Shown here piece after piece: positions 1-64,000 of a DNA stretch of 64,000 nucleotides. A model generated the notes under the pieces. The model had not been told where the DNA came from. It did no database searches and was given only the letters and a program-made list of their open reading frames with translations. The translations under genes were made by a program, and so were the position numbers. Within the stretch, counting starts at the first letter, position 1, and the number at the start of each line of letters is the position of its first letter. The stretch is from Picocystis sp. L7 (lineage: Eukaryota > Chlorophyta > Picocystophyceae > Picocystales > Picocystaceae). Where the stretch lies: the NCBI GenBank assembly GCA_020975725.1, contig QXJR01000012.1, positions 186,001-250,000 of the forward strand, written 5' to 3'.

Positions 1-100
1 GAGGATGGGGTCTTGCCCTTCGGGTACGGTACCACGGGTCGCGTCCATCGCGCGTGTTGCGCCTTCGCGTCGCCTTCGCGATCGCAAGCGCTTCCACGCG

Positions 101-737
101 ATGGTGAGCCATCGCATGTCGATGCGAAAGCTGGGGAGAACCACCGCACATCGCCTCTCCATGCTCAGGTGCGCCGACGGGCCGCCTCCTGGCCTCGACT
201 AGGGTTGGCCGACGAGTGCGAAGCTGACGGCCATGACGGCGCGCAGGACGATGGTGTCGCAGCTGCTGGAACACGAGAGGATCAAAACCACACTCCCAAA
301 GGCCAAGGAACTGCGTCGAGTCGCAGACAAGATGGTCTCGCTTGGCAAGAAAGGCACGCTCCATTCCAGGAGACAGGCGGAACGCGTGGTGCGGGGAAAG
401 GAAGTCCTGCAGAAACTCTTCGGAGAGATGGCAGAACGATACAGGTGCGCGACTGCGACAAGAGGCGTCAGGAAAGGATGCTCGCGGACGAAACCGGTGT
501 GCTGACTCCACCTGTATGGCTCGTCCATTTCCTGTGGTGGGATTCTCCAGGGAACGAGAAGGTGGATACGTGCGGGTCCTGCATGCAGGCAGGAGGAACT
601 CGGACTCGGCACCCATGGCCTTCATCGAGTTCGTGGATCGTCCAGGAGAATTCAGGCCGGCCAGGCCACCGCGTGCGATGGCGCAGTCCTTTGCATCCTC
701 CGCACTCCCCAAGCTAGAGAAGGCCAACTCCCAATAA
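101..737 (+). CDS. MRPL17: Mitochondrial-type ribosomal protein bL17 (3 exons)
   Basis: Large-subunit ribosomal protein bL17 of an organellar, probably mitochondrial, ribosome. Exons are 101-168, 247-444 and 551-737; introns 169-246 and 445-550 have GTGCGC donors and GCGCAG/CTCCAG acceptors, and joining them keeps the frame. The first exon encodes [15 protein letters not shown], the second [20 protein letters not shown], and the third [20 protein letters not shown], all standard L17 blocks. The plant mitochondrial protein begins with a closely similar RKLGR..HRMSMLR segment from memory, which is why a mitochondrial role is preferred. The start is uncertain: in-frame ATGs lie at 5, 101, 116 and 122. 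The position-5 start would add an Arg-rich leader resembling a targeting peptide, but it lies at the window edge. Confidence 0.85.
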
Positions 738-738
738 A
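733..738 (+). terminator. AATAAA poly(A) signal overlapping L17 stop
   Basis: The stop codon TAA (735-737) of the L17 gene lies inside an AATAAA hexamer. A second AATAAA occurs at 787-792, at a more usual distance from the stop. The second is the more likely functional signal. Confidence 0.4.
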
Positions 739-1169
739 CGCCGGGACCCGAGAAGCATCGAAGGACGATCGCAGCTCATCCACATCAATAAAAGGATGCC
801 TGCTCGCCTAAGACATCGCAACCAGCTTTTTTTCATCCCGAAAGACCACTCCTGCTGCAGGTTTCAGAAAGCACTCGGGTGGGCTTTCGGTGGCACGGCC
901 ACGCGTTCGTTCCTCCACCGCCTCGGTACCATCCTGTTGGTCTTTTAGATGACATGTCATCCCTTCGGATCCGTCCTGCACGTCTTCTGCCGCTCCGCCA
1001 GTCCATCTCGTCCGAGAAGGCAATGGTCCATGCACTTGCCCTTCCTTTCCATCCACCACACCGACGAGAAGAAACTCCCGACATGCCTTGGACTTGGCAC
1101 TGGTGCTTCCATTCGCATTCGACGTCTGTGGACGTCGACTTGGGACGTCTTTCACAAGTGTGAAATCGT
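738..1169. other. Intergenic, L17 to POP5
   Basis: This is the 3' flank of L17 and the presumed promoter of POP5. Open frames on both strands here lack family motifs and overlap POP5 out of frame, so I see no gene in it beyond the poly(A) hexamer at 787-792. Confidence 0.5.
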
Positions 1170-1595
1170 ATGGTTCGCGTCAAGAACCGATACATGATGG
1201 TGCAGGTGAAGTGGAAACACGCCAATGGATGCCGAGAATGCCGTCCAAAGAGCCTGTGCGCGGCTCTGCAGCGGTGCATCCGACGGGAATGGGGAGAAAC
1301 GACCGACACCACGGCGGCCTGGAAGGTGCTCCGACTCGCCGACGCATCGACACAAGACAAGACGTGCGTGATCAAGTGCAAGAGGGAAGAATACGGCAAG
1401 GTGAAGCTAGCCGTGGAGACACTCAAAGAGGTGGGAGGATGGCCGGCCCATGCACGTGTTCTGAAAGTCAGCAGCGCCATGGAGAGGTGCACCAAAGCAG
1501 CCGCCACCAAGAAGAAAAGGAAACAGAACACAAGCACGCACACAGGTTCGGACAAGCTCGACCTTCGCCAGAAAGGGAAGAACAAAGAGAATTGA
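1170..1595 (+). CDS. POP5: RNase P/MRP protein subunit POP5
   Basis: POP5 is a small RNA-binding subunit shared by nuclear RNase P (tRNA 5' maturation) and RNase MRP (pre-rRNA cleavage). The 141-aa product opens with MVRVKNRYMMVQV, the characteristic POP5 N-terminus (MVRxKxRY). Later it has WKVLRLADASTQDKTCVIKC, matching the conserved strand near the middle of the family. A Lys-rich tail (KKKRKQ) follows. The length fits the family (about 140-165 aa) and no intron is needed. It is the first of several RNA-processing or ribosome-related genes in the window. The start is fixed by the conserved N-terminus. Confidence 0.82.
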   Translation: MVRVKNRYMMVQVKWKHANGCRECRPKSLCAALQRCIRREWGETTDTTAAWKVLRLADASTQDKTCVIKCKREEYGKVKLAVETLKEVGGWPAHARVLKVSSAMERCTKAAATKKKRKQNTSTHTGSDKLDLRQKGKNKEN

Positions 1596-2324
1596 ATGAA
1601 CGCTCAGGAACACACAAGGCGTGGTTGGATGCTCCAACAGCAGCACCGCTTTCTAAATACAAACGCAAACGGGTGCAACGGACGCCAAGGCTTCCGAGGA
1701 TGGGGACCAAACAATGCCGGTCGGATTTGAAAGGCCGGTCCTTGAATCAAGAGTGAGAATGCTACAGGTCACGACATGGTCATGGCTCAGCGAAGGACCA
1801 AGCAAGTCTGCAGCCACACGGCCATCGTGAGGAATGGCCAACCCGTTTTGGTCCGCGACGATCGCGAGAGAAGCACGGTTGATGATCCATGATACCGATA
1901 GTGGCAGAAGAAACGAGCTCTGCACTTGGGAAAAATCTCACAGGAGCACATGCAATGCACCATGCAGCACCTGATATCTAGTGCCGCTGTTCTACCTGCA
2001 CGGATTCACCACCATCCACATGTGCTACCAACCTTCACTGCAACGACGAACGGGGAATGCTAGCAAAAGTGCACCTCTGAAAATTCGATATTCACTTCAA
2101 GCGCTTCAACGCTCTATCATGTTCGTCCCAATCATGTTGTGCAATGCGAATCCTAGCATTCATCGTGCTTAAAATGGAACAAGAGGGCTGTGAACAAGTA
2201 GGGGGCAGGCGGTGCAACGTAGTTGGGAGCTGAGGAAAGCAGCAATTATCAAGCGAACGTACCTACCACTCGTTCTTCACTGCTGGAGCCCATCGACTTC
2301 AGTATACTGCATCCTCAATGCGTG
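1596..2324. other. Intergenic between convergent POP5 and rsmG
   Basis: About 730 bp between two convergent genes. No open frame with recognisable motifs, no tRNA-like cloverleaf and no repeat was seen. Confidence 0.5.
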
Positions 2325-3227
2325 TCAAAGCGGACGTTTGTTTGGGATACCCTCCCTCCTTGGATATTTCTCTGGAGTGGGGCGGACTTTATCTATGATG
2401 ACAACCGTGCGTGCTCCCTGTTCATACCGCGAGTCGACGTCGACCACTTCTTTCACCTGCCCACCAAGTAAGTCCACTGCGTCACGTGCACTTTCGATTT
2501 CCTCGTGTGGTTCTACCCCCTTTGCTGCAAATACAAATCCCCCCACGCGCACCAATGGCAAGCATAGCTCTGCCAACACGCGCGTATCGGCCACGGCACG
2601 TGCCACGGCAGCATCATAAGCTTCGCGGTGCTCCTCTTCCCGAGCGAAGCTCTCAGCACGGGCCTGGATAGCTCTGGTATTGTTCAATTGCAAATGGTGT
2701 GCTGCTTCCTGCACAAACGCGATCCGTTTGGCCTGGGCATCCATGAGGGTGAAGTTCCACTCTGGCCTTGCAACGGCCAGCACCAATCCGGGAAGTCCAG
2801 GACCGCATCCTACGTCCACCAGACGTGCATGTTTCACTCCCAAGTGCGCTTCCATGGCGGGAAGGAGCGCCAACGAGTCCAAAACATGGCGGGAGAACGA
2901 TTCTTCTGGGTCCCGGATGGCGCTCATGCCACGCGTGCGCGCCAGCGAGGTCGCAAAATCTCGCAGCCGTGACTGTGCGGATCCATCGAGCGACGCAAAT
3001 CGCGCTGCTGCGTCTCCTACGCGCGCGAGCGTCGCACGAGGTCGCACGGTCGTCGCCATGGCCGACACTTCCACCAATCGTCCATGCAGATAGAGTTTGT
3101 TCTCTCCAAGGGGGATGGGATTTGTCACGAGCTCCTCTCCTAGCAATCGACCATATGGAAACGGTGGCCCACACCAAAGACGATCTTGCTCCGTGGTGGC
3201 CATGGCCACGCAGGCGTGGCAGGTCAA
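2325..3227 (-). CDS. rsmG: Organellar RsmG/GidB-type 16S rRNA methyltransferase
   Basis: RsmG transfers a methyl group from SAM to N7 of a guanine in the 530 loop of bacterial-type small-subunit rRNA. In a eukaryote it should act in the plastid or mitochondrion. The SAM-binding signature VDVGCGPGLPGLVLAVARP is clear, preceded by the family segment MSAIRDPEESFSRHVLDSL and followed by FTLMDAQAKRIAFVQEAA. The C-terminal strands (VFAAKGVEPHEEIESA) also fit. The open frame is 300 aa. An internal ATG at 3059 (MATTVRPRATL) gives 244 aa, closer to bacterial RsmG; the upstream 56 residues could be a targeting sequence or non-coding. No intron is required. Confidence 0.85.
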   Translation of the reverse strand: MTCHACVAMATTEQDRLWCGPPFPYGRLLGEELVTNPIPLGENKLYLHGRLVEVSAMATTVRPRATLARVGDAAARFASLDGSAQSRLRDFATSLARTRGMSAIRDPEESFSRHVLDSLALLPAMEAHLGVKHARLVDVGCGPGLPGLVLAVARPEWNFTLMDAQAKRIAFVQEAAHHLQLNNTRAIQARAESFAREEEHREAYDAAVARAVADTRVLAELCLPLVRVGGFVFAAKGVEPHEEIESARDAVDLLGGQVKEVVDVDSRYEQGARTVVIIDKVRPTPEKYPRREGIPNKRPL

Positions 3228-3273
3228 TGCAATTGCCTGCGTCCAAGGAAGGACTCCCGCAAGAATGATGCAT

Positions 3274-5437
3274 GTTCGTAGGTCTTCACTACACGCGCCT
3301 TTCTCCTATGAAGCATGAATGGTGGATTTCGAATGGAAGGGGTGCCTCCAAAAAGGATTGACTCGACTCTGTCTCATGACGAAAATACAAAGATACGTAG
3401 GAAAATCTCAACTCACTGTATCGACAAAGCGCGATTTTCCTTGCAAGACCTTTCAATTAGACAACACAGGTCAACACTTCCAAGAGTCTCTATCACTTCC
3501 ACAACTAGGTGAATCCATCCCTTCCGAATACTCATGACGTCGCAAGTAGCTCCAGGGGAAGAATTCACCAAGTTGCGTAACACCAATTCCTACCCTCTCT
3601 CAAAAGCTAGCCCGTTTTCCACTAGGTCAATTGACCTTCGAAGCCAACGTCAAGATTGGCCTCCTCTACATAAGGCCTTGGGAATTACCATTTTTACGGC
3701 CAAGTTCAAGCTTATTGGGTGCGGGTCGAAAAGGCGAGTGGATTCTGGCACCCGTGCCTCCCCTTTAGAAATTCATGCCAACTTTTCCCTTGAAGCCGCT
3801 TGAGCGACCATGAGGAACGGTGCCTATGGTCACGGCCATGAAGATGAAATTGGAAAACCCTCTTTTACTCGGTTAACTAAGACGAATGATATTTGTCTAT
3901 AAGTGGTGCCACGGGAGCAACCTGCTAGGAGCCAGTCACCTCATCTTATGCAATGTTGAAGGGAAGGGGCAAGAGAGCAATCGGGTCTGAACGAGTGTAT
4001 CAAAAAGACGCATACCTTGCAATAAAGAGGACTTGGATGGAACGGTGGTGAACATCATCGTATGGAATGCATCCATAAAAAGCGGATGTAAACCGTGCAC
4101 GTTGTGCTCCCTTGTCCGGACGATTGAAGAATTTGATGCAATGACGGAAATGTATGGAAATGATTGATACGTTTGTCATATCCCTTTCAATTTCTCCTTG
4201 GGCTAGGTACATTTCATTTCATAATCGACATGATAACCTACTTGTTGAACTTGCCTGTTGTGGTAGCTGTCCACTTCAATCGACTCGAGACATTTATGGA
4301 TAGGTCGATGCCTTGTCATCCTTAGACAAGGAAGCTCGAGCTATGTTGAAGCCTTTCGTTGAGACACAAAGGTTCTATGCAAGGATTGACTTTGCACACT
4401 CGCACTCCTTCAAACAAAAAGCTTGAAAACAAGCGTTGGGGAAGAAGAGTTAAAGATCTGACTACTCTTTTCGTCTTATGGGGGAGTGGAAAGCTCCTTA
4501 TCCGCTAGGAACAAACGACTTGCCAACCACCAAGTATATGGGAGGATAGCGTGCGGAGAAGCATGAATCATGTTGGAAGGAGTGGACACTCTAGAATCAT
4601 CTGACTATCGTACAAGCAGCAAAGGCTTATGTGCGAGAGGTGATCAATGTGTGGAAGGATAGATTGAGCAAAGGTTTTTTCAATACATCGTTCCCTCTTT
4701 CTACTTCAGATAGATGGAAATCTTTTGTTTACATGTGTCCAGATTAAGGGGGGTCAAGCTGAGACGGTGTTGAGGACGAGGCAAAATTGGGGCTACACAA
4801 AAACACAAGAATGACGGTCGCACGTACGTTGATTGGTAGTGCACGAGTGAGCAAGGAAATTCTGAGAGCACCTATGCAAGCGCAGGCCTTGGTATGCTTT
4901 GGGATCAAGAACATGAGCTTGCTCAATTACCTAGAAGACCAAGACACTGGATTTGTTTACGTGGTTGAGGTGGTTGATAGGTTTTTGATGCCAAAAACGA
5001 GCCGTATTTATCGGACATAGTAGTGGTCTGTTCGAATTGACTTGGGCCAAGTCATGACAACATAGGAGATATCATGGTGTAATTCCGCTGATGCTTGTAA
5101 GAGATTCTCAACACATAATTCAACGTGGCACGGGAGATCCCTTTTTTGCAACGAAGGAAGAGAGATCACCTGCCCCTAGGAAATCTACACACACAAGCCC
5201 CCAACCTGGAAGGCCCAAGATGATGAACTACTTCAAGAAAATACCTGACAGTGCAAAGCGAAACTGTGCTAAGCTAAAGAAACTGCACATGCAGCTAGGA
5301 TATGGGGCGGCACAGTGTCTCACCTTGTCCGCCTGTTAATGGTCCATGCACGACTAGTGATGAAAGGTCTAAGGACAGGTTGAAAGGTGAAAGACTGATC
5401 AGGCTAGTATCACCTGCCATAGGACATGGTTCGAATG
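3274..5437. other. Gene-free region of about 2.2 kb
   Basis: No convincing coding region: all frames are short and interrupted, and none matches a family I recognise. By eye the segment is more AT-rich than the flanking genes. I looked for transposase and reverse-transcriptase motifs and found none. It could be a long intergenic region, a degraded element, or 3' flank of MDN1. Confidence 0.5.
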
Positions 5438-5443
5438 TTTATT
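5438..5443 (-). terminator. AATAAA poly(A) signal of MDN1
   Basis: TTTATT on the plus strand reads AATAAA on the minus strand, about 25 bp beyond the MDN1 stop codon (5471-5469), a sensible distance for a poly(A) signal. Confidence 0.45.
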
Positions 5444-5468
5444 CTTTACATACTTTGTGCAATCTTAC

Positions 5469-8400
5469 TCATCCAAGGCAACATTCAAACCACTGCCGCA
5501 AGAGGTCAGCCAAAGTTTGAGGAAGAGATGCAGTTTCAGTGAGTACAATGTAGTACGGAAAAGGGAAGCTATCCATGTACTTTTGAAACACTGGTCGCCC
5601 ATCCTCAAACGATACACTCTGCATATCCATGACAGAGTTGCTTGGACTATCGAGCACGATAAACGCGAGAAGCAAACCCTTATTTTCCATCATCTGTCTA
5701 ACTTTCCGCTGTAATGACTCTTTCTCGTGAAAGTGACCATCAGCAATAATCAGCACGAGCTGCTGAAGCTGTGCACTGTAGCCAGCATCTACCCTATCAC
5801 GTGCATTCTGCAGCAAATCATCCAAAAATGACAAAAGCTCACCAGCAGGTTTATCTGCAATGGTATTGTCCTGATCGAAGCAAAATCCATCCTCCAACAT
5901 TCTGATGCCACATTGTTGTGTGAAGGGTTGATCAAGAGGATGCTTTAATTCGACGCCCCTGCCTCCGCCCCAACTCACTATTCCAAGCTCCCCCACATCC
6001 AAGCGCGAAAGGGCAGTTGCAATTAGGGCCACAGATTCTAGAGCAAAGTGTGCACAGTGGTTCTGAGTCATAGACATGGAATCATCTATAGCCATGACTA
6101 CCTGGTAGTTTCGTTTATCTGGCTTTGTACGCCGCATCCAGATCTTATCTTTCTTATATTTGCTTGCTATGTAGGATATCACTTTCCTCATGTTTATTCT
6201 TTTACCTGTTTTGTATTCTCCACCCAGCTTACTGGCAACAGTTGGCTCCAGCAAGAGACGGAGTTGCTCCACAAGCTCCCCTGATATATGACTGGACAGG
6301 TGCTCATACCTCATCCAACGCTCAACTCCGGCATTTTGTCTCGGCTGATGAGTTTCTGGGATGGTTGGTGCTTCTGCTTCAGTCCGCTTGCCCTCTGTTT
6401 CAGCGTCTGTCCACTCAGTTCCCTCTACTCTATACCTCTCTTTTGCCAATGAGCTAACATGACTGTTTTTTCCATCCCCTACGGAATTGTGCATTTCGAC
6501 CTTCTTTCCGGCATCTTCTCTTCCATCAAAATCTTCACGCTCTGTCTCCATCTGCACATCGATTCGGCTTTCTTCCTCCCAACGTGATGGCAAGTGCTTC
6601 GGATTGACAGCATCCGGCTCATCTCCATCTTTTGCTGTGTCAACCACACGGTCTGTTGCACCTTCCTGCATTTCAACGTGCTGTTCTTCAGTAGCTGCTG
6701 CTAGAGCAGCTGATTGTACGCCTTCTCCAACCTCGCCCTCGTGCTGCTCGAATTCATACTCCATGCCTTCAGCACCCTCTCCATTTAAGGACTCTGGATC
6801 TCCGACTTCATCGTCATTCTCTCCATCTGCTGCTAAGCGCCTCACCCACTCCTTAAGGGCATCTGCTAGTGTTCTGCATGCATTGGTGCGCTCTTCCTGC
6901 GGTTTTTGTGCACGCGCATCGGCTTCTTCAGCTTCCTTGTTGGGCTTACCTCCAACTGTTGGACCGTGAGTGAGATCCGTGTCCTCTTCCAGGTGATAAT
7001 CAGGTTTCTCATCCTCCTGATCAAGCAACGACTCTTCCTGAACTTGATTGTCCTGCAACTTGGAATGCTGGTTTGGCTGAAATGAACCATCAGGCCTTGA
7101 ATTTTCTGCTTGGTTCTCAGGCATGGCAGATTGCGGCAACCCTGCAGTTGACGGCAGCTCGTCATCTCTATTCTGATGACAAGTTTGCACTTCCTCGGGT
7201 ACCTGTGAAGTTGCGATTAAGTTCTCATCCATCTCATTGATATTCTTGTCGCCATCACCTTCGTCCTCAATATCCTTCTCTCCACAGGGTTCTTCGCCAG
7301 CTTCTTGATCAGAAAAAGTCCCAGCATCATCTTGAAGAGTGTCTTTTCTCTCCTCCTCACTGTCTTCTTGAACTGCATCATTGGTCAGAGCCTCATCTGG
7401 ATTTCCTTTGTCAGGATCTTTCTCTTCACCCTCAGGGGAATCCTCTTCTCCATCTCCATCACCACCGTCTTGGTCGCCGTCGAGTGCCATATCATCTGGT
7501 AGCTCGAATTCTTCTTCTGCTTCAATATCAAAGTTGTTTGGAGGAGCATCGTCATGGTCCCTTGGAGTTTCCTGAGAAAATGACTGTTCCTCCTCACCGT
7601 GGTCACTTTCCTCCATTGCATTCTCATGGTTCTTTGATTTATCCTGATTGTCCTCCTCGACACCTTCCTCATCCATAGCTCCCCTCAAGTCCAGATCTCC
7701 TTTGGGTTCTTCCACAGTACCCCCATCCCCTTCCTGAGGATTCGACCCATCAGGCTTGTCATCATCCCCCCACATCCTTTCATCTACATCTTCACCAGAA
7801 TCAAAGTCACCCAGCTGCTTGTCCAGCTGCTCCTCTTCCTCTTGGTCATCCTCTTCATCCTCCTCACCTCCGCTGACATCGCCCAGTTCACCAGCAAAGT
7901 CTTGCTCCATCTCAATGCCCTTCGCTTCATCTTTCTCATTGTTGTCAGCATCTTCTTCCTCTACCTTGTCCTCAATATCATTATTGCCGAGGACCTGGTC
8001 TTCATTTTCAATTTCGTCACTGACATCTTTGGCACCTTTGCCCTCCCCAACTCCTGTCCCTGCTATCTCCTTGGTTTTACCAGAATCAATGGCCTTTGTG
8101 GACTCTTCCAGTGGACCACAGTAGCCATTCTTAAGCACTTCAACAAAACAGGATAAAGCAATGTATCCCAACTTTGCCGTTGCTTTGTGCAGGTGCAAAT
8201 GCTCCGAGAAAAGTGTTTCATACGAGACCAGTAGAGTTCTGAACAAGGGAAGACTCTGTTGCAATTGTAACCGTATTGAGCGTTTGTTCGGTTCAAAATC
8301 ATGGTTTCCATATGCATAAACCACCAAAGACTTCAGCCGCTGCATGATCGAAGTTAAGTGATGACTTTCAAGCAGACTTTGCAGCTGCTCCACGGTACCT

Positions 8401-11400
8401 GGGAGTGAGCTTTTCTTGGCTTCGTCATCTTCCTTCCCATGGTGAGAAAGATATCTCACTGCTTTTTGCGACCAGAGCAGCGCGTCTCTGATACAGTTGT
8501 TCAGACTTTGAAGCTGCTCATCTTGGCTTGAATCAAGATCAGAGTGCTTCTCCATATCTGCGACAATTTTGTGCAGCAAACTTCGAGGGTGGAGTTGTAA
8601 CCATATCTCTTCCACTCTTGCAATGAGAAGATCTATGCCAGGCACATACACGTCTTTCTGCTTTGATGCCTCTACCACCTGCTTCAGCCGCATAAACTCC
8701 TTGCTCAACCTATGTGTAACTCCATGGACTTTGCCGAGATTATGGGAGAATACTGGCAGAGCACACTCTTGCAACAAACACTGCAGTTGCACTTGTTCCC
8801 ATTCATCGACAAATACACGGAGGGCAGCCTTGACTTGTTGCAATGCGAAATCTACCGCTTCAAAGGCTGATTTCCTCTCCGTAACATCTTCTAAACCAAT
8901 CAATTCATGCAGTAGGCAAGCAAAATCAGCAACGGAAGTATACGCAGCATACATTTCCTGAATAGGATCTTTGCATGTTTCCTCTACCTCTTGACAATGT
9001 TGTTCGCTCCTTTCTGTACCTGTCATCATTGGCAGTTGTGAAATGCTGCCCACACACTGTCGAAGGAGCAAGAGCTGTTTGCCATGTTGCGAAACCCCCC
9101 TCCTTTGCACCCCCTGAAGATGGACAAGCTGGTCTGCAAATGAGAGACCACTTTCGATTTCCTCTGGGGAGAGGTCCGTGCTAGCATTATCTTCCAAATC
9201 AAACACTTGCTGTACAAATGCTTGAGACTTATAAAAGTATTCGTCCAATTTGCACGGAGATACATTGCTGCTCGCATCACTAAAAGGACATTCAGCAATT
9301 GGGGGAACTAGTGTCCACGACAAAGAGTTCTTGCATTTATAATTCATCTGACGCCTCGACAGGCCAAGGTCACGAAAGGCATGCAAAAAATCTGTCAATG
9401 CTTTCTTTTTGCGCTGCTTTGTTGCCTTCTGATCTTTCTGTAGGAGATAAACCTGGTTGGCCAGGGTTGAGCTTAAAATCTCGAGGGATTCTGCGATACT
9501 GGATGGACCTTCTTGCGCAACAAAAGAATCCCGAAAGTGTCGAACCATAGCCTTTGTCAGTGCAGGGACTCGGGGCAAATAGTCGAACAACATCTCATCT
9601 TGGGCATCAACAGGGCAAGGAGTTTCCAACAGAAGAGTCTCTGTAAGTCTGGCCGCACCCACTTCCCAGTGTTTACTTCCCTCTGGTGCAGCCTTTGCAT
9701 TCCCCATTTCATCTGTTGTAGGTTCGGCTACTTCCATGGGGAGAGAACATTCACAAGAAATATTCACAATCCCCGTTGCTCCCTTGTCTTCCTCAACAAT
9801 GCATGGAAAAGGAAGAGACAGCACATCCTGAAACTTGCGACATAGCCTGTGTATTGTACGCGAAGATTTGTCTGCTGATTCTTTCAAGGCATAGTATCCC
9901 CGGTCCTCCCACCGGGTAAGCTTGATAAATTCCAGCATTTCTTTCTCAATCTTCTCCTTATGGCCACATATGTACTCCTCCACTTTACTTTCGTACTGAC
10001 TGAAGAAGTTTTGAATGTTTGAAAGTGAAGTATGAAGTAGCTCCCGGCGGTGTCTGCTGCCAGTTCCGACAACTTCGTGTCCATGAGTACGCTGAATCTG
10101 ATCTTGGAAGGCCGTTAAATATGCTATCCTTGCTTTGAATTGTCCAACCGTAGATGCCATGACGAACTCCTGTAGGCTGCTAGTCACGTCAATAGGTTCT
10201 ACATCACCATCCAAGACCGAGTTAATAACCCCAAGAAGATGGAGCCAGGACTCATGAGATAGAATGATCTGCCTCCTTGCTGTGTATTCCAAAGCTTGCC
10301 TCCAAGAATGCAGCTCGAGTTTCCGCCAACGCCTAGCTAGTGCAGCCAATTGAACTATCTCATCCCGCAAAGAAACATAACTAGCAGCTGATTCTTCCCA
10401 AATCTGTGTCCTCGATATAAGAAGTTCCAGTCCAGTAGAGAATGACTTGAGAGGAAGTGACAACTTGATACCCAGTAGTCTCGTACAGAAAAGGTCAAGT
10501 TCCAAGAGCACTGCGTTCTCAGGCCATTCTTTCAGCAATGAGTGGATCTTTCCTCGCAGACGAGAAACAGGGGTTTTCACAAGAGAGGCCTCTGCAGGAT
10601 TACTATCGTGATGAAAATCAGGCAAGCTCTCTGTACTATTCATCAGCGATGCGTCTTCGAATGGCAAAACCTGGTACCCTTTCAGATCCCGGCAGAGCTT
10701 CATCAAGTGACCAGCTAAACAAGGTGCAAAGTTGTCGAGGTTTCCCTCATTTGAGGTTTCCAAGATGTCCATGGCTACCTTGTAATTAGCCTCGAACGAT
10801 GGCACACGGAGACAGTTGTCATGTAGAGTGTCAGATCTTTCTTGACTGAATATTAGGCTGTGAAACCGAATCACCTCTGACAGACATCCGCCCTCGAAGA
10901 AAGCCTTCAGTGATTCCTTTTCGCTCTTTCTGTGCAAAAGGTCTTCCGTCGATGATTTGCTACCAGTCACTCCAGGATCATCGAGGTCAGGAACTTCCTT
11001 GGCCAGATCTTCAAATAACTCATGATGATCTGGAAACCTTTTCCTGAGTTCCTCCTCCTCATTCCCTGATTCATTCAATGGATTGATAGACAGCCCCTTG
11101 TATTTGAATATCACACTTGCTTCTTGTTCTTCAGCCTCCAGATGCTCTTTCAATTCTCGCCAAAGAGAATGTATTTCTTTTAAAAGTGACTCGACAAGTT
11201 GAATATGCATATTGTGCAAACCAACGCGGCATCGTCCAGACAGTGCAACCCACCTCAATGAAGCAACCAAAGCCGCCATTTTCCTTCCAAGGTTGGTCTG
11301 GCGAGCTACAGAACCCCCAGGAGCCCTGTTCTCACCCCCACAGATTGCAAATTCCTCAATAGGCAATGAACACAGAGTACGTACGTGAGTATAGTCATAA

Positions 11401-14400
11401 CCTAGCGACGGAGGGAAGGACATCAATGAGCGTGCAGCCCTGATTGCAGACTTTTTCGTCTGAGATTGCTCGCTTCGTTCAATAGACGAAACAATATAAG
11501 ACAGCCCGCTTTTTAGTTCATAAACAGCAAGTTGCACAGGCTGAAGAATATCTGCATATGGAAAGTATTGAGACAAGGATTCATCCAAAAAACTCAGGCT
11601 TGTCTCTTGAAAGGCCTTCACTTCATTGAGTTTTTGTTGCCGCTCGTGCGTCTCCAATTCTGCTGTTGACACCAGATCCTTTGCCAGGTAGCTGATCCTG
11701 CCAATATCTGCAATACCTTCAACAAATCGATCGACCTCCATCTTTAGCTGGGTGTAGATTGACGGTTCTGGCCTTGCCACAAGCTTCCTCTCCATTCTTT
11801 TGCATTCAGCCGCTGTTTCCTCCTTTGCTTCTCTGACATGGGGAAGGCACACATCCAAACAAGTCTTATATGGGCAAGATTCATACATCACCCTTACTCG
11901 AAGCTCGTTTTCTAATTCTTCCTTGCTTTCATGCAGAACATCATAGGTGTATGTTGCCTTGTAGGAGGGGTCTACCACTGACAGAGGTCGCACTAGATGT
12001 AGTCTCAAGAGTCCTAATAAAGTCCAGGAGTATCCTATCCGCGCTGCAGTCAGATCACTGCCACGTTCAGGAAAAAGGTTGCGCATTGCTGGAACAAGCA
12101 GTTTACTGCTGAGCTCCTGGAAAGCAGCATTGCTTGAGGTCAACAGTATGGTCTCAAGCCTGGTAATAGTTGTACCTACACACGTTTCACCTCCACAACT
12201 TGTCTCTGTGTAGTGCAGAAGGCTCCTCAGAGCTACTTTCAGTTCTTGCAAGCACGAGCCCTCATACGTGCTTAAGAACTCAAGAGCTATTTGTATCATG
12301 AGTTGAACAATGATGCTCCTCTCTGAAGCCAGTTTTGCCAGCGTTGATCTATTCATCCATCCATCTGTACAGCACCTGAAAACGTGTTTCAACTGCATTT
12401 TCCGCGTTGCTAGATTGCCAGCTGTGGTATCCTGGAAGAATAGGAGAGTAAATGTATGTCCATCAATGCTCAGCTGGACAGGCCGGTCACATACGATCTC
12501 ACTTTGAGCAAGGGCCCCTTCCTCCAGCAGATTATGAGCACTTTCAAAGCCATGCAGCCCATGCCATCTTGCCCGGTGGTATGTCCACAGCATTCGCTGT
12601 ACTTGCTCTTTGAAGTACCCCCTCTGGGAAAGTGTTTCGGCAACCGACGGCTCTTTCTCTGCCATTCCCCATAGAATGAGCAGAGCTGGTGCATAGTCAT
12701 ATGGAGAGCGTGCAGAACCAGCTAGGCTTGTGTGCACAAACATTTCTAGTAATCCAATGCACTCCTTCCATTCAGTTGGGATTGACAGTGCCGACTGAAG
12801 CAAACATTTGAGAACTTTTTCGATGGCTTCGTGTTCTGCACTTAAGCTCCGTGTTTCCTCAATTCTACTCAGTAAGAATTGAAATTCCATCCAGGAGGGG
12901 TGATCAGCTTCGTGGAGTGGCAACGTTTGCTTGTAAATCCTTTTCGCATTTTGTAGAATCGTAGCAACTGGAGCGCACCCCTCCACATCATCCCTCCCTT
13001 CCTCTTTCTTTACCTCTAGCGTCTCTTTCAAACTTTCTTGAAGGAAAGCAACTATCTTTCGAAAATCTATCGATGAATCTGGTTGATACATATGCATCTC
13101 TAGGAGAGCTGCACCTTCACAGGCCTCTTTCTTAAGACTGTAACTTGCCCGAAAAGGAAACGTCCTGCTCTCTAACAGTCCACCCGAGGCGTGCAAAGAT
13201 GCTCTGTGCGGACTTCCTGCCATAAACTTTTCACACATCCAGAATAATTGTTCTTGGTATTTCAGCATTTGTGTAGAGCTCGGCAGTCTAGGCTTTCCAC
13301 CATCCCTCCACAAGATAGGCTTAGATGTCATGTGACCAAGACCCAGAGCAAATCGTAGACCTTTGCCAACATACTCGATCCTATCACACAGCTTTGCATT
13401 GGACGCAACTAAAAGGCTGTTGATTGCACTTTGAGCTTTCATGCATTTTTGGAAGCACAAAGCAAGCTTCTGAATGTCTGGGGAAGAACTACTACCAGAA
13501 TCAACAAGAGCATTCCTCCACAGGAGAAGCCTCTCTATGACTTCTCTAGAACTTTCAAAATTATCACGCATTGCATGTCCAATTTGCTGATCCAGCAGCA
13601 AAATAAACGGGTAGATCCACTCAACGCATGCATGAGACTTGCTCCCATGCAAGGTATTCGTATTGGTAATCTGAAGCCAGCATGATCGTTCCAGTAAAGT
13701 AGGTTCAGTAGGTAAAAAACCTTTTCGTAAGCCATCTTCCATTTCTCGGAGAATGGCATTCCGCCAAAGAAAGATGAGAAGGAAGCGTTTCTGCAATGCG
13801 CCATAGACCAGTTTCTCGCCAAACGCAGTCTTTGCAACGTCAACTAGCCTCCCAGAGTTGGTGCCACTTCCAAAAATTGGGCATGAACTATCACGTGCGA
13901 AGCTCATCAAGTAGCGAAGTCTTGTGGCCTGATCATCCAACTGAGCACGCTCTACATAAAGAAGCCCAGCAAACTGTTGCATTAATTCAACAGTTCGGAA
14001 CGATGCATCTCCCATCCGTGCCAGGTCTGGATGTGATCGAACATCAAAACCCATTGCCTTCTTGATGCTCGTGGTCGGGAGTTTCACCAGTCTATCTGCA
14101 GCCAGGCAGAAAAGAATCTTCGTAGAGATGAATTCAGGCTGGACAGCCTCTGGAAGATGGATGTGCATCGAACTGAATTCTGTGCAGACAGCTGTGTAAA
14201 GTGCAGTGTCCTGCTCGACTATAGCCATGAGTGGGTTTTGCGCAAAATTCCCAAGAGACACCAGGAAAGGCCAATCGGAGCAATTAAAGAGTGAAGATTC
14301 CACTTGAGATATCAACTTGCTGACACAGTCCCGCTCAATAGCTTCAATTTTTTCTGGTAATACGGCATAGTGAGGTATGCGACGCAAATATGTGCACGAC

Positions 14401-17400
14401 CATGCTGCTGAGAAGGAATTTCTCAAATTTGAACCTCGATATAGTAGGGTGAGGAACAGAGTCAAAAATTGCTCCATATCAGTAAGTGAAAGCTCAGCCA
14501 CGTGCACCTCATGCAGAAGCTCACATACACTTGTATACGCTGTAGATAACGCACGCTTCACACAACGCCCTGGGATTTGGGAAAATGACATCATTGCTTC
14601 AACCCTTGAAGTCCTTGCAGTGCCTAATGGGGCTGATAAATAAACCTCTACACCGCGATTTCGCATGGCACGCGAAACCTCACCATATCTAGGGTCTATT
14701 GTCAAAAAAAGACGGAAATCAGGATGTGGCCTGATGACTCGGAGCTTTCCATCGATTATGCCAGCTTCATTGATCAACAGTTTACCTTCACTTTCAAGGA
14801 CTGGATTTAGACGATCGAGAACTGCTGGACTGCACAAGTTTGCCCCTTCAAGAACCACCCAGTGCCCTTCTTCCATTGCACGAGTAACCACTCCATCAAC
14901 CCATTCAAATGCTCCCGCAGCATGAGCAAACGGGCAATTTTCTGCTTCAGCGCGAAGGGATTCAATTTGCCTTGCTACCTTGAGAAGATTTTGGTTCTTG
15001 CTACCATGGCTTGATATGCAAGCTTGGACCCCGTCAACGATGCACATCAATGATTTCAGCCTACCCTGCACGTCAAGTTTATTGCTCCTGCAACCTTCCA
15101 GCATGTACTGCTCCCAAGCAATGGATGTTTGCAGAAGCTTAGACAACGTAGATTGAGCATTTTCAACAGTGATACTTAATGAAACCTTGCAGATTGTTTC
15201 CAGCCAGTACTGATGGACTGCTTGCTCCGCATCAGAAACATGCCGTTCAAAATCTCTTTGCTCAAAACCACCCAAAATATCGTTGGCATCTGTACCGCTT
15301 GTCAGATTGCACTCATGCAGAATGTTGTTGCTCAGTAGCGATAAATTTCTCACAAATGTCGTCTTCCCTGACCCTTGAGGGCCCACCACAATGCAGAGCC
15401 AATTTGATGCAAGGCAGTGAGCAGCTGTTTCATATGCTTCCTTATCTCCAGGCAACAGAACGGCTGTACTGCGTTTCCTTTGGCAATCTACACATGTGCC
15501 CTCACGAATTGGGAGACGAGCTGAACCAATGCACAGGTCACCCATTTCCACATGGAAAGGTATCTCCTCTTTATTCTTGACCATACCATTGAAAATCGAC
15601 GCAAAGATCTGCTTGATCTCTTCCTTGTCTTGCTGCGTCCGCATTCTCTGCATGTAGAGCGGTGACATTACAGTGTAGATTTCATCGCAAGTAAGCAATG
15701 CAGGTTCTCTTTGGCGATTATCGCAGTATTCATTCAAAAGTTCACACCAGCGTAAAACATCCCTTAGATTGAATTCCCAGGGAGACCCGGTGCTGCCAAA
15801 TGCTTTCTTCACACTGATAGCTTTGTGAAGATGTGAATTGAATTTCACCATATTTTCAACGATGGCCCGAGGCATGCACGAAAACACAGTGGAGCAAATA
15901 GTAGTCAGATCACTCTCTTGGAGTGGATAACACCATACCTTTGTAAACCTGTTGAGGAATGATCTTGGAAGCCCTTTTCTTCCACCTCCCTCGGTGATTG
16001 GGTTCTGGGCTCCAAAGACACGGAAGCCTTCTTTTGGGCGAAACGAAGTAGATAATTCCGGAATATAAACCTCTTCTCGATGGTCAAGAAGCGCATTGAG
16101 ACCCTCTAGCACAGATTGACTGGCAAGATTAAGCTCATCCAACAGCACCCAGTGTCCATTCTTCAGTGCATGAAGGAGTGGCCCATCACTCCAAACAAAT
16201 TCCCCAGCTTGGTTACCCTCAGCAGGCAAATCTGCACCTAACAAGTCCATCACATCTGTCTGCTCTGAAAGATTGATCCGAACAAAGCCATTACCAGAAG
16301 CACGAGCAAGAGCAGCAATTAGAGACGTCTTTCCCACCCCTGGACTTCCCTCTAGAAGAATCGGCTTACTTACTTGGAGCGCTCTAGCTACTTTCAAGGC
16401 ATTCTTGGCCACTGTCGGTGCGGCCAAATCAAAGCGTGTTGGGTACTCTATTTTTTCATCGCCAAGTGGCAAGTTGAAAGGCCCAATCTTCACTCCCTCT
16501 GTTACATCAAACACCACTGGGGGCGAGGCACTTTGGAAGCAGCAGGCCTCCAGCAATTCATCCTTCTTGTCATCAGGCAAATTTTTGCCCACAAGAGCAA
16601 TTGCCTCCTCACGGTTCCGTTCAGTAGATGACAGGTGACCAATCCCAATTCCATCGATGAATGCAAGGTGTGCACCATGCACAAATGCGGACCAGTGGTC
16701 CAAAGCAGGGAATGTTGCATTTATGAAGGCTGACCAGGACAAAAGATCACGGACACTCATTGATGCCGCAATCACTGATCTTTCTGGGCCAGTAGTGAAG
16801 TCCATCCAGAAATCGAGCATAGCATCAGCTATGTTGGATCGTTCTGGTTCATCAGACACCAGCTGCTCATGAACAATTGACCAAAGCTCATCTTTTGAGC
16901 ACAAAGGCGGCACCCAAATTTCAGTGAATCTGTTCCGTAACGCTGGAGACAGTTCACGTTTTCCAAAATCTCCACCAGGATTCATCGTGGCAAAAATGAC
17001 AAAGTCGTTCTTCCCTACAACTTCGCATGCACTGCCGCCTTTCTCTGCAATCATGAGCTTTTTGTCGGGTTCAAGCACACTGTTGAGCCGTTCCAAAACT
17101 GCATCTTCGGCCAAGGAGAGTTCATCAATGAGCATAAAATCTCCGTTCTGCATTGCCTTGACCAGAGGTCCATCTTCCCAGACAAAGGGTGCATACCCTT
17201 TCCCTAAAATTTCTGAAATTTCAAGTAGCAGATGACGTGATCCGTGCACTTGTTCGACCAGTCCGTCAGCTTGTGCCCTCTCCAACGCCTTATCTAATTC
17301 TTGCAATAACTTTTTCGTGTCATCACCAGCCTGAAAGTCTCGGAAATATTCCCCTAAATCTGCATCGGATTGCATTTCCAGCAGGAGTTCCTCTAACTTC

Positions 17401-20400
17401 TTTCTTGCGGACTCTTGTGTCCGTACAGGCCTATACCCTCCTACAAAGTCTGATGCTTCAGTATGCTGGTGGCAGTTTACAGTGTGAAGCTTCTTCTTCA
17501 GTGCGGCTGCCACAAGCTGGCATACTGTTGTTTTGCCACAACCAGTCTCACCGACAAGAAGAACGTGTTCTCCATTAGATACACAGCGGGCCACGAGGCA
17601 TAGAAGACGCTGCAAACTGGTCGTCCATACGATCCGCGAGGGCATGGATGCAAAAGATGAGGAAGAGTCCAACTTTTGAATGATATTTGCTGCCCCTCTT
17701 GTGTACATGTCATTTGTGTCAACTTTGACTCGCAGGACCTTTTCGATTGCATGCTTCACATAGTCTCTTTCTGAAACAAGGCGAAGACGTTCGGCAAGCA
17801 ATGCCACACCATCTTCAGCGAGCTCGCTATACCCATTTGAATGCCGTTCTGCCCATTTGAACAAGATCCTAGGGGTGACAAGTCCATGCTTACCCGCAAA
17901 GACAAGAGAAGCCCTCCTGTGGCGCTGCAAGTCTTTCTGGACCTCGGTCATTTTTCTTGCATAAGTCTTTGGTATCAAGCATCTCTGTTCCAGAATGATG
18001 ACGAGTTCATCGTCAGGAATTTCATCAACATGAATCTCAAGGAAGCGGCTACGGAATGCTTGGGATAGTGGTTTTCTCCCACCATATATCCCTGGCGGAT
18101 TCTGTGTGGCAAAAAGCATAAAGTGAGGGTGAGGTTTAATTGTTTCCTGCGTGTCTGGTATGAAGAGCTCTCGGTTGTCATCCAAAAGCCTATTGAGAGC
18201 TTCCAAGACCTCTGTCGGGGCAAGATTGAGTTCGTCCAAAACAATCCAGTACCCTTTCCTCATGGCTTGGACCAGTAGTCCTTCCTGGAATTGCAAACCA
18301 CCCATGGTAGTCGTAGTGTAAGTCCCTATGTACTCGGAAAGATCTGTGTGCTCATGGTTGTTGATTCTTAGCAGCTTGTGGCCTGTTGCTCCCGCAAGAT
18401 AGGCCACAAGACTTGTCTTGCCACTTGACGTCGGACCTTGAAGGAGAATAGGATACTTGCAGAGCAACACGGCACGGGCTAAATTCTTGAGATGAGTGTT
18501 GATTGTGGGAGTCAAAATGAACGAGGCCAGATGAGGCTCATCTGCACAATAATCTCCTTTCTGAACCCAAAAAGAATCAAACTGGACAAATCCATTCCCC
18601 GGGCTTGCCGGTGCCCTGTTCAAGCCAACCACGCTTTTACCACACATGAGGATTTCCTGAAGAAACTTTTCCATTGTCCTCACGGATTCACTCTTCAGAA
18701 GGGTAAGAAAAGTCATTGAAAAACCATCAAACAGGGCCCTACCAAACCCATACGTGGGTGAAGCTGCTCGAGTGTATTCCAGAGCCCGATACAAGGCTCT
18801 TAGCGAGTACTGTGGCTTCCCATCACCACTGTCAAGTAAAGTTACTCCTGCCTCTTGTTTGCACTTAAAATAGAAATTCACAACGGGTGTCACAGGAGGT
18901 TCTGGGATGGTACCAGAGAGCAGCCCTGATACCAACATGTGCATGTCTTCAAACGATTTGGGTTCGGGTGCCGGGATTTCAGTGAACCTTGACCGCAATT
19001 GAGGTGGCAAGCTTTTTTTTCCAACATCTGTGCCGGGATTCATGCATGCAAACAAACGAAAAGTCGGGCTTCGTTGAATGCTACTAAGATCACCTCTTTC
19101 GGTAAGTACAAGGCTACCAGTTGGGCTCTCCAAAACACCTGCAATGCGTTCAAGGGTCTCAGCTGGAGCAAGATTTATCTCATCAAGCAGAAGCCAGCAC
19201 CCCTCGCGCAGAGCTTTCACAAGAATCCCTTCTACAAAGGCAAACGTCGTGCCAGAGGAGTATTGGGACAGCTTGTGTTCTGCATCCTTTGACAAGTCGT
19301 AGAACGCTTTCCAATCTTCAAGACTAGAAGAGGGATTTCCTTTTCGCCTTTTTGCAGAAGGTTCAGCAGAAGGATGATCGAGGTCTTTCGAAAGTTCAGA
19401 TAATGCCTTGCCACCAGCAGCAATGAAAGCCTTGAGGAGTGCAGCCCACCTCTTCTTACTGGCATACTTTTGTACACGTTGCAAGAAAGGCATGTTCTGT
19501 ACTGGTGAAAAGCTGTTTCGGAAAAGTACCTGAAACTGTTTCAGGAGAGGCCTTACCGTTTCTTCGATGCCCAAAGGTCTGAAACCTCCTAGAAAATCGC
19601 TAGAATCTGTTTGCTGGCTCATGTTTATCACCACTAGTTTCTCACCACAAACTGAAGCAAGATGCTGCACAAGTGCTGTTTTTCCCGTGCCAGTCTCTCC
19701 AACAAGAAGAACCGGCTCATTCAGTTGCACTGCTACGCTTACTCTTTCCATAAGGCGAAGGGCATGTCCAGTGTGAATGTATCTCCCTGAATATGTGATT
19801 CCATCCTCTGTGCTGCTCCGAGTGAGGCGTGCACGGCCTACCTGCACATGATCTTTTCCAACCTCGAGTTTTGGTTTCCAAGAGTCTGCCAATTGTGCTA
19901 TGAATTCCCGTGGCAGGGCAAAGGAGTTTGCTAATCCTTCTAAACATGACACATACACACTTTCTCGGCTAATGGCACCTATTAGAACATCAATGCCTTC
20001 CATCGTGATTTTTTCACGCACGCTTGAAGGGACCGTTAGACCAGCTCTGACTAGGGAAAGGTGCTGGCTATGAAACTCTAAAACCCGGCTGCACCAGCAA
20101 GAGAGCTCTCTCATGGACACTCCACGGAATCCAGTTCCCATAGCCGTGGAGAAAAGCACTGCTTGGTCTTTCATAGTGTCAATCCAATGCCTAGCTTGAG
20201 AGTCATCGCATATTACCTCAGTTGGTTTGCCCACTGCTGCCATATTTAGCTGAGCTAATGCACATAGCATTCGAGGCACAACTTCCACCAGCTCAGGGTA
20301 CAAGCTCCTCAAAACTACCTCTACCTCATTTACAGGTAAAGGTTTAACTTCTACTGCAAAAAAATTCGAGATAAGGTAGTCTCGTGTAGCAGGGTTCCTC

Positions 20401-21907
20401 GCTGCAGACCCAGGGCCATTGCTCATGGTTGCAAAAAGCTGGAAACCATGCGCAGCTTCAATGACATCGCCTCTGCTGGGTATATTGAGCACCCTCTCCT
20501 GTAGCAGCGTTTGCAAGGCAGAGATAAGCTCAAAGCTTGCATAGTCAACATCTTCTAACACCAACCACAATCCCTTCTTCACCGCTTGGGTGAGTGGACC
20601 ATCCTGCCAACAAAATTCTCCAGGGTTGGTGCCACAGACATAAGAGCCAAGCAGAGACTTGCTATCTAGTTTATCATCTAGATGCAACGTAACAATGCTT
20701 TCATTTGCGGTGGACCTTGCTAAATAGTTTATAAGCATGGATTTTCCTGCACCCGGAGGTCCTTCCAAAAGAAGGGGCCGCCCTTCGGCTAGCGCAAAGG
20801 CACATGCATGTAGATTTTGTTTGATTGATTCAGTAAGGACATACTGTTTGGGGTTCCCAACATTCCTGATGCTTTGGCTGGAGAGTTCAACACCGCAGAT
20901 GTTAGCTATGCTAGCCGGCGCGGGGCAGGTCGTTTCTGCAGAGTCAGATTCTGATGGGGATGCATCATAGCTGGGTGATAGGTACATACATGCCCTTTCC
21001 AACTGAATCCTGCACAAGTATTCCTTCCAATGAAGGCGACATTGAAACATATCTTCTTGTGACATGAAGCATCCCTCCAGTGTTCGTTGTGCACTAGCAA
21101 CCAGGCCGTATTTGATAGAAAGTGCTTGGATGGCATTCCAACAAATCTCACCATTCCTGTCTAGCAGCGTCCAGAGAGGAGATGCCCCCCAGAAGGTGCA
21201 AAGTGCATGCGAGTGTGTAATGATAATATGGAAGGATTTCACGATTTCTGAGTCCTCCACTCCTCCCTGGAATTGCGCGCGTGCAAGAGGATTGTCAGCA
21301 ACGAGTCCCATCGATGTGTAAAATTGAGATGAACTTTCCCATCGCTTGCGCTTCGTACCTCCAGTTGGACCCCAGGTGACTCTTGTGCGAATCTCGCGAG
21401 CGGCGAGGGTGCGTTTCGGAAGTATTCGACGAACGTCCTGCAGTGTACACAGCATGGGATGTCAGTCGTCAATTCGGCGAAAACTGACATTCCTAGACGA
21501 TTTCTTTCATCGACTCACTCTTCGGTATGTGGAGCAAGCGGCAGGACGGCGCTGCAGAGCAGGACCATTCTCTCTTTCCAAGGCTTTCCTGCCGAGCGCC
21601 GTCGCTCGACGATTCTCGTCACCATGCGCAGAATTGCCGGCCGAAAACAAGTGCAAACTTTCTCGGTGAGTTCGTGCGTTTGAAGTAGATCTTCCACCAC
21701 CTCCCACGTCTCCATGAGCTTCGTTTTCGCGCGCATACTTCCCGTCAGCTCGCCTGGTCCGTGTGCTCGCACGTCTCCTTCCTGCTGCGCCTCCTGGTCG
21801 CTGGCACGCACCGTCGCTTCGCCTCGCATCACCCTGGACACGTCTGTACGTTCCATCACGCTCGGTTCGCGCCTCGCAAGCCATTCCAGTCCGCGTATCG
21901 CGTCCAT
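5469..21907 (-). CDS. MDN1: Midasin, giant AAA+ ATPase of 60S ribosome assembly
   Basis: Midasin (Rea1) is a dynein-like AAA+ machine that pulls assembly factors off pre-60S particles in the nucleolus and nucleoplasm. Six Walker A motifs are visible in order: GPPGAGKS (near 20750), GETGTGKT (19690), GPTSSGKT (18430), GETGCGKT (17545), GSPGVGKT (16340) and GPQGSGKT (15375). They are followed by a long linker, an Asp/Glu-rich region (about 6450-8100) and a C-terminal MIDAS/VWA domain with DDSMSM near 6080. My model has three exons: 21907-21519, 21437-21359 and 21266-5469. Introns 21518-21438 (GTGAGT...CTGCAG) and 21358-21267 (GTACGA...TTCCAG) preserve phase. They join LAPHTEE to TFVEYFRNAPSPLARFA, a typical midasin N-terminal segment in another frame. 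Total about 5421 aa, a normal midasin size; the last exon alone is 15.8 kb. The start at 21907 (MDAIRGLEWL) is the least certain part. Confidence 0.93.
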
Positions 21908-22144
21908 CGCGTGCGATTCCTCGAGCGCAGCACGCGCAGCACGCCGCCAACGCCGCCGAATGAGAAAAAACTCCCTTGGGAATCGGAGGGGGGCGGAGGA
22001 GAGAAGAAACTCCCTGAGGTTGGTTGGTGTGGTTGGCGAAGGTGGGAGGATTGGTGCAGTTGGCTGAGTTTCTGACGATATATTTCGGTATCTTAGTAAA
22101 TGTAAGGAGCTTAAAAAACCCTTCATTTTTCGTAAAGTAGCCGA

Positions 22145-22759
22145 ATGTATGTGCCCTTCGCAAAGATCAAAAAGCACTATGGAGTCTCCTCGGGGACCTT
22201 CCAAAGGTGGGCCAATGAAGGGAAAATCGACAGTACTCGAACCCCAAGAAAACATCGATTGTTCAAACTCCCAGACGTCACCTCGTCAGAAAAAACGGAA
22301 AAGGACTTTGGAGATGCAGAAGGAGACGTCGTCGTCTACATCCGAGTGTCTTCGGCCAAACAAAGGGACGATTTCGAAAGGAAGCGCACCTAAATGCTCG
22401 CTCCGCGACCGGGAAGCAGAGTCGTCAAAGAAATCGCGAGCAGCATCAATCGGAAACATCAAGGAATGCTCTTCCTTTTGGACGGCGCAGTCGACCGAAC
22501 CATGGAAGAAGTCGTGGTTGCCACTTGGGACATGTTGTCGAGACTTTGTATCGATACCTTGGAATGGATGTTGCGTCGACATGTTTGCAAGGTCACCGTC
22601 TTGCAATCCGCCGACCAATTGCCTGAAGTAGAGTACTCCGGCGATTTTCTGTCCATCGTCCAAGTGTTCATCTATCGAAGAAAGGAAAAAATAAGATACG
22701 GTAGTCAAACTGTGATATGTGAAGTTGAACCCGATAAAACAATAGAAACTGGCATTTAG
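22145..22759 (+). pseudogene. tnpA: IS607 serine recombinase (TnpA), one internal stop
   Basis: The reading frame encodes a MerR-like helix-turn-helix (FAKIKKHYGVSSGTFQRWANEG), a linker with RTPRKHR, and the serine-recombinase core VVVYIRVSSAKQRDDFERK, where the first Ser of VSS is the expected nucleophile. The same frame then continues after a TAA codon at 22391-22393 with SRVVKEIASSINRKHQGM and EEVVVATWDMLSRLCIDTLEW. This aligns without gap to the conserved GSGIN and VVVAHRDRL regions of the family. Full length would be near 200 aa, as in IS607. The single in-frame stop and substitutions in the GSGIN motif suggest a non-functional but fairly recent copy. Other genes here use TAA as a stop, so recoding is unlikely. 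Confidence 0.8.
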
Positions 22760-22760
22760 A

Positions 22761-23835
22761 AAGTTTGAGGCGGCTGCTCAGTACACGTACAATGCGTCTG
22801 TCGCCGCCGTCACCAGGTGTGGTTAAACTAATCAAGACGTCTCTTCGGAACAAATTCGTGACGTTTAAAGACACCCCTTGGATGGTCGACAAAGAGTGGT
22901 TGTCAGGAACGCCGAAAGCCATCCGTCAACAAGCCGTCTTCGAAGTCGTCAAAAACTTCAAGGTGGCATTCACCGACAACGCACACGACAATATAGATAA
23001 ATTCAAGATGTCGTACAAGAAAAAAAAGACACAATGCACAAAGACCGTGGAGTGTGGGAATCGGAAAGGCCATGAAAATCGATACAGATGCCAACCACGA
23101 TATTTTTCTAGAGACTCTAGGAAAAATGAGGTACTCTGGTAAACTTCCGTTCGACGAAAAACCATAAGTCGAATGTGGGATCCATAGAAACACCATAGCA
23201 TACTGTTTTTTACGAGTGCTCAATGCAGTGAGCGTTGAAAAAAGTGACGACCTAACGAAAGAATCATCACGATGGGTCCCAGAGTCCGCAAGTTTGTGAC
23301 CGGATACTTGCCTACTCAAGACCAAAGATTTGATGCGGGTAGAGAAACTTCCAAAAGAATCTCTGCGATTCCCAGAAACATCGACTTGTTGAATTCCGAG
23401 TTGACGTCTCCTTGTATCGATTGCACACGGAGACGTCGACTAAGAAAGAAGAGGATGGGGTTGTACGCCGACTACAAGAACGTCCACGATGGCTTCCACT
23501 GGAAGCTCGCCAACGTGCTGAGTGTACGATACGACAGAATCTTATTACCACACCTGAAAAACGCAAAGCTTTCTTGGGGCTTGAAAGCCAAAGTCTCTAG
23601 GACTATGCTGTCGCAGTCTCACGGTCTCTTTTTACAACGACTCACTGAAAAATGCACAGAGAGAGGGTCACCTTGGAATCGCCTGCGGAGCGCCACACGT
23701 CGAAAACATGCGGCTGCTGCGGATGTTCGTCGACGTCGGGAGTTCCGAAACGGTCGTATGTCGTTGTGGATACGCGACCGACAGGGATTCAAACGCCGCG
23801 CGGAACATCTACATCCGCACGGAAACGTTTACTGA
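22761..23835 (+). pseudogene. tnpB: IS607-type TnpB (RNA-guided nuclease family), degraded
   Basis: Pieces of a TnpB protein are spread over more than one frame. They include KFEAAAQYTYNASVA (22761 onward), then TPKAIRQQAVFEVVKNFKVAF and FKMSYKKKK (22900-23030), which are typical OrfB/TnpB segments. A RuvC-I-like stretch MGPRVRKFVTGYLP (23272) follows, then RRRLRKKRMGL, ILLPHLKNAKLSWGLKAKV and SRTMLSQSHGLFLQRL. The zinc-finger and RuvC-III part (TSKTCGCCG, then CRCGYATDRDSNAARNI) is in different frames from the centre. The RuvC-I Asp expected in a DPGVR-type motif reads Gly here, and the Glu expected near PEF reads His (PHL). With frame changes and these substitutions, nuclease activity is not expected. 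Confidence 0.78.
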
Positions 23836-24154
23836 GAGTTAATTCCGGATATTTTGAGTGTCAGAATACAGGCTTACAGCCCATTTGGTCTGGTGGAAGA
23901 TGCAGGTATGCTAGATTTAACGGGAAGACAGGGGTGACTCCCAGTAGAAGGCAGGATGGAGGAGAACCAAGATACAGGCACAAGCAGGGAAGAACTATGA
24001 TTCCGGAAATGCCATTTGATGCAAGTGCAGGGAAGAGCTTTCCGGAACACTGGATATTTCATTTATTGCGACCCCAGCATCGAAGCCCCCAAAGACATCC
24101 ATGGATCTCATGCAGGACTCCGACGGTCCGTCAAACCCAACCAGGAAGAAAAAG

Positions 24155-26002
24155 CTACAGGTAACCTGCGTCTTTTGCTGCAGCCACGGCCATGAGGAGT
24201 CCAAAGGCTGTAAACATGGCTGCCTTCTTCAGCTTCCTGTACTTGTCGTCCTGCTCCACCTTTGCAGGCTTGGGCTTCACCAGGAGTACCAAAAGGGAAG
24301 TGAAGGCAAACGACACCACCGTGGAGGATAAGGTGCACACGTTGTATGGCATGCTGAAATCAGGAATGGTCAACGAAATCATCAGGCCATCCAAGTAAAT
24401 GTGGTGTGTGGGGAACTTTTCCAACAGCTGAAGCAATGGACGATCCGTGACGTCGTCCGGTATCCCGTGCAGAGGGAATGCTTCGATGGATTTCCATGTG
24501 CTATCCAGCTTTCCTACTTCTGTTATGTTGTTAGGAAAAATTTCTGTGACGGAGGCCACTGCTGCGGGAATATCCTCCCCACGACTAGCATCGGTCGGAT
24601 ACTCCGTTCTCCTCAAGAACATTTTTTGAAATTCCAAGGTCAGAAGCGCATGCTTTGCCGTCTTGGGCAGGTCGTAGCAGAGCTCCACGAGGGAAGGCTG
24701 CACCCGGTCCCGAGAAGGGCTGTAATGGAGGGCTAACACACCTTCACCTTGCGATTGGCCATCGATTTCCAGTTTTAGTGTGTGAATCCATACGCGCAAG
24801 AACCAGGGCAGATACTGAAACAGACACACCTGCAGCTTGTTATCAAGTGCACCCAGGATTGGAACAGTGGTTCTCCTTCGAAACTCGTAAGCAATGCCTC
24901 CGGAATCGCCGGTCGAATGGGTAATGTAGCTGTCTGCAATAAACAACGGCCACTCGGGTTCCCAGGCTTCAACATCTTCCTTCCACTCTAGCTCTAACCT
25001 GAGAGGCTTCTGTTTGGTATACAACAGCAGCGGATAGTCAAGAAGAGTAGACCGGCTGATAGTGGCATTCTTGCCGGATGGATCTTTGGCTTCACAGTCC
25101 AGCAGTGAAGGTGCCGCAGGGCTCAAGGAGAAGCCCGCAGTTTCTTCCAGGCTTAGGCCTCCCTTCATATCTGCACCTCCCGGGAGAGATTTGCTAGCTT
25201 GCACGTAAATGTGCGAGCTTTGCGAGGAGGGACAAGGTCCCTGAACAGTCCCCAGCTGTTCTTGTAATGCCCAATTCCTAGAGATGCGATCTTTACTGTA
25301 CTTCCCAGTTGGGATGACCAGGAGGATCGTGTTTGTGAGCACGAGCAACTCATTGGTCACCTGCAAGTGCGACCCCATGGAGTGATACAGGGAATCGTAA
25401 AGCTTGTGTCGATTCCTCAACAGCGATCCGATGCCTGCCACATCCCTGCAAGGTAGCAGCTTGAGCCACGGGGTGAGGTTCTCGGTGCAGGTTGCTTCTC
25501 GAGGCAGTACACCGTACCTGGTTGCGGTGCGTTCTCGGAAGGGTCCTCCAATTGGGAAGTATTTCGGTTGTATGTGTTTGCTACCATCTGCCAGGAACGA
25601 AAGCGAGGTGCAGAAGAGTCCACCCATGGCGTGCGTGAGGTTTCGCCACAGGGTCCGGTCGGTTTCTTCGTCCTTCGGCACGTAATTCATCACCAGCTCC
25701 GCACCCACAGGACTGGCCGGCTGTGGCGGTCTTCCCCATTTGCGATAGTTCCATCTCCCAGACGTGAGCCTCAGCTGGGCGTCCTCGACGTTGGCGTGCG
25801 CCTGTGCGAGGTGGGCGATGGCGTGTGGGAATCCTTGGCTGGGTTCTTCACCGCGTTCGGCGGCGAGCTGGAAGTGGAAGTGGGCCATGAGGTGTCCATT
25901 GGGAAGGGGACGTAGCAGAAGTTCTTCCGTGAACCTCTCTCGCACTCCGACCGCCGTTGCAATCCACAGGAAAAGCGGCAAGCCGCGCATCATCATCCTC
26001 AT
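24155..26002 (-). CDS. PIGT: GPI transamidase subunit PIG-T/Gpi16
   Basis: PIG-T is the ER-membrane subunit of GPI transamidase, which attaches preformed GPI anchors to proteins. The 615-aa product starts with a signal peptide (MRMMMRGLPLFLWIATAVGV) followed by ERFTEELLLRPLPNGHLMAHF, the conserved family N-terminus. Later landmarks are RLTSGRWNYRKWG, YPTDASRGEDIPAAV and, close to the end, IPDFSMPYNVCTLSSTVV, the PIG-T signature leading into the single C-terminal membrane helix. A Lys-rich cytosolic tail with a second hydrophobic patch ends the protein. The open frame extends upstream to 26464, but the signal peptide fixes the ATG at 26002. The coding region is intronless. The gene lies 257 bp downstream of the alpha/beta hydrolase on the same strand. 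Confidence 0.9.
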   Translation of the reverse strand: MRMMMRGLPLFLWIATAVGVRERFTEELLLRPLPNGHLMAHFHFQLAAERGEEPSQGFPHAIAHLAQAHANVEDAQLRLTSGRWNYRKWGRPPQPASPVGAELVMNYVPKDEETDRTLWRNLTHAMGGLFCTSLSFLADGSKHIQPKYFPIGGPFRERTATRYGVLPREATCTENLTPWLKLLPCRDVAGIGSLLRNRHKLYDSLYHSMGSHLQVTNELLVLTNTILLVIPTGKYSKDRISRNWALQEQLGTVQGPCPSSQSSHIYVQASKSLPGGADMKGGLSLEETAGFSLSPAAPSLLDCEAKDPSGKNATISRSTLLDYPLLLYTKQKPLRLELEWKEDVEAWEPEWPLFIADSYITHSTGDSGGIAYEFRRRTTVPILGALDNKLQVCLFQYLPWFLRVWIHTLKLEIDGQSQGEGVLALHYSPSRDRVQPSLVELCYDLPKTAKHALLTLEFQKMFLRRTEYPTDASRGEDIPAAVASVTEIFPNNITEVGKLDSTWKSIEAFPLHGIPDDVTDRPLLQLLEKFPTHHIYLDGLMISLTIPDFSMPYNVCTLSSTVVSFAFTSLLVLLVKPKPAKVEQDDKYRKLKKAAMFTAFGLLMAVAAAKDAGYL

Positions 26003-26259
26003 CCTTTCCTCCTTGGCTTCGTTCTGTCCATCCCAGGGTCCACTCCCTTTCGAACCCAGGAACGTTCCAACTGGGTCTCCCAATGGAAAGGCGAGATCTG
26101 TCCGGTTCCATCGGATTCGAACCCGTCGTCCCTGAGCACCGGAAGGAAGAAGGGGGGCATTCGATCGCTTCCAAAAGGGGGGCACAGATGGGACAGAAAA
26201 GGTCGACGCACGTCCACCTTGCTTGGGCTTTCCACGGGGAGGAAGGGTCGGAACTTGAT

Positions 26260-27372
26260 TCATGGAGAAGGAAGGAATGGAGAAGACGAGCGTGTGGGAA
26301 GCAGATGGCGATCCAGGAACGCAGCAGCTGCTTGGTGCATCTCCGACGTGGCCTCGTGGCCGACCCCAGATTGGATGAAGGCATCCAAGGCGTCGGCGGA
26401 ATTGAAGGTTGCATAGGCGTCCTTGGTCCGTTCCAAGGCCAATCGAAGGCCAGGAAGGGGACATCTAGGATCCAATTCCCCATTCAACACCAGTAAGGGC
26501 CGCGGTGCGATCAAAGGCAAGCTCTGTGGCGCATCGGCGTACGTCAACAGCCCCGGTGCGATGCGGTCCCACACCCGTTTCACCACTGAAGCATCGCAAT
26601 TGACCTTGCCCAAATCTTTCGTGGCCACGTCAAACACGCTGGGCGCATCTCCACGGCGCAGGCTCTCGGCTCTGGCCTGCCATCGATCGTGTTCCACCGC
26701 CCAAGCGAAGGACTGCACGCCAATCATGGGCGCTGCACAGCTCAAGCGTTCGTCTGCAGCTGCCCATAACCAGGCGTGCATGCCTCCCAGGCTCACGCCG
26801 GTCACGCCCACGCGTTCGGGATCTACATCTGCGCGCTGCTGCACGTGATCGAGCAAGCGCATGAGGTCGTAGACGGTGTCGAAGAGGAACGGCCTGGCGT
26901 CTGCCGTTCGCCAGGACCGCACCAGCGCGTCGTTGTAGGCGTCGGATGCACGCGAACCGTGATGTCGCGAGTCCACAGACACCGCCAGGTATCCGCGCGA
27001 TGCGTACTGTGCGGCTTGACGCGCCAACTGTCGACGGTCGCCGCCCGTCGCGTGGAGGAGCACCACGCAAGGACGCAAGCTCGTCGTTTCATCGCGTCCT
27101 CCATCTTCCACAGGTTTCATAAACACGGCTGGTGTCCATTCCTGGCCGTTTCCGTCGCTTTCGTCCGTAAAAAGCTCCACGTCTTCGACGTGGACGCGGA
27201 ACTCGTCCGCCAGCGCACGCCACTTCGCGGCCTGGCGAGGATCCGAATCTTGTCGCGACGGCCGCGTGGACACTGGTTGGAGCAGCTGCTTCTCTCTCCC
27301 GCGGCACAGCGTCGCACGGAGCGCCGCACGGAGTCCTTCTGCGTCGGCCATGGCCGTGGCACGTGCGACCAT
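26260..27372 (-). CDS. Alpha/beta hydrolase, dienelactone hydrolase-like
   Basis: A serine hydrolase of unknown substrate. The fold begins with VVLLHATGGDRRQLARQAAQY and the strand YLAVSVDSRHHGSRA. The nucleophile elbow is GVSLGG, the acid is probably Asp in LNGELDPRCP, and the base His is in SGVGHEATSEM. The HATGG oxyanion turn and YNDALVRSWR insertion resemble plant and bacterial acyl-peptidase or dienelactone-hydrolase-like proteins. The frame is open from 27570; starts at 27570 (436 aa), 27372 (370 aa) and 27351 are possible. The extra 66 residues of the longest form are hydrophobic and Ser/Pro-rich and could be a targeting peptide. I list 27372 as a compromise. No transmembrane segment is evident in the core. 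Confidence 0.8.
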   Translation of the reverse strand: MVARATAMADAEGLRAALRATLCRGREKQLLQPVSTRPSRQDSDPRQAAKWRALADEFRVHVEDVELFTDESDGNGQEWTPAVFMKPVEDGGRDETTSLRPCVVLLHATGGDRRQLARQAAQYASRGYLAVSVDSRHHGSRASDAYNDALVRSWRTADARPFLFDTVYDLMRLLDHVQQRADVDPERVGVTGVSLGGMHAWLWAAADERLSCAAPMIGVQSFAWAVEHDRWQARAESLRRGDAPSVFDVATKDLGKVNCDASVVKRVWDRIAPGLLTYADAPQSLPLIAPRPLLVLNGELDPRCPLPGLRLALERTKDAYATFNSADALDAFIQSGVGHEATSEMHQAAAAFLDRHLLPTRSSSPFLPSP

Positions 27373-27707
27373 GTCCGTCCCTTGGTCTCCCACTCGAAGC
27401 AGGGAAGGATGCCCAAGCCACCATTCCAGCAAGTGGAAGGATGGGAACCAAGAGCTGTGCTTCCTGCTGCCAGACCATCCAGAGCCAAGACCCACGGACA
27501 GACGGCCCAAGCAGGCGGGTGGCACAGGGAGGAACGCTCGTGGAAGGATCGAGGCGAGGTGGCCGTGCATCGCGGTTTATTGAAGGCCTGTGGGTGTCGA
27601 TTGCAATTCCGTGGCGGATCCACCACGGGGCTCCGTGGACAATGGGGTCCACCGCACCAACCTGTGCGTGATGGATTGCTTGCCCAACACCGTGCTTGTG
27701 CCTGCTA

Positions 27708-28703
27708 TCAATAACCCAGCATACGCCAGTACCACGGGGTGTCATTTAAATACATCTTTTCGTCCTCCTCCAGTACGACGTCGGGAATGTCATCGAAATC
27801 GACTTCCGGGGGCTCCACGGGAGGCTCTTCCACGTGTTCCGGAGGGGGTGCAAACATGCCGGCGAAACGCTTCTTCTGGGCCCGCAGGATCTGCTCCCTT
27901 TCTTGCTGGATGTCACGCATTAGTTTGAGGGCCGCTGTATCCTTGGGTTCCCTCTCAAGGACCATACGTATGTCGTCCTCTGCCTCGTCGGTCTGTCCCA
28001 GCTTGAAGCGGGCCAACGCACGGCGATAGAGTGCTTTCAAATTCTCTCCCCCAGTCACGAGGGCTTCGGTTGTGTCGAGGATGACGCCGTTCCAATCTTC
28101 CACTTGCATTTTGCATGCCGACAGGTTTACGAGCAGGGGGATACGCACTTGGTTCACTTGATCCAAGTGTTCGCCTTCCACTTGCATGATATATTCTGGA
28201 GGTAGGTAGCTCAATCCAATATCGTAATGATTACTTGCATCTCTCCAGTTTTTCTTCTTGTAGGATGCGTTTCCTCTGTTTTTCCTGATCTCGGCCGCTT
28301 TGAGTCTTTCTTCGAAGAACATGACCCCTCTGGACTTTGCGTTGTCCGGATCTTCCCAATCCAGCAGTTCCACTTCGTAGATTACCTTGGAAGGCGGAGG
28401 CACGTCAGGAAGCGATGGCTTCTTTCGACGCTTTTTTTTGAGTTTGGGTTCGAATTCGAGCTGCACGGTTTGTCCCGGTCGGACACCTTCCAGGGCCATT
28501 CTCACGCCTGGCAGTTCTTCTTCGGTGTCGTCCAACATCACCTGCCTCACCTCCTCTTCCTCTCCTGGATCGAGGGCTTCTCCACTCTCGGCGATCCATC
28601 CGCGAAGCCTCACGAATGCCTTGGCTCCTTCGGGCGGAGACGTGCGTTTTCCGTCCTCCAGCGCCTCTCGAGTGCGCGTCACGCGCTTCCGCGGTCCTTC
28701 CAT
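27708..28703 (-). CDS. FKBP-like immunophilin with TPR domain
   Basis: A 331-aa protein with a degenerate FK506-binding-type domain at the N-terminus and tetratricopeptide repeats after it, the layout of FKBP-TPR co-chaperones (FKBP38/AIP/TWD1-like) that bind HSP90. The FKBP remnant is seen in GVRPGQTVQLEF and the ending strand KVIYEVELLDWED. The typical active-site aromatic residues are not apparent, so prolyl-isomerase activity is doubtful. TPR helices follow (RKNRGNASYKKKNWRDASNHY, PLLVNLSACKMQVEDW, NLKALYRRALARFKLGQ). The tail is acidic and ends DTPWYWRMLGY. The start at 28703 (MEGPRKRV) was chosen because the frame upstream runs into a simple pyrimidine repeat. Confidence 0.78.
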   Translation of the reverse strand: MEGPRKRVTRTREALEDGKRTSPPEGAKAFVRLRGWIAESGEALDPGEEEEVRQVMLDDTEEELPGVRMALEGVRPGQTVQLEFEPKLKKKRRKKPSLPDVPPPSKVIYEVELLDWEDPDNAKSRGVMFFEERLKAAEIRKNRGNASYKKKNWRDASNHYDIGLSYLPPEYIMQVEGEHLDQVNQVRIPLLVNLSACKMQVEDWNGVILDTTEALVTGGENLKALYRRALARFKLGQTDEAEDDIRMVLEREPKDTAALKLMRDIQQEREQILRAQKKRFAGMFAPPPEHVEEPPVEPPEVDFDDIPDVVLEEDEKMYLNDTPWYWRMLGY

Positions 28704-28735
28704 CCCGTCGACGACCCCACGTCCTGGGCTCCCTC

Positions 28736-29110
28736 TCCTCCCTCTCCCACACCCTCTCTGTCTCCCTCTCTCACACACCCTGTCTTTCTCCTGCCTCTCC
28801 CACACCCTCTGTCTGTCTCCTCCCTCCCACACTCTCTGTGTCCCCCCTCTCACTCTCTGTCTCCCTCTCTCCCACACACCCTGTCTGTCTCCCACTCTGC
28901 CAGACTCTCTGTCTGTCTCCCCTCTCTCACACACCCTGTCTGTCTCCTGCCTCTCCCACACCCTCCGTCTGTCTCCTCCCTCCCACACTCTCTGTCTCCC
29001 TCTCTCACACACCCTGTCCGTCTCCCCCCTCCCACACACCCTGTCCTTCACCCTCTTACACACCCTGTCCGTCGCCCTCTCACACGCCCCGTCTGTCCCC
29101 ATTGCTCCCC
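28736..29110. repeat. Pyrimidine-rich simple repeat (CTCTGTCTCC / CACACCCTGT)
   Basis: About 370 bp of imperfect tandem repeats built from CTCTGTCTGTCTCC, CCTCTCTCACACACC and related units, all pyrimidines plus A/G at fixed points. The strand asymmetry is strong: almost pure C/T on plus. It creates long artefactual open frames on both strands. It lies directly upstream of the FKBP-TPR gene and in the space shared with the CK2 gene, so it could affect promoter structure. Confidence 0.8.
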
Positions 29111-29780
29111 CTTCAAACATGCTCTTCGGCGAATGCTCCTCCTCGCGTTCTCCTTACGGCTCCCATCCCCCACATTGAGTCTATAGATCCTTACTTGTTG
29201 GTAGTGTTCGTTCTTCCATTCTCCCAAGTGTTCCCTCTCGCTTTCTACGATTCCCTCCCTCTCTCTCCCTCTCTTTATCAAAGGGAAGCACGCAAGAAAA
29301 CACCCTCCACAAGCCATCCTTGGCACAATCTGCCTCGTGGTGTTCGCGGCACACCCGTCTGGCCATCTGGCTAGCGTTCCCCTTGCCGTGTTTGGATGCT
29401 TGTGTCGAACGTTGCCCTCCCCCTTCACGGTGGGAGGGGGGACCGTCCGCACCTCTCCTTATCCTTCCCCTGCACCGTGGCACATGCGTTGCACGCCGGA
29501 TGCATCGTTGAGACAACCTCGGCGGTCATGCCATTCCCATCGTTCGTGTGTCTTCCCATCCCCTCCGCGAGGGAGGACCGAAGGCCCCTCTTTCAAAAGG
29601 GGGGCACGTCCGTTCCCTCCCTTCGTGTACTTAACTTCAGATACCCCCCTTGTGGCTGGGGTGGAGCCATCCAGATCCCATCGCTTCGAGACCAAAAAGA
29701 CGTGAGAGATCGAACGCCTTCGGCCAGAGTGGACGCACTTGGCGCGCTTCTCACGGACCCGAAACGCACGCGGGAGCGGC
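29111..29780. other. Divergent promoter region, FKBP-TPR and CK2
   Basis: Intergenic DNA between divergent genes. A CT-rich segment (29200-29280) continues the low-complexity character. No further gene was recognised. Confidence 0.45.
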
Positions 29781-31268
29781 ATGGCGACCGCAGGATATCG
29801 TATCGGTGCGTGAAGAAGGTCTGGGAAGACGCACGGGGGCCGAAACGAAAGGACGGAGGCGTGGCGGACCGAAGCACGCCGAAGAAAACGAACCCTATGG
29901 GAAGCTGACGGAGAGACGTGAACACGTGCAGGCAAAGCCGTGCGACAGCGAGGCGCAGAATCCAAAGCACGCGTGTACGCCGAAATCAACGAAATCCAAC
30001 CGAGGGAATACTGGGATTACGAAGCACTCGAAGTGCAGTGGGGGTGAGGATCGAAAGCAACACGAACAGACGAGAACCCACGCAACAGAACAAGCTGCAA
30101 GTGCAAGATGGCTGACCGAACGACGCGCCCCGAACGAACAAACAAGGGAGCAAGAAGATTACGACGTGGTGCGAAAAGTGGGCCGAGGAAAATACAGCGA
30201 AGTGTTCGAAGGAACCAATGTTAAGACCGGGGAAAAGGTCATCATCAAAATCCTCAAACCCGTGAAGAAAAAAAAGGTGCGCTCGAAGAGGACGAGGGTA
30301 CCGACGCGCACCCGCGAGGAAGGTTGACTAGATGTGGACACCGAGAGACGCTGACCGGTCCCTTGCTTGACGTGATGGCCTGCAGATCAAGAGGGAGATC
30401 AAAATATTGCAGAACCTTCGGGAGGGACCCAACGTGATTCGCCTGCTAGATATTGTCCGCGACCCCGAATCGAAAACCCCCAGCCTGGTCTTCGAGCATG
30501 TCAACAACAAAGATTTCAAAATCCTTTATCCCACGCTCAGTGATCACGAGATTAGGTTCTACATGTACGAGCTTCTGAGAGCACTGGACTTTTGCCATTC
30601 CAAAGGAATCATGCATAGAGATGTCAAACCTCACAATGTACGTGGATGGGATCGATTCCCAACTGTGGAAGATGGAAATTTGCCAACAAGCGCTGACCAG
30701 CGTTGGAACGCTTTGTCTCGTGCAGGTGATGATCGATCATGAGAAGAAAGAGTTGCGCCTGATTGATTGGGGGCTTGCGGAATTCTACCATCCGTACAAG
30801 GAGTACAATGTCCGAGTCGCCTCCAGGTATTTCAAGGGGCCTGAACTTTTGGTAGACTTGCAGGACTACGATTATTCCCTGGATTTATGGAGTTTGGGGT
30901 GCATGCTTGCTGGGATCATCTTCAGACGGGAACCATTCTTTTACGGTCGGGACAATTACGACCAACTGGTCAAGATCGCCAAAGTTTTGGGAACAGATGA
31001 GCTCCATGCTTACCTGGCCAAGTACAAGCTGGAACTCGACCCTCAACTTGATGCACTTGTAGGGAAGCACACTAGGAAACCCTGGTCCAAGTTTATCACC
31101 TCAGATAACAAACACTTGGTGACACAGGAAGCTGTAGATTTTGTCGAGAAGCTTCTGCAGTATGATCATCAAGCTAGACCAACAGCAAAAGAAGCCATGG
31201 CGCACCCGTACTTTGACCCGGTACGTGCAGAGTGCGAAGAGAGAGCGAAGAGCCAGTCGATGCAATAA
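29781..31268 (+). CDS. CK2A: Casein kinase 2 catalytic subunit alpha (5 exons)
   Basis: CK2 alpha is a constitutively active Ser/Thr kinase that phosphorylates acidic sites in many nuclear and cytosolic proteins. My model has exons 29781-29805, 29932-30043, 30147-30276, 30386-30637 and 30726-31268, giving 353 aa. Introns are 126, 103, 109 and 88 bp, all GT-AG and phase-consistent. Hallmarks are [14 protein letters not shown], the Gly-rich loop [11 protein letters not shown], the basic cluster KPVKKKK, catalytic [18 protein letters not shown] (the CK2-specific DWG in place of DFG), and [20 protein letters not shown]. The C-terminus ends after [13 protein letters not shown]. Exons 2-5 are firm. 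The 25-bp first exon rests on frame and donor sequence only. Confidence 0.92.
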
Positions 31269-31269
31269 A
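31264..31269 (+). terminator. AATAAA overlapping CK2A stop codon
   Basis: The TAA stop (31266-31268) lies within AATAAA, as in the L17 gene. Whether it serves as a poly(A) signal is unclear, because cleavage would fall only a few bases after the stop. Confidence 0.3.
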
Positions 31270-31372
31270 CAAATGCCTTTACACCAGTCCCGTGCTTATC
31301 AAGGCTTCCTGGACATTGTGCACACTCGATTGTGCAAGTTCTGGAGCCTCTTTCCAACCAAGCTCCCAATAT

Positions 31373-32363
31373 TCAAGAGTCCCCATTCGCAATGCTGCTG
31401 AGAGCATCTGCTCCGAGTCCATAAAGCACACCTTCATACTTTTCAGGACCTCCTAATCTAGACGTTTTATTGAAGTATAGACAAACTAGTTTTTGGAAAG
31501 TGGCTGCAGTGAGTAGTGAATCCGAACCTGCCTGATGTTGTGGACCTATGCGCTCTACCTCCAGCATTTCGGCCAGCTTATTGAGCCCTCCATGTAGGCT
31601 GTCGCAGAATTTCATCATGTATTTGATGTCGTAGATTCTTGGGAAGAAAATCCTCAGAATTTCGAAAAAGTCCTCTTCCTTGTCTGGCAATGGGTGACAG
31701 GTCAACACTTTGATCAAGTACCCAAAGTCGTACCCACAATGGAAGGTTAACCAGCGTATCTCGTCGTTCAGCACCACCCCAGAAGTCATCAAGAGTTCCC
31801 CAAAGCGATGGACCTCGATTCCTCTCTGCATCAGCTCGTCGAAATCGATTCCCGATTCCTTCAGCAGCTCGATGGAGTCTTCTGCATACATGTCGTTTTC
31901 GACGTCGAATTCTCTGCGTTCGAAGCACATCTACGCGTTAGCATTCGTCTAGCATCGCATGCGTAGGATTCCGCCCGACGGGAAAGGGTCTTCGAGTACG
32001 GGCCAGCGTCAGGTGCAGGTTCGGCATCAAACCCTACGGTTGTCGAAAGGCCATCCTCATCGTGCCGACGCACCTGAAGTTGAACTGCCAGATGACCATG
32101 TATTTCCCATCGAAGGAAGGGAGGTTCCCGTCTTCGTCGCAGAACGTGAGTCCAAGCTGGATGAGCTTGAGCATGTCCACGTTGCACCGAAGGGTCTGGT
32201 ACTGGTACTCGTTCACCTTAGTGGAGTGCACGGGTCTGGCCACGACGCCAGGGAACTCGGTGTCCATGGCCACGTATTGGTACTGGTCCACCACTTCCCT
32301 GATCATGGCCATCTCTTCCTCTAAGTTGTCTGCCCATACCTGCGACTCGGTTCTCGTCAGCAT
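31373..32363 (-). CDS. CAF1: CCR4-NOT deadenylase CAF1 (CNOT7/POP2), 2 exons
   Basis: CAF1 is a DEDD-family 3'-5' exonuclease that shortens mRNA poly(A) tails within the CCR4-NOT complex. Exons are 32363-32074 and 31913-31373; the 160-bp intron (GTGCGT donor, CGCAG acceptor) joins WQFNF to [18 protein letters not shown] in phase, giving 276 aa. Catalytic acidic residues are in [17 protein letters not shown] and HQAGSDSLL, with [18 protein letters not shown] between. It is very similar to plant CAF1 proteins. The ATG at 32363 precedes the conserved [17 protein letters not shown]. The frame is open further upstream but without conserved sequence. The gene converges on CK2A, leaving 104 bp between the stop codons. 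Confidence 0.93.
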
Positions 32364-33617
32364 CCGACCTCCCGTCGCAACGAACGTCTTCCGGGCGTGG
32401 TTTCCGCCTCTTCCCTTCGTCCGTTCCCCGCGTCCCGCCGTGCACGCACCTCGCGGATGAGCAGCTCTTGGCCCTTGTTTTTCTCTCCCATCGCGGGCCA
32501 GGCGCGCGCATGCCCAGCTCGCACGTGCTCGCTTGTGCGACAGCGATGCCGTGCACCGACGTCCAAATGGCCCCTTCGCCTTCGTGAACACCGCACAAGT
32601 TAACCCAGGCGGGGGACGAACGGGGAGTTTCTTCTCTCGGGGGTCGAGGCGGGGTCCTCTTCCCCCAGGAACCCGAGAGGGACACAAGGACCCTGTCGAT
32701 GGGATGCGAAGAGCGCTGGGATCGGTGGGTGGAACAGGAAGGCGCAGGGATGTGCCTCGTGACCACGAAGATGCACGAGGATGTCTCCTTGTCACTCCAT
32801 CCAAAAAACGTCGGAAAGGCCTTCACGATGCGCTTAGAAAGGCCCGTGACATGGTCGTGCGAATTCTTTCCATCCGCCCTTTGGTGGATGCGAGGAAAGA
32901 CCGAACGCGGTGCTCCTGCTCTCGTGAACAAGGCGAGCGTTCACCGCCAATGATGAAGGCCGTTCCAAACGACGGATGTGTGGCGCAAATTGGCGTGCCA
33001 ATGCACACTAGAGGGTCAAATTCAATCTCCATGAATTTTCCTCATCGCGTGCCGGTTAGAAAACCGCATGTCTCCAAGTCGTCTCCATCGGGAATGTGGG
33101 ATTCGTGCTTGGCTTCGTGGTGCCGAATTGTACCATTCCTTATGCATTATTCGCATGGGAACACAAACACGCGTTGATGGTCTTGGAATGTCCGGCCATG
33201 AATCTAGATCTTTCCGTGCGGGATACATTCACCTCTTGATGCGAATGACCAATCCGCGAAGCCACAATAGATTGCAAGGAAGCAAGGCCACTTGCACACG
33301 AGCGTGGCAGTTTTAGTGCCTGTCCTTGAGACCCTGGTGTCGGTTGCACCCGTCCTTGCCGACATTTGTCCGTTCCCTTTTGCTCAGGCATTGGACGAAC
33401 GCAGCCATTCCGTCACCGCCATCTCAACACAACGCTTCGTACTTCGCTCCCCACCTCTTCCATGTTGACCATTTGGCAGGTTGGATGGATCGAAGTTCCC
33501 CCCTATCTCGGCCTTTGTGGGTCTTGGGATCTGGGGAGAGGAAGCCACCGTTCACAGTTGTGAAGTGGTTGTGACGTGGTCCTCAGACCGTCGGCATTCC
33601 TGTTTGCGTCGACAGCT
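32364..33617. other. Divergent intergenic region, CAF1 and NBS1
   Basis: About 1.25 kb between divergent genes. Several short frames occur on both strands (for example 32699-32953 plus), but none has recognisable motifs. It probably holds the two promoters and 5' UTRs. Confidence 0.45.
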
Positions 33618-35222
33618 ATGGCGTGGGCGCTCGTCGGAGTGGACGGACAGCGATGGCCTCTGATTGGCGGAAGAGCCTGCACAGTGGGGAGGAAAGGTGA
33701 GGAACATCAGCACACAGGTCCCAGTCGACGTTGGCACTCCCAGTGAACGCAAGTCAGTGCTGACGATACGGTTCGTCTGTACGCACCTTGCTCCGAAGAC
33801 GTGACGATCGTGATCTACAACGATAGGAGTATATCCAGGAAGCACGCAGTGGTTGAAATGATACCTCTGGAAGTGGACGAAATCGAAGACCTGACGAAAT
33901 TGCCCCATGTACTTCTGAGAGGTGAGGGACCGAACGCTACGTTTCGAGCTGCGTGATAACTTGATTCCCGGATACTTCAGCAGGGATTGGCAATCTTCAA
34001 TGCTAACTTTGCCTACGCGTGAAAATGCACGAAAATAGACACTTCGAAATATGGAACGGTTGTCAACGATGACAGGATAGTTGGCGCAGAAAAGGTGCTC
34101 AAGGAAGGAGACAAGCTCAGATTCGGCGCGCAAGGAGCTAGCTTTGCCCTCAAGAGAAAGAATCTGGTCATTTGTTTAGATTCCAAAGGCACATCATTAG
34201 ACGTTTTGCATGGTATTTCAAAACTTGGTGCACATGCAGTGGGAAGATGGGGCCCAGAGTGTAGTTGCTTGATTGTGTCTGAAGATTCCATTGCCAGCTC
34301 CACAGTTGCTTGTGCGATTGCTGCGGGGACACCAATGGTAAGCTCTTCGTGGTTGAAGGCTGCACTTTCGATGGAGGGAGCACACAGTAAACTTCCGGAT
34401 TTCGATGAGCACCCAGCAAACGTAAAGTTCCATCGCAAGGGTAGCGACGTGGCAATCCTTCCTCCCGAGAAATCGACGGAGTCACGGGCGCACCTCTTTG
34501 ATGGCATGGTTTTCGTGTGGGATCCTACAGAGCTTTCGGTAGAGCACGAAGGTGGGATCGCCTTGGCTGTGGCTATGGCGGGAGGCCAAAACATACCCTT
34601 TCAGAGGGATGTGCTGGAAGGGTCAAGCAGCAAGGGCCAGCGCCTCGTCTTGATCGAGGGGGAGCCTGATGCAGTCGAACACGAAGAGCTGAGGCAGCCG
34701 CACTTGATCGGTTCAATACGCCTTCTCATCCAATCTATCTTGGAAAACAGGAACGATCTGTTCCAAGTGTGCAAGAAACGGCGATCTTCCATCGTGCATA
34801 GTGACAGTGAGACACTCCTAGATGAGGATTCTGACCCAAGGCCTCCTGCAACGGCAGAAAACACACCACCTATCTCACTACCAGGCAAAGATCGTGTTCA
34901 TGCACAGGGTGAAACGCAGGCACAGGAGCAACCCAAGCAGAACGTGGTTATTGAAAGTCTAATCCCTTCTTCAAGTGGGGACAAACACAGGTCACAAGCG
35001 GTCAACTACAAGAAATTCAGAAAAGCTGCCCAGCGGAGTTCTGACTGGGAGATGGTTCCTTTCTCGGAGAAGCCGTGGAGCGAACGAGTGCCTGGATCCT
35101 TGCAATACCAGGAACGCCTCTTGGTCGAAGTGAAACAATCGCGGCAGGCCGAGGAGATGTTTACTACAGATGCTCAGAAGGGCACCACGAGAGGCGGACC
35201 AGATAAGAAGTCCCGCAGGTAG
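33618..35222 (+). CDS. NBS1: NBS1/nibrin of the MRN DNA-repair complex (3 exons)
   Basis: NBS1 is the regulatory subunit of MRE11-RAD50-NBS1, which senses double-strand breaks and activates ATM. Exons are 33618-33696, 33799-33921 and 34039-35222 (461 aa); introns of 102 and 117 bp have GTGAGG donors and phase 1 junctions. The exons assemble an FHA domain: MAWALVGVDGQRWPLIGG, TVGRK, then DRSISRKHAVVEM and DTSKYGTVVND. Two BRCT-like regions follow (about residues 90-165 and 205-300). Near the C-terminus NYKKFRKAAQ plus WEMVPFSEKPW matches the MRE11-binding motif. The protein is shorter than human NBS1 (754 aa) but near plant size, with a short acidic EEMF patch where the ATM-binding tail is expected. 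Confidence 0.87.
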
Positions 35223-35300
35223 TCCGGTCCTCCTCATGCCTAGCTATGTATCGCAAATAACTAATGGGTGCATTCCATTTCCTTCTTCAACGAACGATCG

Positions 35301-36057
35301 TCATTCGTAAGAGCTTCCCTCCGTCGGCTGAGGCAGCTTTCGGTTCGCCGACGAAGCCATTTCCCTGCGCAGTTCCAGCAGAACCGTCTCGATTCTATAG
35401 TTCGTCTTCCAGCGACCGAGAACGTGGAACGCGGACGGTATGACGTTTCCACTTCGCGAGTCGACGCACGTCATGTTGACTTTCGTGATGAATCTGACCT
35501 TGGGTGGCTGCGTTTTCTCGTCGAAAGCTTTGCGTCAGCTTCTTGCGCTCGTGCCATCGTTTGGGTCTCCTTTCACCGCTCCTTCCCTACATCCTACGCC
35601 TTCACGCACTTTTTTCGGATAGTCTAGATCGCAGTAGATCTTGAGCCCGTAAATCCTACCGTCGTGCGCCGTCTTTCGCGTCCGAGGAGCGGTTCGCACG
35701 TCCGTCAGTCTCATCCACGTGCTCCTTCTTGACGTGTCGAATGGGTCCTGAGCCCACTCCAGCTCGTCTTTCCACACACGTACGTTCATGGGTCCGATGA
35801 TGGTTCCCGTCCACGACCTCATGAACACGTCGTCCACGTCTTCCATCCCGTAACTGACGGATCCATCGCCGATGCCTTTCTCGCCACGTTCCAGCTCCTC
35901 CAACAGGCGGAAGTTGCGTGGCACTGGCCTCCCCCAACCGCCGCACATCCGCACACGCGTCCTTCGTCAGCCGCTCCATCCTTTCCAGCTCTCTTCCCAT
36001 ACCTTCCTTGCGGCCTTGGGACGCACCTTCCACCGATCCTCCGCCGCCAAAGGCCAT
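35301..36057 (-). CDS. UEV1: Ubiquitin E2 variant UEV1/MMS2 (4 exons)
   Basis: UEV1/MMS2 pairs with UBC13 to build K63-linked ubiquitin chains used in DNA damage tolerance. It resembles an E2 but lacks the catalytic cysteine. Exons are 36057-36027, 35923-35784, 35672-35610 and 35507-35301 (146 aa); introns of 103, 111 and 102 bp keep phase. The first exon gives [10 protein letters not shown], the second [20 protein letters not shown] and [12 protein letters not shown], the third [19 protein letters not shown], and the last [20 protein letters not shown] and a terminal [12 protein letters not shown]. The match to plant UEV1 is close throughout, including the Gly-rich start. The gene begins just beside the 106-bp tandem repeat array. 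Confidence 0.92.
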
Positions 36058-36104
36058 GCCGAGGCCGTTGCGACACGTCCTCGTCTGCACGCCTTTCGCC
36101 TCGT

Positions 36105-36715
36105 CCCCTCTCGAGATCTCGATCCACAGGCCCTCTTCGATCGATGCGAATCGAACATCGTATCGATGGATACACCGAGACCTTCCTCCCTCTCCCGGTC
36201 CCCCCGCACGTCCCCTCTCGAGATCTCGATCCACAGGCCCTCTTCGATCGATGCGAATCGAACATCGTATCGATGGATACACCGAGACCTTCCTCCCTCT
36301 CCCGGTCCCCCCGCACGTCCCTCTCGAGATCTCGATCCACAGGCCCTCCCCGATCGATGCGAATCGAACATCGTATCGATGGATACACCGAGACCTTCCT
36401 CCCTCTCCCGGTCCCCCCGCACGTCCCTCTCGAGATCTCGATCCACAGGCCCTCCCCGATCGATGCGAATCGAACATCGTATCGATGGATACACCGAGAC
36501 CTTCCTCCCTCTCCCGGTCCCCCCGCACGTCCCTCTCGAGATCTCGATCCACAGGCCCTCCCCGATCGATGCGAATCGAACATCGTATCGATGGATACAC
36601 CGAGACCTTCCTCCCTCTCCCGGTCCCCCCGCACGTCCCCTCTCGAGATCTCGATCCACAGGCCCTCTTCGATCGATGCGAATCAAACATCGTATCGATG
36701 GGCATATCGAGACCT
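36105..36715. repeat. 106-107 bp tandem repeat array (about 5.7 copies)
   Basis: The motif GATCGATGCGAATC starts at 36139, 36246, 36352, 36458, 36564 and 36671, spacings of 107, 106, 106, 106 and 107 bp. Units are almost identical. Outer copies carry CCCTCTTCGATC and inner copies CCCTCCCCGATC, and there is a one-base difference in the run before CTCGAG. Each unit contains the palindrome TCGAGATCTCGA and the segment ATCGTATCGATGG. The period is not a multiple of three, so the long open frames crossing it on both strands are artefacts. It occupies the divergent promoter between UEV1 and PCH2. Confidence 0.95.
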
Positions 36716-36798
36716 TTGGAGGGCCCAGCACCGACCCAAGTTTATGCATGGAGTTAATTTCGAGGGAAGGACGTGGCGGATCGCGCGCGAAGCTTGCG

Positions 36799-38389
36799 AT
36801 GGCGATGGCGGCGAACGGAGGGCAAGAAGACGTGCTTTTGCGCGTGGAAGGTGGGTGGAAGAACGGAACGTGACACCAGGAAACGAAGAAGGAAGCGAGG
36901 GAGACCCGCTGACTTGAAAAAGAAACGCAGTCGAGGTGTGCCTGAAGGAGGAAAGCACGGCGGGAAAAGAAGCAGTTCGACAAGCAGTGACCAGGTGCGC
37001 GTCCGATACAGACCGCGAAAAGAAGACGCAACGATTGCGTCTGGATCGCGGACGGATTCGGTGCTGATAGGAATCGCGTGTGATCCCGTGCAGGCTTCTG
37101 GAAACCAAGGTGTGCAAAGGGGCCGTTCGAGATTGGTACCAGCCAGGAAATCTGTCTTGGGACCGGTCGTACGACAAGTTCTTGGACCAACACGTGAACA
37201 CCATTGCTCTGGTCAAAGATGGTGAGGGAAAATTATTGGATCGTCGAAGATCGGTCGAAAACGAATGATGCCACGGAGCTGACAGGATTGTCCACCCCAT
37301 CTCCTCCAAGACGATTTGAAAAGCATACCGCAAGTCCTCCTCTTCTGGCAAATAGCCTTGACCGTTCATGTCTTTCAGCTTTCACGGGAAGAACCAGACG
37401 AGGAACTTGAGGAAGGAGAGGGGACGCCTTTTTGCAAAGAGTGGGCTATCCCGCATCACAGTTTCCATGGGTTGTGGGAGAGTTTGTATTACGAACACGA
37501 AATAAAAAGGCGTCTGCTGCATTTTGCAACATCCGCCCTGCTCTTCTCTGACCATGGAGTGGATCCTCAACTCATAACGTGGAACCGAGTAGTGCTGCTG
37601 CACGGACCCCCTGGTACTGGGAAAACTTCCTTGTGCAAGGCTTTGGCACAGAAACTCTCCATCAAGTTCTCCGGGCGTTTTCCCACGGCAGTGCTGGTGG
37701 AGGTGAATGCGCATAGCCTTTTCAGCAAGTGGTTCAGCGAAAGTGGTAAGCTGGTCTCCAAGCTCTTTTCTAAAATTCAAGAGATACTGGAGGATGAAGA
37801 TACGCTCGTGTTTGTTTTGATCGACGAAGTAGAGAGTCTCACATCTGCAAGGCAATCGGCATTGGCGGGATCTGAACCCTCCGATGCCATTCGTGTGGTG
37901 AACGCCTTGCTCACACAGTTGGATGCGCTCAAATACTTCACCAATTCCATGACGTTGACGACATCGAACATCACGGAAGCTGTGGACGGGGCTTTCCTGG
38001 ATCGCGCCGACATCAAAGCCTACATAGGAAATCCTTCAGAGAGAGCCAGGTACGAGATCCTGCGATCCGCCATTCACGAGCTCCAGAGGTGCAACTTAGT
38101 CAGACCTGCGGTGGCCCTGGTGTCCCATGCGGAGTGTAAGGGAGGAGGGGCACAGCACGAGAGGATGGCGGTGGACTCGGAATCAGAAGTATCGCTGCAT
38201 GCTTCGAATCTACTGGCCGACATGTGCCATGCTTTGGATGGTATGAGCGGTCGTCTCCTGAGGAAGCTACCTTTTTTAACGCACGCAACACTGCAGGACA
38301 CGGGGCACTCAAGTCACGACCTGATCGCATTCATCAAAGCTTTGCATAAATGCGCGGAACGGGAGCTGGAAGAAAAGCTGGGGGCGTAG
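36799..38389 (+). CDS. PCH2: AAA+ ATPase PCH2/TRIP13 (4 exons)
   Basis: PCH2/TRIP13 is a hexameric AAA+ remodeler that, with p31comet, unfolds HORMA proteins (HORMADs at meiotic axes, MAD2 in the spindle checkpoint). Exons are 36799-36850, 36931-36994, 37094-37221 and 37356-38389 (425 aa; human TRIP13 is 432). Introns of 80, 99, 102-class and 134 bp preserve phase. N-terminal pieces are VEVCLKEESTAGKEAVRQAV and WDRSYDKFLDQHVNTIALV; the last exon begins LTVHVFQLSREEPDEELEE. AAA+ motifs are Walker A LLHGPPGTGKTSLCKALAQ, the pore segment SLFSKWFSESGKLV, Walker B VFVLIDEVESL, TTSN, FLDRADIK with the Arg finger region, and sensor 2 SGRLLRKLPFL. The junction before LTVHVFQL is slightly shorter than in relatives, so a small exon may be missed there. 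Confidence 0.9.
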
Positions 38390-38443
38390 GAGGTTGCTCA
38401 AAGATAGCATTGTATCCGTGCGATATTTGTGCGGTCAACTTTG

Positions 38444-38449
38444 AATAAA
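38444..38449 (+). terminator. AATAAA poly(A) signal of PCH2
   Basis: AATAAA lies about 55 bp after the PCH2 stop codon, before the convergent LysM gene begins to be read from the other side. Confidence 0.45.
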
Positions 38450-38519
38450 TGACAGGGTTCCGGGGGGCGTGGAGATGGGCAGGATGGTGCGAATGCCCGT
38501 CCTGTCTCCAGCCGGCAAA

Positions 38520-39533
38520 TCAAGCATCCGGGCCGCCTGTGAGCCTGCGCAGTGGGGGCAGGGCAGTGGTGAGCAATCCAGTCATATCCACCGCAAACAA
38601 AGTCCTTGCCTCCAAGGGCACAAAGGTCTGTCCCAAGGTTTCTTGACGGATCTTGGCGGCGTGCCAATCTCTGAGCCTAGGATTCAACTTGAAGTCGTAG
38701 CTCTTCAGCTCCCCCTTCACTTTCCTCCAATACTTCCTCGTTTTTGGAGCGAGATGGTAGGATGGGCCGCCGTTGTGGACCCTTGCCAGAGTCTCTAAGT
38801 CTCCGAATTTGAGGGCCCAAGGGCACCACCTCATCCAGTACTTGAGGCAGGTATGTTCCGAATGATCGAGGTCCAGCTCGCACTCGAAGTATCCCTTTTT
38901 ACGTCCTGTCCTATCTAGCTCCCAAGCATCTGCATGGTACATGCTGCTGATCTGCAGCGGACCGATGCTCGTTCCGTCGTCTCCTCGTGGCGGAGGCCAC
39001 ATGTTGGACGTTTCCACGGTCTGCAGTGCCCGCATGAGTTTCTGCATGTGCGGTTCTTCTCGGATTTCTTCGATGGTTTTCGTGATGTGAAACTCGTGAA
39101 AGAAAGGCTCGTGTCCTTCTTCTGCCGGCTTCGGTCGATTCACTTTTCCAGACACTGGTCGGAGTCGCAACTGTCGAGGCACGAGGATGTCCTGTCCCGG
39201 ATGGATCACCGTGGATCCGCCGCAGGACTGCACCAGGTCGTCCACGGGCACGCCCACGCGTCTGGAGATGTGCCACAGGGTATCTCCTTCCCTCACGCGC
39301 ACGCGCAAGTCTCCAGGACGCAGCTTCGGCTTCGCCTCCACCTCCAGTTGCGCGGTTTCGGCTCCTCCTTGTCCTTTCGGCAGGCGCAGTTCGTCTCCTT
39401 TCACCACCTGGTTTTCCTTCCCCATCCCGTTGGCTTCCTTCAGCGCCTCCACGTCCACCGCACATCGCCTGGCGATGGACCAGAGCGTGTCGCCGTCCTC
39501 CACGCGCACGCGCTCGCCTTCCGCCATCGCCAA
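38520..39533 (-). CDS. LysM-LysM-lysozyme (destabilase-like) protein
   Basis: A 337-aa protein with two LysM peptidoglycan-binding motifs (VRVEDGDTLWSIARRCAVDV near residues 9-52 and VRVREGDTLWHISRRVGVPV near 77-120). A lysozyme-like domain follows (about 165-290). That domain has LMRALQTVETSN, with a Glu in the place expected for the catalytic acid, then DDGTSIGPLQISSMYHADAW, CLKYWMRWC and LARVHNGGPSYHL. These resemble i-type/destabilase lysozymes, although few of the many cysteines of animal members are present. It would cleave or bind peptidoglycan or chitin-like glycans. No signal peptide is obvious after MAMAEGERVR, so the location (cytosol, plastid through an unseen leader, or phagosome) is open. 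It converges with PCH2. Confidence 0.75.
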   Translation of the reverse strand: MAMAEGERVRVEDGDTLWSIARRCAVDVEALKEANGMGKENQVVKGDELRLPKGQGGAETAQLEVEAKPKLRPGDLRVRVREGDTLWHISRRVGVPVDDLVQSCGGSTVIHPGQDILVPRQLRLRPVSGKVNRPKPAEEGHEPFFHEFHITKTIEEIREEPHMQKLMRALQTVETSNMWPPPRGDDGTSIGPLQISSMYHADAWELDRTGRKKGYFECELDLDHSEHTCLKYWMRWCPWALKFGDLETLARVHNGGPSYHLAPKTRKYWRKVKGELKSYDFKLNPRLRDWHAAKIRQETLGQTFVPLEARTLFAVDMTGLLTTALPPLRRLTGGPDA

Positions 39534-41199
39534 AGGGACTCCCTTTCCCCTCGATTCGGGGAGGCAAAAAGGTTCCCCTCTCGACCCCTCCTCCTCCTCG
39601 GCCTTCGTCGACCCCCCTTCCCCTCCCCCGACGGGACCCGCCGAGGAGGTCGAAGGGATCCCTCAGGATCCTCGTCGGCAAGCGAAGGGGGTGGGGCGCG
39701 CATCCGGTGGGATCCGACACGAGGTCGGAAGTGCGAGAGCGGCATGGGCATGGCGAGATGGAATGGATTCGCACGTGGTGGGATGCGAGCGCGACGAAGA
39801 TCGGCGAGGGGAAGGAGAGGGAGGACACTGGGCACCTGGCACGTTTTCCCACGAAAGAGGGAGAGGGTGGACGTGCCTGGCGTAGGAAAGACCGCGAGAA
39901 GAGAGGCCAGGCTTGTCGGTCGGATCCAACTCGAATCAAATTTGCACGTGTCCCGATCCGAGGAACATCATCTCGGAACGGAGGTCCCCTCTCTTGTCGA
40001 AGCTTGCACGTCGACGCTTGTTCGTTCGCATCGAAGCGTTGGAATCGCCCTTCGAACGGTGCGAGAGCGAACCAACCCGAACCGTTCCAAGGACGAAGTT
40101 CGCTCCCCCGTCTCGCGTTCCTTCGACTGCAAGGACGGAAGGACCGCGTGGTCCCACCGCCATCGCAGATTCCACGGCGACGGCGCGATGGCACGTCTCA
40201 TCCACGTGTTATTTCTGGATCCGGATGGCCACCACCAGTGCGAGGAAGAGCAGCAGCGTAAACTGCGTCGACAGATACCCCAGCATCGCCGCCGCGAACG
40301 CCGCGGTGCCGACCAGAAGCGCCAGGAAGTTCCTCGTCTGCGTCATCGCGCTTCGGCTTCGCACGTGCGCGGATGGACGTGCGCTTCCGCTTCGAATCGC
40401 GTTCGAAATGCCTGGTTCAACCCTCGCCTTGGCCCTTCCTGGGAGAGGCCTAGAACCGAGTTGAACCCGATGGTGCTTCCAATCAGACCGTCCGTCTCCT
40501 CGGTGGGCGTGGTCCGATTGAAAGGGGGCGAAGCACCGGGGGAAAGGAAGACGAAGGTCGCGACCCCATCGGACAGGAAACCACAGGACAGGACCCCTGG
40601 GCCTGAAGAGGAAGGTGGAACCAAGGCCATGCGCAGGGAAGAAACCGGCCATGTATGAGGGCTCATGGGATAGAAAAGCGATGCTGTACGACCAGAGGAT
40701 CGTGGAACACCCGCATCTTGGGCCTAGACAGAGGGACAAGCCTTGAAAGGGGGACCTTCGACCGTCCAAACACGGGTGAGGAGGGTTGGTGCAACAATTC
40801 GAAGCAACACAATGGCACAACCAATCAATCCACTTGAGACGCAAAGAAACGCACATACCAGGGGATTAAGATGGATCCCGTGGACACGGATGATACCACC
40901 CGTGCGGTGAATTCGCAACTCCACCTGTCTCGGGTCCAGACGTCGGCCGCTGCACGGGCACGCTTTCCTCCATGCATGGTTTAAGAGGACTGCTGCAGTT
41001 CCAACGAGGGAGCGCAAAAAAACGAAACTTGCTTCGCGAGACAAGTCCCTGCTCATCTTGCTGGGCATGGATGCTCCATCGCCGAGCACAGTTGTGATAA
41101 AAGACAAATGGTACCTTGGAGGCAAAAACAAAAATTGACTACAAGTAACTTGCACGCGACGGAATCTTGCCTCAACAGCCCTAAACTTTGGGAGTGCGC
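39534..41199. other. Intergenic with one possible small gene
   Basis: A stretch of about 1.7 kb between two minus-strand genes. Long overlapping frames on plus are GC-rich shadows without motifs. The only candidate I could single out is the small two-helix frame at 40209-40346. Confidence 0.4.
40209..40346 (-). CDS. Possible 45-aa small membrane protein
   Basis: A short frame starting MTQTRNFLALLVGTAAFAAA and continuing MLGYLSTQFTLLLFLALVVA, then IRIQK. Two adjacent hydrophobic stretches separated by a short turn suggest a hairpin membrane protein with a basic C-terminal end. The frame stays open far upstream, so this could also be the last exon of a longer gene. I do not recognise the family. 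Support is only the hydrophobic pattern, and the gene may not be real. Confidence 0.3.
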   Translation of the reverse strand: MTQTRNFLALLVGTAAFAAAMLGYLSTQFTLLLFLALVVAIRIQK

Positions 41200-42477
41200 T
41201 TAATTGGCGGTCTCTTCGCGTAGCACCTTCACCACTGACTTGAAAGCAAACCAGTCCGGAATCTCTTCACCGCTACGAAGCATCTTCCTAAACTTAGTTC
41301 CAGACAAGCTAAGGGTGGTGAGATTTTCAGCCTTGGCAACATCTGCCGTGACGTAACCCTTCTCCTTGGTATAGGCAATGTTAAGAGAAGGCACCGTCTG
41401 CATGCCCAGTTCTGGAGCATGTTCCTTGGCAAAGTCCTGTGCATCGTAGGCGCCGTAAAAGTCCTCACCCGAAAGGCACGACTTGCTGCCTGCCATGTCA
41501 CGGCCGATGATGAAATGAGTGCAACCATAGTTTTTGCGGATAATCATGTGTTGAATGGCTTCGCGAGGACCAGCCATGTGCATGGAGTAGGGAAGGTAGG
41601 CCCAGCGTACTTGTGGGTTGTTCACTTCCTCTTTGAGGACCTCATAGGTGTGGTAACGAACGATCCCGGGAATATCGTCGTCCTGCGTGGGGCCGCAGGT
41701 GGGATGCACCAGGCACACTGCGCCCTCTCCCACGTTTTCTGCATCCAGGGCACGCGTGAAGAGCTCGTAATGTGCACGGTGGATGGGGTTCCTGCATTGG
41801 AACGCCACGACATCCTTGCCTTCGGGGAGCATGGCACGGACCTCCCTTGGCGATGCGCAAGGGAATATTCTCTTTGGCAGATCGAGGCCTTCTACTTTGC
41901 CTCCGATGTAGTACTTGCCCCTTTCCATGGAGATCATTTGCACTCCCGGATGTTCCAGGGAGGAGGTTCCGTAGCACTTGAGCGCTTCCAGTGGTTTGTT
42001 GGGCTTGTACTTGGAATCCACGGTGACGACGGCCAGGTCCTGTCCTTCGTAGCTGAGGAGAACCTTATCTCCAACTTGGATGGAGTCGTCGTCGGTGTCC
42101 AAGACCACGGGCAGGCCCAGGATGGTCCCGTCGGTGAGCCTCATGGTCTCCACCACCGACTTGTAGTCCTCTTCGTCGAGGAATCCTTCGAGGGGACTGA
42201 ATCCACCCACGATCAGGAGCTCCACATCGCAGGCGTTTCGATCCGAGAGTTGGATGGTTTTGGTGGCGGACGCTCGCACGGCTTCTTTCTTGTCTTGTTC
42301 CACCATCAGGTCCACCAGTTTCCCACCGTGGGGTGCGGTGAGCGCGGAAGGCGCGGCCGAAGCCATCACCCTCACGTTTCTCGCGACCTTTCCTGTCCTC
42401 CTGGCGCTCCTTTGGCGGCGGGCTTGGGCGGGAGAAGCGCGCACGCGCGTCGCAATCTGCTGGGCCATGGTCGCCAT
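41200..42477 (-). CDS. ATS: ATP sulfurylase, plastid-targeted
   Basis: ATP sulfurylase activates sulfate to adenosine 5'-phosphosulfate (APS), the first step of sulfate assimilation. The 425-aa product begins MATMAQQIATRVRASPAQARR, a Ser/Arg/Ala-rich leader like a plastid transit peptide; mature sequence starts near PHGGKLVDLMVEQDKK. Catalytic motifs are AFQCRNPIHRAHYELFTRAL (the HxxH nucleotide-binding motif as HRAH) and HPTCGPTQDDDIPGIVRYHT. IIGRDMAGSKS has Met where many relatives have His in GRDHAG. The end has LSGTKFRKMLRSGEEIPDWF. The frame is open upstream to 42894, overlapping the next gene's 3' end, but the leader supports 42477. No intron. It lies 241 bp downstream of the APS reductase gene on the same strand. 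Confidence 0.93.
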   Translation of the reverse strand: MATMAQQIATRVRASPAQARRQRSARRTGKVARNVRVMASAAPSALTAPHGGKLVDLMVEQDKKEAVRASATKTIQLSDRNACDVELLIVGGFSPLEGFLDEEDYKSVVETMRLTDGTILGLPVVLDTDDDSIQVGDKVLLSYEGQDLAVVTVDSKYKPNKPLEALKCYGTSSLEHPGVQMISMERGKYYIGGKVEGLDLPKRIFPCASPREVRAMLPEGKDVVAFQCRNPIHRAHYELFTRALDAENVGEGAVCLVHPTCGPTQDDDIPGIVRYHTYEVLKEEVNNPQVRWAYLPYSMHMAGPREAIQHMIIRKNYGCTHFIIGRDMAGSKSCLSGEDFYGAYDAQDFAKEHAPELGMQTVPSLNIAYTKEKGYVTADVAKAENLTTLSLSGTKFRKMLRSGEEIPDWFAFKSVVKVLREETAN

Positions 42478-42718
42478 TCCCGTTCTGGTAGGACCCGTAG
42501 TGGTTCCTCCCCTGGTTTCCCCTCCCTTCCGATACGGTTTCGGGGGGTTTCTATCCAGAAGGGAAACGGGTGGCTGGGAAGGCCCCGCCGCCGGGGGAGG
42601 GTGGGGGAGGGTTTCGAGGGGGGATGGAAAGGGAACCCTTGAAAGGGACGAAAGGGAAGGGGTGGTCGGGTTGAAAGGGAAGGGGTGGGAATCCACCAAC
42701 AACGAACCCAAGGTGGGA

Positions 42719-44393
42719 TTACTGCAAGGCATGCACGAAAGCCATGAGATTGTCGACGTCGCGACGGTCGGATGGATAAGCCACGAACTCCTTGGCGCCT
42801 GCCTTGGGGAAAAAAACGATGCGAGGGAAGGTCTGCAGCTGGAAGCGGTCGGCCACGAACTCACGCTCCGTGTCCCCGCGGAATTTGGCCACACGAACCC
42901 CGCTGCCTTGCAACTGAGCAGCGACCTCCTCGTATGCAGGCTCCAATCCTTGGCAGAACTGGCACCATGGCGCGTAAATGACCGCCATGGTGGACACGTC
43001 GGCTCCAGCAGTGGCCATCTTCTCCATCTCGTCCTTGCTCACCTCCACCACGTTGCTCGAGGTGTACAAGTCACCAGCCTCCTCCTTGGCTCCCTCGACA
43101 GCCGAGTCCATCACGTTGCCAGAGTGCAAGCCACACTCTTTTGCGGTGGCATCTTCCCACCACCAGCGGCCTTCACGCTCGTGCTGGTTCGGTAGGACTG
43201 GGCGCGTGCATGGCTCGCAGCCAATAGAGTCGTACCCCTGGAAGTGAAGCTCGTTCAGAGGTACATCCATGGTTCGGAGGAACGCCCATGTCTCCGCCGA
43301 ACTCACATTGCTCACCGGATTGAACTTGACGAGGGAGCCTGGACCGTCCTTCCCATCAAAAACGGGATCAACTTGTACCACCGGAACAGCTGCACGGGTC
43401 CCTGGAGACTGATCCTTGCGTTGGCCGGTGATCCATGCGTTGAGGCCTCTCAGTGCCCTGCGCAGAGGACGAACCTTGCGGATCCTGCAGCATTCTTGAT
43501 GCCCGTCCTCGTAGAAGCTGAACATTCCTTTGGTACGCACCAACTCCTCTGTCTCTGCGGTGTCGGGAAACATGTACTCAATGTGGATCCCGTAGCGCTT
43601 CTCCACCTTGTCGAACAGTCGGTACGTCTCTGGGTTCAGCCTGCCGGTGTCCAAAGAAAAGACTCGAAATGGACGTCCGGTCAGGTGTGCATATTCAATC
43701 ACGGCCACGTCCTCAGCTCCAGAGAACGCGATCGCAACTTCATCCCCGAACGTTTTCAATGCCTGCATGCAAGAGCACATTTCCGTTTTTTTTCCAATCC
43801 GAATCCATGTTGGAAAGAGCGCGAGATATGGTCGTGGAGTATCGAGTCCGATAGAGAGCCCGTACCGCGGCCACACGGGACCAGCGCGATAACGTCGGAA
43901 GAACCACGGTCAGTCATTGGACGTCCTGGGGTCTGTTCCGTCGCATGCTCATCTCGTTGCGGCGAGAAACCGTCCTGGTGTTCGTTTCGTTGCATCGGGA
44001 TGGCGTCTGGCGAGTCCTTTTTTCTCGCAAAGTGCTGGTGCTGGAGGCTCCACCACCCTGACCCGGAAGGAGAGCACCACCTTCGACTCGAGCGCGTGCT
44101 TGCATTTCGTTCGTGCTTCGACCAGCCTCTGCCGTTCGTTTCTTCGCCTACTCTTTTCCACCCGTTCGCCACCTTCGTTTCGGTTTTCGAGCGCTTACGT
44201 AGTCGATGATTTCCAGCGGCGAGGCTTCGTCGAGCTCTTTCGCGACTTGGTCCCACTCCGCCGTGGGTGCGGCGGCCGCTGCGTGCACGCGTTTGGGTTC
44301 GGCACGCGCCTGGACGTTCCCACGTCTTCCAGCACGCCTGCACGTTCCCATCGGCCCTCCCACGCGCGCTTGTTTGGCCATGGCGGCGGCCAT
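42719..44393 (-). CDS. APR: APS reductase with C-terminal thioredoxin domain (2 exons)
   Basis: Plant-type APS reductase reduces APS to sulfite using glutathione through its own thioredoxin-like domain. Exons are 44393-44199 and 43762-42719 (412 aa). The 436-bp intron (GTAAGC donor, TGCATGCAG acceptor) joins ASPLEIIDY to [20 protein letters not shown] in phase. The reductase part shows the AFSGAEDV loop, [18 protein letters not shown], and the iron-sulfur cysteines in QECCRIRKV and IGCEPCTRP. The tail KECGLH holds the catalytic Cys. The C-terminal domain (about residues 300-412) has [15 protein letters not shown], a CxxC redox site (plants have WCPFC). The first exon encodes [13 protein letters not shown] and further Arg/Ala residues, a likely plastid transit peptide. 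Its intron is clearly longer than others in the window. Confidence 0.93.
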
Positions 44394-45734
44394 CGCTTCG
44401 TCGAAAGTGGTGCGAAAGCGTCGGCTTCGTCGGATCCTTCGTTTGGACTCGTGGTGGAGAAGGGCCGAAGTGGGATGGGGGAACAACGGAGGCACGCGAT
44501 TGGTGGAGAAGGAGGGTCGGAGACAAAGACGGAGGGGGATTGGTGGAAGGGGACGGCGAACCAATGGGAAGGGAGGAAAGGGGTCACGGGGGGGGGGTCC
44601 AGGGTCCTACTGGGATCCACGTGAGGGAAGAAGGGAGACCAGGAACCTTGGATGGATCCATAACTCCTCATTCCACAACAACGAATGTGTGGGAAGGTCA
44701 CACTGCACGACATCACGCTCGAGCGAGAACAAGAGCCTCCCCATCCAACACGTGAACATGCCACGTCAAGCGGTAGCCATGGCAGTGGCTTTCGACCCCA
44801 CTGACTTCAGAAGAGGAGACAGTTGATTCACCTGGTTCTGAGGCAATGCATTCACACACAGAGGGACAAGGAGCACTTCCATCCTTTCTGGACCATAAAT
44901 TCGGCCGAGAGGCATGCACGAGGCCAGCCCTTCACGGCAGTGGAAATGGACGGTTGCGTCAGAAGTTTCCACTGCCTCTCCTCTATCCGTCCAGGGCGTA
45001 GGCAAAGAAGAGAGTGTATAAAGGAATTTTAGCACATCCATCAGAAGTTGGAAAGGTGCAACACAACGTTCCGATCTCCCTCCAAATCGCTGTGAAAGAG
45101 ACGTTTCCCCCGGTTGCCATCCCGCCTAGCCGTTCATTCTGCTCAGGGGTAGGGAGACGTGCCGTGAAGCTGCTTGAGAAACACCAAGTCGGGATCATCT
45201 ACTGGGCAAGGGAGACGCGATGAATACACTCCTCACACCCACGCCAACGAAAAAGGAAGAGATGCCAGTCATTGCTAACTCCCCAAAACATGGAAGAGGA
45301 TTCTGCTCTGGCCTGGACATTGCAGTTGCTGCGCCACAACCTACCAGCCAAGTATGGTCAGTGATTCCTTACGTGCGAAAACTGTTTCAACTCCCATGGC
45401 TCGTTTGAAGGACAACCGGGATGCAGGCTATGCTAAACCAATTCCATCTTCCCCGACCACGACAACACCAACAGTCGTGGAGGGCTTCTTGATATCGATG
45501 CACACCCTTCTGCCGGCAACTTCCATCCCTCCAGAACGGATGCACCTGACCAATGGAAGATGCGCCAACGCACTCAAAGTCTGCAGCTTTGTTGAAGGAC
45601 TTGTAGTACAGGCAGCTACTGTGACTCTCTGTGCAGTGGATCAAATGCCAGAGATGTTGCGCACAGTGATTGCAATGTTTGGTCTGCCGTGCAATCTTGA
45701 TTGGATCAAGATATCTGCTGTGCACTTACAACTC
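44394..45734. other. Intergenic with an uncertain plus-strand open frame
   Basis: About 1.3 kb upstream of APR and beyond the stop of the SANT gene. A plus-strand frame at 45354-45752 (132 aa, with ALKVCSFVEGLVVQAATVTL and MLRTVIAMFGLPCNLDW) looks protein-like but matches no family I know and overlaps the SANT gene's 3' end by 18 bp. Other short frames (45014-45223 plus, 44983-45198 minus) are weaker. A small spliced gene cannot be excluded. Confidence 0.3.
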
Positions 45735-48700
45735 TCATTCTTCCATGGTTGATGGACCAGCACCATCATCCAACGCATTAGACTCATCAGGAGGAAGTGC
45801 AGGGGCATTGGAAGGGCCGCTGGCAGCACCAGGCATAAAATAATTCATACCGCCAAACTGGGCCACCTGAGCAGCAGCAGCTGCCTGAAGAATAGCAATC
45901 AAAGACGGGTCCATCGAAGAAAATGCTGCCGCTGCCTCTGGTGGCATCATTGGTCCAGTATGCCAACCGGCCTCAGTCTGGCCGAAAACGCCTCTGGAAG
46001 GTTGAAGTTCCGTAGGTTTAGGGGAATCAGGAAGGATGGTTTTCCCAAAAACCTGGACCCCATCGCTTTGTTCTGGCCCCTTTGATTCGCAATCCTGTTG
46101 GGCCGGGATTCCACCAGAAACAGGAGAAAATGCACTCATCTGCGCTCCACCAACAGACCATGAGCTTGATGATGGCAGTGGGAATGAATGAGACAGCTGT
46201 AACCGTGGCATGCTTCCCTGCTGAGTAAACGCAAGCTGGGTCAAATAAGGGTTTTGAGCACCTGCATAAAGAGCTGCGAGCGTTTCTGGATTCACAGAGG
46301 GTGAAGCACTTTGAACACGCTCTGGTGCAGATAACACGGCATCGTGATTCGGCACGTAAGGCTCTTGAAGAGAGTTGCTTTCATCTCTCCTTGGTTTCTT
46401 TGGCGGAACAGGCTCTACCTGTGGTTCCTCTGCGAGTCTTTTGGCCGGAGGCGGGCTGTCTGGGGTTTCTTTTTTCTTTGAGTCCTCTCCATGCTTCTGC
46501 TTGTAGCTTTGGAAGTAGTTTTTGACCTGCACGGGGGACTTGGTCTGGATCATCCCAGATATTGTCTTCCAGTCATGCCCATGTAGTTGGTAGAACGCAT
46601 GGAAATCTTCTTTTTCCTTCTGAGACCAGTGCGATACAGTGCGCTTTGTGACTTCGCTGACTTTAGGAGGTTGGCTGTGAACAAGTTCGTGAATGTCTTC
46701 CAAGCAAGCCTGAACTTCATCTTCAGTCTTACTCGAGAGTGCTTTGGCAATATCCAAAGCACAGGCACCATTCAGTTTGAAAGCTTTCAGGAATGCGTCC
46801 CTATCCTGCTTACTCCAGTCCTTTGATGCGGGTAATGACGAAAGGCCACCCCTTGCTTTCAGGAGGGCAACTACTGACTTGGGCTTGCCCTTATCCACAA
46901 GCTCCTTTGATTTCTCCGACTCAGCTGCCAGCTTTTCCAGAGACATGCTTTTCTTGTTAAGTGCCCAGAATGTCCTGATTGCAGAGGCTGAACGTGTCCC
47001 CATCTCGGCCGCAATAGCTTTGAAATCTTTACCATGAGTCTTGATTGCTTTCAAAAATGATTCCAGTTCCTGTGCATGCCAGCCATCTGCCTTTCCACCT
47101 TCCCTTTTCCCCTTATTTCTTTCCTTCTTTGGCTTTCCATCCAGGCTAGGTCCTGCAGTCCCTGATGAACGATTTGCTGCGGGAGGTTGCTTCTCACCAG
47201 GCACTTTAACCTTGCCAGTGTTAGCTGTGACATCCATATAGGTGCCTGATAGTTTCTTGGCCTCTGAGTAAAGCCTGCGCTTTTTCAGCTGCTGCTTCCG
47301 CCTAACATGCGCAAACTCCTCACTCTTCTGATTTCGGTAGTAGAACATGACACAGTCTTGACTCGTCCGCCCGGGTAAGAACGTAGCAATCTTCCTGAAA
47401 TCCTTGGTGTGCAGCAAATATTTCTCCTTGAAGATTTTTATCTCGTCTTCTTCCCAGGGCCTGCTTCTTAGTTCGTTCTCCCGTTCTTTTAAAGGATCAC
47501 GAATCAGACCGTTGTTAGAGGGAAAGTTGCAAATTTCTTTCTTCCTCTCATTGATGATCATGTCAGGGGTTTTCACAAGATGCTTCAACTCCTCAGATTT
47601 CTGTAGCTGCGCAATCACCTGCATTTCTTCATACTCTGACCGAACGATTCCAGAAAAACTAGATGTTGACCCACCTAACCTTGAAGATGTTCGTCGCTGA
47701 TCCCAGATGGGCCTGTTTGCATCAATAGCCTCCTTTTTAGCCTTCAGACCTGCCAAGCGCAGCTGCCACTGCTTCCACTTTTTCCTATATGTCAACCCTA
47801 GCATCAACCTCTGGTCGACCAATTTTTCCCTCTCCTCCAGCAAAATCTGCAAGAACAATGGGCGCAGTTGTTCGTGTCTCAAGGCATTCTGTTCAAACAG
47901 GGAACAGCACTGCACATCTGGTATTTCCTCCCTTTTTACGCGCCAGAGCGCTGAAGAGCGCCCAGCTTCTAGCTTCACGCCCCCATTCGTTGTCGGAGCC
48001 TCATCGGTTACTGGCAAGCCAATATCTCTGCACGCCTTCGCAGCCTTTTCTGCATTTGCCATCCAGACACGTTCAACGAGTTGCCTCCGTGCAACCGCAG
48101 CGTCTTCTTTGGACTCGAACAGCACCAGGACTTTCTGTTTGGGTGGCATGGATTCCTTGGCATATTTTTCAGTCAAATCACAAATTTGCTGATCGAGCTC
48201 CTTTTCTGCTGAGGAAAGTTCACTGACTTCTGTTTCTACTTTTTGTATCTGCTGGTCAACATCATCGATTTGCGTCATGATTGACTTTTTGCTTTGCTGC
48301 TGTTCCTGTAATGCTTTAAGCTGGATTTCCTTTTCGGTCATCATCTGCTTGGACGTTGAACGAGCCATCTGTGGGTGCAAAGAGAGACCTGCTGCTTGCT
48401 TTGGTTTTACTGTTGCTTGCAAGTCCTGTTGCCTTGTCGAATGGTCCTGGAGAGTGGATTCCTGCTGCTCAAGCGAACCCTTTATGCAGACAGCCACACT
48501 CGCATCACTAGTGGAATTATGATTTCGAGGCATCCTGTCTTCACCCAAGCCCCTCGTCGTATCCTGAAAACTTTGCGGTCGTTCATGCATTGCTTGCACA
48601 GGGTTACTGGATGTCACTCCACTTGACTGTTGAAAAGAAACGCGGGTAGGTGCGGTGTCCTCATCGATTTTTATCTGCAAGTGCTGCGGATGGGAAGCAT

Positions 48701-49409
48701 TTTCTGTTTCCCCCTTGGGTGCACAGGAAGTCGGGGTGTTTGTTTGCAATTTAGCAAGTCCTTGGCCCCATCCGAGGTGTTTCCGTTTGCTAGGCTCCAG
48801 TGTTGGGCTGAGCATGCTACGAAGGTCTTCCAGGTCTGCATGACGGGGCTCGGCTTTCACCTGCAGTCCCAAGTCTCCCCTGGTACCCAGCTGCCCTTCC
48901 TCTTCTTCTTCCTCTTCCTTTTTCATGCCTGCATCTCCTCTGTGCACCCTTGCATCCATGGCGAACTGGCCGTGTTGTCGTGTGTATGGCATTGGTGCAG
49001 AGTGGCTTGGTCCTGGCAGAGTTGACTTGGTGTGGCTTGGGAGGGGTGGAATCCCTGTGGTTGATGGGGGAGGTGGTGGTAGCCTGCTTGATCCACCTTG
49101 AGCAGAAGGCATCATGTGCGTGCGAGCGGGTGCTTTTGGGTGCACGGGCGGTGGCGGTGGCGGTGGTGGCGGTGGTGGACCACGCAGCCTGGCGTGTAGC
49201 GGCGGTGGACCGCTCTCTCGATGTCCGCCTCGGGATTCCGCTCTTGCGAATGGAGGCGGTGGCGGACGAGGTCCGCGCGATCCATAACTCGAAGGAGCCG
49301 GAGCCGGAGCCGGAGGTGCTGCGTGTGGGTGTGGCGCTTCCGGCCAACGATTCCGCCGCAAAGGCGGTGGTGGACCGACGGGCAAGCTGCCTCTCGTTCG
49401 ATCCTGCAC
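45735..49409 (-). CDS. NCoR/SMRT- and POWERDRESS-like multi-SANT protein
   Basis: A 1224-aa nuclear corepressor-like protein. After a Pro-rich N-terminus with a run of ten prolines and a coiled-coil-like Gln/Glu segment (about residues 350-420), four SANT/Myb domains follow. The first is near residue 655 (WEEDEIKIFKEKYLLHTKDF), preceded by KEICNFPSNNGLIRDP as in NCoR. The others are near 780 (AQELESFLKAIKTHGKDFKA), 863 (SKQDRDAFLKAFKLNGACAL) and 930 (SHWSQKEKEDFHAFYQLHGH). In animals the first SANT region belongs to a deacetylase-activating domain that binds HDAC3; in plants POWERDRESS works with HDA9. A role in histone deacetylation is therefore inferred. The C-terminus is disordered and Pro/Ser-rich. 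Intronless; the start is the first ATG of the frame. Confidence 0.82.
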   Translation of the reverse strand: MQDRTRGSLPVGPPPPLRRNRWPEAPHPHAAPPAPAPAPSSYGSRGPRPPPPPFARAESRGGHRESGPPPLHARLRGPPPPPPPPPPPVHPKAPARTHMMPSAQGGSSRLPPPPPSTTGIPPLPSHTKSTLPGPSHSAPMPYTRQHGQFAMDARVHRGDAGMKKEEEEEEEGQLGTRGDLGLQVKAEPRHADLEDLRSMLSPTLEPSKRKHLGWGQGLAKLQTNTPTSCAPKGETENASHPQHLQIKIDEDTAPTRVSFQQSSGVTSSNPVQAMHERPQSFQDTTRGLGEDRMPRNHNSTSDASVAVCIKGSLEQQESTLQDHSTRQQDLQATVKPKQAAGLSLHPQMARSTSKQMMTEKEIQLKALQEQQQSKKSIMTQIDDVDQQIQKVETEVSELSSAEKELDQQICDLTEKYAKESMPPKQKVLVLFESKEDAAVARRQLVERVWMANAEKAAKACRDIGLPVTDEAPTTNGGVKLEAGRSSALWRVKREEIPDVQCCSLFEQNALRHEQLRPLFLQILLEEREKLVDQRLMLGLTYRKKWKQWQLRLAGLKAKKEAIDANRPIWDQRRTSSRLGGSTSSFSGIVRSEYEEMQVIAQLQKSEELKHLVKTPDMIINERKKEICNFPSNNGLIRDPLKERENELRSRPWEEDEIKIFKEKYLLHTKDFRKIATFLPGRTSQDCVMFYYRNQKSEEFAHVRRKQQLKKRRLYSEAKKLSGTYMDVTANTGKVKVPGEKQPPAANRSSGTAGPSLDGKPKKERNKGKREGGKADGWHAQELESFLKAIKTHGKDFKAIAAEMGTRSASAIRTFWALNKKSMSLEKLAAESEKSKELVDKGKPKSVVALLKARGGLSSLPASKDWSKQDRDAFLKAFKLNGACALDIAKALSSKTEDEVQACLEDIHELVHSQPPKVSEVTKRTVSHWSQKEKEDFHAFYQLHGHDWKTISGMIQTKSPVQVKNYFQSYKQKHGEDSKKKETPDSPPPAKRLAEEPQVEPVPPKKPRRDESNSLQEPYVPNHDAVLSAPERVQSASPSVNPETLAALYAGAQNPYLTQLAFTQQGSMPRLQLSHSFPLPSSSSWSVGGAQMSAFSPVSGGIPAQQDCESKGPEQSDGVQVFGKTILPDSPKPTELQPSRGVFGQTEAGWHTGPMMPPEAAAAFSSMDPSLIAILQAAAAAQVAQFGGMNYFMPGAASGPSNAPALPPDESNALDDGAGPSTMEE

Positions 49410-50262
49410 GTCAAAGGCGTTCGTACACGCGCGTCAGCAAGTCCTTCCTTCTCTGACGCGCGAAAACAAGGCGCGAGACGAAACCACGTGCGTGTCTCCT
49501 TCTCCATCCGCCTGCAGTGGTCGGTCTTCTCTCGTCCTGCAGGTGCAGGACGTCTTTGCCGCACCAGCACATCCATGCACCTCCGTCACGTGCGCAGGAC
49601 CTCTTCCGAAGCGCTTTTCGCGGTTCGTGACGCCTTTCGTCGGCTCAGCACGCCACCAGGTTCCGTCCCAGGCGCGTTTTCCTTCGTCGCTGCGGACGCA
49701 CCTGCGGAGGTGGAGCGTTCCTGGCTCGTTCCAGGCGCGCGTAGATGGGTCTGGGAGGCGGTGCGCCTTCGTCTCCCATGTCTTCGCGTGTCGAAGAGGC
49801 GCTTCCGAAGGCGCGCGAAGGCGCGTGTGTCGCGACGAAGAGCGATGTCGAATGTGATGGACACGAGCTCCCTCGCTCCCACTGGCCCAGACCGTCCTCC
49901 GGAGCGAGGGGAAGAAAGCGGACCGATGCGAGAGGGAGAGGAAGGAGAAACGGGTCGAGATGGTGCAGGAGGCGACGAGGAATGGCAGGGACCGCGAAGA
50001 CCGTAGGGAATGGCGGTCTTTCGAGGGAAGGGGGAGCGGTCCATGCGGTCTTTGGACGGTCCACGGGAGACCGCGTTTGAGAGGCGTGGAGAGGATCCTC
50101 CCCTCGGATTCCCGTTCGGGGACCGACGGTCCTTCCTCGAGACGTGGACAGGAGGACGAAGCAGGCGTCCACGACACGTCGCAACAGGCGCCATTTGTCG
50201 AAGCATCGCGGCGCGTTCGAGGCTGAAAAGCGCGGTGGACGGTGATCAGAGCCAGGCACACC
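49410..50262. other. Divergent GC-rich intergenic region
   Basis: About 850 bp between the SANT gene (minus) and HMCES (plus). Long overlapping frames on both strands are Arg/Ser-rich and carry no domain. It is probably the promoters and 5' UTRs. Confidence 0.45.
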
Positions 50263-51033
50263 ATGTGCGGACGTCTCTGCTGCGCCCTGTCGCCCGAACA
50301 AGTGCGCCAGGCCGCGCAGGTGTCGAAGGAAGCCCACTGGGACGGTGAAGAAAGGTTCCATGGACAATACAACGTGCCTCCAGGCGGTGCTGTGCCTTGC
50401 GTGCGGATGGACGGATCCGGCGCACGGTCCTTGCACACCGTGTCCTTCGGCATGCCCTTCGAAGACGGTCGACTGCGCATCAATGCACGGGTGGAAGGCC
50501 TGCAGCGCTTGGCCCAGTGGCGCAAGCTGCTGCAGAGCGGTCGTGGCGTGGTGTACTGTCGCGGATTCTTCGAATGGGAACACGACAAGGACGGTCAGAA
50601 GCGTCCCCACTACGTGCACGCTGCTGACGGCGGTGTGATGGCCATCGCAGCGTTGTGCGACGAAGAAGGACACGCCGTGTTGATCACCTCCGATGCTTGC
50701 GAGAGCCTACGTTGGCTGCACGAACGCATGCCATGCCTGCTACCATGCGAATCTCGCCTCCAAGGATGGCTGGAAGGTCGACAGGACGCGTCTTCGCCGC
50801 GTCGTGGGGACGGTCTGGCGTGGCATGCGGTCACACGTCGGGTGGGACGCGTCAGCACCCAAGGTCCAGACTGCATCGCCAAGCTGGACGACGACCAGGT
50901 GCATCGGGAAGCACGCGTGGAGGCCAGCAGGAAAGGTTGGCGTGAGAAGGCGGCCTTGGATCCGCAGCAGAAGCGCATCCAGCAGTTCTTCTCAGCGTCA
51001 CCCACCAAGCGATCCAAGCCTGATCCCCATTGA
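50263..51033 (+). CDS. HMCES: HMCES, SRAP-domain abasic-site DNA-protein crosslinker
   Basis: HMCES/YedK proteins covalently shield abasic sites in single-stranded DNA by linking to Cys2. The 256-aa product starts MCGRLCCALSPEQVRQAA, so the start at 50263 puts the catalytic Cys at position 2; the frame is open seven codons upstream but would bury it. Other SRAP residues are RINARVEGL (conserved Asn/Arg), RGFFEWEHDKDGQKRPHYVH (Glu of the active site) and LHERMPCLL (catalytic His). After the domain the tail has QKRIQQFF near residues 236-243, which fits a PCNA-interacting PIP box, followed by a basic TKRS. It is intronless and GC-rich and lies 213 bp before the SMP/C2 gene. Confidence 0.92.
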   Translation: MCGRLCCALSPEQVRQAAQVSKEAHWDGEERFHGQYNVPPGGAVPCVRMDGSGARSLHTVSFGMPFEDGRLRINARVEGLQRLAQWRKLLQSGRGVVYCRGFFEWEHDKDGQKRPHYVHAADGGVMAIAALCDEEGHAVLITSDACESLRWLHERMPCLLPCESRLQGWLEGRQDASSPRRGDGLAWHAVTRRVGRVSTQGPDCIAKLDDDQVHREARVEASRKGWREKAALDPQQKRIQQFFSASPTKRSKPDPH

Positions 51034-51246
51034 TCCGAATGGATCCGTGGATCCACCCACAAGATCGGATCGAAGTGGATCATCCCTCGAATCCGTCCCC
51101 CTCCCCCAGTCGGACCGTTGGATGGCCCTTCCCGAAGCTTTTCCCTTTCGTCGCGGGCTCTGGCGGGTCTAACCGATCCCGATCGGAAGGTCCCCAAACG
51201 AGGATCCAAGGATCGAACCCGAAGGAAGGATTTTCGAAACGAAGGG

Positions 51247-52875
51247 ATGGTGGAGCGATGGCTGACCTTGGCGTCCATGGCCTGCGCTTGGCTGCAATGG
51301 TGGGCGCTCTGCGGCTTCCTCCTGGGCGTGGCGGTGACTCTCTCCGCGTGGAAGAAGGAGAGAAGGAGGGAAGCTGTCGGAGACGCCGCCTCGGCACTGG
51401 CCAGGGCCAACATGGCAGGCCTGGAATCTGCACTAGGCGTCCTCCCAGCCTTCCTCCTGTTCCCAGACTATGAGAAAGTGCACTGGTTGAATCGAGTGGT
51501 CGAAAAGGTGTGGCCTCTCCTGTCCAAGGCTACCTCCAACACAGTTCCAGGCTTGATCCAACCCCTCCTGGACGAACGCTGCCCACCAGGAATTTCGCAT
51601 GTTAAAATCAAGGAAATTCAGCCTGGGACCCAATCTCCGGTGCTGGGTGGAATCAAGTCCACCATCACACAAGCAAACGAGGTCATCTTAGACGTGGACT
51701 TCAAGTGGGGGGGAAACCAACGTGTGATATTGGATGTCCGCCAAACGCAGAGCAGAGTTTGGCTGAGGATCTCGTTGGAGCGACTGCTGGCCTTTGGACG
51801 TATCCGCGTTGTCTTCACGCCGCTGATCGCAGACTGGCCACTCTTTGCCCAAGTGCAAGTGTCCCTCCTGGACGAACCCACAATTGACTTCACCATGAAT
51901 GCCCTCGGTGGCGCACTTACCGCGATTCCAGGCCTGGAAGAAACTTTGCAGAAATTCATTAGGCAGATTCTCCATGAGAAAATGGTGTGGCCAAAGGCCT
52001 TAGTGATTCCTGTAAAGGAAGGCAATTTCGAAACACTTCCGCAATACCACGGAGTTTTGTTCCTGAGGTTGGTTCGAGCAGTTGGCTTGAAGCATGTTGC
52101 CGAGGACAACGTGTTTCGGGTCCCTTTCAATCTCATGGACCCTTTTGTTGTACTGAAAGTACGCGACCACCGTCGAGTTTCAACCCCAGTGTACAGGAAT
52201 GAGCGCAATCCAGCTTTCAACATGGAAACCATGTTTCTGGTGGATGATCCTCAACAACAACTACTCACGCTCCAACTTTATGACTACAACCTGTTCACTG
52301 AGGACGAGCACATTGGCACAATCACACTTCCCCTCCACAGCTTGGTACCAGATGTTCCATCCAGCTTCGAGCAAAACGTCATTGGCGAAAAGTTTGGAAC
52401 CACGTACATGTGTGGGCAAGTCCATTTCGAAGCTTTGTACATGCCATACAAAGGTAAACTCACTTGGGACTTCCCCGAAGGCTGGGGGAGTTTCTCCCAG
52501 AGCTCTGTCCTGTTTGTCATGGTGAGTCGGGCACAAGGACTTGGGTACAAAAGAAGATTTGCACCGTCCATTCCGAGGACGTATGTTTCATGTGGCAGAC
52601 AGCTGAAAGCCACCAAAGCTTGCAAGGGTACACGCGATCCAGTATGGGATGAACAATTGGAATTTGTCGGGATAGATGTGACCTTGTGCAAATGCATCAG
52701 GGTCGAGATTTACTGCATGACCAGGCTGGGCAGAAAGGGGCCACTGTTAGGGTGGGTGGAAGTGGCCATTTCATCCGTTCAAGCCAGTGGAGGTAAGCTA
52801 ACAGATATTTTTAAGCTGAATGGAACTTCAAAGGGTGAAATAATCCTTACCCTTACACTTACTGGAGCGGTGTAA
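51247..52875 (+). CDS. Synaptotagmin/E-Syt-like SMP and C2 domain protein
   Basis: A lipid-transfer tether expected at ER-plasma membrane contact sites. The 542-aa product has an N-terminal membrane helix (ALCGFLLGVAVTLSA, about residues 20-35). An SMP domain follows (about 75-255: KVHWLNRVVEKVWPLL, VKIKEIQPGTQSPVLGGIKS, GLEETLQKFIRQIL), then a C2 domain (about 265-400: GVLFLRLVRAVGLKH, NERNPAFNMETMFLV, LTLQLYDYNLFTEDEHIG). A second, weaker C2 follows (about 415-540: CKGTRDPVWDEQLEFVG). Acidic calcium-binding residues are partly kept in the first C2 and mostly absent in the second. Length and order match plant SYT1. The start at 51247 places the membrane helix close to the N-terminus; the frame extends to 51118. 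Confidence 0.88.
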   Translation: MVERWLTLASMACAWLQWWALCGFLLGVAVTLSAWKKERRREAVGDAASALARANMAGLESALGVLPAFLLFPDYEKVHWLNRVVEKVWPLLSKATSNTVPGLIQPLLDERCPPGISHVKIKEIQPGTQSPVLGGIKSTITQANEVILDVDFKWGGNQRVILDVRQTQSRVWLRISLERLLAFGRIRVVFTPLIADWPLFAQVQVSLLDEPTIDFTMNALGGALTAIPGLEETLQKFIRQILHEKMVWPKALVIPVKEGNFETLPQYHGVLFLRLVRAVGLKHVAEDNVFRVPFNLMDPFVVLKVRDHRRVSTPVYRNERNPAFNMETMFLVDDPQQQLLTLQLYDYNLFTEDEHIGTITLPLHSLVPDVPSSFEQNVIGEKFGTTYMCGQVHFEALYMPYKGKLTWDFPEGWGSFSQSSVLFVMVSRAQGLGYKRRFAPSIPRTYVSCGRQLKATKACKGTRDPVWDEQLEFVGIDVTLCKCIRVEIYCMTRLGRKGPLLGWVEVAISSVQASGGKLTDIFKLNGTSKGEIILTLTLTGAV

Positions 52876-52933
52876 TAATGCATTGGTGCCGAGGTTGTAG
52901 AAACTACCCCCAAACATGTCCTCGGGTACACTC

Positions 52934-54637
52934 TTATTTCTTCCTTCCTTTTACTTTATTTGTTTTCCCTTTCCTCTTGGATGGTGTATTGCCACTCAAC
53001 TCTGCATTTGTCTTGTTGCTGTTTGACTTCTTGGCCTGTGCAAGCTCTTGCTCTGCTTCCATTCTTGCAGCTTTGACCCAGCCCTTTTCGCGCTTTCTCT
53101 TTCTAGGCGCGGGATCGGAACCCTCATTTTCATTTTTCTCATTGTCTGGCGCCGTCTCAGGATGGACATCGTCCCAAGGAGGTGTGCTTGCATCTTTGCC
53201 TAAGCCCTCCATGTCTTCTTCTAGCCCCAAGGCTGCACGTTTCTCCATGATGGTTTCTTCGGCCACCTCATCTTCCGTGGCTTGAGGAATTTGATTGCTG
53301 GTCTTTTTGAACTTTGCCACAAAAAATCCATCCATGTTGTGTACATGAGGATAGAACCTGCGTGTGTGTTGCACACTAGGGTGAAATCTATACTCCCTGT
53401 ACCGGGTGAGCCCTGGCTGGCCAAATTCTAGTCCCGCCGGCACAAGCTTCACATTCCTTTTTCGGAGTGCATAATTCACAACCGCTTCGTTTTCATCCAC
53501 CAGGATACTGCACGTGCTGTAAACGATGTAACCACCGCTCTTGCTGTTGGCATTCACACAATCAATCGCGGCCAGGAGGAGCTGCTTCTGCAGATGGGCT
53601 CGTTGGAAAATTTCCAGCTGACTCTTGCTCACTTTCACGGATGCGTCTTTCGAGATCACCCCTGTTCCGCTGCATGGCGCATCAAGTAGCACACGATCCA
53701 TGGACTTCTCTCCGATGGCTTTAGGGAGCTCCCTTCCATCGTAGTTGCACACAATGGTGTTTTGAACCCCCATGCGCTGGATATTGGCGCTGAGGCTCTT
53801 GATTCTCTTTGGGTTGATTTCATTGGCAAAGACGACCCCGGTATTTTTCATCAAGGATGAGATGTACGTAGTTTTCCCCCCGGGTGCTGCTGCCATATCT
53901 ACAATCTGCTCTTTTTCTTGTGGAGCCAGGGCAATGACTGGTAGGAAACTAGAAGCGCTTTGAAGCATGTAGTGACCTGCAAGATATTCTGGTGTTGCTC
54001 CGACGGGTACTTTGGATTCGTACACAACCAGTCCTACCTTGGACCACTTGCTCAGCGGATCTAGATTGACGCCCCGTTGGATGAGTGTGGCTGCCAGTTC
54101 TCTCCTCCTGGTTTTCAGCGTGTTCGTCCTCAGCACCACAGGTCTGGGCTTCTCGTAAGCTTCCATGAGTTCGACTGCCTCCGCTACATTGAAGAGAGAC
54201 AACAATTCGTCCAGCAAGAAATCGTTGTATCCGTAGTATGTGGTGAGGTCTCTCTTTAACCTATCCATGTAGTCCTTCCTGGACATCTCAGGCTTCCGCA
54301 TCTCTCGGAACCTGCAGAGCACTCGGACGGTCTCTTGGATGCGGTGTTGCACGGCAGCAAGGTCAGTTCCATCGAGCACTTCATCCCCGGCATCGTTCTC
54401 TACTCCTTCTCCCACGACGTTCATCTCCATGTCCTCTTCTTCCGTTTCCATTGATTCGTCCCCTTCCGACAGTTCTTCTTCTTCTTCTTCCACTTCGGAG
54501 GATTCCACTTCCGTCCTCGCTTCTTCTTCTGCTTCTTCTCCCATTGATTCCACTTTCACTCGTCCCGTGTTCTTCTCCTTCGAAACCTTCGTCTCTGCTT
54601 TGGACTTCGTCCCGTTCCTTCGCAGCTTCGTCGCCAT
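52934..54637 (-). CDS. NOP2: NOP2/NOL1 rRNA m5C methyltransferase
   Basis: NOP2 makes 5-methylcytosine in the large-subunit rRNA and is needed for pre-60S assembly in the nucleolus. The catalytic domain has [20 protein letters not shown] for SAM binding, [20 protein letters not shown] with the PC cysteine, and [20 protein letters not shown] with the TC cysteine. The family ending [13 protein letters not shown] follows. The N-terminal third is acidic ([20 protein letters not shown]) and the C-terminus is Lys-rich, a nucleolar pattern. Two starts are possible: 54637 ([12 protein letters not shown], used here) and 54718 (adds a Gly/Arg-rich stretch). No intron. It converges on the SMP/C2 gene with only 58 bp between stops. 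Confidence 0.92.
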
Positions 54638-56002
54638 CCTTCGCCGCCGCCTCTGCCATCCTCGTTCCCCCCTCCAACCGCCCCCACCCCGTTTATCGAT
54701 ACCTTTCTCCATCTCCATCGAGATTAACGTGAAGATATCGCAACGTGAAGTTTAGGATACGGATGGGAGTTAATCATTCTGTCAAATCCCTGTGGATCGT
54801 CGAATTCACCCGGAGTTAAGTCGAAGGAGGGAGGTGTGGGCCGGGAACGGTGGGAGTGCGACCACGAACGGGATGAATTTGATGGAGATGGACGAAGAAG
54901 GATCAACGAAGCGTGCATGGTAGGATGGAGAGAGAGAGATTGCACGGGGAACGCGAGACGTGCTTCCCGCGCCGAGGTGGCACCCAAGGCATGGAAGGTG
55001 GTCCATTGAATCGTTGAAAGGGTGGTTCAACCTCGGTATCTCGATGATTGGTCGATCTCGATCCTTTGCACATTGAAAGAGGTTTCCAATCCTCCTTCCT
55101 CGTCGATCTCAAGGGAGAGGCAACGCCGGCAAGCAGACGTAGAGTGGCACGAGGACCCACGCTTGCACGGAACATGGGACGCTATCGTGGACCCACAACT
55201 GGAGACGGAGCGATGGGACGCACGGAAAAGAGGGTCATCACGCGTACGCACCCGCGTTGGCGTGGGGAGACGAGCATAGACGGCGTGTGGGTGGGGGGAT
55301 GTCCGCCCATGAACCGCCATGGATCGGAGTAGGTGTTTTTGTTTACATCTCGTGCCTGGCAATTTGTTCGAGGCGAGCTCTTTTCGTCCGGAGCTCCGCC
55401 GGCGTGGACGGGTCCGCCGAGGTGGGCGTAGATGCTTTGGACAGTTGCGCGTGCTCTTGTGCCGCTTGTTTGCAAAAGCATCGGTAGGTACGGCGAGCGA
55501 AATGTCTTTCCTTCTTGGCACATGGAGCATCGGTCCATGTATTGGTTGGCGCATCCGGCGAAGTGTTCTTCCGTTTCTTCGTTCCTCGGTAGTTCGCTTC
55601 GTGGTGAATTCAACCTCTGTAGCGTGTGGCTTGGCTTGGATGGGATCGATGGAATTGATTGGACGCGCGACGCGGCGGTGGGATTCCTTGTCCGTTTCTT
55701 CTTGCTGCGCTTCCACGTGGTCCGTGTTCCATGGGGATGCACCTTCCGAGGTCTTTTCGAAGCTCCTTGGATCTCTTCGCCACGTCCACGTCCCCTTACT
55801 TGCCTTCGCCTGGGTCCACAAGGACCACCTCCCCTCACCCCACCCGAGAAGAAACTCCCATGAGGGGGAGGCCAGGGGGGGGAAAGGAAAGCCACGAATT
55901 GGACCCGAACCATCGGTCTTCGGTTTCTCCCTCCCTTTCGATCGGATCGGACCTCGGGTCAAACCCTGGGTTTGACCCGAGGTCGGTCCGGTTCAGTGGG
56001 CC
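54638..56002. other. Divergent intergenic region with a Cys-containing frame
   Basis: About 1.3 kb between NOP2 (minus) and UTP13 (plus). On the minus strand, 55182-55913 is open and contains EETEEHFAGCANQYMDRCSMC; another frame over the same bases ends LRTKRARLEQIARHEM and a stop. These hint at a small spliced Cys-rich protein, but no consistent exon model could be built, so no gene is called. Confidence 0.35.
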
Positions 56003-58669
56003 ATGGCGCCACGTGCACGGGCATGGCGCATCCGCGCGCGCTTGTCTCCGAGCTACGTGGGCGGACCTTTCTGCGCCACTTCGCGAGGATGGATGCTGGC
56101 ATGTGGTGCAGTGGTGCGCCTGCACGTGCCACCGCGGCCACCAGGCGCAGGCGCGCCCGTGGGAAGCGAGGAAGGCGCCACGAAGGCGAAGGCCATGGAG
56201 CTGGCGCCGCCTGGCGAGGAACGAAACGCGTGGGAAGAGGTGGACGGAAGCGCCGTCACCGCCCTGTGGACGGATCGAAGCGGACAGGAAACCGTGATGG
56301 CGTCCAGGAACGGCGCCGTGAAAGGTTTCGGTGCGCGATGGCGCCTGCACCACGTGCCGACGTGCGTGTGCGCCGCCACGAGCGCCGAAGAAAGGCGCTT
56401 CGTCGCGGTGGGATGCGCCGATGGAAGCGTCTTGGCGTGGACGGTGGACGGACGTGGACGACGTGCCGTGCCGAAAGGAGAGACGAGACACGCACACCAA
56501 GGTCCCGTGCACGCCATCGCCATGGACGAAGCCCAACGCGCCGCCGTCTCCGTCGGACAAGACGGATGCGTGCGGTTCTGGAGCTGGAAGGGAGAAGAGC
56601 TCGCGCACGTGGACGTGGTGAAAGGACACGATGCAGCAGCCACCGACGTGGACGTGCATGGGAAGGAACGCGTCGCCGTGTCCGTGGCCAGGGATGGAAC
56701 CGCAATCGTGTGGGACCTCCAAACCAGGACCACCAAGAGGACCGTAGTCGCAGGCGAAGAAGCGCTGGAAGCCGTGGCCTTCGTGCCGAAAGAATGGATG
56801 GAACGAGATGAAGGTAAAGACGTAAGAACCGCGGTCAGGAAAGGAAGCATCGAAAGGAAAAACAAGGCACAAGCAGGACTCTGGTTCTGGACCGGGGGAG
56901 ACCAAGGCAAACTGCGCCTCTGGGATGCCGACACAGGAAACTGCAAATTGCAAGTGGAAATCGAAGGAGCGTCCACCGGCGACGGAATCCTGGGGATCCA
57001 ACTGGTGAAAGAGAAGAAACAGCTGGTCTGCACCACCACCGACGGTCGGGTGTTGTGCTACCAGTTCCACACCAACCCAAGAGACGAGAGGGAGGTGGGC
57101 AGCCTGGAATTGCTCCATCAACTCGTGGGAAACAGCGACGAAATCGTGGACCTCAGGTTCCTGGCAGGGAAAGGGAACGAACTCCTGCTGGCCGCTGCCA
57201 CCAACAGCACGCACATCCACGTGCATCGGACGGACGACCTGGACTGCGTGGCAACCCTAGTTGGACACCAGCACACTGTCCTGTGCCTAGACGTTGCCGC
57301 GATTGAAGATCAGGAAACGCTCCTGGCTTCGGGCAGCAAAGACCAGACACTTCGAATCTGGACCTTGGAATCGAATGGACAACGGTATCAGGGCCGTTGT
57401 GTAGCCACAGGAGAAGGACACATGGGAGCAGTCGGAGCCGTCGCATTCGCCCATCCCAAGGGAGGGAACGTGGGGTTCGTGGCCACCGCGGGTGCCGACA
57501 GACTGCTCAAAGTTTGGTCCTTGCAACCGTTAGCAGAAAAGAGGAAGCAGGGTCCAGATGAAGAGGCAAAGCCCCTTGCACTGAAAGCCACAGCGGCAAT
57601 CGCTGCCCACGACAAGGAAATAAATACGGTGGCCGTGGCTCCTAACAACCTGTATTTGGCAACGGGTTCGTTGGACAAAACCGTCAAAGTCTGGCAGATG
57701 CCACACCTCTCGCTGCACGTGGCTTTGAAAGGTCACCGTCGAGGGATCTGGTCCCTCCAGTTTTCTCCCATCGACAAGGTGTTGGCTTCTGCCAGCGGAG
57801 ATAGGACCATACGCTTGTGGAATCTGGCAGACGGCACCTGCATTCGAACGCTGGAAGGGCACACTAGCAGCGTCCTCAAGTGTCAATTTGCTTCCTATGG
57901 AACCCAGATTCTCAGTGCCGGAGCCGATGGCCTCCTCAAGCATTGGGAGGTGAGGAATGGAGAGTGCATCGGCACATTCGATGAACACGAGGACAAGGTT
58001 TGGGCCCTTTGTTCGAACGAGGAAGAAAAAGTGCTGGCAACAGGTGGGGGGGACTCCACGATTCAGATTTGGAGGGATGAGACGGAGCAGGAGGTAATGC
58101 AAGCACAAGAAGAGGAGGTCAATCGGGTAGCAAAGGAGCAAGAACTCTCAAACGCATTGAAGCAGCATCAGTTTGGTGCTGCTGCTAAGATTGCATTTGA
58201 ACTAAACAGGCCTCACAACTTGCTCACCGTCTGCACCGAGCTTCTTTCCCTGGAAGAAGAGCCTTTGCAGCTCCTCTCTCCATTGGTCAGCGAGTGGTCT
58301 GGAGAGAAACTCGCCAGAGCTCTTGAATTTGTGAGAGATTGGACGACCAACAAGAGGCACTGTCATGTGGGGCAAAAAGTCCTCCAGGCCGTTTTGCAAA
58401 CAAAGAGCCCAGAGGACATTCTGAAAGTCCCTGGCATAGAGAGCCTACTAGAAGCAATCCAACCGTACACAGAAAGACACTTTAACCGTATCAACCGACT
58501 GATTCAAAGCACATTTCTGCTGGACATGGCACTCGGTTCAATGAATGTTTTGGAGGCAGAGGATATGGAGGCGAATGATGGTTCCGAACCTGTGCAGGCT
58601 ATGGACGGACCATACTTGGGCGATCCTGCGATTGTTCCAAAGCGAAGTCGGGCAGGGATTGCCGCATGA
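56003..58669 (+). CDS. UTP13: UTP13/TBL3, WD40 protein of the SSU processome
   Basis: UTP13 is a UTP-B subunit of the small-subunit processome that handles early 18S pre-rRNA folding and cleavage. The 888-aa product is mostly tandem WD40 repeats, about a dozen, for example HQGPVHAIAMDEAQRAAVSV, GHQHTVLCLDVAAIEDQETL, HDKEINTVAVAPNNLYLATG and GHRRGIWSLQFSPIDKVLAS. A helical Utp13 C-terminal domain follows (about 690-860) with ELSNALKQHQFGAAAKIAFE, NRPHNLLTVCTELL and LLEAIQPYTERHFNRINRL, which distinguishes it from PWP2 and other processome WD proteins. It is intronless. The first half is visibly more GC-rich than the second. The start is the first ATG, just before SPSYVGGPF, the usual beginning of the first propeller. 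Confidence 0.9.
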   Translation: MAPRARAWRIRARLSPSYVGGPFCATSRGWMLACGAVVRLHVPPRPPGAGAPVGSEEGATKAKAMELAPPGEERNAWEEVDGSAVTALWTDRSGQETVMASRNGAVKGFGARWRLHHVPTCVCAATSAEERRFVAVGCADGSVLAWTVDGRGRRAVPKGETRHAHQGPVHAIAMDEAQRAAVSVGQDGCVRFWSWKGEELAHVDVVKGHDAAATDVDVHGKERVAVSVARDGTAIVWDLQTRTTKRTVVAGEEALEAVAFVPKEWMERDEGKDVRTAVRKGSIERKNKAQAGLWFWTGGDQGKLRLWDADTGNCKLQVEIEGASTGDGILGIQLVKEKKQLVCTTTDGRVLCYQFHTNPRDEREVGSLELLHQLVGNSDEIVDLRFLAGKGNELLLAAATNSTHIHVHRTDDLDCVATLVGHQHTVLCLDVAAIEDQETLLASGSKDQTLRIWTLESNGQRYQGRCVATGEGHMGAVGAVAFAHPKGGNVGFVATAGADRLLKVWSLQPLAEKRKQGPDEEAKPLALKATAAIAAHDKEINTVAVAPNNLYLATGSLDKTVKVWQMPHLSLHVALKGHRRGIWSLQFSPIDKVLASASGDRTIRLWNLADGTCIRTLEGHTSSVLKCQFASYGTQILSAGADGLLKHWEVRNGECIGTFDEHEDKVWALCSNEEEKVLATGGGDSTIQIWRDETEQEVMQAQEEEVNRVAKEQELSNALKQHQFGAAAKIAFELNRPHNLLTVCTELLSLEEEPLQLLSPLVSEWSGEKLARALEFVRDWTTNKRHCHVGQKVLQAVLQTKSPEDILKVPGIESLLEAIQPYTERHFNRINRLIQSTFLLDMALGSMNVLEAEDMEANDGSEPVQAMDGPYLGDPAIVPKRSRAGIAA

Positions 58670-58726
58670 GAAATAAGCAACGGCAATTTGTGGGTCATAA
58701 ATTCGTGTTTCGATGACACTTGAAGC

Positions 58727-58732
58727 AATAAA
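58727..58732 (+). terminator. AATAAA poly(A) signal of UTP13
   Basis: AATAAA about 58 bp after the UTP13 stop codon, in the short space before the convergent lipase gene ends at 58800. Confidence 0.45.
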
Positions 58733-58799
58733 TCCATGTTTTTTGTTATTTCACCCTAAGCAAGTGCACTCCCGATGTTAATTTACTGGCGACTTCATG

Positions 58800-60290
58800 T
58801 CATGTACCACTCACAGCCAACACTGGTGAACGAGTGTACTTGTCCAGAATTTCAAGCGCAGTGGGGTACACCTTCGTGTAACCTTCGGAACCCCAAATAA
58901 AATCGCAGTGGCGGACATGCGGTAACCTCCATGCACCAACAAGGTTCCCAGAACCCTTAAGTATTTCTGCTAAGGTATTGACATCTTGGTTGTTCCCCAA
59001 CGCATCTCTTTCTCCGCTGAAAATGGCAATCGGCGTGCTTATCCGGGAAAGATTATATTCGGGTGGGCTGCTGGCACCGTACATGAACAAGTTTTTCTCT
59101 GGCCCATAGTCGAATTGCTGAAACTTGCTAAGGCCAGTCTGGTCCAAAGTGCGCATGAGCTGTGCAAAGTGCACCAAAGCTTTCGTAGAGATTCCTGCTG
59201 GCACGAACGAAGCATACACTGGAAGACGCGTAGTATTGATATTGTACGTCGGGTCGAAGTTGTACTTCCACTCACGGTCTGGGACACTTACCATTTCCCA
59301 GAGCGTGCGAACACATTTCTCGGGGCTTTCCTCGCACATCATGGGAAATGCTACCTTTAAAAACGAGGTGGAATGCATGAAGCTGCGTCTCCCTAGCATT
59401 TGAAAAAGCTCGTCGTCGGAGGTTGCCTTGGCATAAAATTCCAGCATTGGGCTGCCTGCATGCCCAAGGAAGGCAACAGGGGCCAGAAGTACGACGGTCG
59501 AGACCTTTTCCGCAAGCTCCTCGTCTTCATCAAGGGAAAGCGCTGCTAAGGTCTGGCTGGTTCCTTGTGAGTGTGCAACGATGGCCACTTTTTGTTCTGG
59601 CGCTGCATCGATGTATCTCAACAGACAAGAAATTTCAGCAGGCAGGTCGAACTTTCCCATCTCATGAAAGCTAAAATCCCAAAACGCATTGGTGGAAGGA
59701 TGAACACGGACGTGTTTCTCGCTGAAGCTGTTGCCTCGATTGTTTCCCATCCAGACGTCGTACCCAGCGTCTGCTGCCAGGAATCCAAGGGACTGGTTTG
59801 CAGAGTTGGCCACCCATGTGTAGCTGGAATCCAAAACACCGTGTTTGAGGAGGAGTGGAGGTCTCATCTCGGATGTTTGAGCTCCCTCCCGTCCATGCGG
59901 GATGCGGTGCATCGTCAGAAGGTATCCATCTTTCGTCTCGCAGGTGTATTCTTCAAACGGGTACCCTTTCTCTTCCACCAGCGTCCGAATGGACACGCCC
60001 ACGTCCGTATCTTTCGGCTTGTACGATTCCAGTTTGGATTCGAAGTCTTTTGGGAGCTTCTCACGGTCGCCTAACTCGACCACGTCGCCAAAGTAATGCG
60101 AAGCAGCTGTTCGATAGATTTGGGAGGCCTCGTCGGTCGCACTCTCCATCGCTTCACCGTCGCTTTCGCTGCTCTTCGAGCCCGGAGACGCCTCCCATCG
60201 ATCTTTCAAGGCCATGTTCGACCTTGACATGACCGAAGGCACGGCCAGAAGCCACGCCACGGCCATCCAACGCGCCATGGATGCGCACAT
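58800..60290 (-). CDS. Secreted/lysosomal acid lipase family (LIPA-like)
   Basis: An alpha/beta hydrolase of the gastric/lysosomal acid lipase family that should hydrolyse neutral lipids such as sterol esters or triglycerides. The N-terminus has a signal peptide (MARWMAVAWLLAVPSVMSRS) and a Ser/Glu-rich linker. The lipase entry motif is YPFEEYTCETKDGYLLTMHR, then PPLLLKHGVLDSSYTWV and GYDVWMGNNRGNSFSEKHV. The catalytic Ser is in AIVAHSQGT, the Asp in FSGERDALG and the His in VRHCDFIWG. The open frame starts at 60341; ATGs at 60290 and 60278 both put the signal peptide at the front. The coding region is intronless, 496 aa from 60290, longer than animal acid lipases (about 400) because of the N-terminal linker. 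Confidence 0.88.
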   Translation of the reverse strand: MCASMARWMAVAWLLAVPSVMSRSNMALKDRWEASPGSKSSESDGEAMESATDEASQIYRTAASHYFGDVVELGDREKLPKDFESKLESYKPKDTDVGVSIRTLVEEKGYPFEEYTCETKDGYLLTMHRIPHGREGAQTSEMRPPLLLKHGVLDSSYTWVANSANQSLGFLAADAGYDVWMGNNRGNSFSEKHVRVHPSTNAFWDFSFHEMGKFDLPAEISCLLRYIDAAPEQKVAIVAHSQGTSQTLAALSLDEDEELAEKVSTVVLLAPVAFLGHAGSPMLEFYAKATSDDELFQMLGRRSFMHSTSFLKVAFPMMCEESPEKCVRTLWEMVSVPDREWKYNFDPTYNINTTRLPVYASFVPAGISTKALVHFAQLMRTLDQTGLSKFQQFDYGPEKNLFMYGASSPPEYNLSRISTPIAIFSGERDALGNNQDVNTLAEILKGSGNLVGAWRLPHVRHCDFIWGSEGYTKVYPTALEILDKYTRSPVLAVSGT

Positions 60291-61377
60291 GTGCGATGCT
60301 TCGTGGTTGGCGACGGTTCGTGTCTGTCGAAGTCGAACCATCCGCGGGAACCCCGATACCTCGATCCTGGGTCCACGTCCCTTTCACGGTCGCCCGATCG
60401 AACCCGAATCGACCCGGGTCTACGCGGAATTCGAACCGTTGGGACGCAGACCGGGGCGTTCGAAAAGAACGAGAAGGAACGCACGATCGGAATAGACCGG
60501 AAGGTGTCGGGGTCGAGGTTCGGGATCGTGACCCTCGGAGAACCCGACGGTGGGGAGACGGTCATCCAGAATGTCGCGATGAACGAGGAGTTTCATGATC
60601 GATTGCCCCATCCACAGTGTTGCATGAAGGCAGATGCTGTGATCTGCAGGCGGTTGTGGATCTTCAAGGAGGGAAAATATCTGGGCAGAGGTGGTGTGGC
60701 AACGACAGACCACCAGGAAGGAGAAGACAGGGAAGACACCACAGAGAAGTGGTCGGAAGGAAGGATGAGCAATGTGGCGGATCCAATCCAGTCCTGAAAA
60801 GACAATCCAACGTGACCGAAGAGAAGCCTGTTGCTTCACGCCTTCGTACCTGAAAACTGATGTCCTTGACCCAGCCGGAACAAGGACAGACAAGAAAGGT
60901 TGGGACGCCGTCCGAATACAGGACATGCAAAGCATGCCCCGCAGGGGAACATGCTGTTGAACACTGAAATGCCAAGAGTGAGACATCACGAATTAGTTTA
61001 TTCTTTCTTCTCCTCGTTTGCAAAAGAATTGTGTAGAAGTTTACTCTGTGCACTTTCTCCACCGCCGAAAGACAACAAAGAAATCTTCGCCTGATGATTG
61101 CATCCGTGCATTGCATTGTGCAGAACGCACACAGATGCTACTCTTCTTGTGACCGACCAGGACCATGGTTGAAACGCAATGTTCTTTCCCGAAAGCATGA
61201 AGGTAGGCAATGTTTCACTCAACACGTCAAACCTCAAGCGCTTCGAATCTTCCTTATGTGTCGCTGTGCAATGTTTCCTTCCAGTACCCCACATGCTTTG
61301 AAACATGCGAACTATCCACATTCCACTCCTGGAGTTATTGAGAAGCTTGCAATTTCTTGCAAAGGTGCAGGACCATC
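60291..61377. other. Intergenic with an uncertain open frame
   Basis: About 1.1 kb between the lipase (minus) and mTERF (minus) genes. A plus-strand frame contains MNEEFHDRLPHPQCC (60579) to a stop at 60797, with VICRRLWIFKEGKYLGRGG in it; I do not recognise it. Nothing else stands out. Confidence 0.3.
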
Positions 61378-62487
61378 TTATTCGCCAGGTGGTGCACGTT
61401 TCGTCCGTTGTTTGGGTGGGTTACCTGAAAGAAACCTCTTTGCAAAGACATCCTCATTAGGTGGAAGCCAGGTAGACATCTTTGGTCTCAGGCCTTGTTC
61501 TTGAAGGAGTGCGAACCTGGGTTGTATTCTCTGACTGAGGCTGTAAGTGACGTAGTGCGGAAAGTCAACCAAATCTTCCAGCTGTCCCTCCATGACGGTT
61601 TGCAGATATTCAATCTTTTGGACGAGGTTCTTCGTAATGGAAGCACTTAGCACACCTGGACAACGCTTGATCATTAGAGTCAGCTGTTCATCCGTGAATC
61701 CACAACCTTTTAAAAACTCGATTTTGGGTTTTAGGTTGTTCTCAACGCTGTAGCTAAGAATAGCCGGCTGTTTCCGTACGAGCAAGGCAACGTCATCTTT
61801 GGAAAGACCAAGAGATTCATAGTACGTCACTGTACGTTGCAGATTATCCTTCACGCTCAGGCCAAGGATCTGTGGGTGTCTGCACACGATAGCACTGAAT
61901 TCTTGGAGAGGTATACCTAGTACTTTGTTGAGGTACTCAACAGTTGGCTTTAGTTTTTCATCGATCGAACAGCCAATGATGGACGGAGATCTGGTGAGTA
62001 TCCGTCCAAACTGCGTACCGGAGATACCGATCCCATTTAAGAATTCCATGACCGGTATCATTTTGTTCTCGATACTGTATCCCACAATGGGTGGGAACCG
62101 AGCTAGGATTTTGGCCAGATCTTCTTGCTTGACGCCCACTTCGAGCAAGAACTGCACGGTTTCGGCGATTTTTTTCTCCGGATCGTAGCTAAGGATGCGT
62201 GCATTCCTTTCCACCAAAGAAGTGAGTTTGGTTTCTGGCACTCCTAGCTGTCGCAGATACGTCACCACCGTTTGAGCTCGGTGCGACACCACTGCGTCCT
62301 TGTCCACGTGTTTCACCAGCACGTCGGACGCTCCATTCCTACGCCACACCTGAGGCACCAAGCGCAGGATCGCGCGACGCAGCATCGCGACGCCAAAACG
62401 CGGTTCCTTTCCGAGTCTGCAAACCGTATCGATCCGACGAATACCGTGTCTCGTGCCACAAACGCATCCCTTGCTGAACCGAACCAC
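61378..62487 (-). CDS. mTERF-domain organellar gene-expression protein
   Basis: mTERF proteins bind organellar nucleic acids and act in transcription termination, splicing or ribosome assembly. The 369-aa product has about seven tandem mTERF repeats with the typical proline-ending third motif: LARFPPIVGYSIENKMIPVM, LTRSPSIIGCSIDEKLKPTV, VCRHPQILGLSVKDNLQRTV, VRKQPAILSYSVENNLKPKI and IKRCPGVLSASITKNLVQKI. The region before the repeats (MLRRAILRLVPQVWRRNGA, start at 62385) is a basic amphipathic stretch like a mitochondrial presequence; the longer start at 62487 adds 34 residues. The C-terminus is basic and Pro-rich. Whether it goes to plastid or mitochondrion cannot be told from the sequence. 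Confidence 0.9.
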   Translation of the reverse strand: MVRFSKGCVCGTRHGIRRIDTVCRLGKEPRFGVAMLRRAILRLVPQVWRRNGASDVLVKHVDKDAVVSHRAQTVVTYLRQLGVPETKLTSLVERNARILSYDPEKKIAETVQFLLEVGVKQEDLAKILARFPPIVGYSIENKMIPVMEFLNGIGISGTQFGRILTRSPSIIGCSIDEKLKPTVEYLNKVLGIPLQEFSAIVCRHPQILGLSVKDNLQRTVTYYESLGLSKDDVALLVRKQPAILSYSVENNLKPKIEFLKGCGFTDEQLTLMIKRCPGVLSASITKNLVQKIEYLQTVMEGQLEDLVDFPHYVTYSLSQRIQPRFALLQEQGLRPKMSTWLPPNEDVFAKRFLSGNPPKQRTKRAPPGE

Positions 62488-63673
62488 TTAACTTTGTCCA
62501 CTTCGAGAGGAACCTTGGCCATGGAAGGCTCAGTCGACGGTTCATTCTTTGGGTAAGTGGCGCACGCGTCCTAAGGCTTGAGGGAGAACCGGGATGGAAG
62601 GCCGGCCACCAGCGGAGATGATTGGGATGCAAAGGAAGTGGACGTGACAATGATGCAGGCAAGGATCAAGGCATTTCTTCCTTTCTCAATGAAAAAAGGC
62701 ATGTTGGCGCACACGCTTCGTTGGTGTGCCTCGTCGTGGCCTAGCGAGGTCGAGGGAAGGAGCTAATGGGAACCTTGCATTACATCCCATGGATGCTCAT
62801 TTATCGACTTGATCCATCGATGAAACGCACATCGGGTTGGGGTGATTTCGCTTGATCCGCGTCGCGCTTCCTCTTGCCGCTAGTCGCCTTCACTACAGAT
62901 GTAGCTTGTGGTGCTAACATGCAAGGTTCGAAAGCAAAAGGAAGGAGATGCAACAATTGTCAACACGGGGACGATGAACTTCAACAGGAGAAAGAATGAT
63001 CCATGTCATTTTGAAACGGCCTAGTTGTTGGACTATCATCGATGAGTCGACTTGAACCCTTTCCGCATGCCGATTTCTGTTGTTTCTTTCTCCTTTTATA
63101 GAAAAATTGCCTACATCGCACGCCACACGCTCCATTCATGTCGGTGCCAATTGCCTCTACCGCGCGAGAGGGGTTTGTATAGCTATTCTTACTTTGGGAG
63201 TGGGTTTGCAACTCTCATCTCCTCCTCCACAACGCATCACCTTTTTTTCGCTCGGGACGTACCAATGGTACTAAAGGACTTTCTCCAACTGGCTCAAGTG
63301 TTGCCCTCGACACCGCCTTCATCTGACAACATCAATCGTGGTAGAGACTCAAATCCACGACAAGGCATGGCTTGTTCTGATGCCACTGTTCCTATCCAAG
63401 TCTTGGTCGTGCCTTCATTGATCTCCCGTTCCACTTGCGCATGGAAGCGACAACCTCCTCGAACCACACGTCGCACACCGTTGCTTTGCAATACACGTTT
63501 GGATCCAACTCCCTCCCCATGCATGGCGGCACCCATTCATGTGTCCCCCGCTCCATCCACGGTTGTGGACCTTCCTTTTAGCAAATCCCCTTTGTTGAAA
63601 GAATTGCCTTTTCAATAGGGAGCAAGCCCACATTTAGTGATCGAGTCCATCCTTCACCCAAGTCCAATACCAA
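62488..63673. other. Intergenic DNA with no recognised gene
   Basis: A plus-strand frame at 63052-63618 (188 aa, Ser/Pro/Thr-rich, containing VLKDFLQLAQVLPSTPPSSD) is the longest; it has no motif I can name and may be non-coding. No RNA gene was seen. Confidence 0.35.
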
Positions 63674-63697
63674 GTGTTGCGACCTTGATCGCAACAC
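63674..63697. repeat. Perfect 9-bp inverted repeat (hairpin)
   Basis: GTGTTGCGA (63674-63682) and its exact reverse complement TCGCAACAC (63689-63697) flank a 6-nt loop, CCTTGA. No T-run follows, so a bacterial-type terminator is not implied. Confidence 0.8.
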
Positions 63698-63794
63698 AAG
63701 TCACTCGCCGCCGTCGATGGCGAGGAATCTTGCATTGGAGAGGAGGAACAGCGAGCTATCCAAAAGACAAAAGCATAATGTACGAATCCCCATG

Positions 63795-63845
63795 TGTCCT
63801 ATATATAGGACAATGAGGGTGTTATTGTCCTATATATAGGACAAT
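63795..63845. repeat. Two copies of a TATATATA-centred palindrome
   Basis: GTCCTATATATAGGAC occurs at 63796-63811 and again at 63827-63842, 31 bp apart. The second copy extends to a perfect 22-bp palindrome (63824-63845). Both contain a TATA-box-like core, so they could be promoter or protein-binding elements of a gene or element beyond the window end, or cruciform-forming sequence. Confidence 0.85.
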
Positions 63846-64000
63846 CTTTCCAATAGGAACGTTTTTCTGCAAATTGCCCAATTTAGATGGGAGAATTGAT
63901 GCCTGAATACCCAAGACATGTTCCAATCATGGGACGGAATTCCGATGAGCAAGTTCAGTATTGGTTTTTGCGCGGTCGAACCACGAAGGAAGCCCTACGG

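Follow-up and report, generated by a model that had tools for sequence, protein, structure and literature searches.

Eukaryotic elements of the IS607 family carrying a Fanzor2 gene are already known: Bao and Jurka described such elements from eukaryotes and giant viruses in 2013, among them ISvMimi_1, ACa-1 and CRv-1 (PMC3627910), and IS607-type recombinase genes were reported from the yeast Saccharomyces kluyveri in 2009 (PMC2715888). TnpA alone suffices for IS607 transposition in Escherichia coli, with exchange at GG and without target duplication (PMC6188088). The TnpB or Fanzor protein takes the right-end RNA as guide; a DPG motif together with a glutamate six residues before CxxC (hereafter, the alternative glutamate) constitutes a fingerprint that Fanzors have in common with the prokaryotic proteins closest to them, and IS607 elements have been proposed as the vehicles that brought Fanzors into eukaryotes (PMC10711439). 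Fanzors of green algae are mentioned in PMC12633428 and PMC10711439, and PMC6004678 contains a single passing mention of IS607; these sources are represented here by parts of their texts. Within the portions of the literature sampled, direct evidence for an IS607 element moving within a nucleus was not found, and a search by title and abstract opening in the open-licence literature yielded no paper on LTR-bearing IS607 derivatives in the nucleus.

In this work, we analyzed a stretch of 64,000 nucleotides from Picocystis sp. L7 (the window), taken from contig C10 (735,973 bases; positions 186001-250000) of a 30-contig assembly with a total of 20,525,659 bases. Between the host genes MDN1 and PIG-T, the window contains an IS607-family element of ~1.87 kb that resides in the nuclear genome, with limits near 22058-22060 and 23922-23923 according to its alignment with three other copies. 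The features of the locus, in window positions, are:

5469..21455, minus strand: MDN1 (midasin), flanking host gene; a single open frame of 5328 aa with AAA-lid domains PF17865 and PF17867
22058..22144, plus strand: left terminus of the element, with AG (22058-22059) and conservation from 22060, from the four-copy alignment, in which the flanks differ
22145..22759, plus strand: pseudogene of tnpA, the IS607 serine transposase gene, interrupted in frame by TAA (22391-22393); NF033518 match, 27/39 invariant residues kept
22701..23842, plus strand: tnpB (putative Fanzor2) pseudogene, in pieces in three frames; tblastn with relatives and frame-by-frame reading
23843..23923, plus strand: right terminus of the element, with GG (23922-23923), from the four-copy alignment
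24155..26464, minus strand: PIG-T (Gpi16), flanking host gene; PF04113, E 8e-106

The original prediction had placed a tnpA-tnpB pair between MDN1 and PIG-T, and the domain matches identify both flanking genes; its limits of 22080-23870 locate the element correctly but are slightly short, the four-copy alignment giving ~22058-23923. Regarding the host, the antenna-protein family PF00504 has 18 matches in the genome, one of these proteins retrieved chlorophyll a-b binding proteins when compared with solved structures (best 60 of 206 matches), and a search of the genome for phycobilisome linkers, as a test for a red alga, found none; the antenna proteins pointed to an alga with what would be a green plastid, of primary or possibly of secondary origin.

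The two portions of tnpA, upstream (22145-22390, codons 1-82) and downstream (22394-22756) of the TAA, match the NCBIfam profile NF033518 (IS607 transposase) with E 3.3e-12 and 5e-13, respectively, and the same profile has a single match over the whole genome, of 94.5 bits, which extends over profile positions 2-177 (of 187 in all) and crosses one TAA. These matches fall below the curated cut-off (110 bits) because the gene is broken, and no other tnpA was found in the genome with the profile. The MerR-like helix-turn-helix is weakly recognized (PF13411, E 0.027; PF12728, E 0.0018; both below cut-off), and the serine motif (YIRVSSAKQRDD; RVSS) is retained. Thus, the recombinase gene with MerR-like and serine motifs that had been proposed was recovered, and its similarity to IS607 recombinases extends over both pieces and the whole frame. 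From the 39 residues invariant across 26 relatives, 27 are kept and 12 altered; one of the latter is the first arginine of DRLSR, conserved in the relatives, which is now M. These relatives (40-69% identity; P0013 and P0018 lack one stretch) were obtained by a search of 5.8 billion proteins from genomes and metagenomes, which gave 112 candidates and 27 matches, the remaining one being P0027. This protein equals the window at 49/50 residues in the tnpA frame and at 109/110 in another frame; it is a further record of this relic, differing in frame, lies on a 16.7-kb JGI contig, and may come from another strain or from the same species.

As had been predicted, tnpB follows tnpA on the same strand, here in pieces detected by tblastn with relatives: the similarity spans 22701-23842, changes frame five times and is interrupted by at least three stops that lie within matched pieces. 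By themselves, the pieces gave no match in Pfam. Out of 4151 candidates, a single-frame search recovered 20 TnpB relatives, with top identities of 54-55%, and the profile built from them had as its best solved match the TnpB-like protein L79 (E 1.8e-47), which we take to be a mimivirus protein. The DPG and alternative-glutamate patterns, scored anywhere in the ORF, were both present in 20/20 of these relatives, in 9 of 14 viral-contig ORFs (the alternative glutamate alone in 2, neither in 3) and in 12 of 23 cyanobacterial ORFs (DPG alone in 8, neither in 3). In the window copy, DPG reads GPR, with the consequent loss of the RuvC-I aspartate, and the alternative glutamate and the RD motif are kept. 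The glutamate of the LET motif was also considered as the RuvC-II residue, and was dropped on the published definition (PMC10711439). Taken together, the fingerprint of all 20 relatives and the tree position indicate that the tnpB product was probably a Fanzor2, the branch being placed among the database, viral-contig and cyanobacterial rows sampled. Membership in the IS607 family was upheld, and the qualifier "prokaryote-type" was not, since the affinity of the second gene is to Fanzor2 and the copy is a pseudogene of some age. Outside the four copies of the element, the protein search with the TnpB of a relative found no other Fanzor2 place in the genome (at least 11 matches, all within these copies). 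The RNA fold of the right end is weak over the four copies (of its 43 pairs, 2 show changes at both positions), and the right end had no match in Rfam.

The window element is an inactive full-length relic in which both genes are broken, a condition that the earlier reading of the locus did not mention. No intact IS607 gene was found in the assembly by profile and protein searches, so the family is probably dead in this genome.

Regarding the number of further copies, a point raised with the original prediction, the DNA search of the genome yielded three:

C16:32837-33703: short copy
C10:558145-559028: short copy
C12:266392-267305: short copy

By alignment, these copies are 867-914 bp long and have in common with the window element ~108-140 bp of the left end and 345-400 bp of the right end, with 83-88% identity. 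When 10 kb of the window and 7 kb of each short copy were compared, no similarity at E 0.01 was found beyond the element ends, save for extensions of at most ~16 bp. The left-end dinucleotide is AG in 4/4 copies, and the right-end one is GG in 3/4 and AG in 1/4; the 8 inverted-repeat pairs include none that links one end of the element to the other, and no target duplication was found in the flanks of the four copies. K80 distances between the window and the short copies were 0.18-0.21 for the right end and 0.14-0.19 for the left end, and those among the short copies were 0.24-0.28 and 0.14-0.17, respectively; the window copy has changed least, assuming that all copies radiated from a single source.

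The central part of the short copies consists of a ~421-bp stretch that matches 15 further places, some of them partially. This stretch occurs twice on C8, 4.5 kb apart and 100% identical, and twice on C4 with 98% identity, and corresponds to the LTRs of a ~4.95-kb retroelement present on both contigs (L039:2495-7444 and L040:2201-7156, respectively); the 100% and ~98% identity of the LTR pairs points to insertions that would be recent. Self-comparison also revealed a tandem array with a period of ~54 bp adjoining the C4 retroelement (L040:1-2012; C4 ~1155.0-1157.0 kb). Among the short copies, those on C10 and C12 carry the whole LTR or almost all of it, and in that on C16 the LTR lacks ~45 bp at one end; it has the same orientation and nearly the same position in all three. 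Read from the alignments, the right junction is common to C10 and C12 (window position 23569), and the left junction is common to C10 and C16 (22165); the left junction of C12 lies at 22197, ~32 bp further in, and the IS607 sequence of C16 resumes at 23512. The shared junctions favor a single capture with later deletion or conversion, which suggests, short of proof, that the LTR was captured once, before the short copies spread.

To place the element among its relatives, a TnpA tree of 52 rows (the window, 26 database proteins, 8 viral and 17 cyanobacterial) and a TnpB tree of 56 rows (the window, 20 database proteins, 12 viral and 23 cyanobacterial) were built. The viral rows were taken from L044 and 13 of 80 loci (L077-L089), and the cyanobacterial rows from 12 of the 291 genomes passing E 1e-40 plus G001; 8 TnpA pieces below 130 bits and 4 TnpB pieces below 90 bits were excluded. 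The window row, whose branch is long in both trees (0.68), falls inside a set with 16 database rows in the TnpA tree (support 100/98) and groups with 8 database rows in the TnpB tree (99/97). The closest relatives are database proteins, with up to 69% identity for TnpA and 55% for TnpB. In four cases, a TnpA and a TnpB relative have longest contigs of equal size (1896, 2505, 9316 and 19203), which suggests that tnpA and tnpB adjoin in those pairs. Viral contigs scanned with the broken window pieces alone gave no relative, whereas the profiles of relatives did match. One viral contig (L044:3986-5675; IMGVR_UViG_3300035670_009930) carries a tnpA that looks intact, overlapped by a TnpB/Fanzor2 ORF, and is distant from the window copy; in Dolichospermum planctonicum (L045:4037-4552; NZ_BJCF01000083.1), a TnpA relative with 40% identity starts late, seems to lack most of the helix-turn-helix part, and adjoins ordinary-looking bacterial genes.

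Four points are directly established, namely the family identity, the loss of both genes, the common ends in unrelated flanks, and the LTR inside three short copies. With a probability of about 0.8, we consider that the locus is a full-length IS607/Fanzor2 relic, derived from a transposon once resident in the algal nucleus whose TnpA also moved LTR-bearing deleted derivatives. An intact copy would have carried tnpA and a Fanzor2, an RNA-guided nuclease, in the nuclear genome of the alga, and TnpA would have acted on both ends, with neither terminal inverted repeats nor a target duplication involved. Acting in trans, TnpA may also have moved internally deleted derivatives consisting of both ends, with a host LTR replacing the middle, one capture of this LTR presumably having preceded the spread. 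As in described relatives, the element may have been excised as a circle, and Fanzor2 with the right-end RNA may have cut the vacated sites. For the narrower proposal that a nuclear IS607 transposase mobilized in trans MITE-like derivatives, made of the two ends around a captured host LTR, we regard the odds as even, the AU test on the LTR tree described below having lowered them slightly. Deleted LTR-bearing copies with the same ends at unrelated sites are what such mobilization would leave. Against the main reading stand the LTR tree, the differing junctions of C12 and C16, and the end dinucleotides, which are unmatched (left AG, right mostly GG), in contrast to the matched GG expected for IS607.

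Segmental duplication, gene conversion or another kind of recombination could instead have spread the short copies without TnpA, and the mixed junctions, whereby the C10 copy has one in common with each of the other short copies, agree with such a process; nevertheless, similarity ends at the same two points in the four copies and the flanks are unrelated over 7-10 kb, which makes this explanation quite unlikely. Whether the LTR dates nuclear movement depends on its having been captured only once. More than one capture, by which the LTR would provide no time stamp, is a possibility that we consider doubtful: in the LTR tree, of 16 rows, the three short-copy LTRs stand apart, being together in 0 of 200 bootstrap trees, and C12 departs from the other copies at the left junction, as C16 does at the right, but the LTRs agree in orientation, nearly so in place, and in two pairs of common junctions. 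The resolution of the LTR tree is moreover poor, 3 of its 12 inner branches being starred, and forcing the three together made the tree 5.1 log units worse, a grouping that was not rejected (AU p 0.216).

Being IS607 elements mainly prokaryotic, contaminating bacterial or viral DNA or a misassembly might also account for the locus. This is very unlikely and was set aside because the element lies on a 736-kb contig, with eukaryotic genes on both sides, and three more copies, all of them containing a host LTR, occur elsewhere in the assembly (C10, C12 and C16); in addition, the reading frames are decayed, and P0027 repeats the broken gene at 158/160 residues, so that the relic appears in a second record, unless that record belongs to the same assembly. 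A recent direct arrival from the sampled types of giant virus or cyanobacterium is improbable. Viral contigs do carry tnpA with a TnpB/Fanzor2 ORF (L044), and cyanobacteria are named as holding the nearest prokaryotic forms in the available text of PMC10711439, but viral and cyanobacterial rows fall outside the group of the window in both trees, and the best viral identities are 41% for TnpA and 34% for TnpB, both measured to the first sequences of the profiles. The question of source raised by the original prediction was hence only narrowed: the window copy groups with database proteins, apart from the sampled cyanobacterial and viral-contig elements, and no donor was singled out. Domestication of the copy in the service of the host is extremely improbable, and a domesticated gene was rejected, as tnpA and tnpB are both broken and the RuvC-I aspartate and a conserved TnpA arginine are lost.

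Under the favored reading of nuclear residence and TnpA-driven spread, the host LTR carried by three copies with unrelated surroundings could provide a time stamp: if it was captured once, the short copies spread after the element was already nuclear, and, if this is true, transposition of a prokaryote type ran in eukaryotic chromatin long enough to produce its own non-autonomous family. The same genome contains an open Fanzor1 gene of 662 aa (L037:2964-4952; C8:292463-294448), whose best solved match is the Fanzor1 of Spizellomyces punctatus (E 2e-38). A broken copy with 88% identity and 5 stops lies on C2, and Fanzor1 has 73 genome matches in all, most with internal stops. With one open Fanzor1 amid many Fanzor1 relics, both Fanzor lineages are therefore comparable in one host.

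With respect to known systems, the element resembles those of Bao and Jurka (PMC3627910) in its tnpA serine recombinase and Fanzor2 and in the lack of inverted repeats and target duplication, and differs in that both genes of the algal element are broken and short host-LTR derivatives occur in the same genome. Cyanobacterial pro-Fanzor IS607 elements (PMC10711439) have the same gene order, and the fingerprint is found in 12/23 of the cyanobacterial ORFs, but they form separate branches in the TnpA and TnpB trees. Chloropicon primus likewise harbors Fanzor2 within a green alga; there, however, it belongs to a transposon of the cut-and-paste type that has inverted repeats and target duplications (PMC10711439), whereas that of Picocystis belongs to an IS607 element. 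Finally, Saccharomyces kluyveri also has nuclear relatives of IS607 TnpA in several copies, for which, in the part of the paper available, transposition was held unlikely by the authors (PMC2715888), while the ends and flanks in the alga point to transposition.
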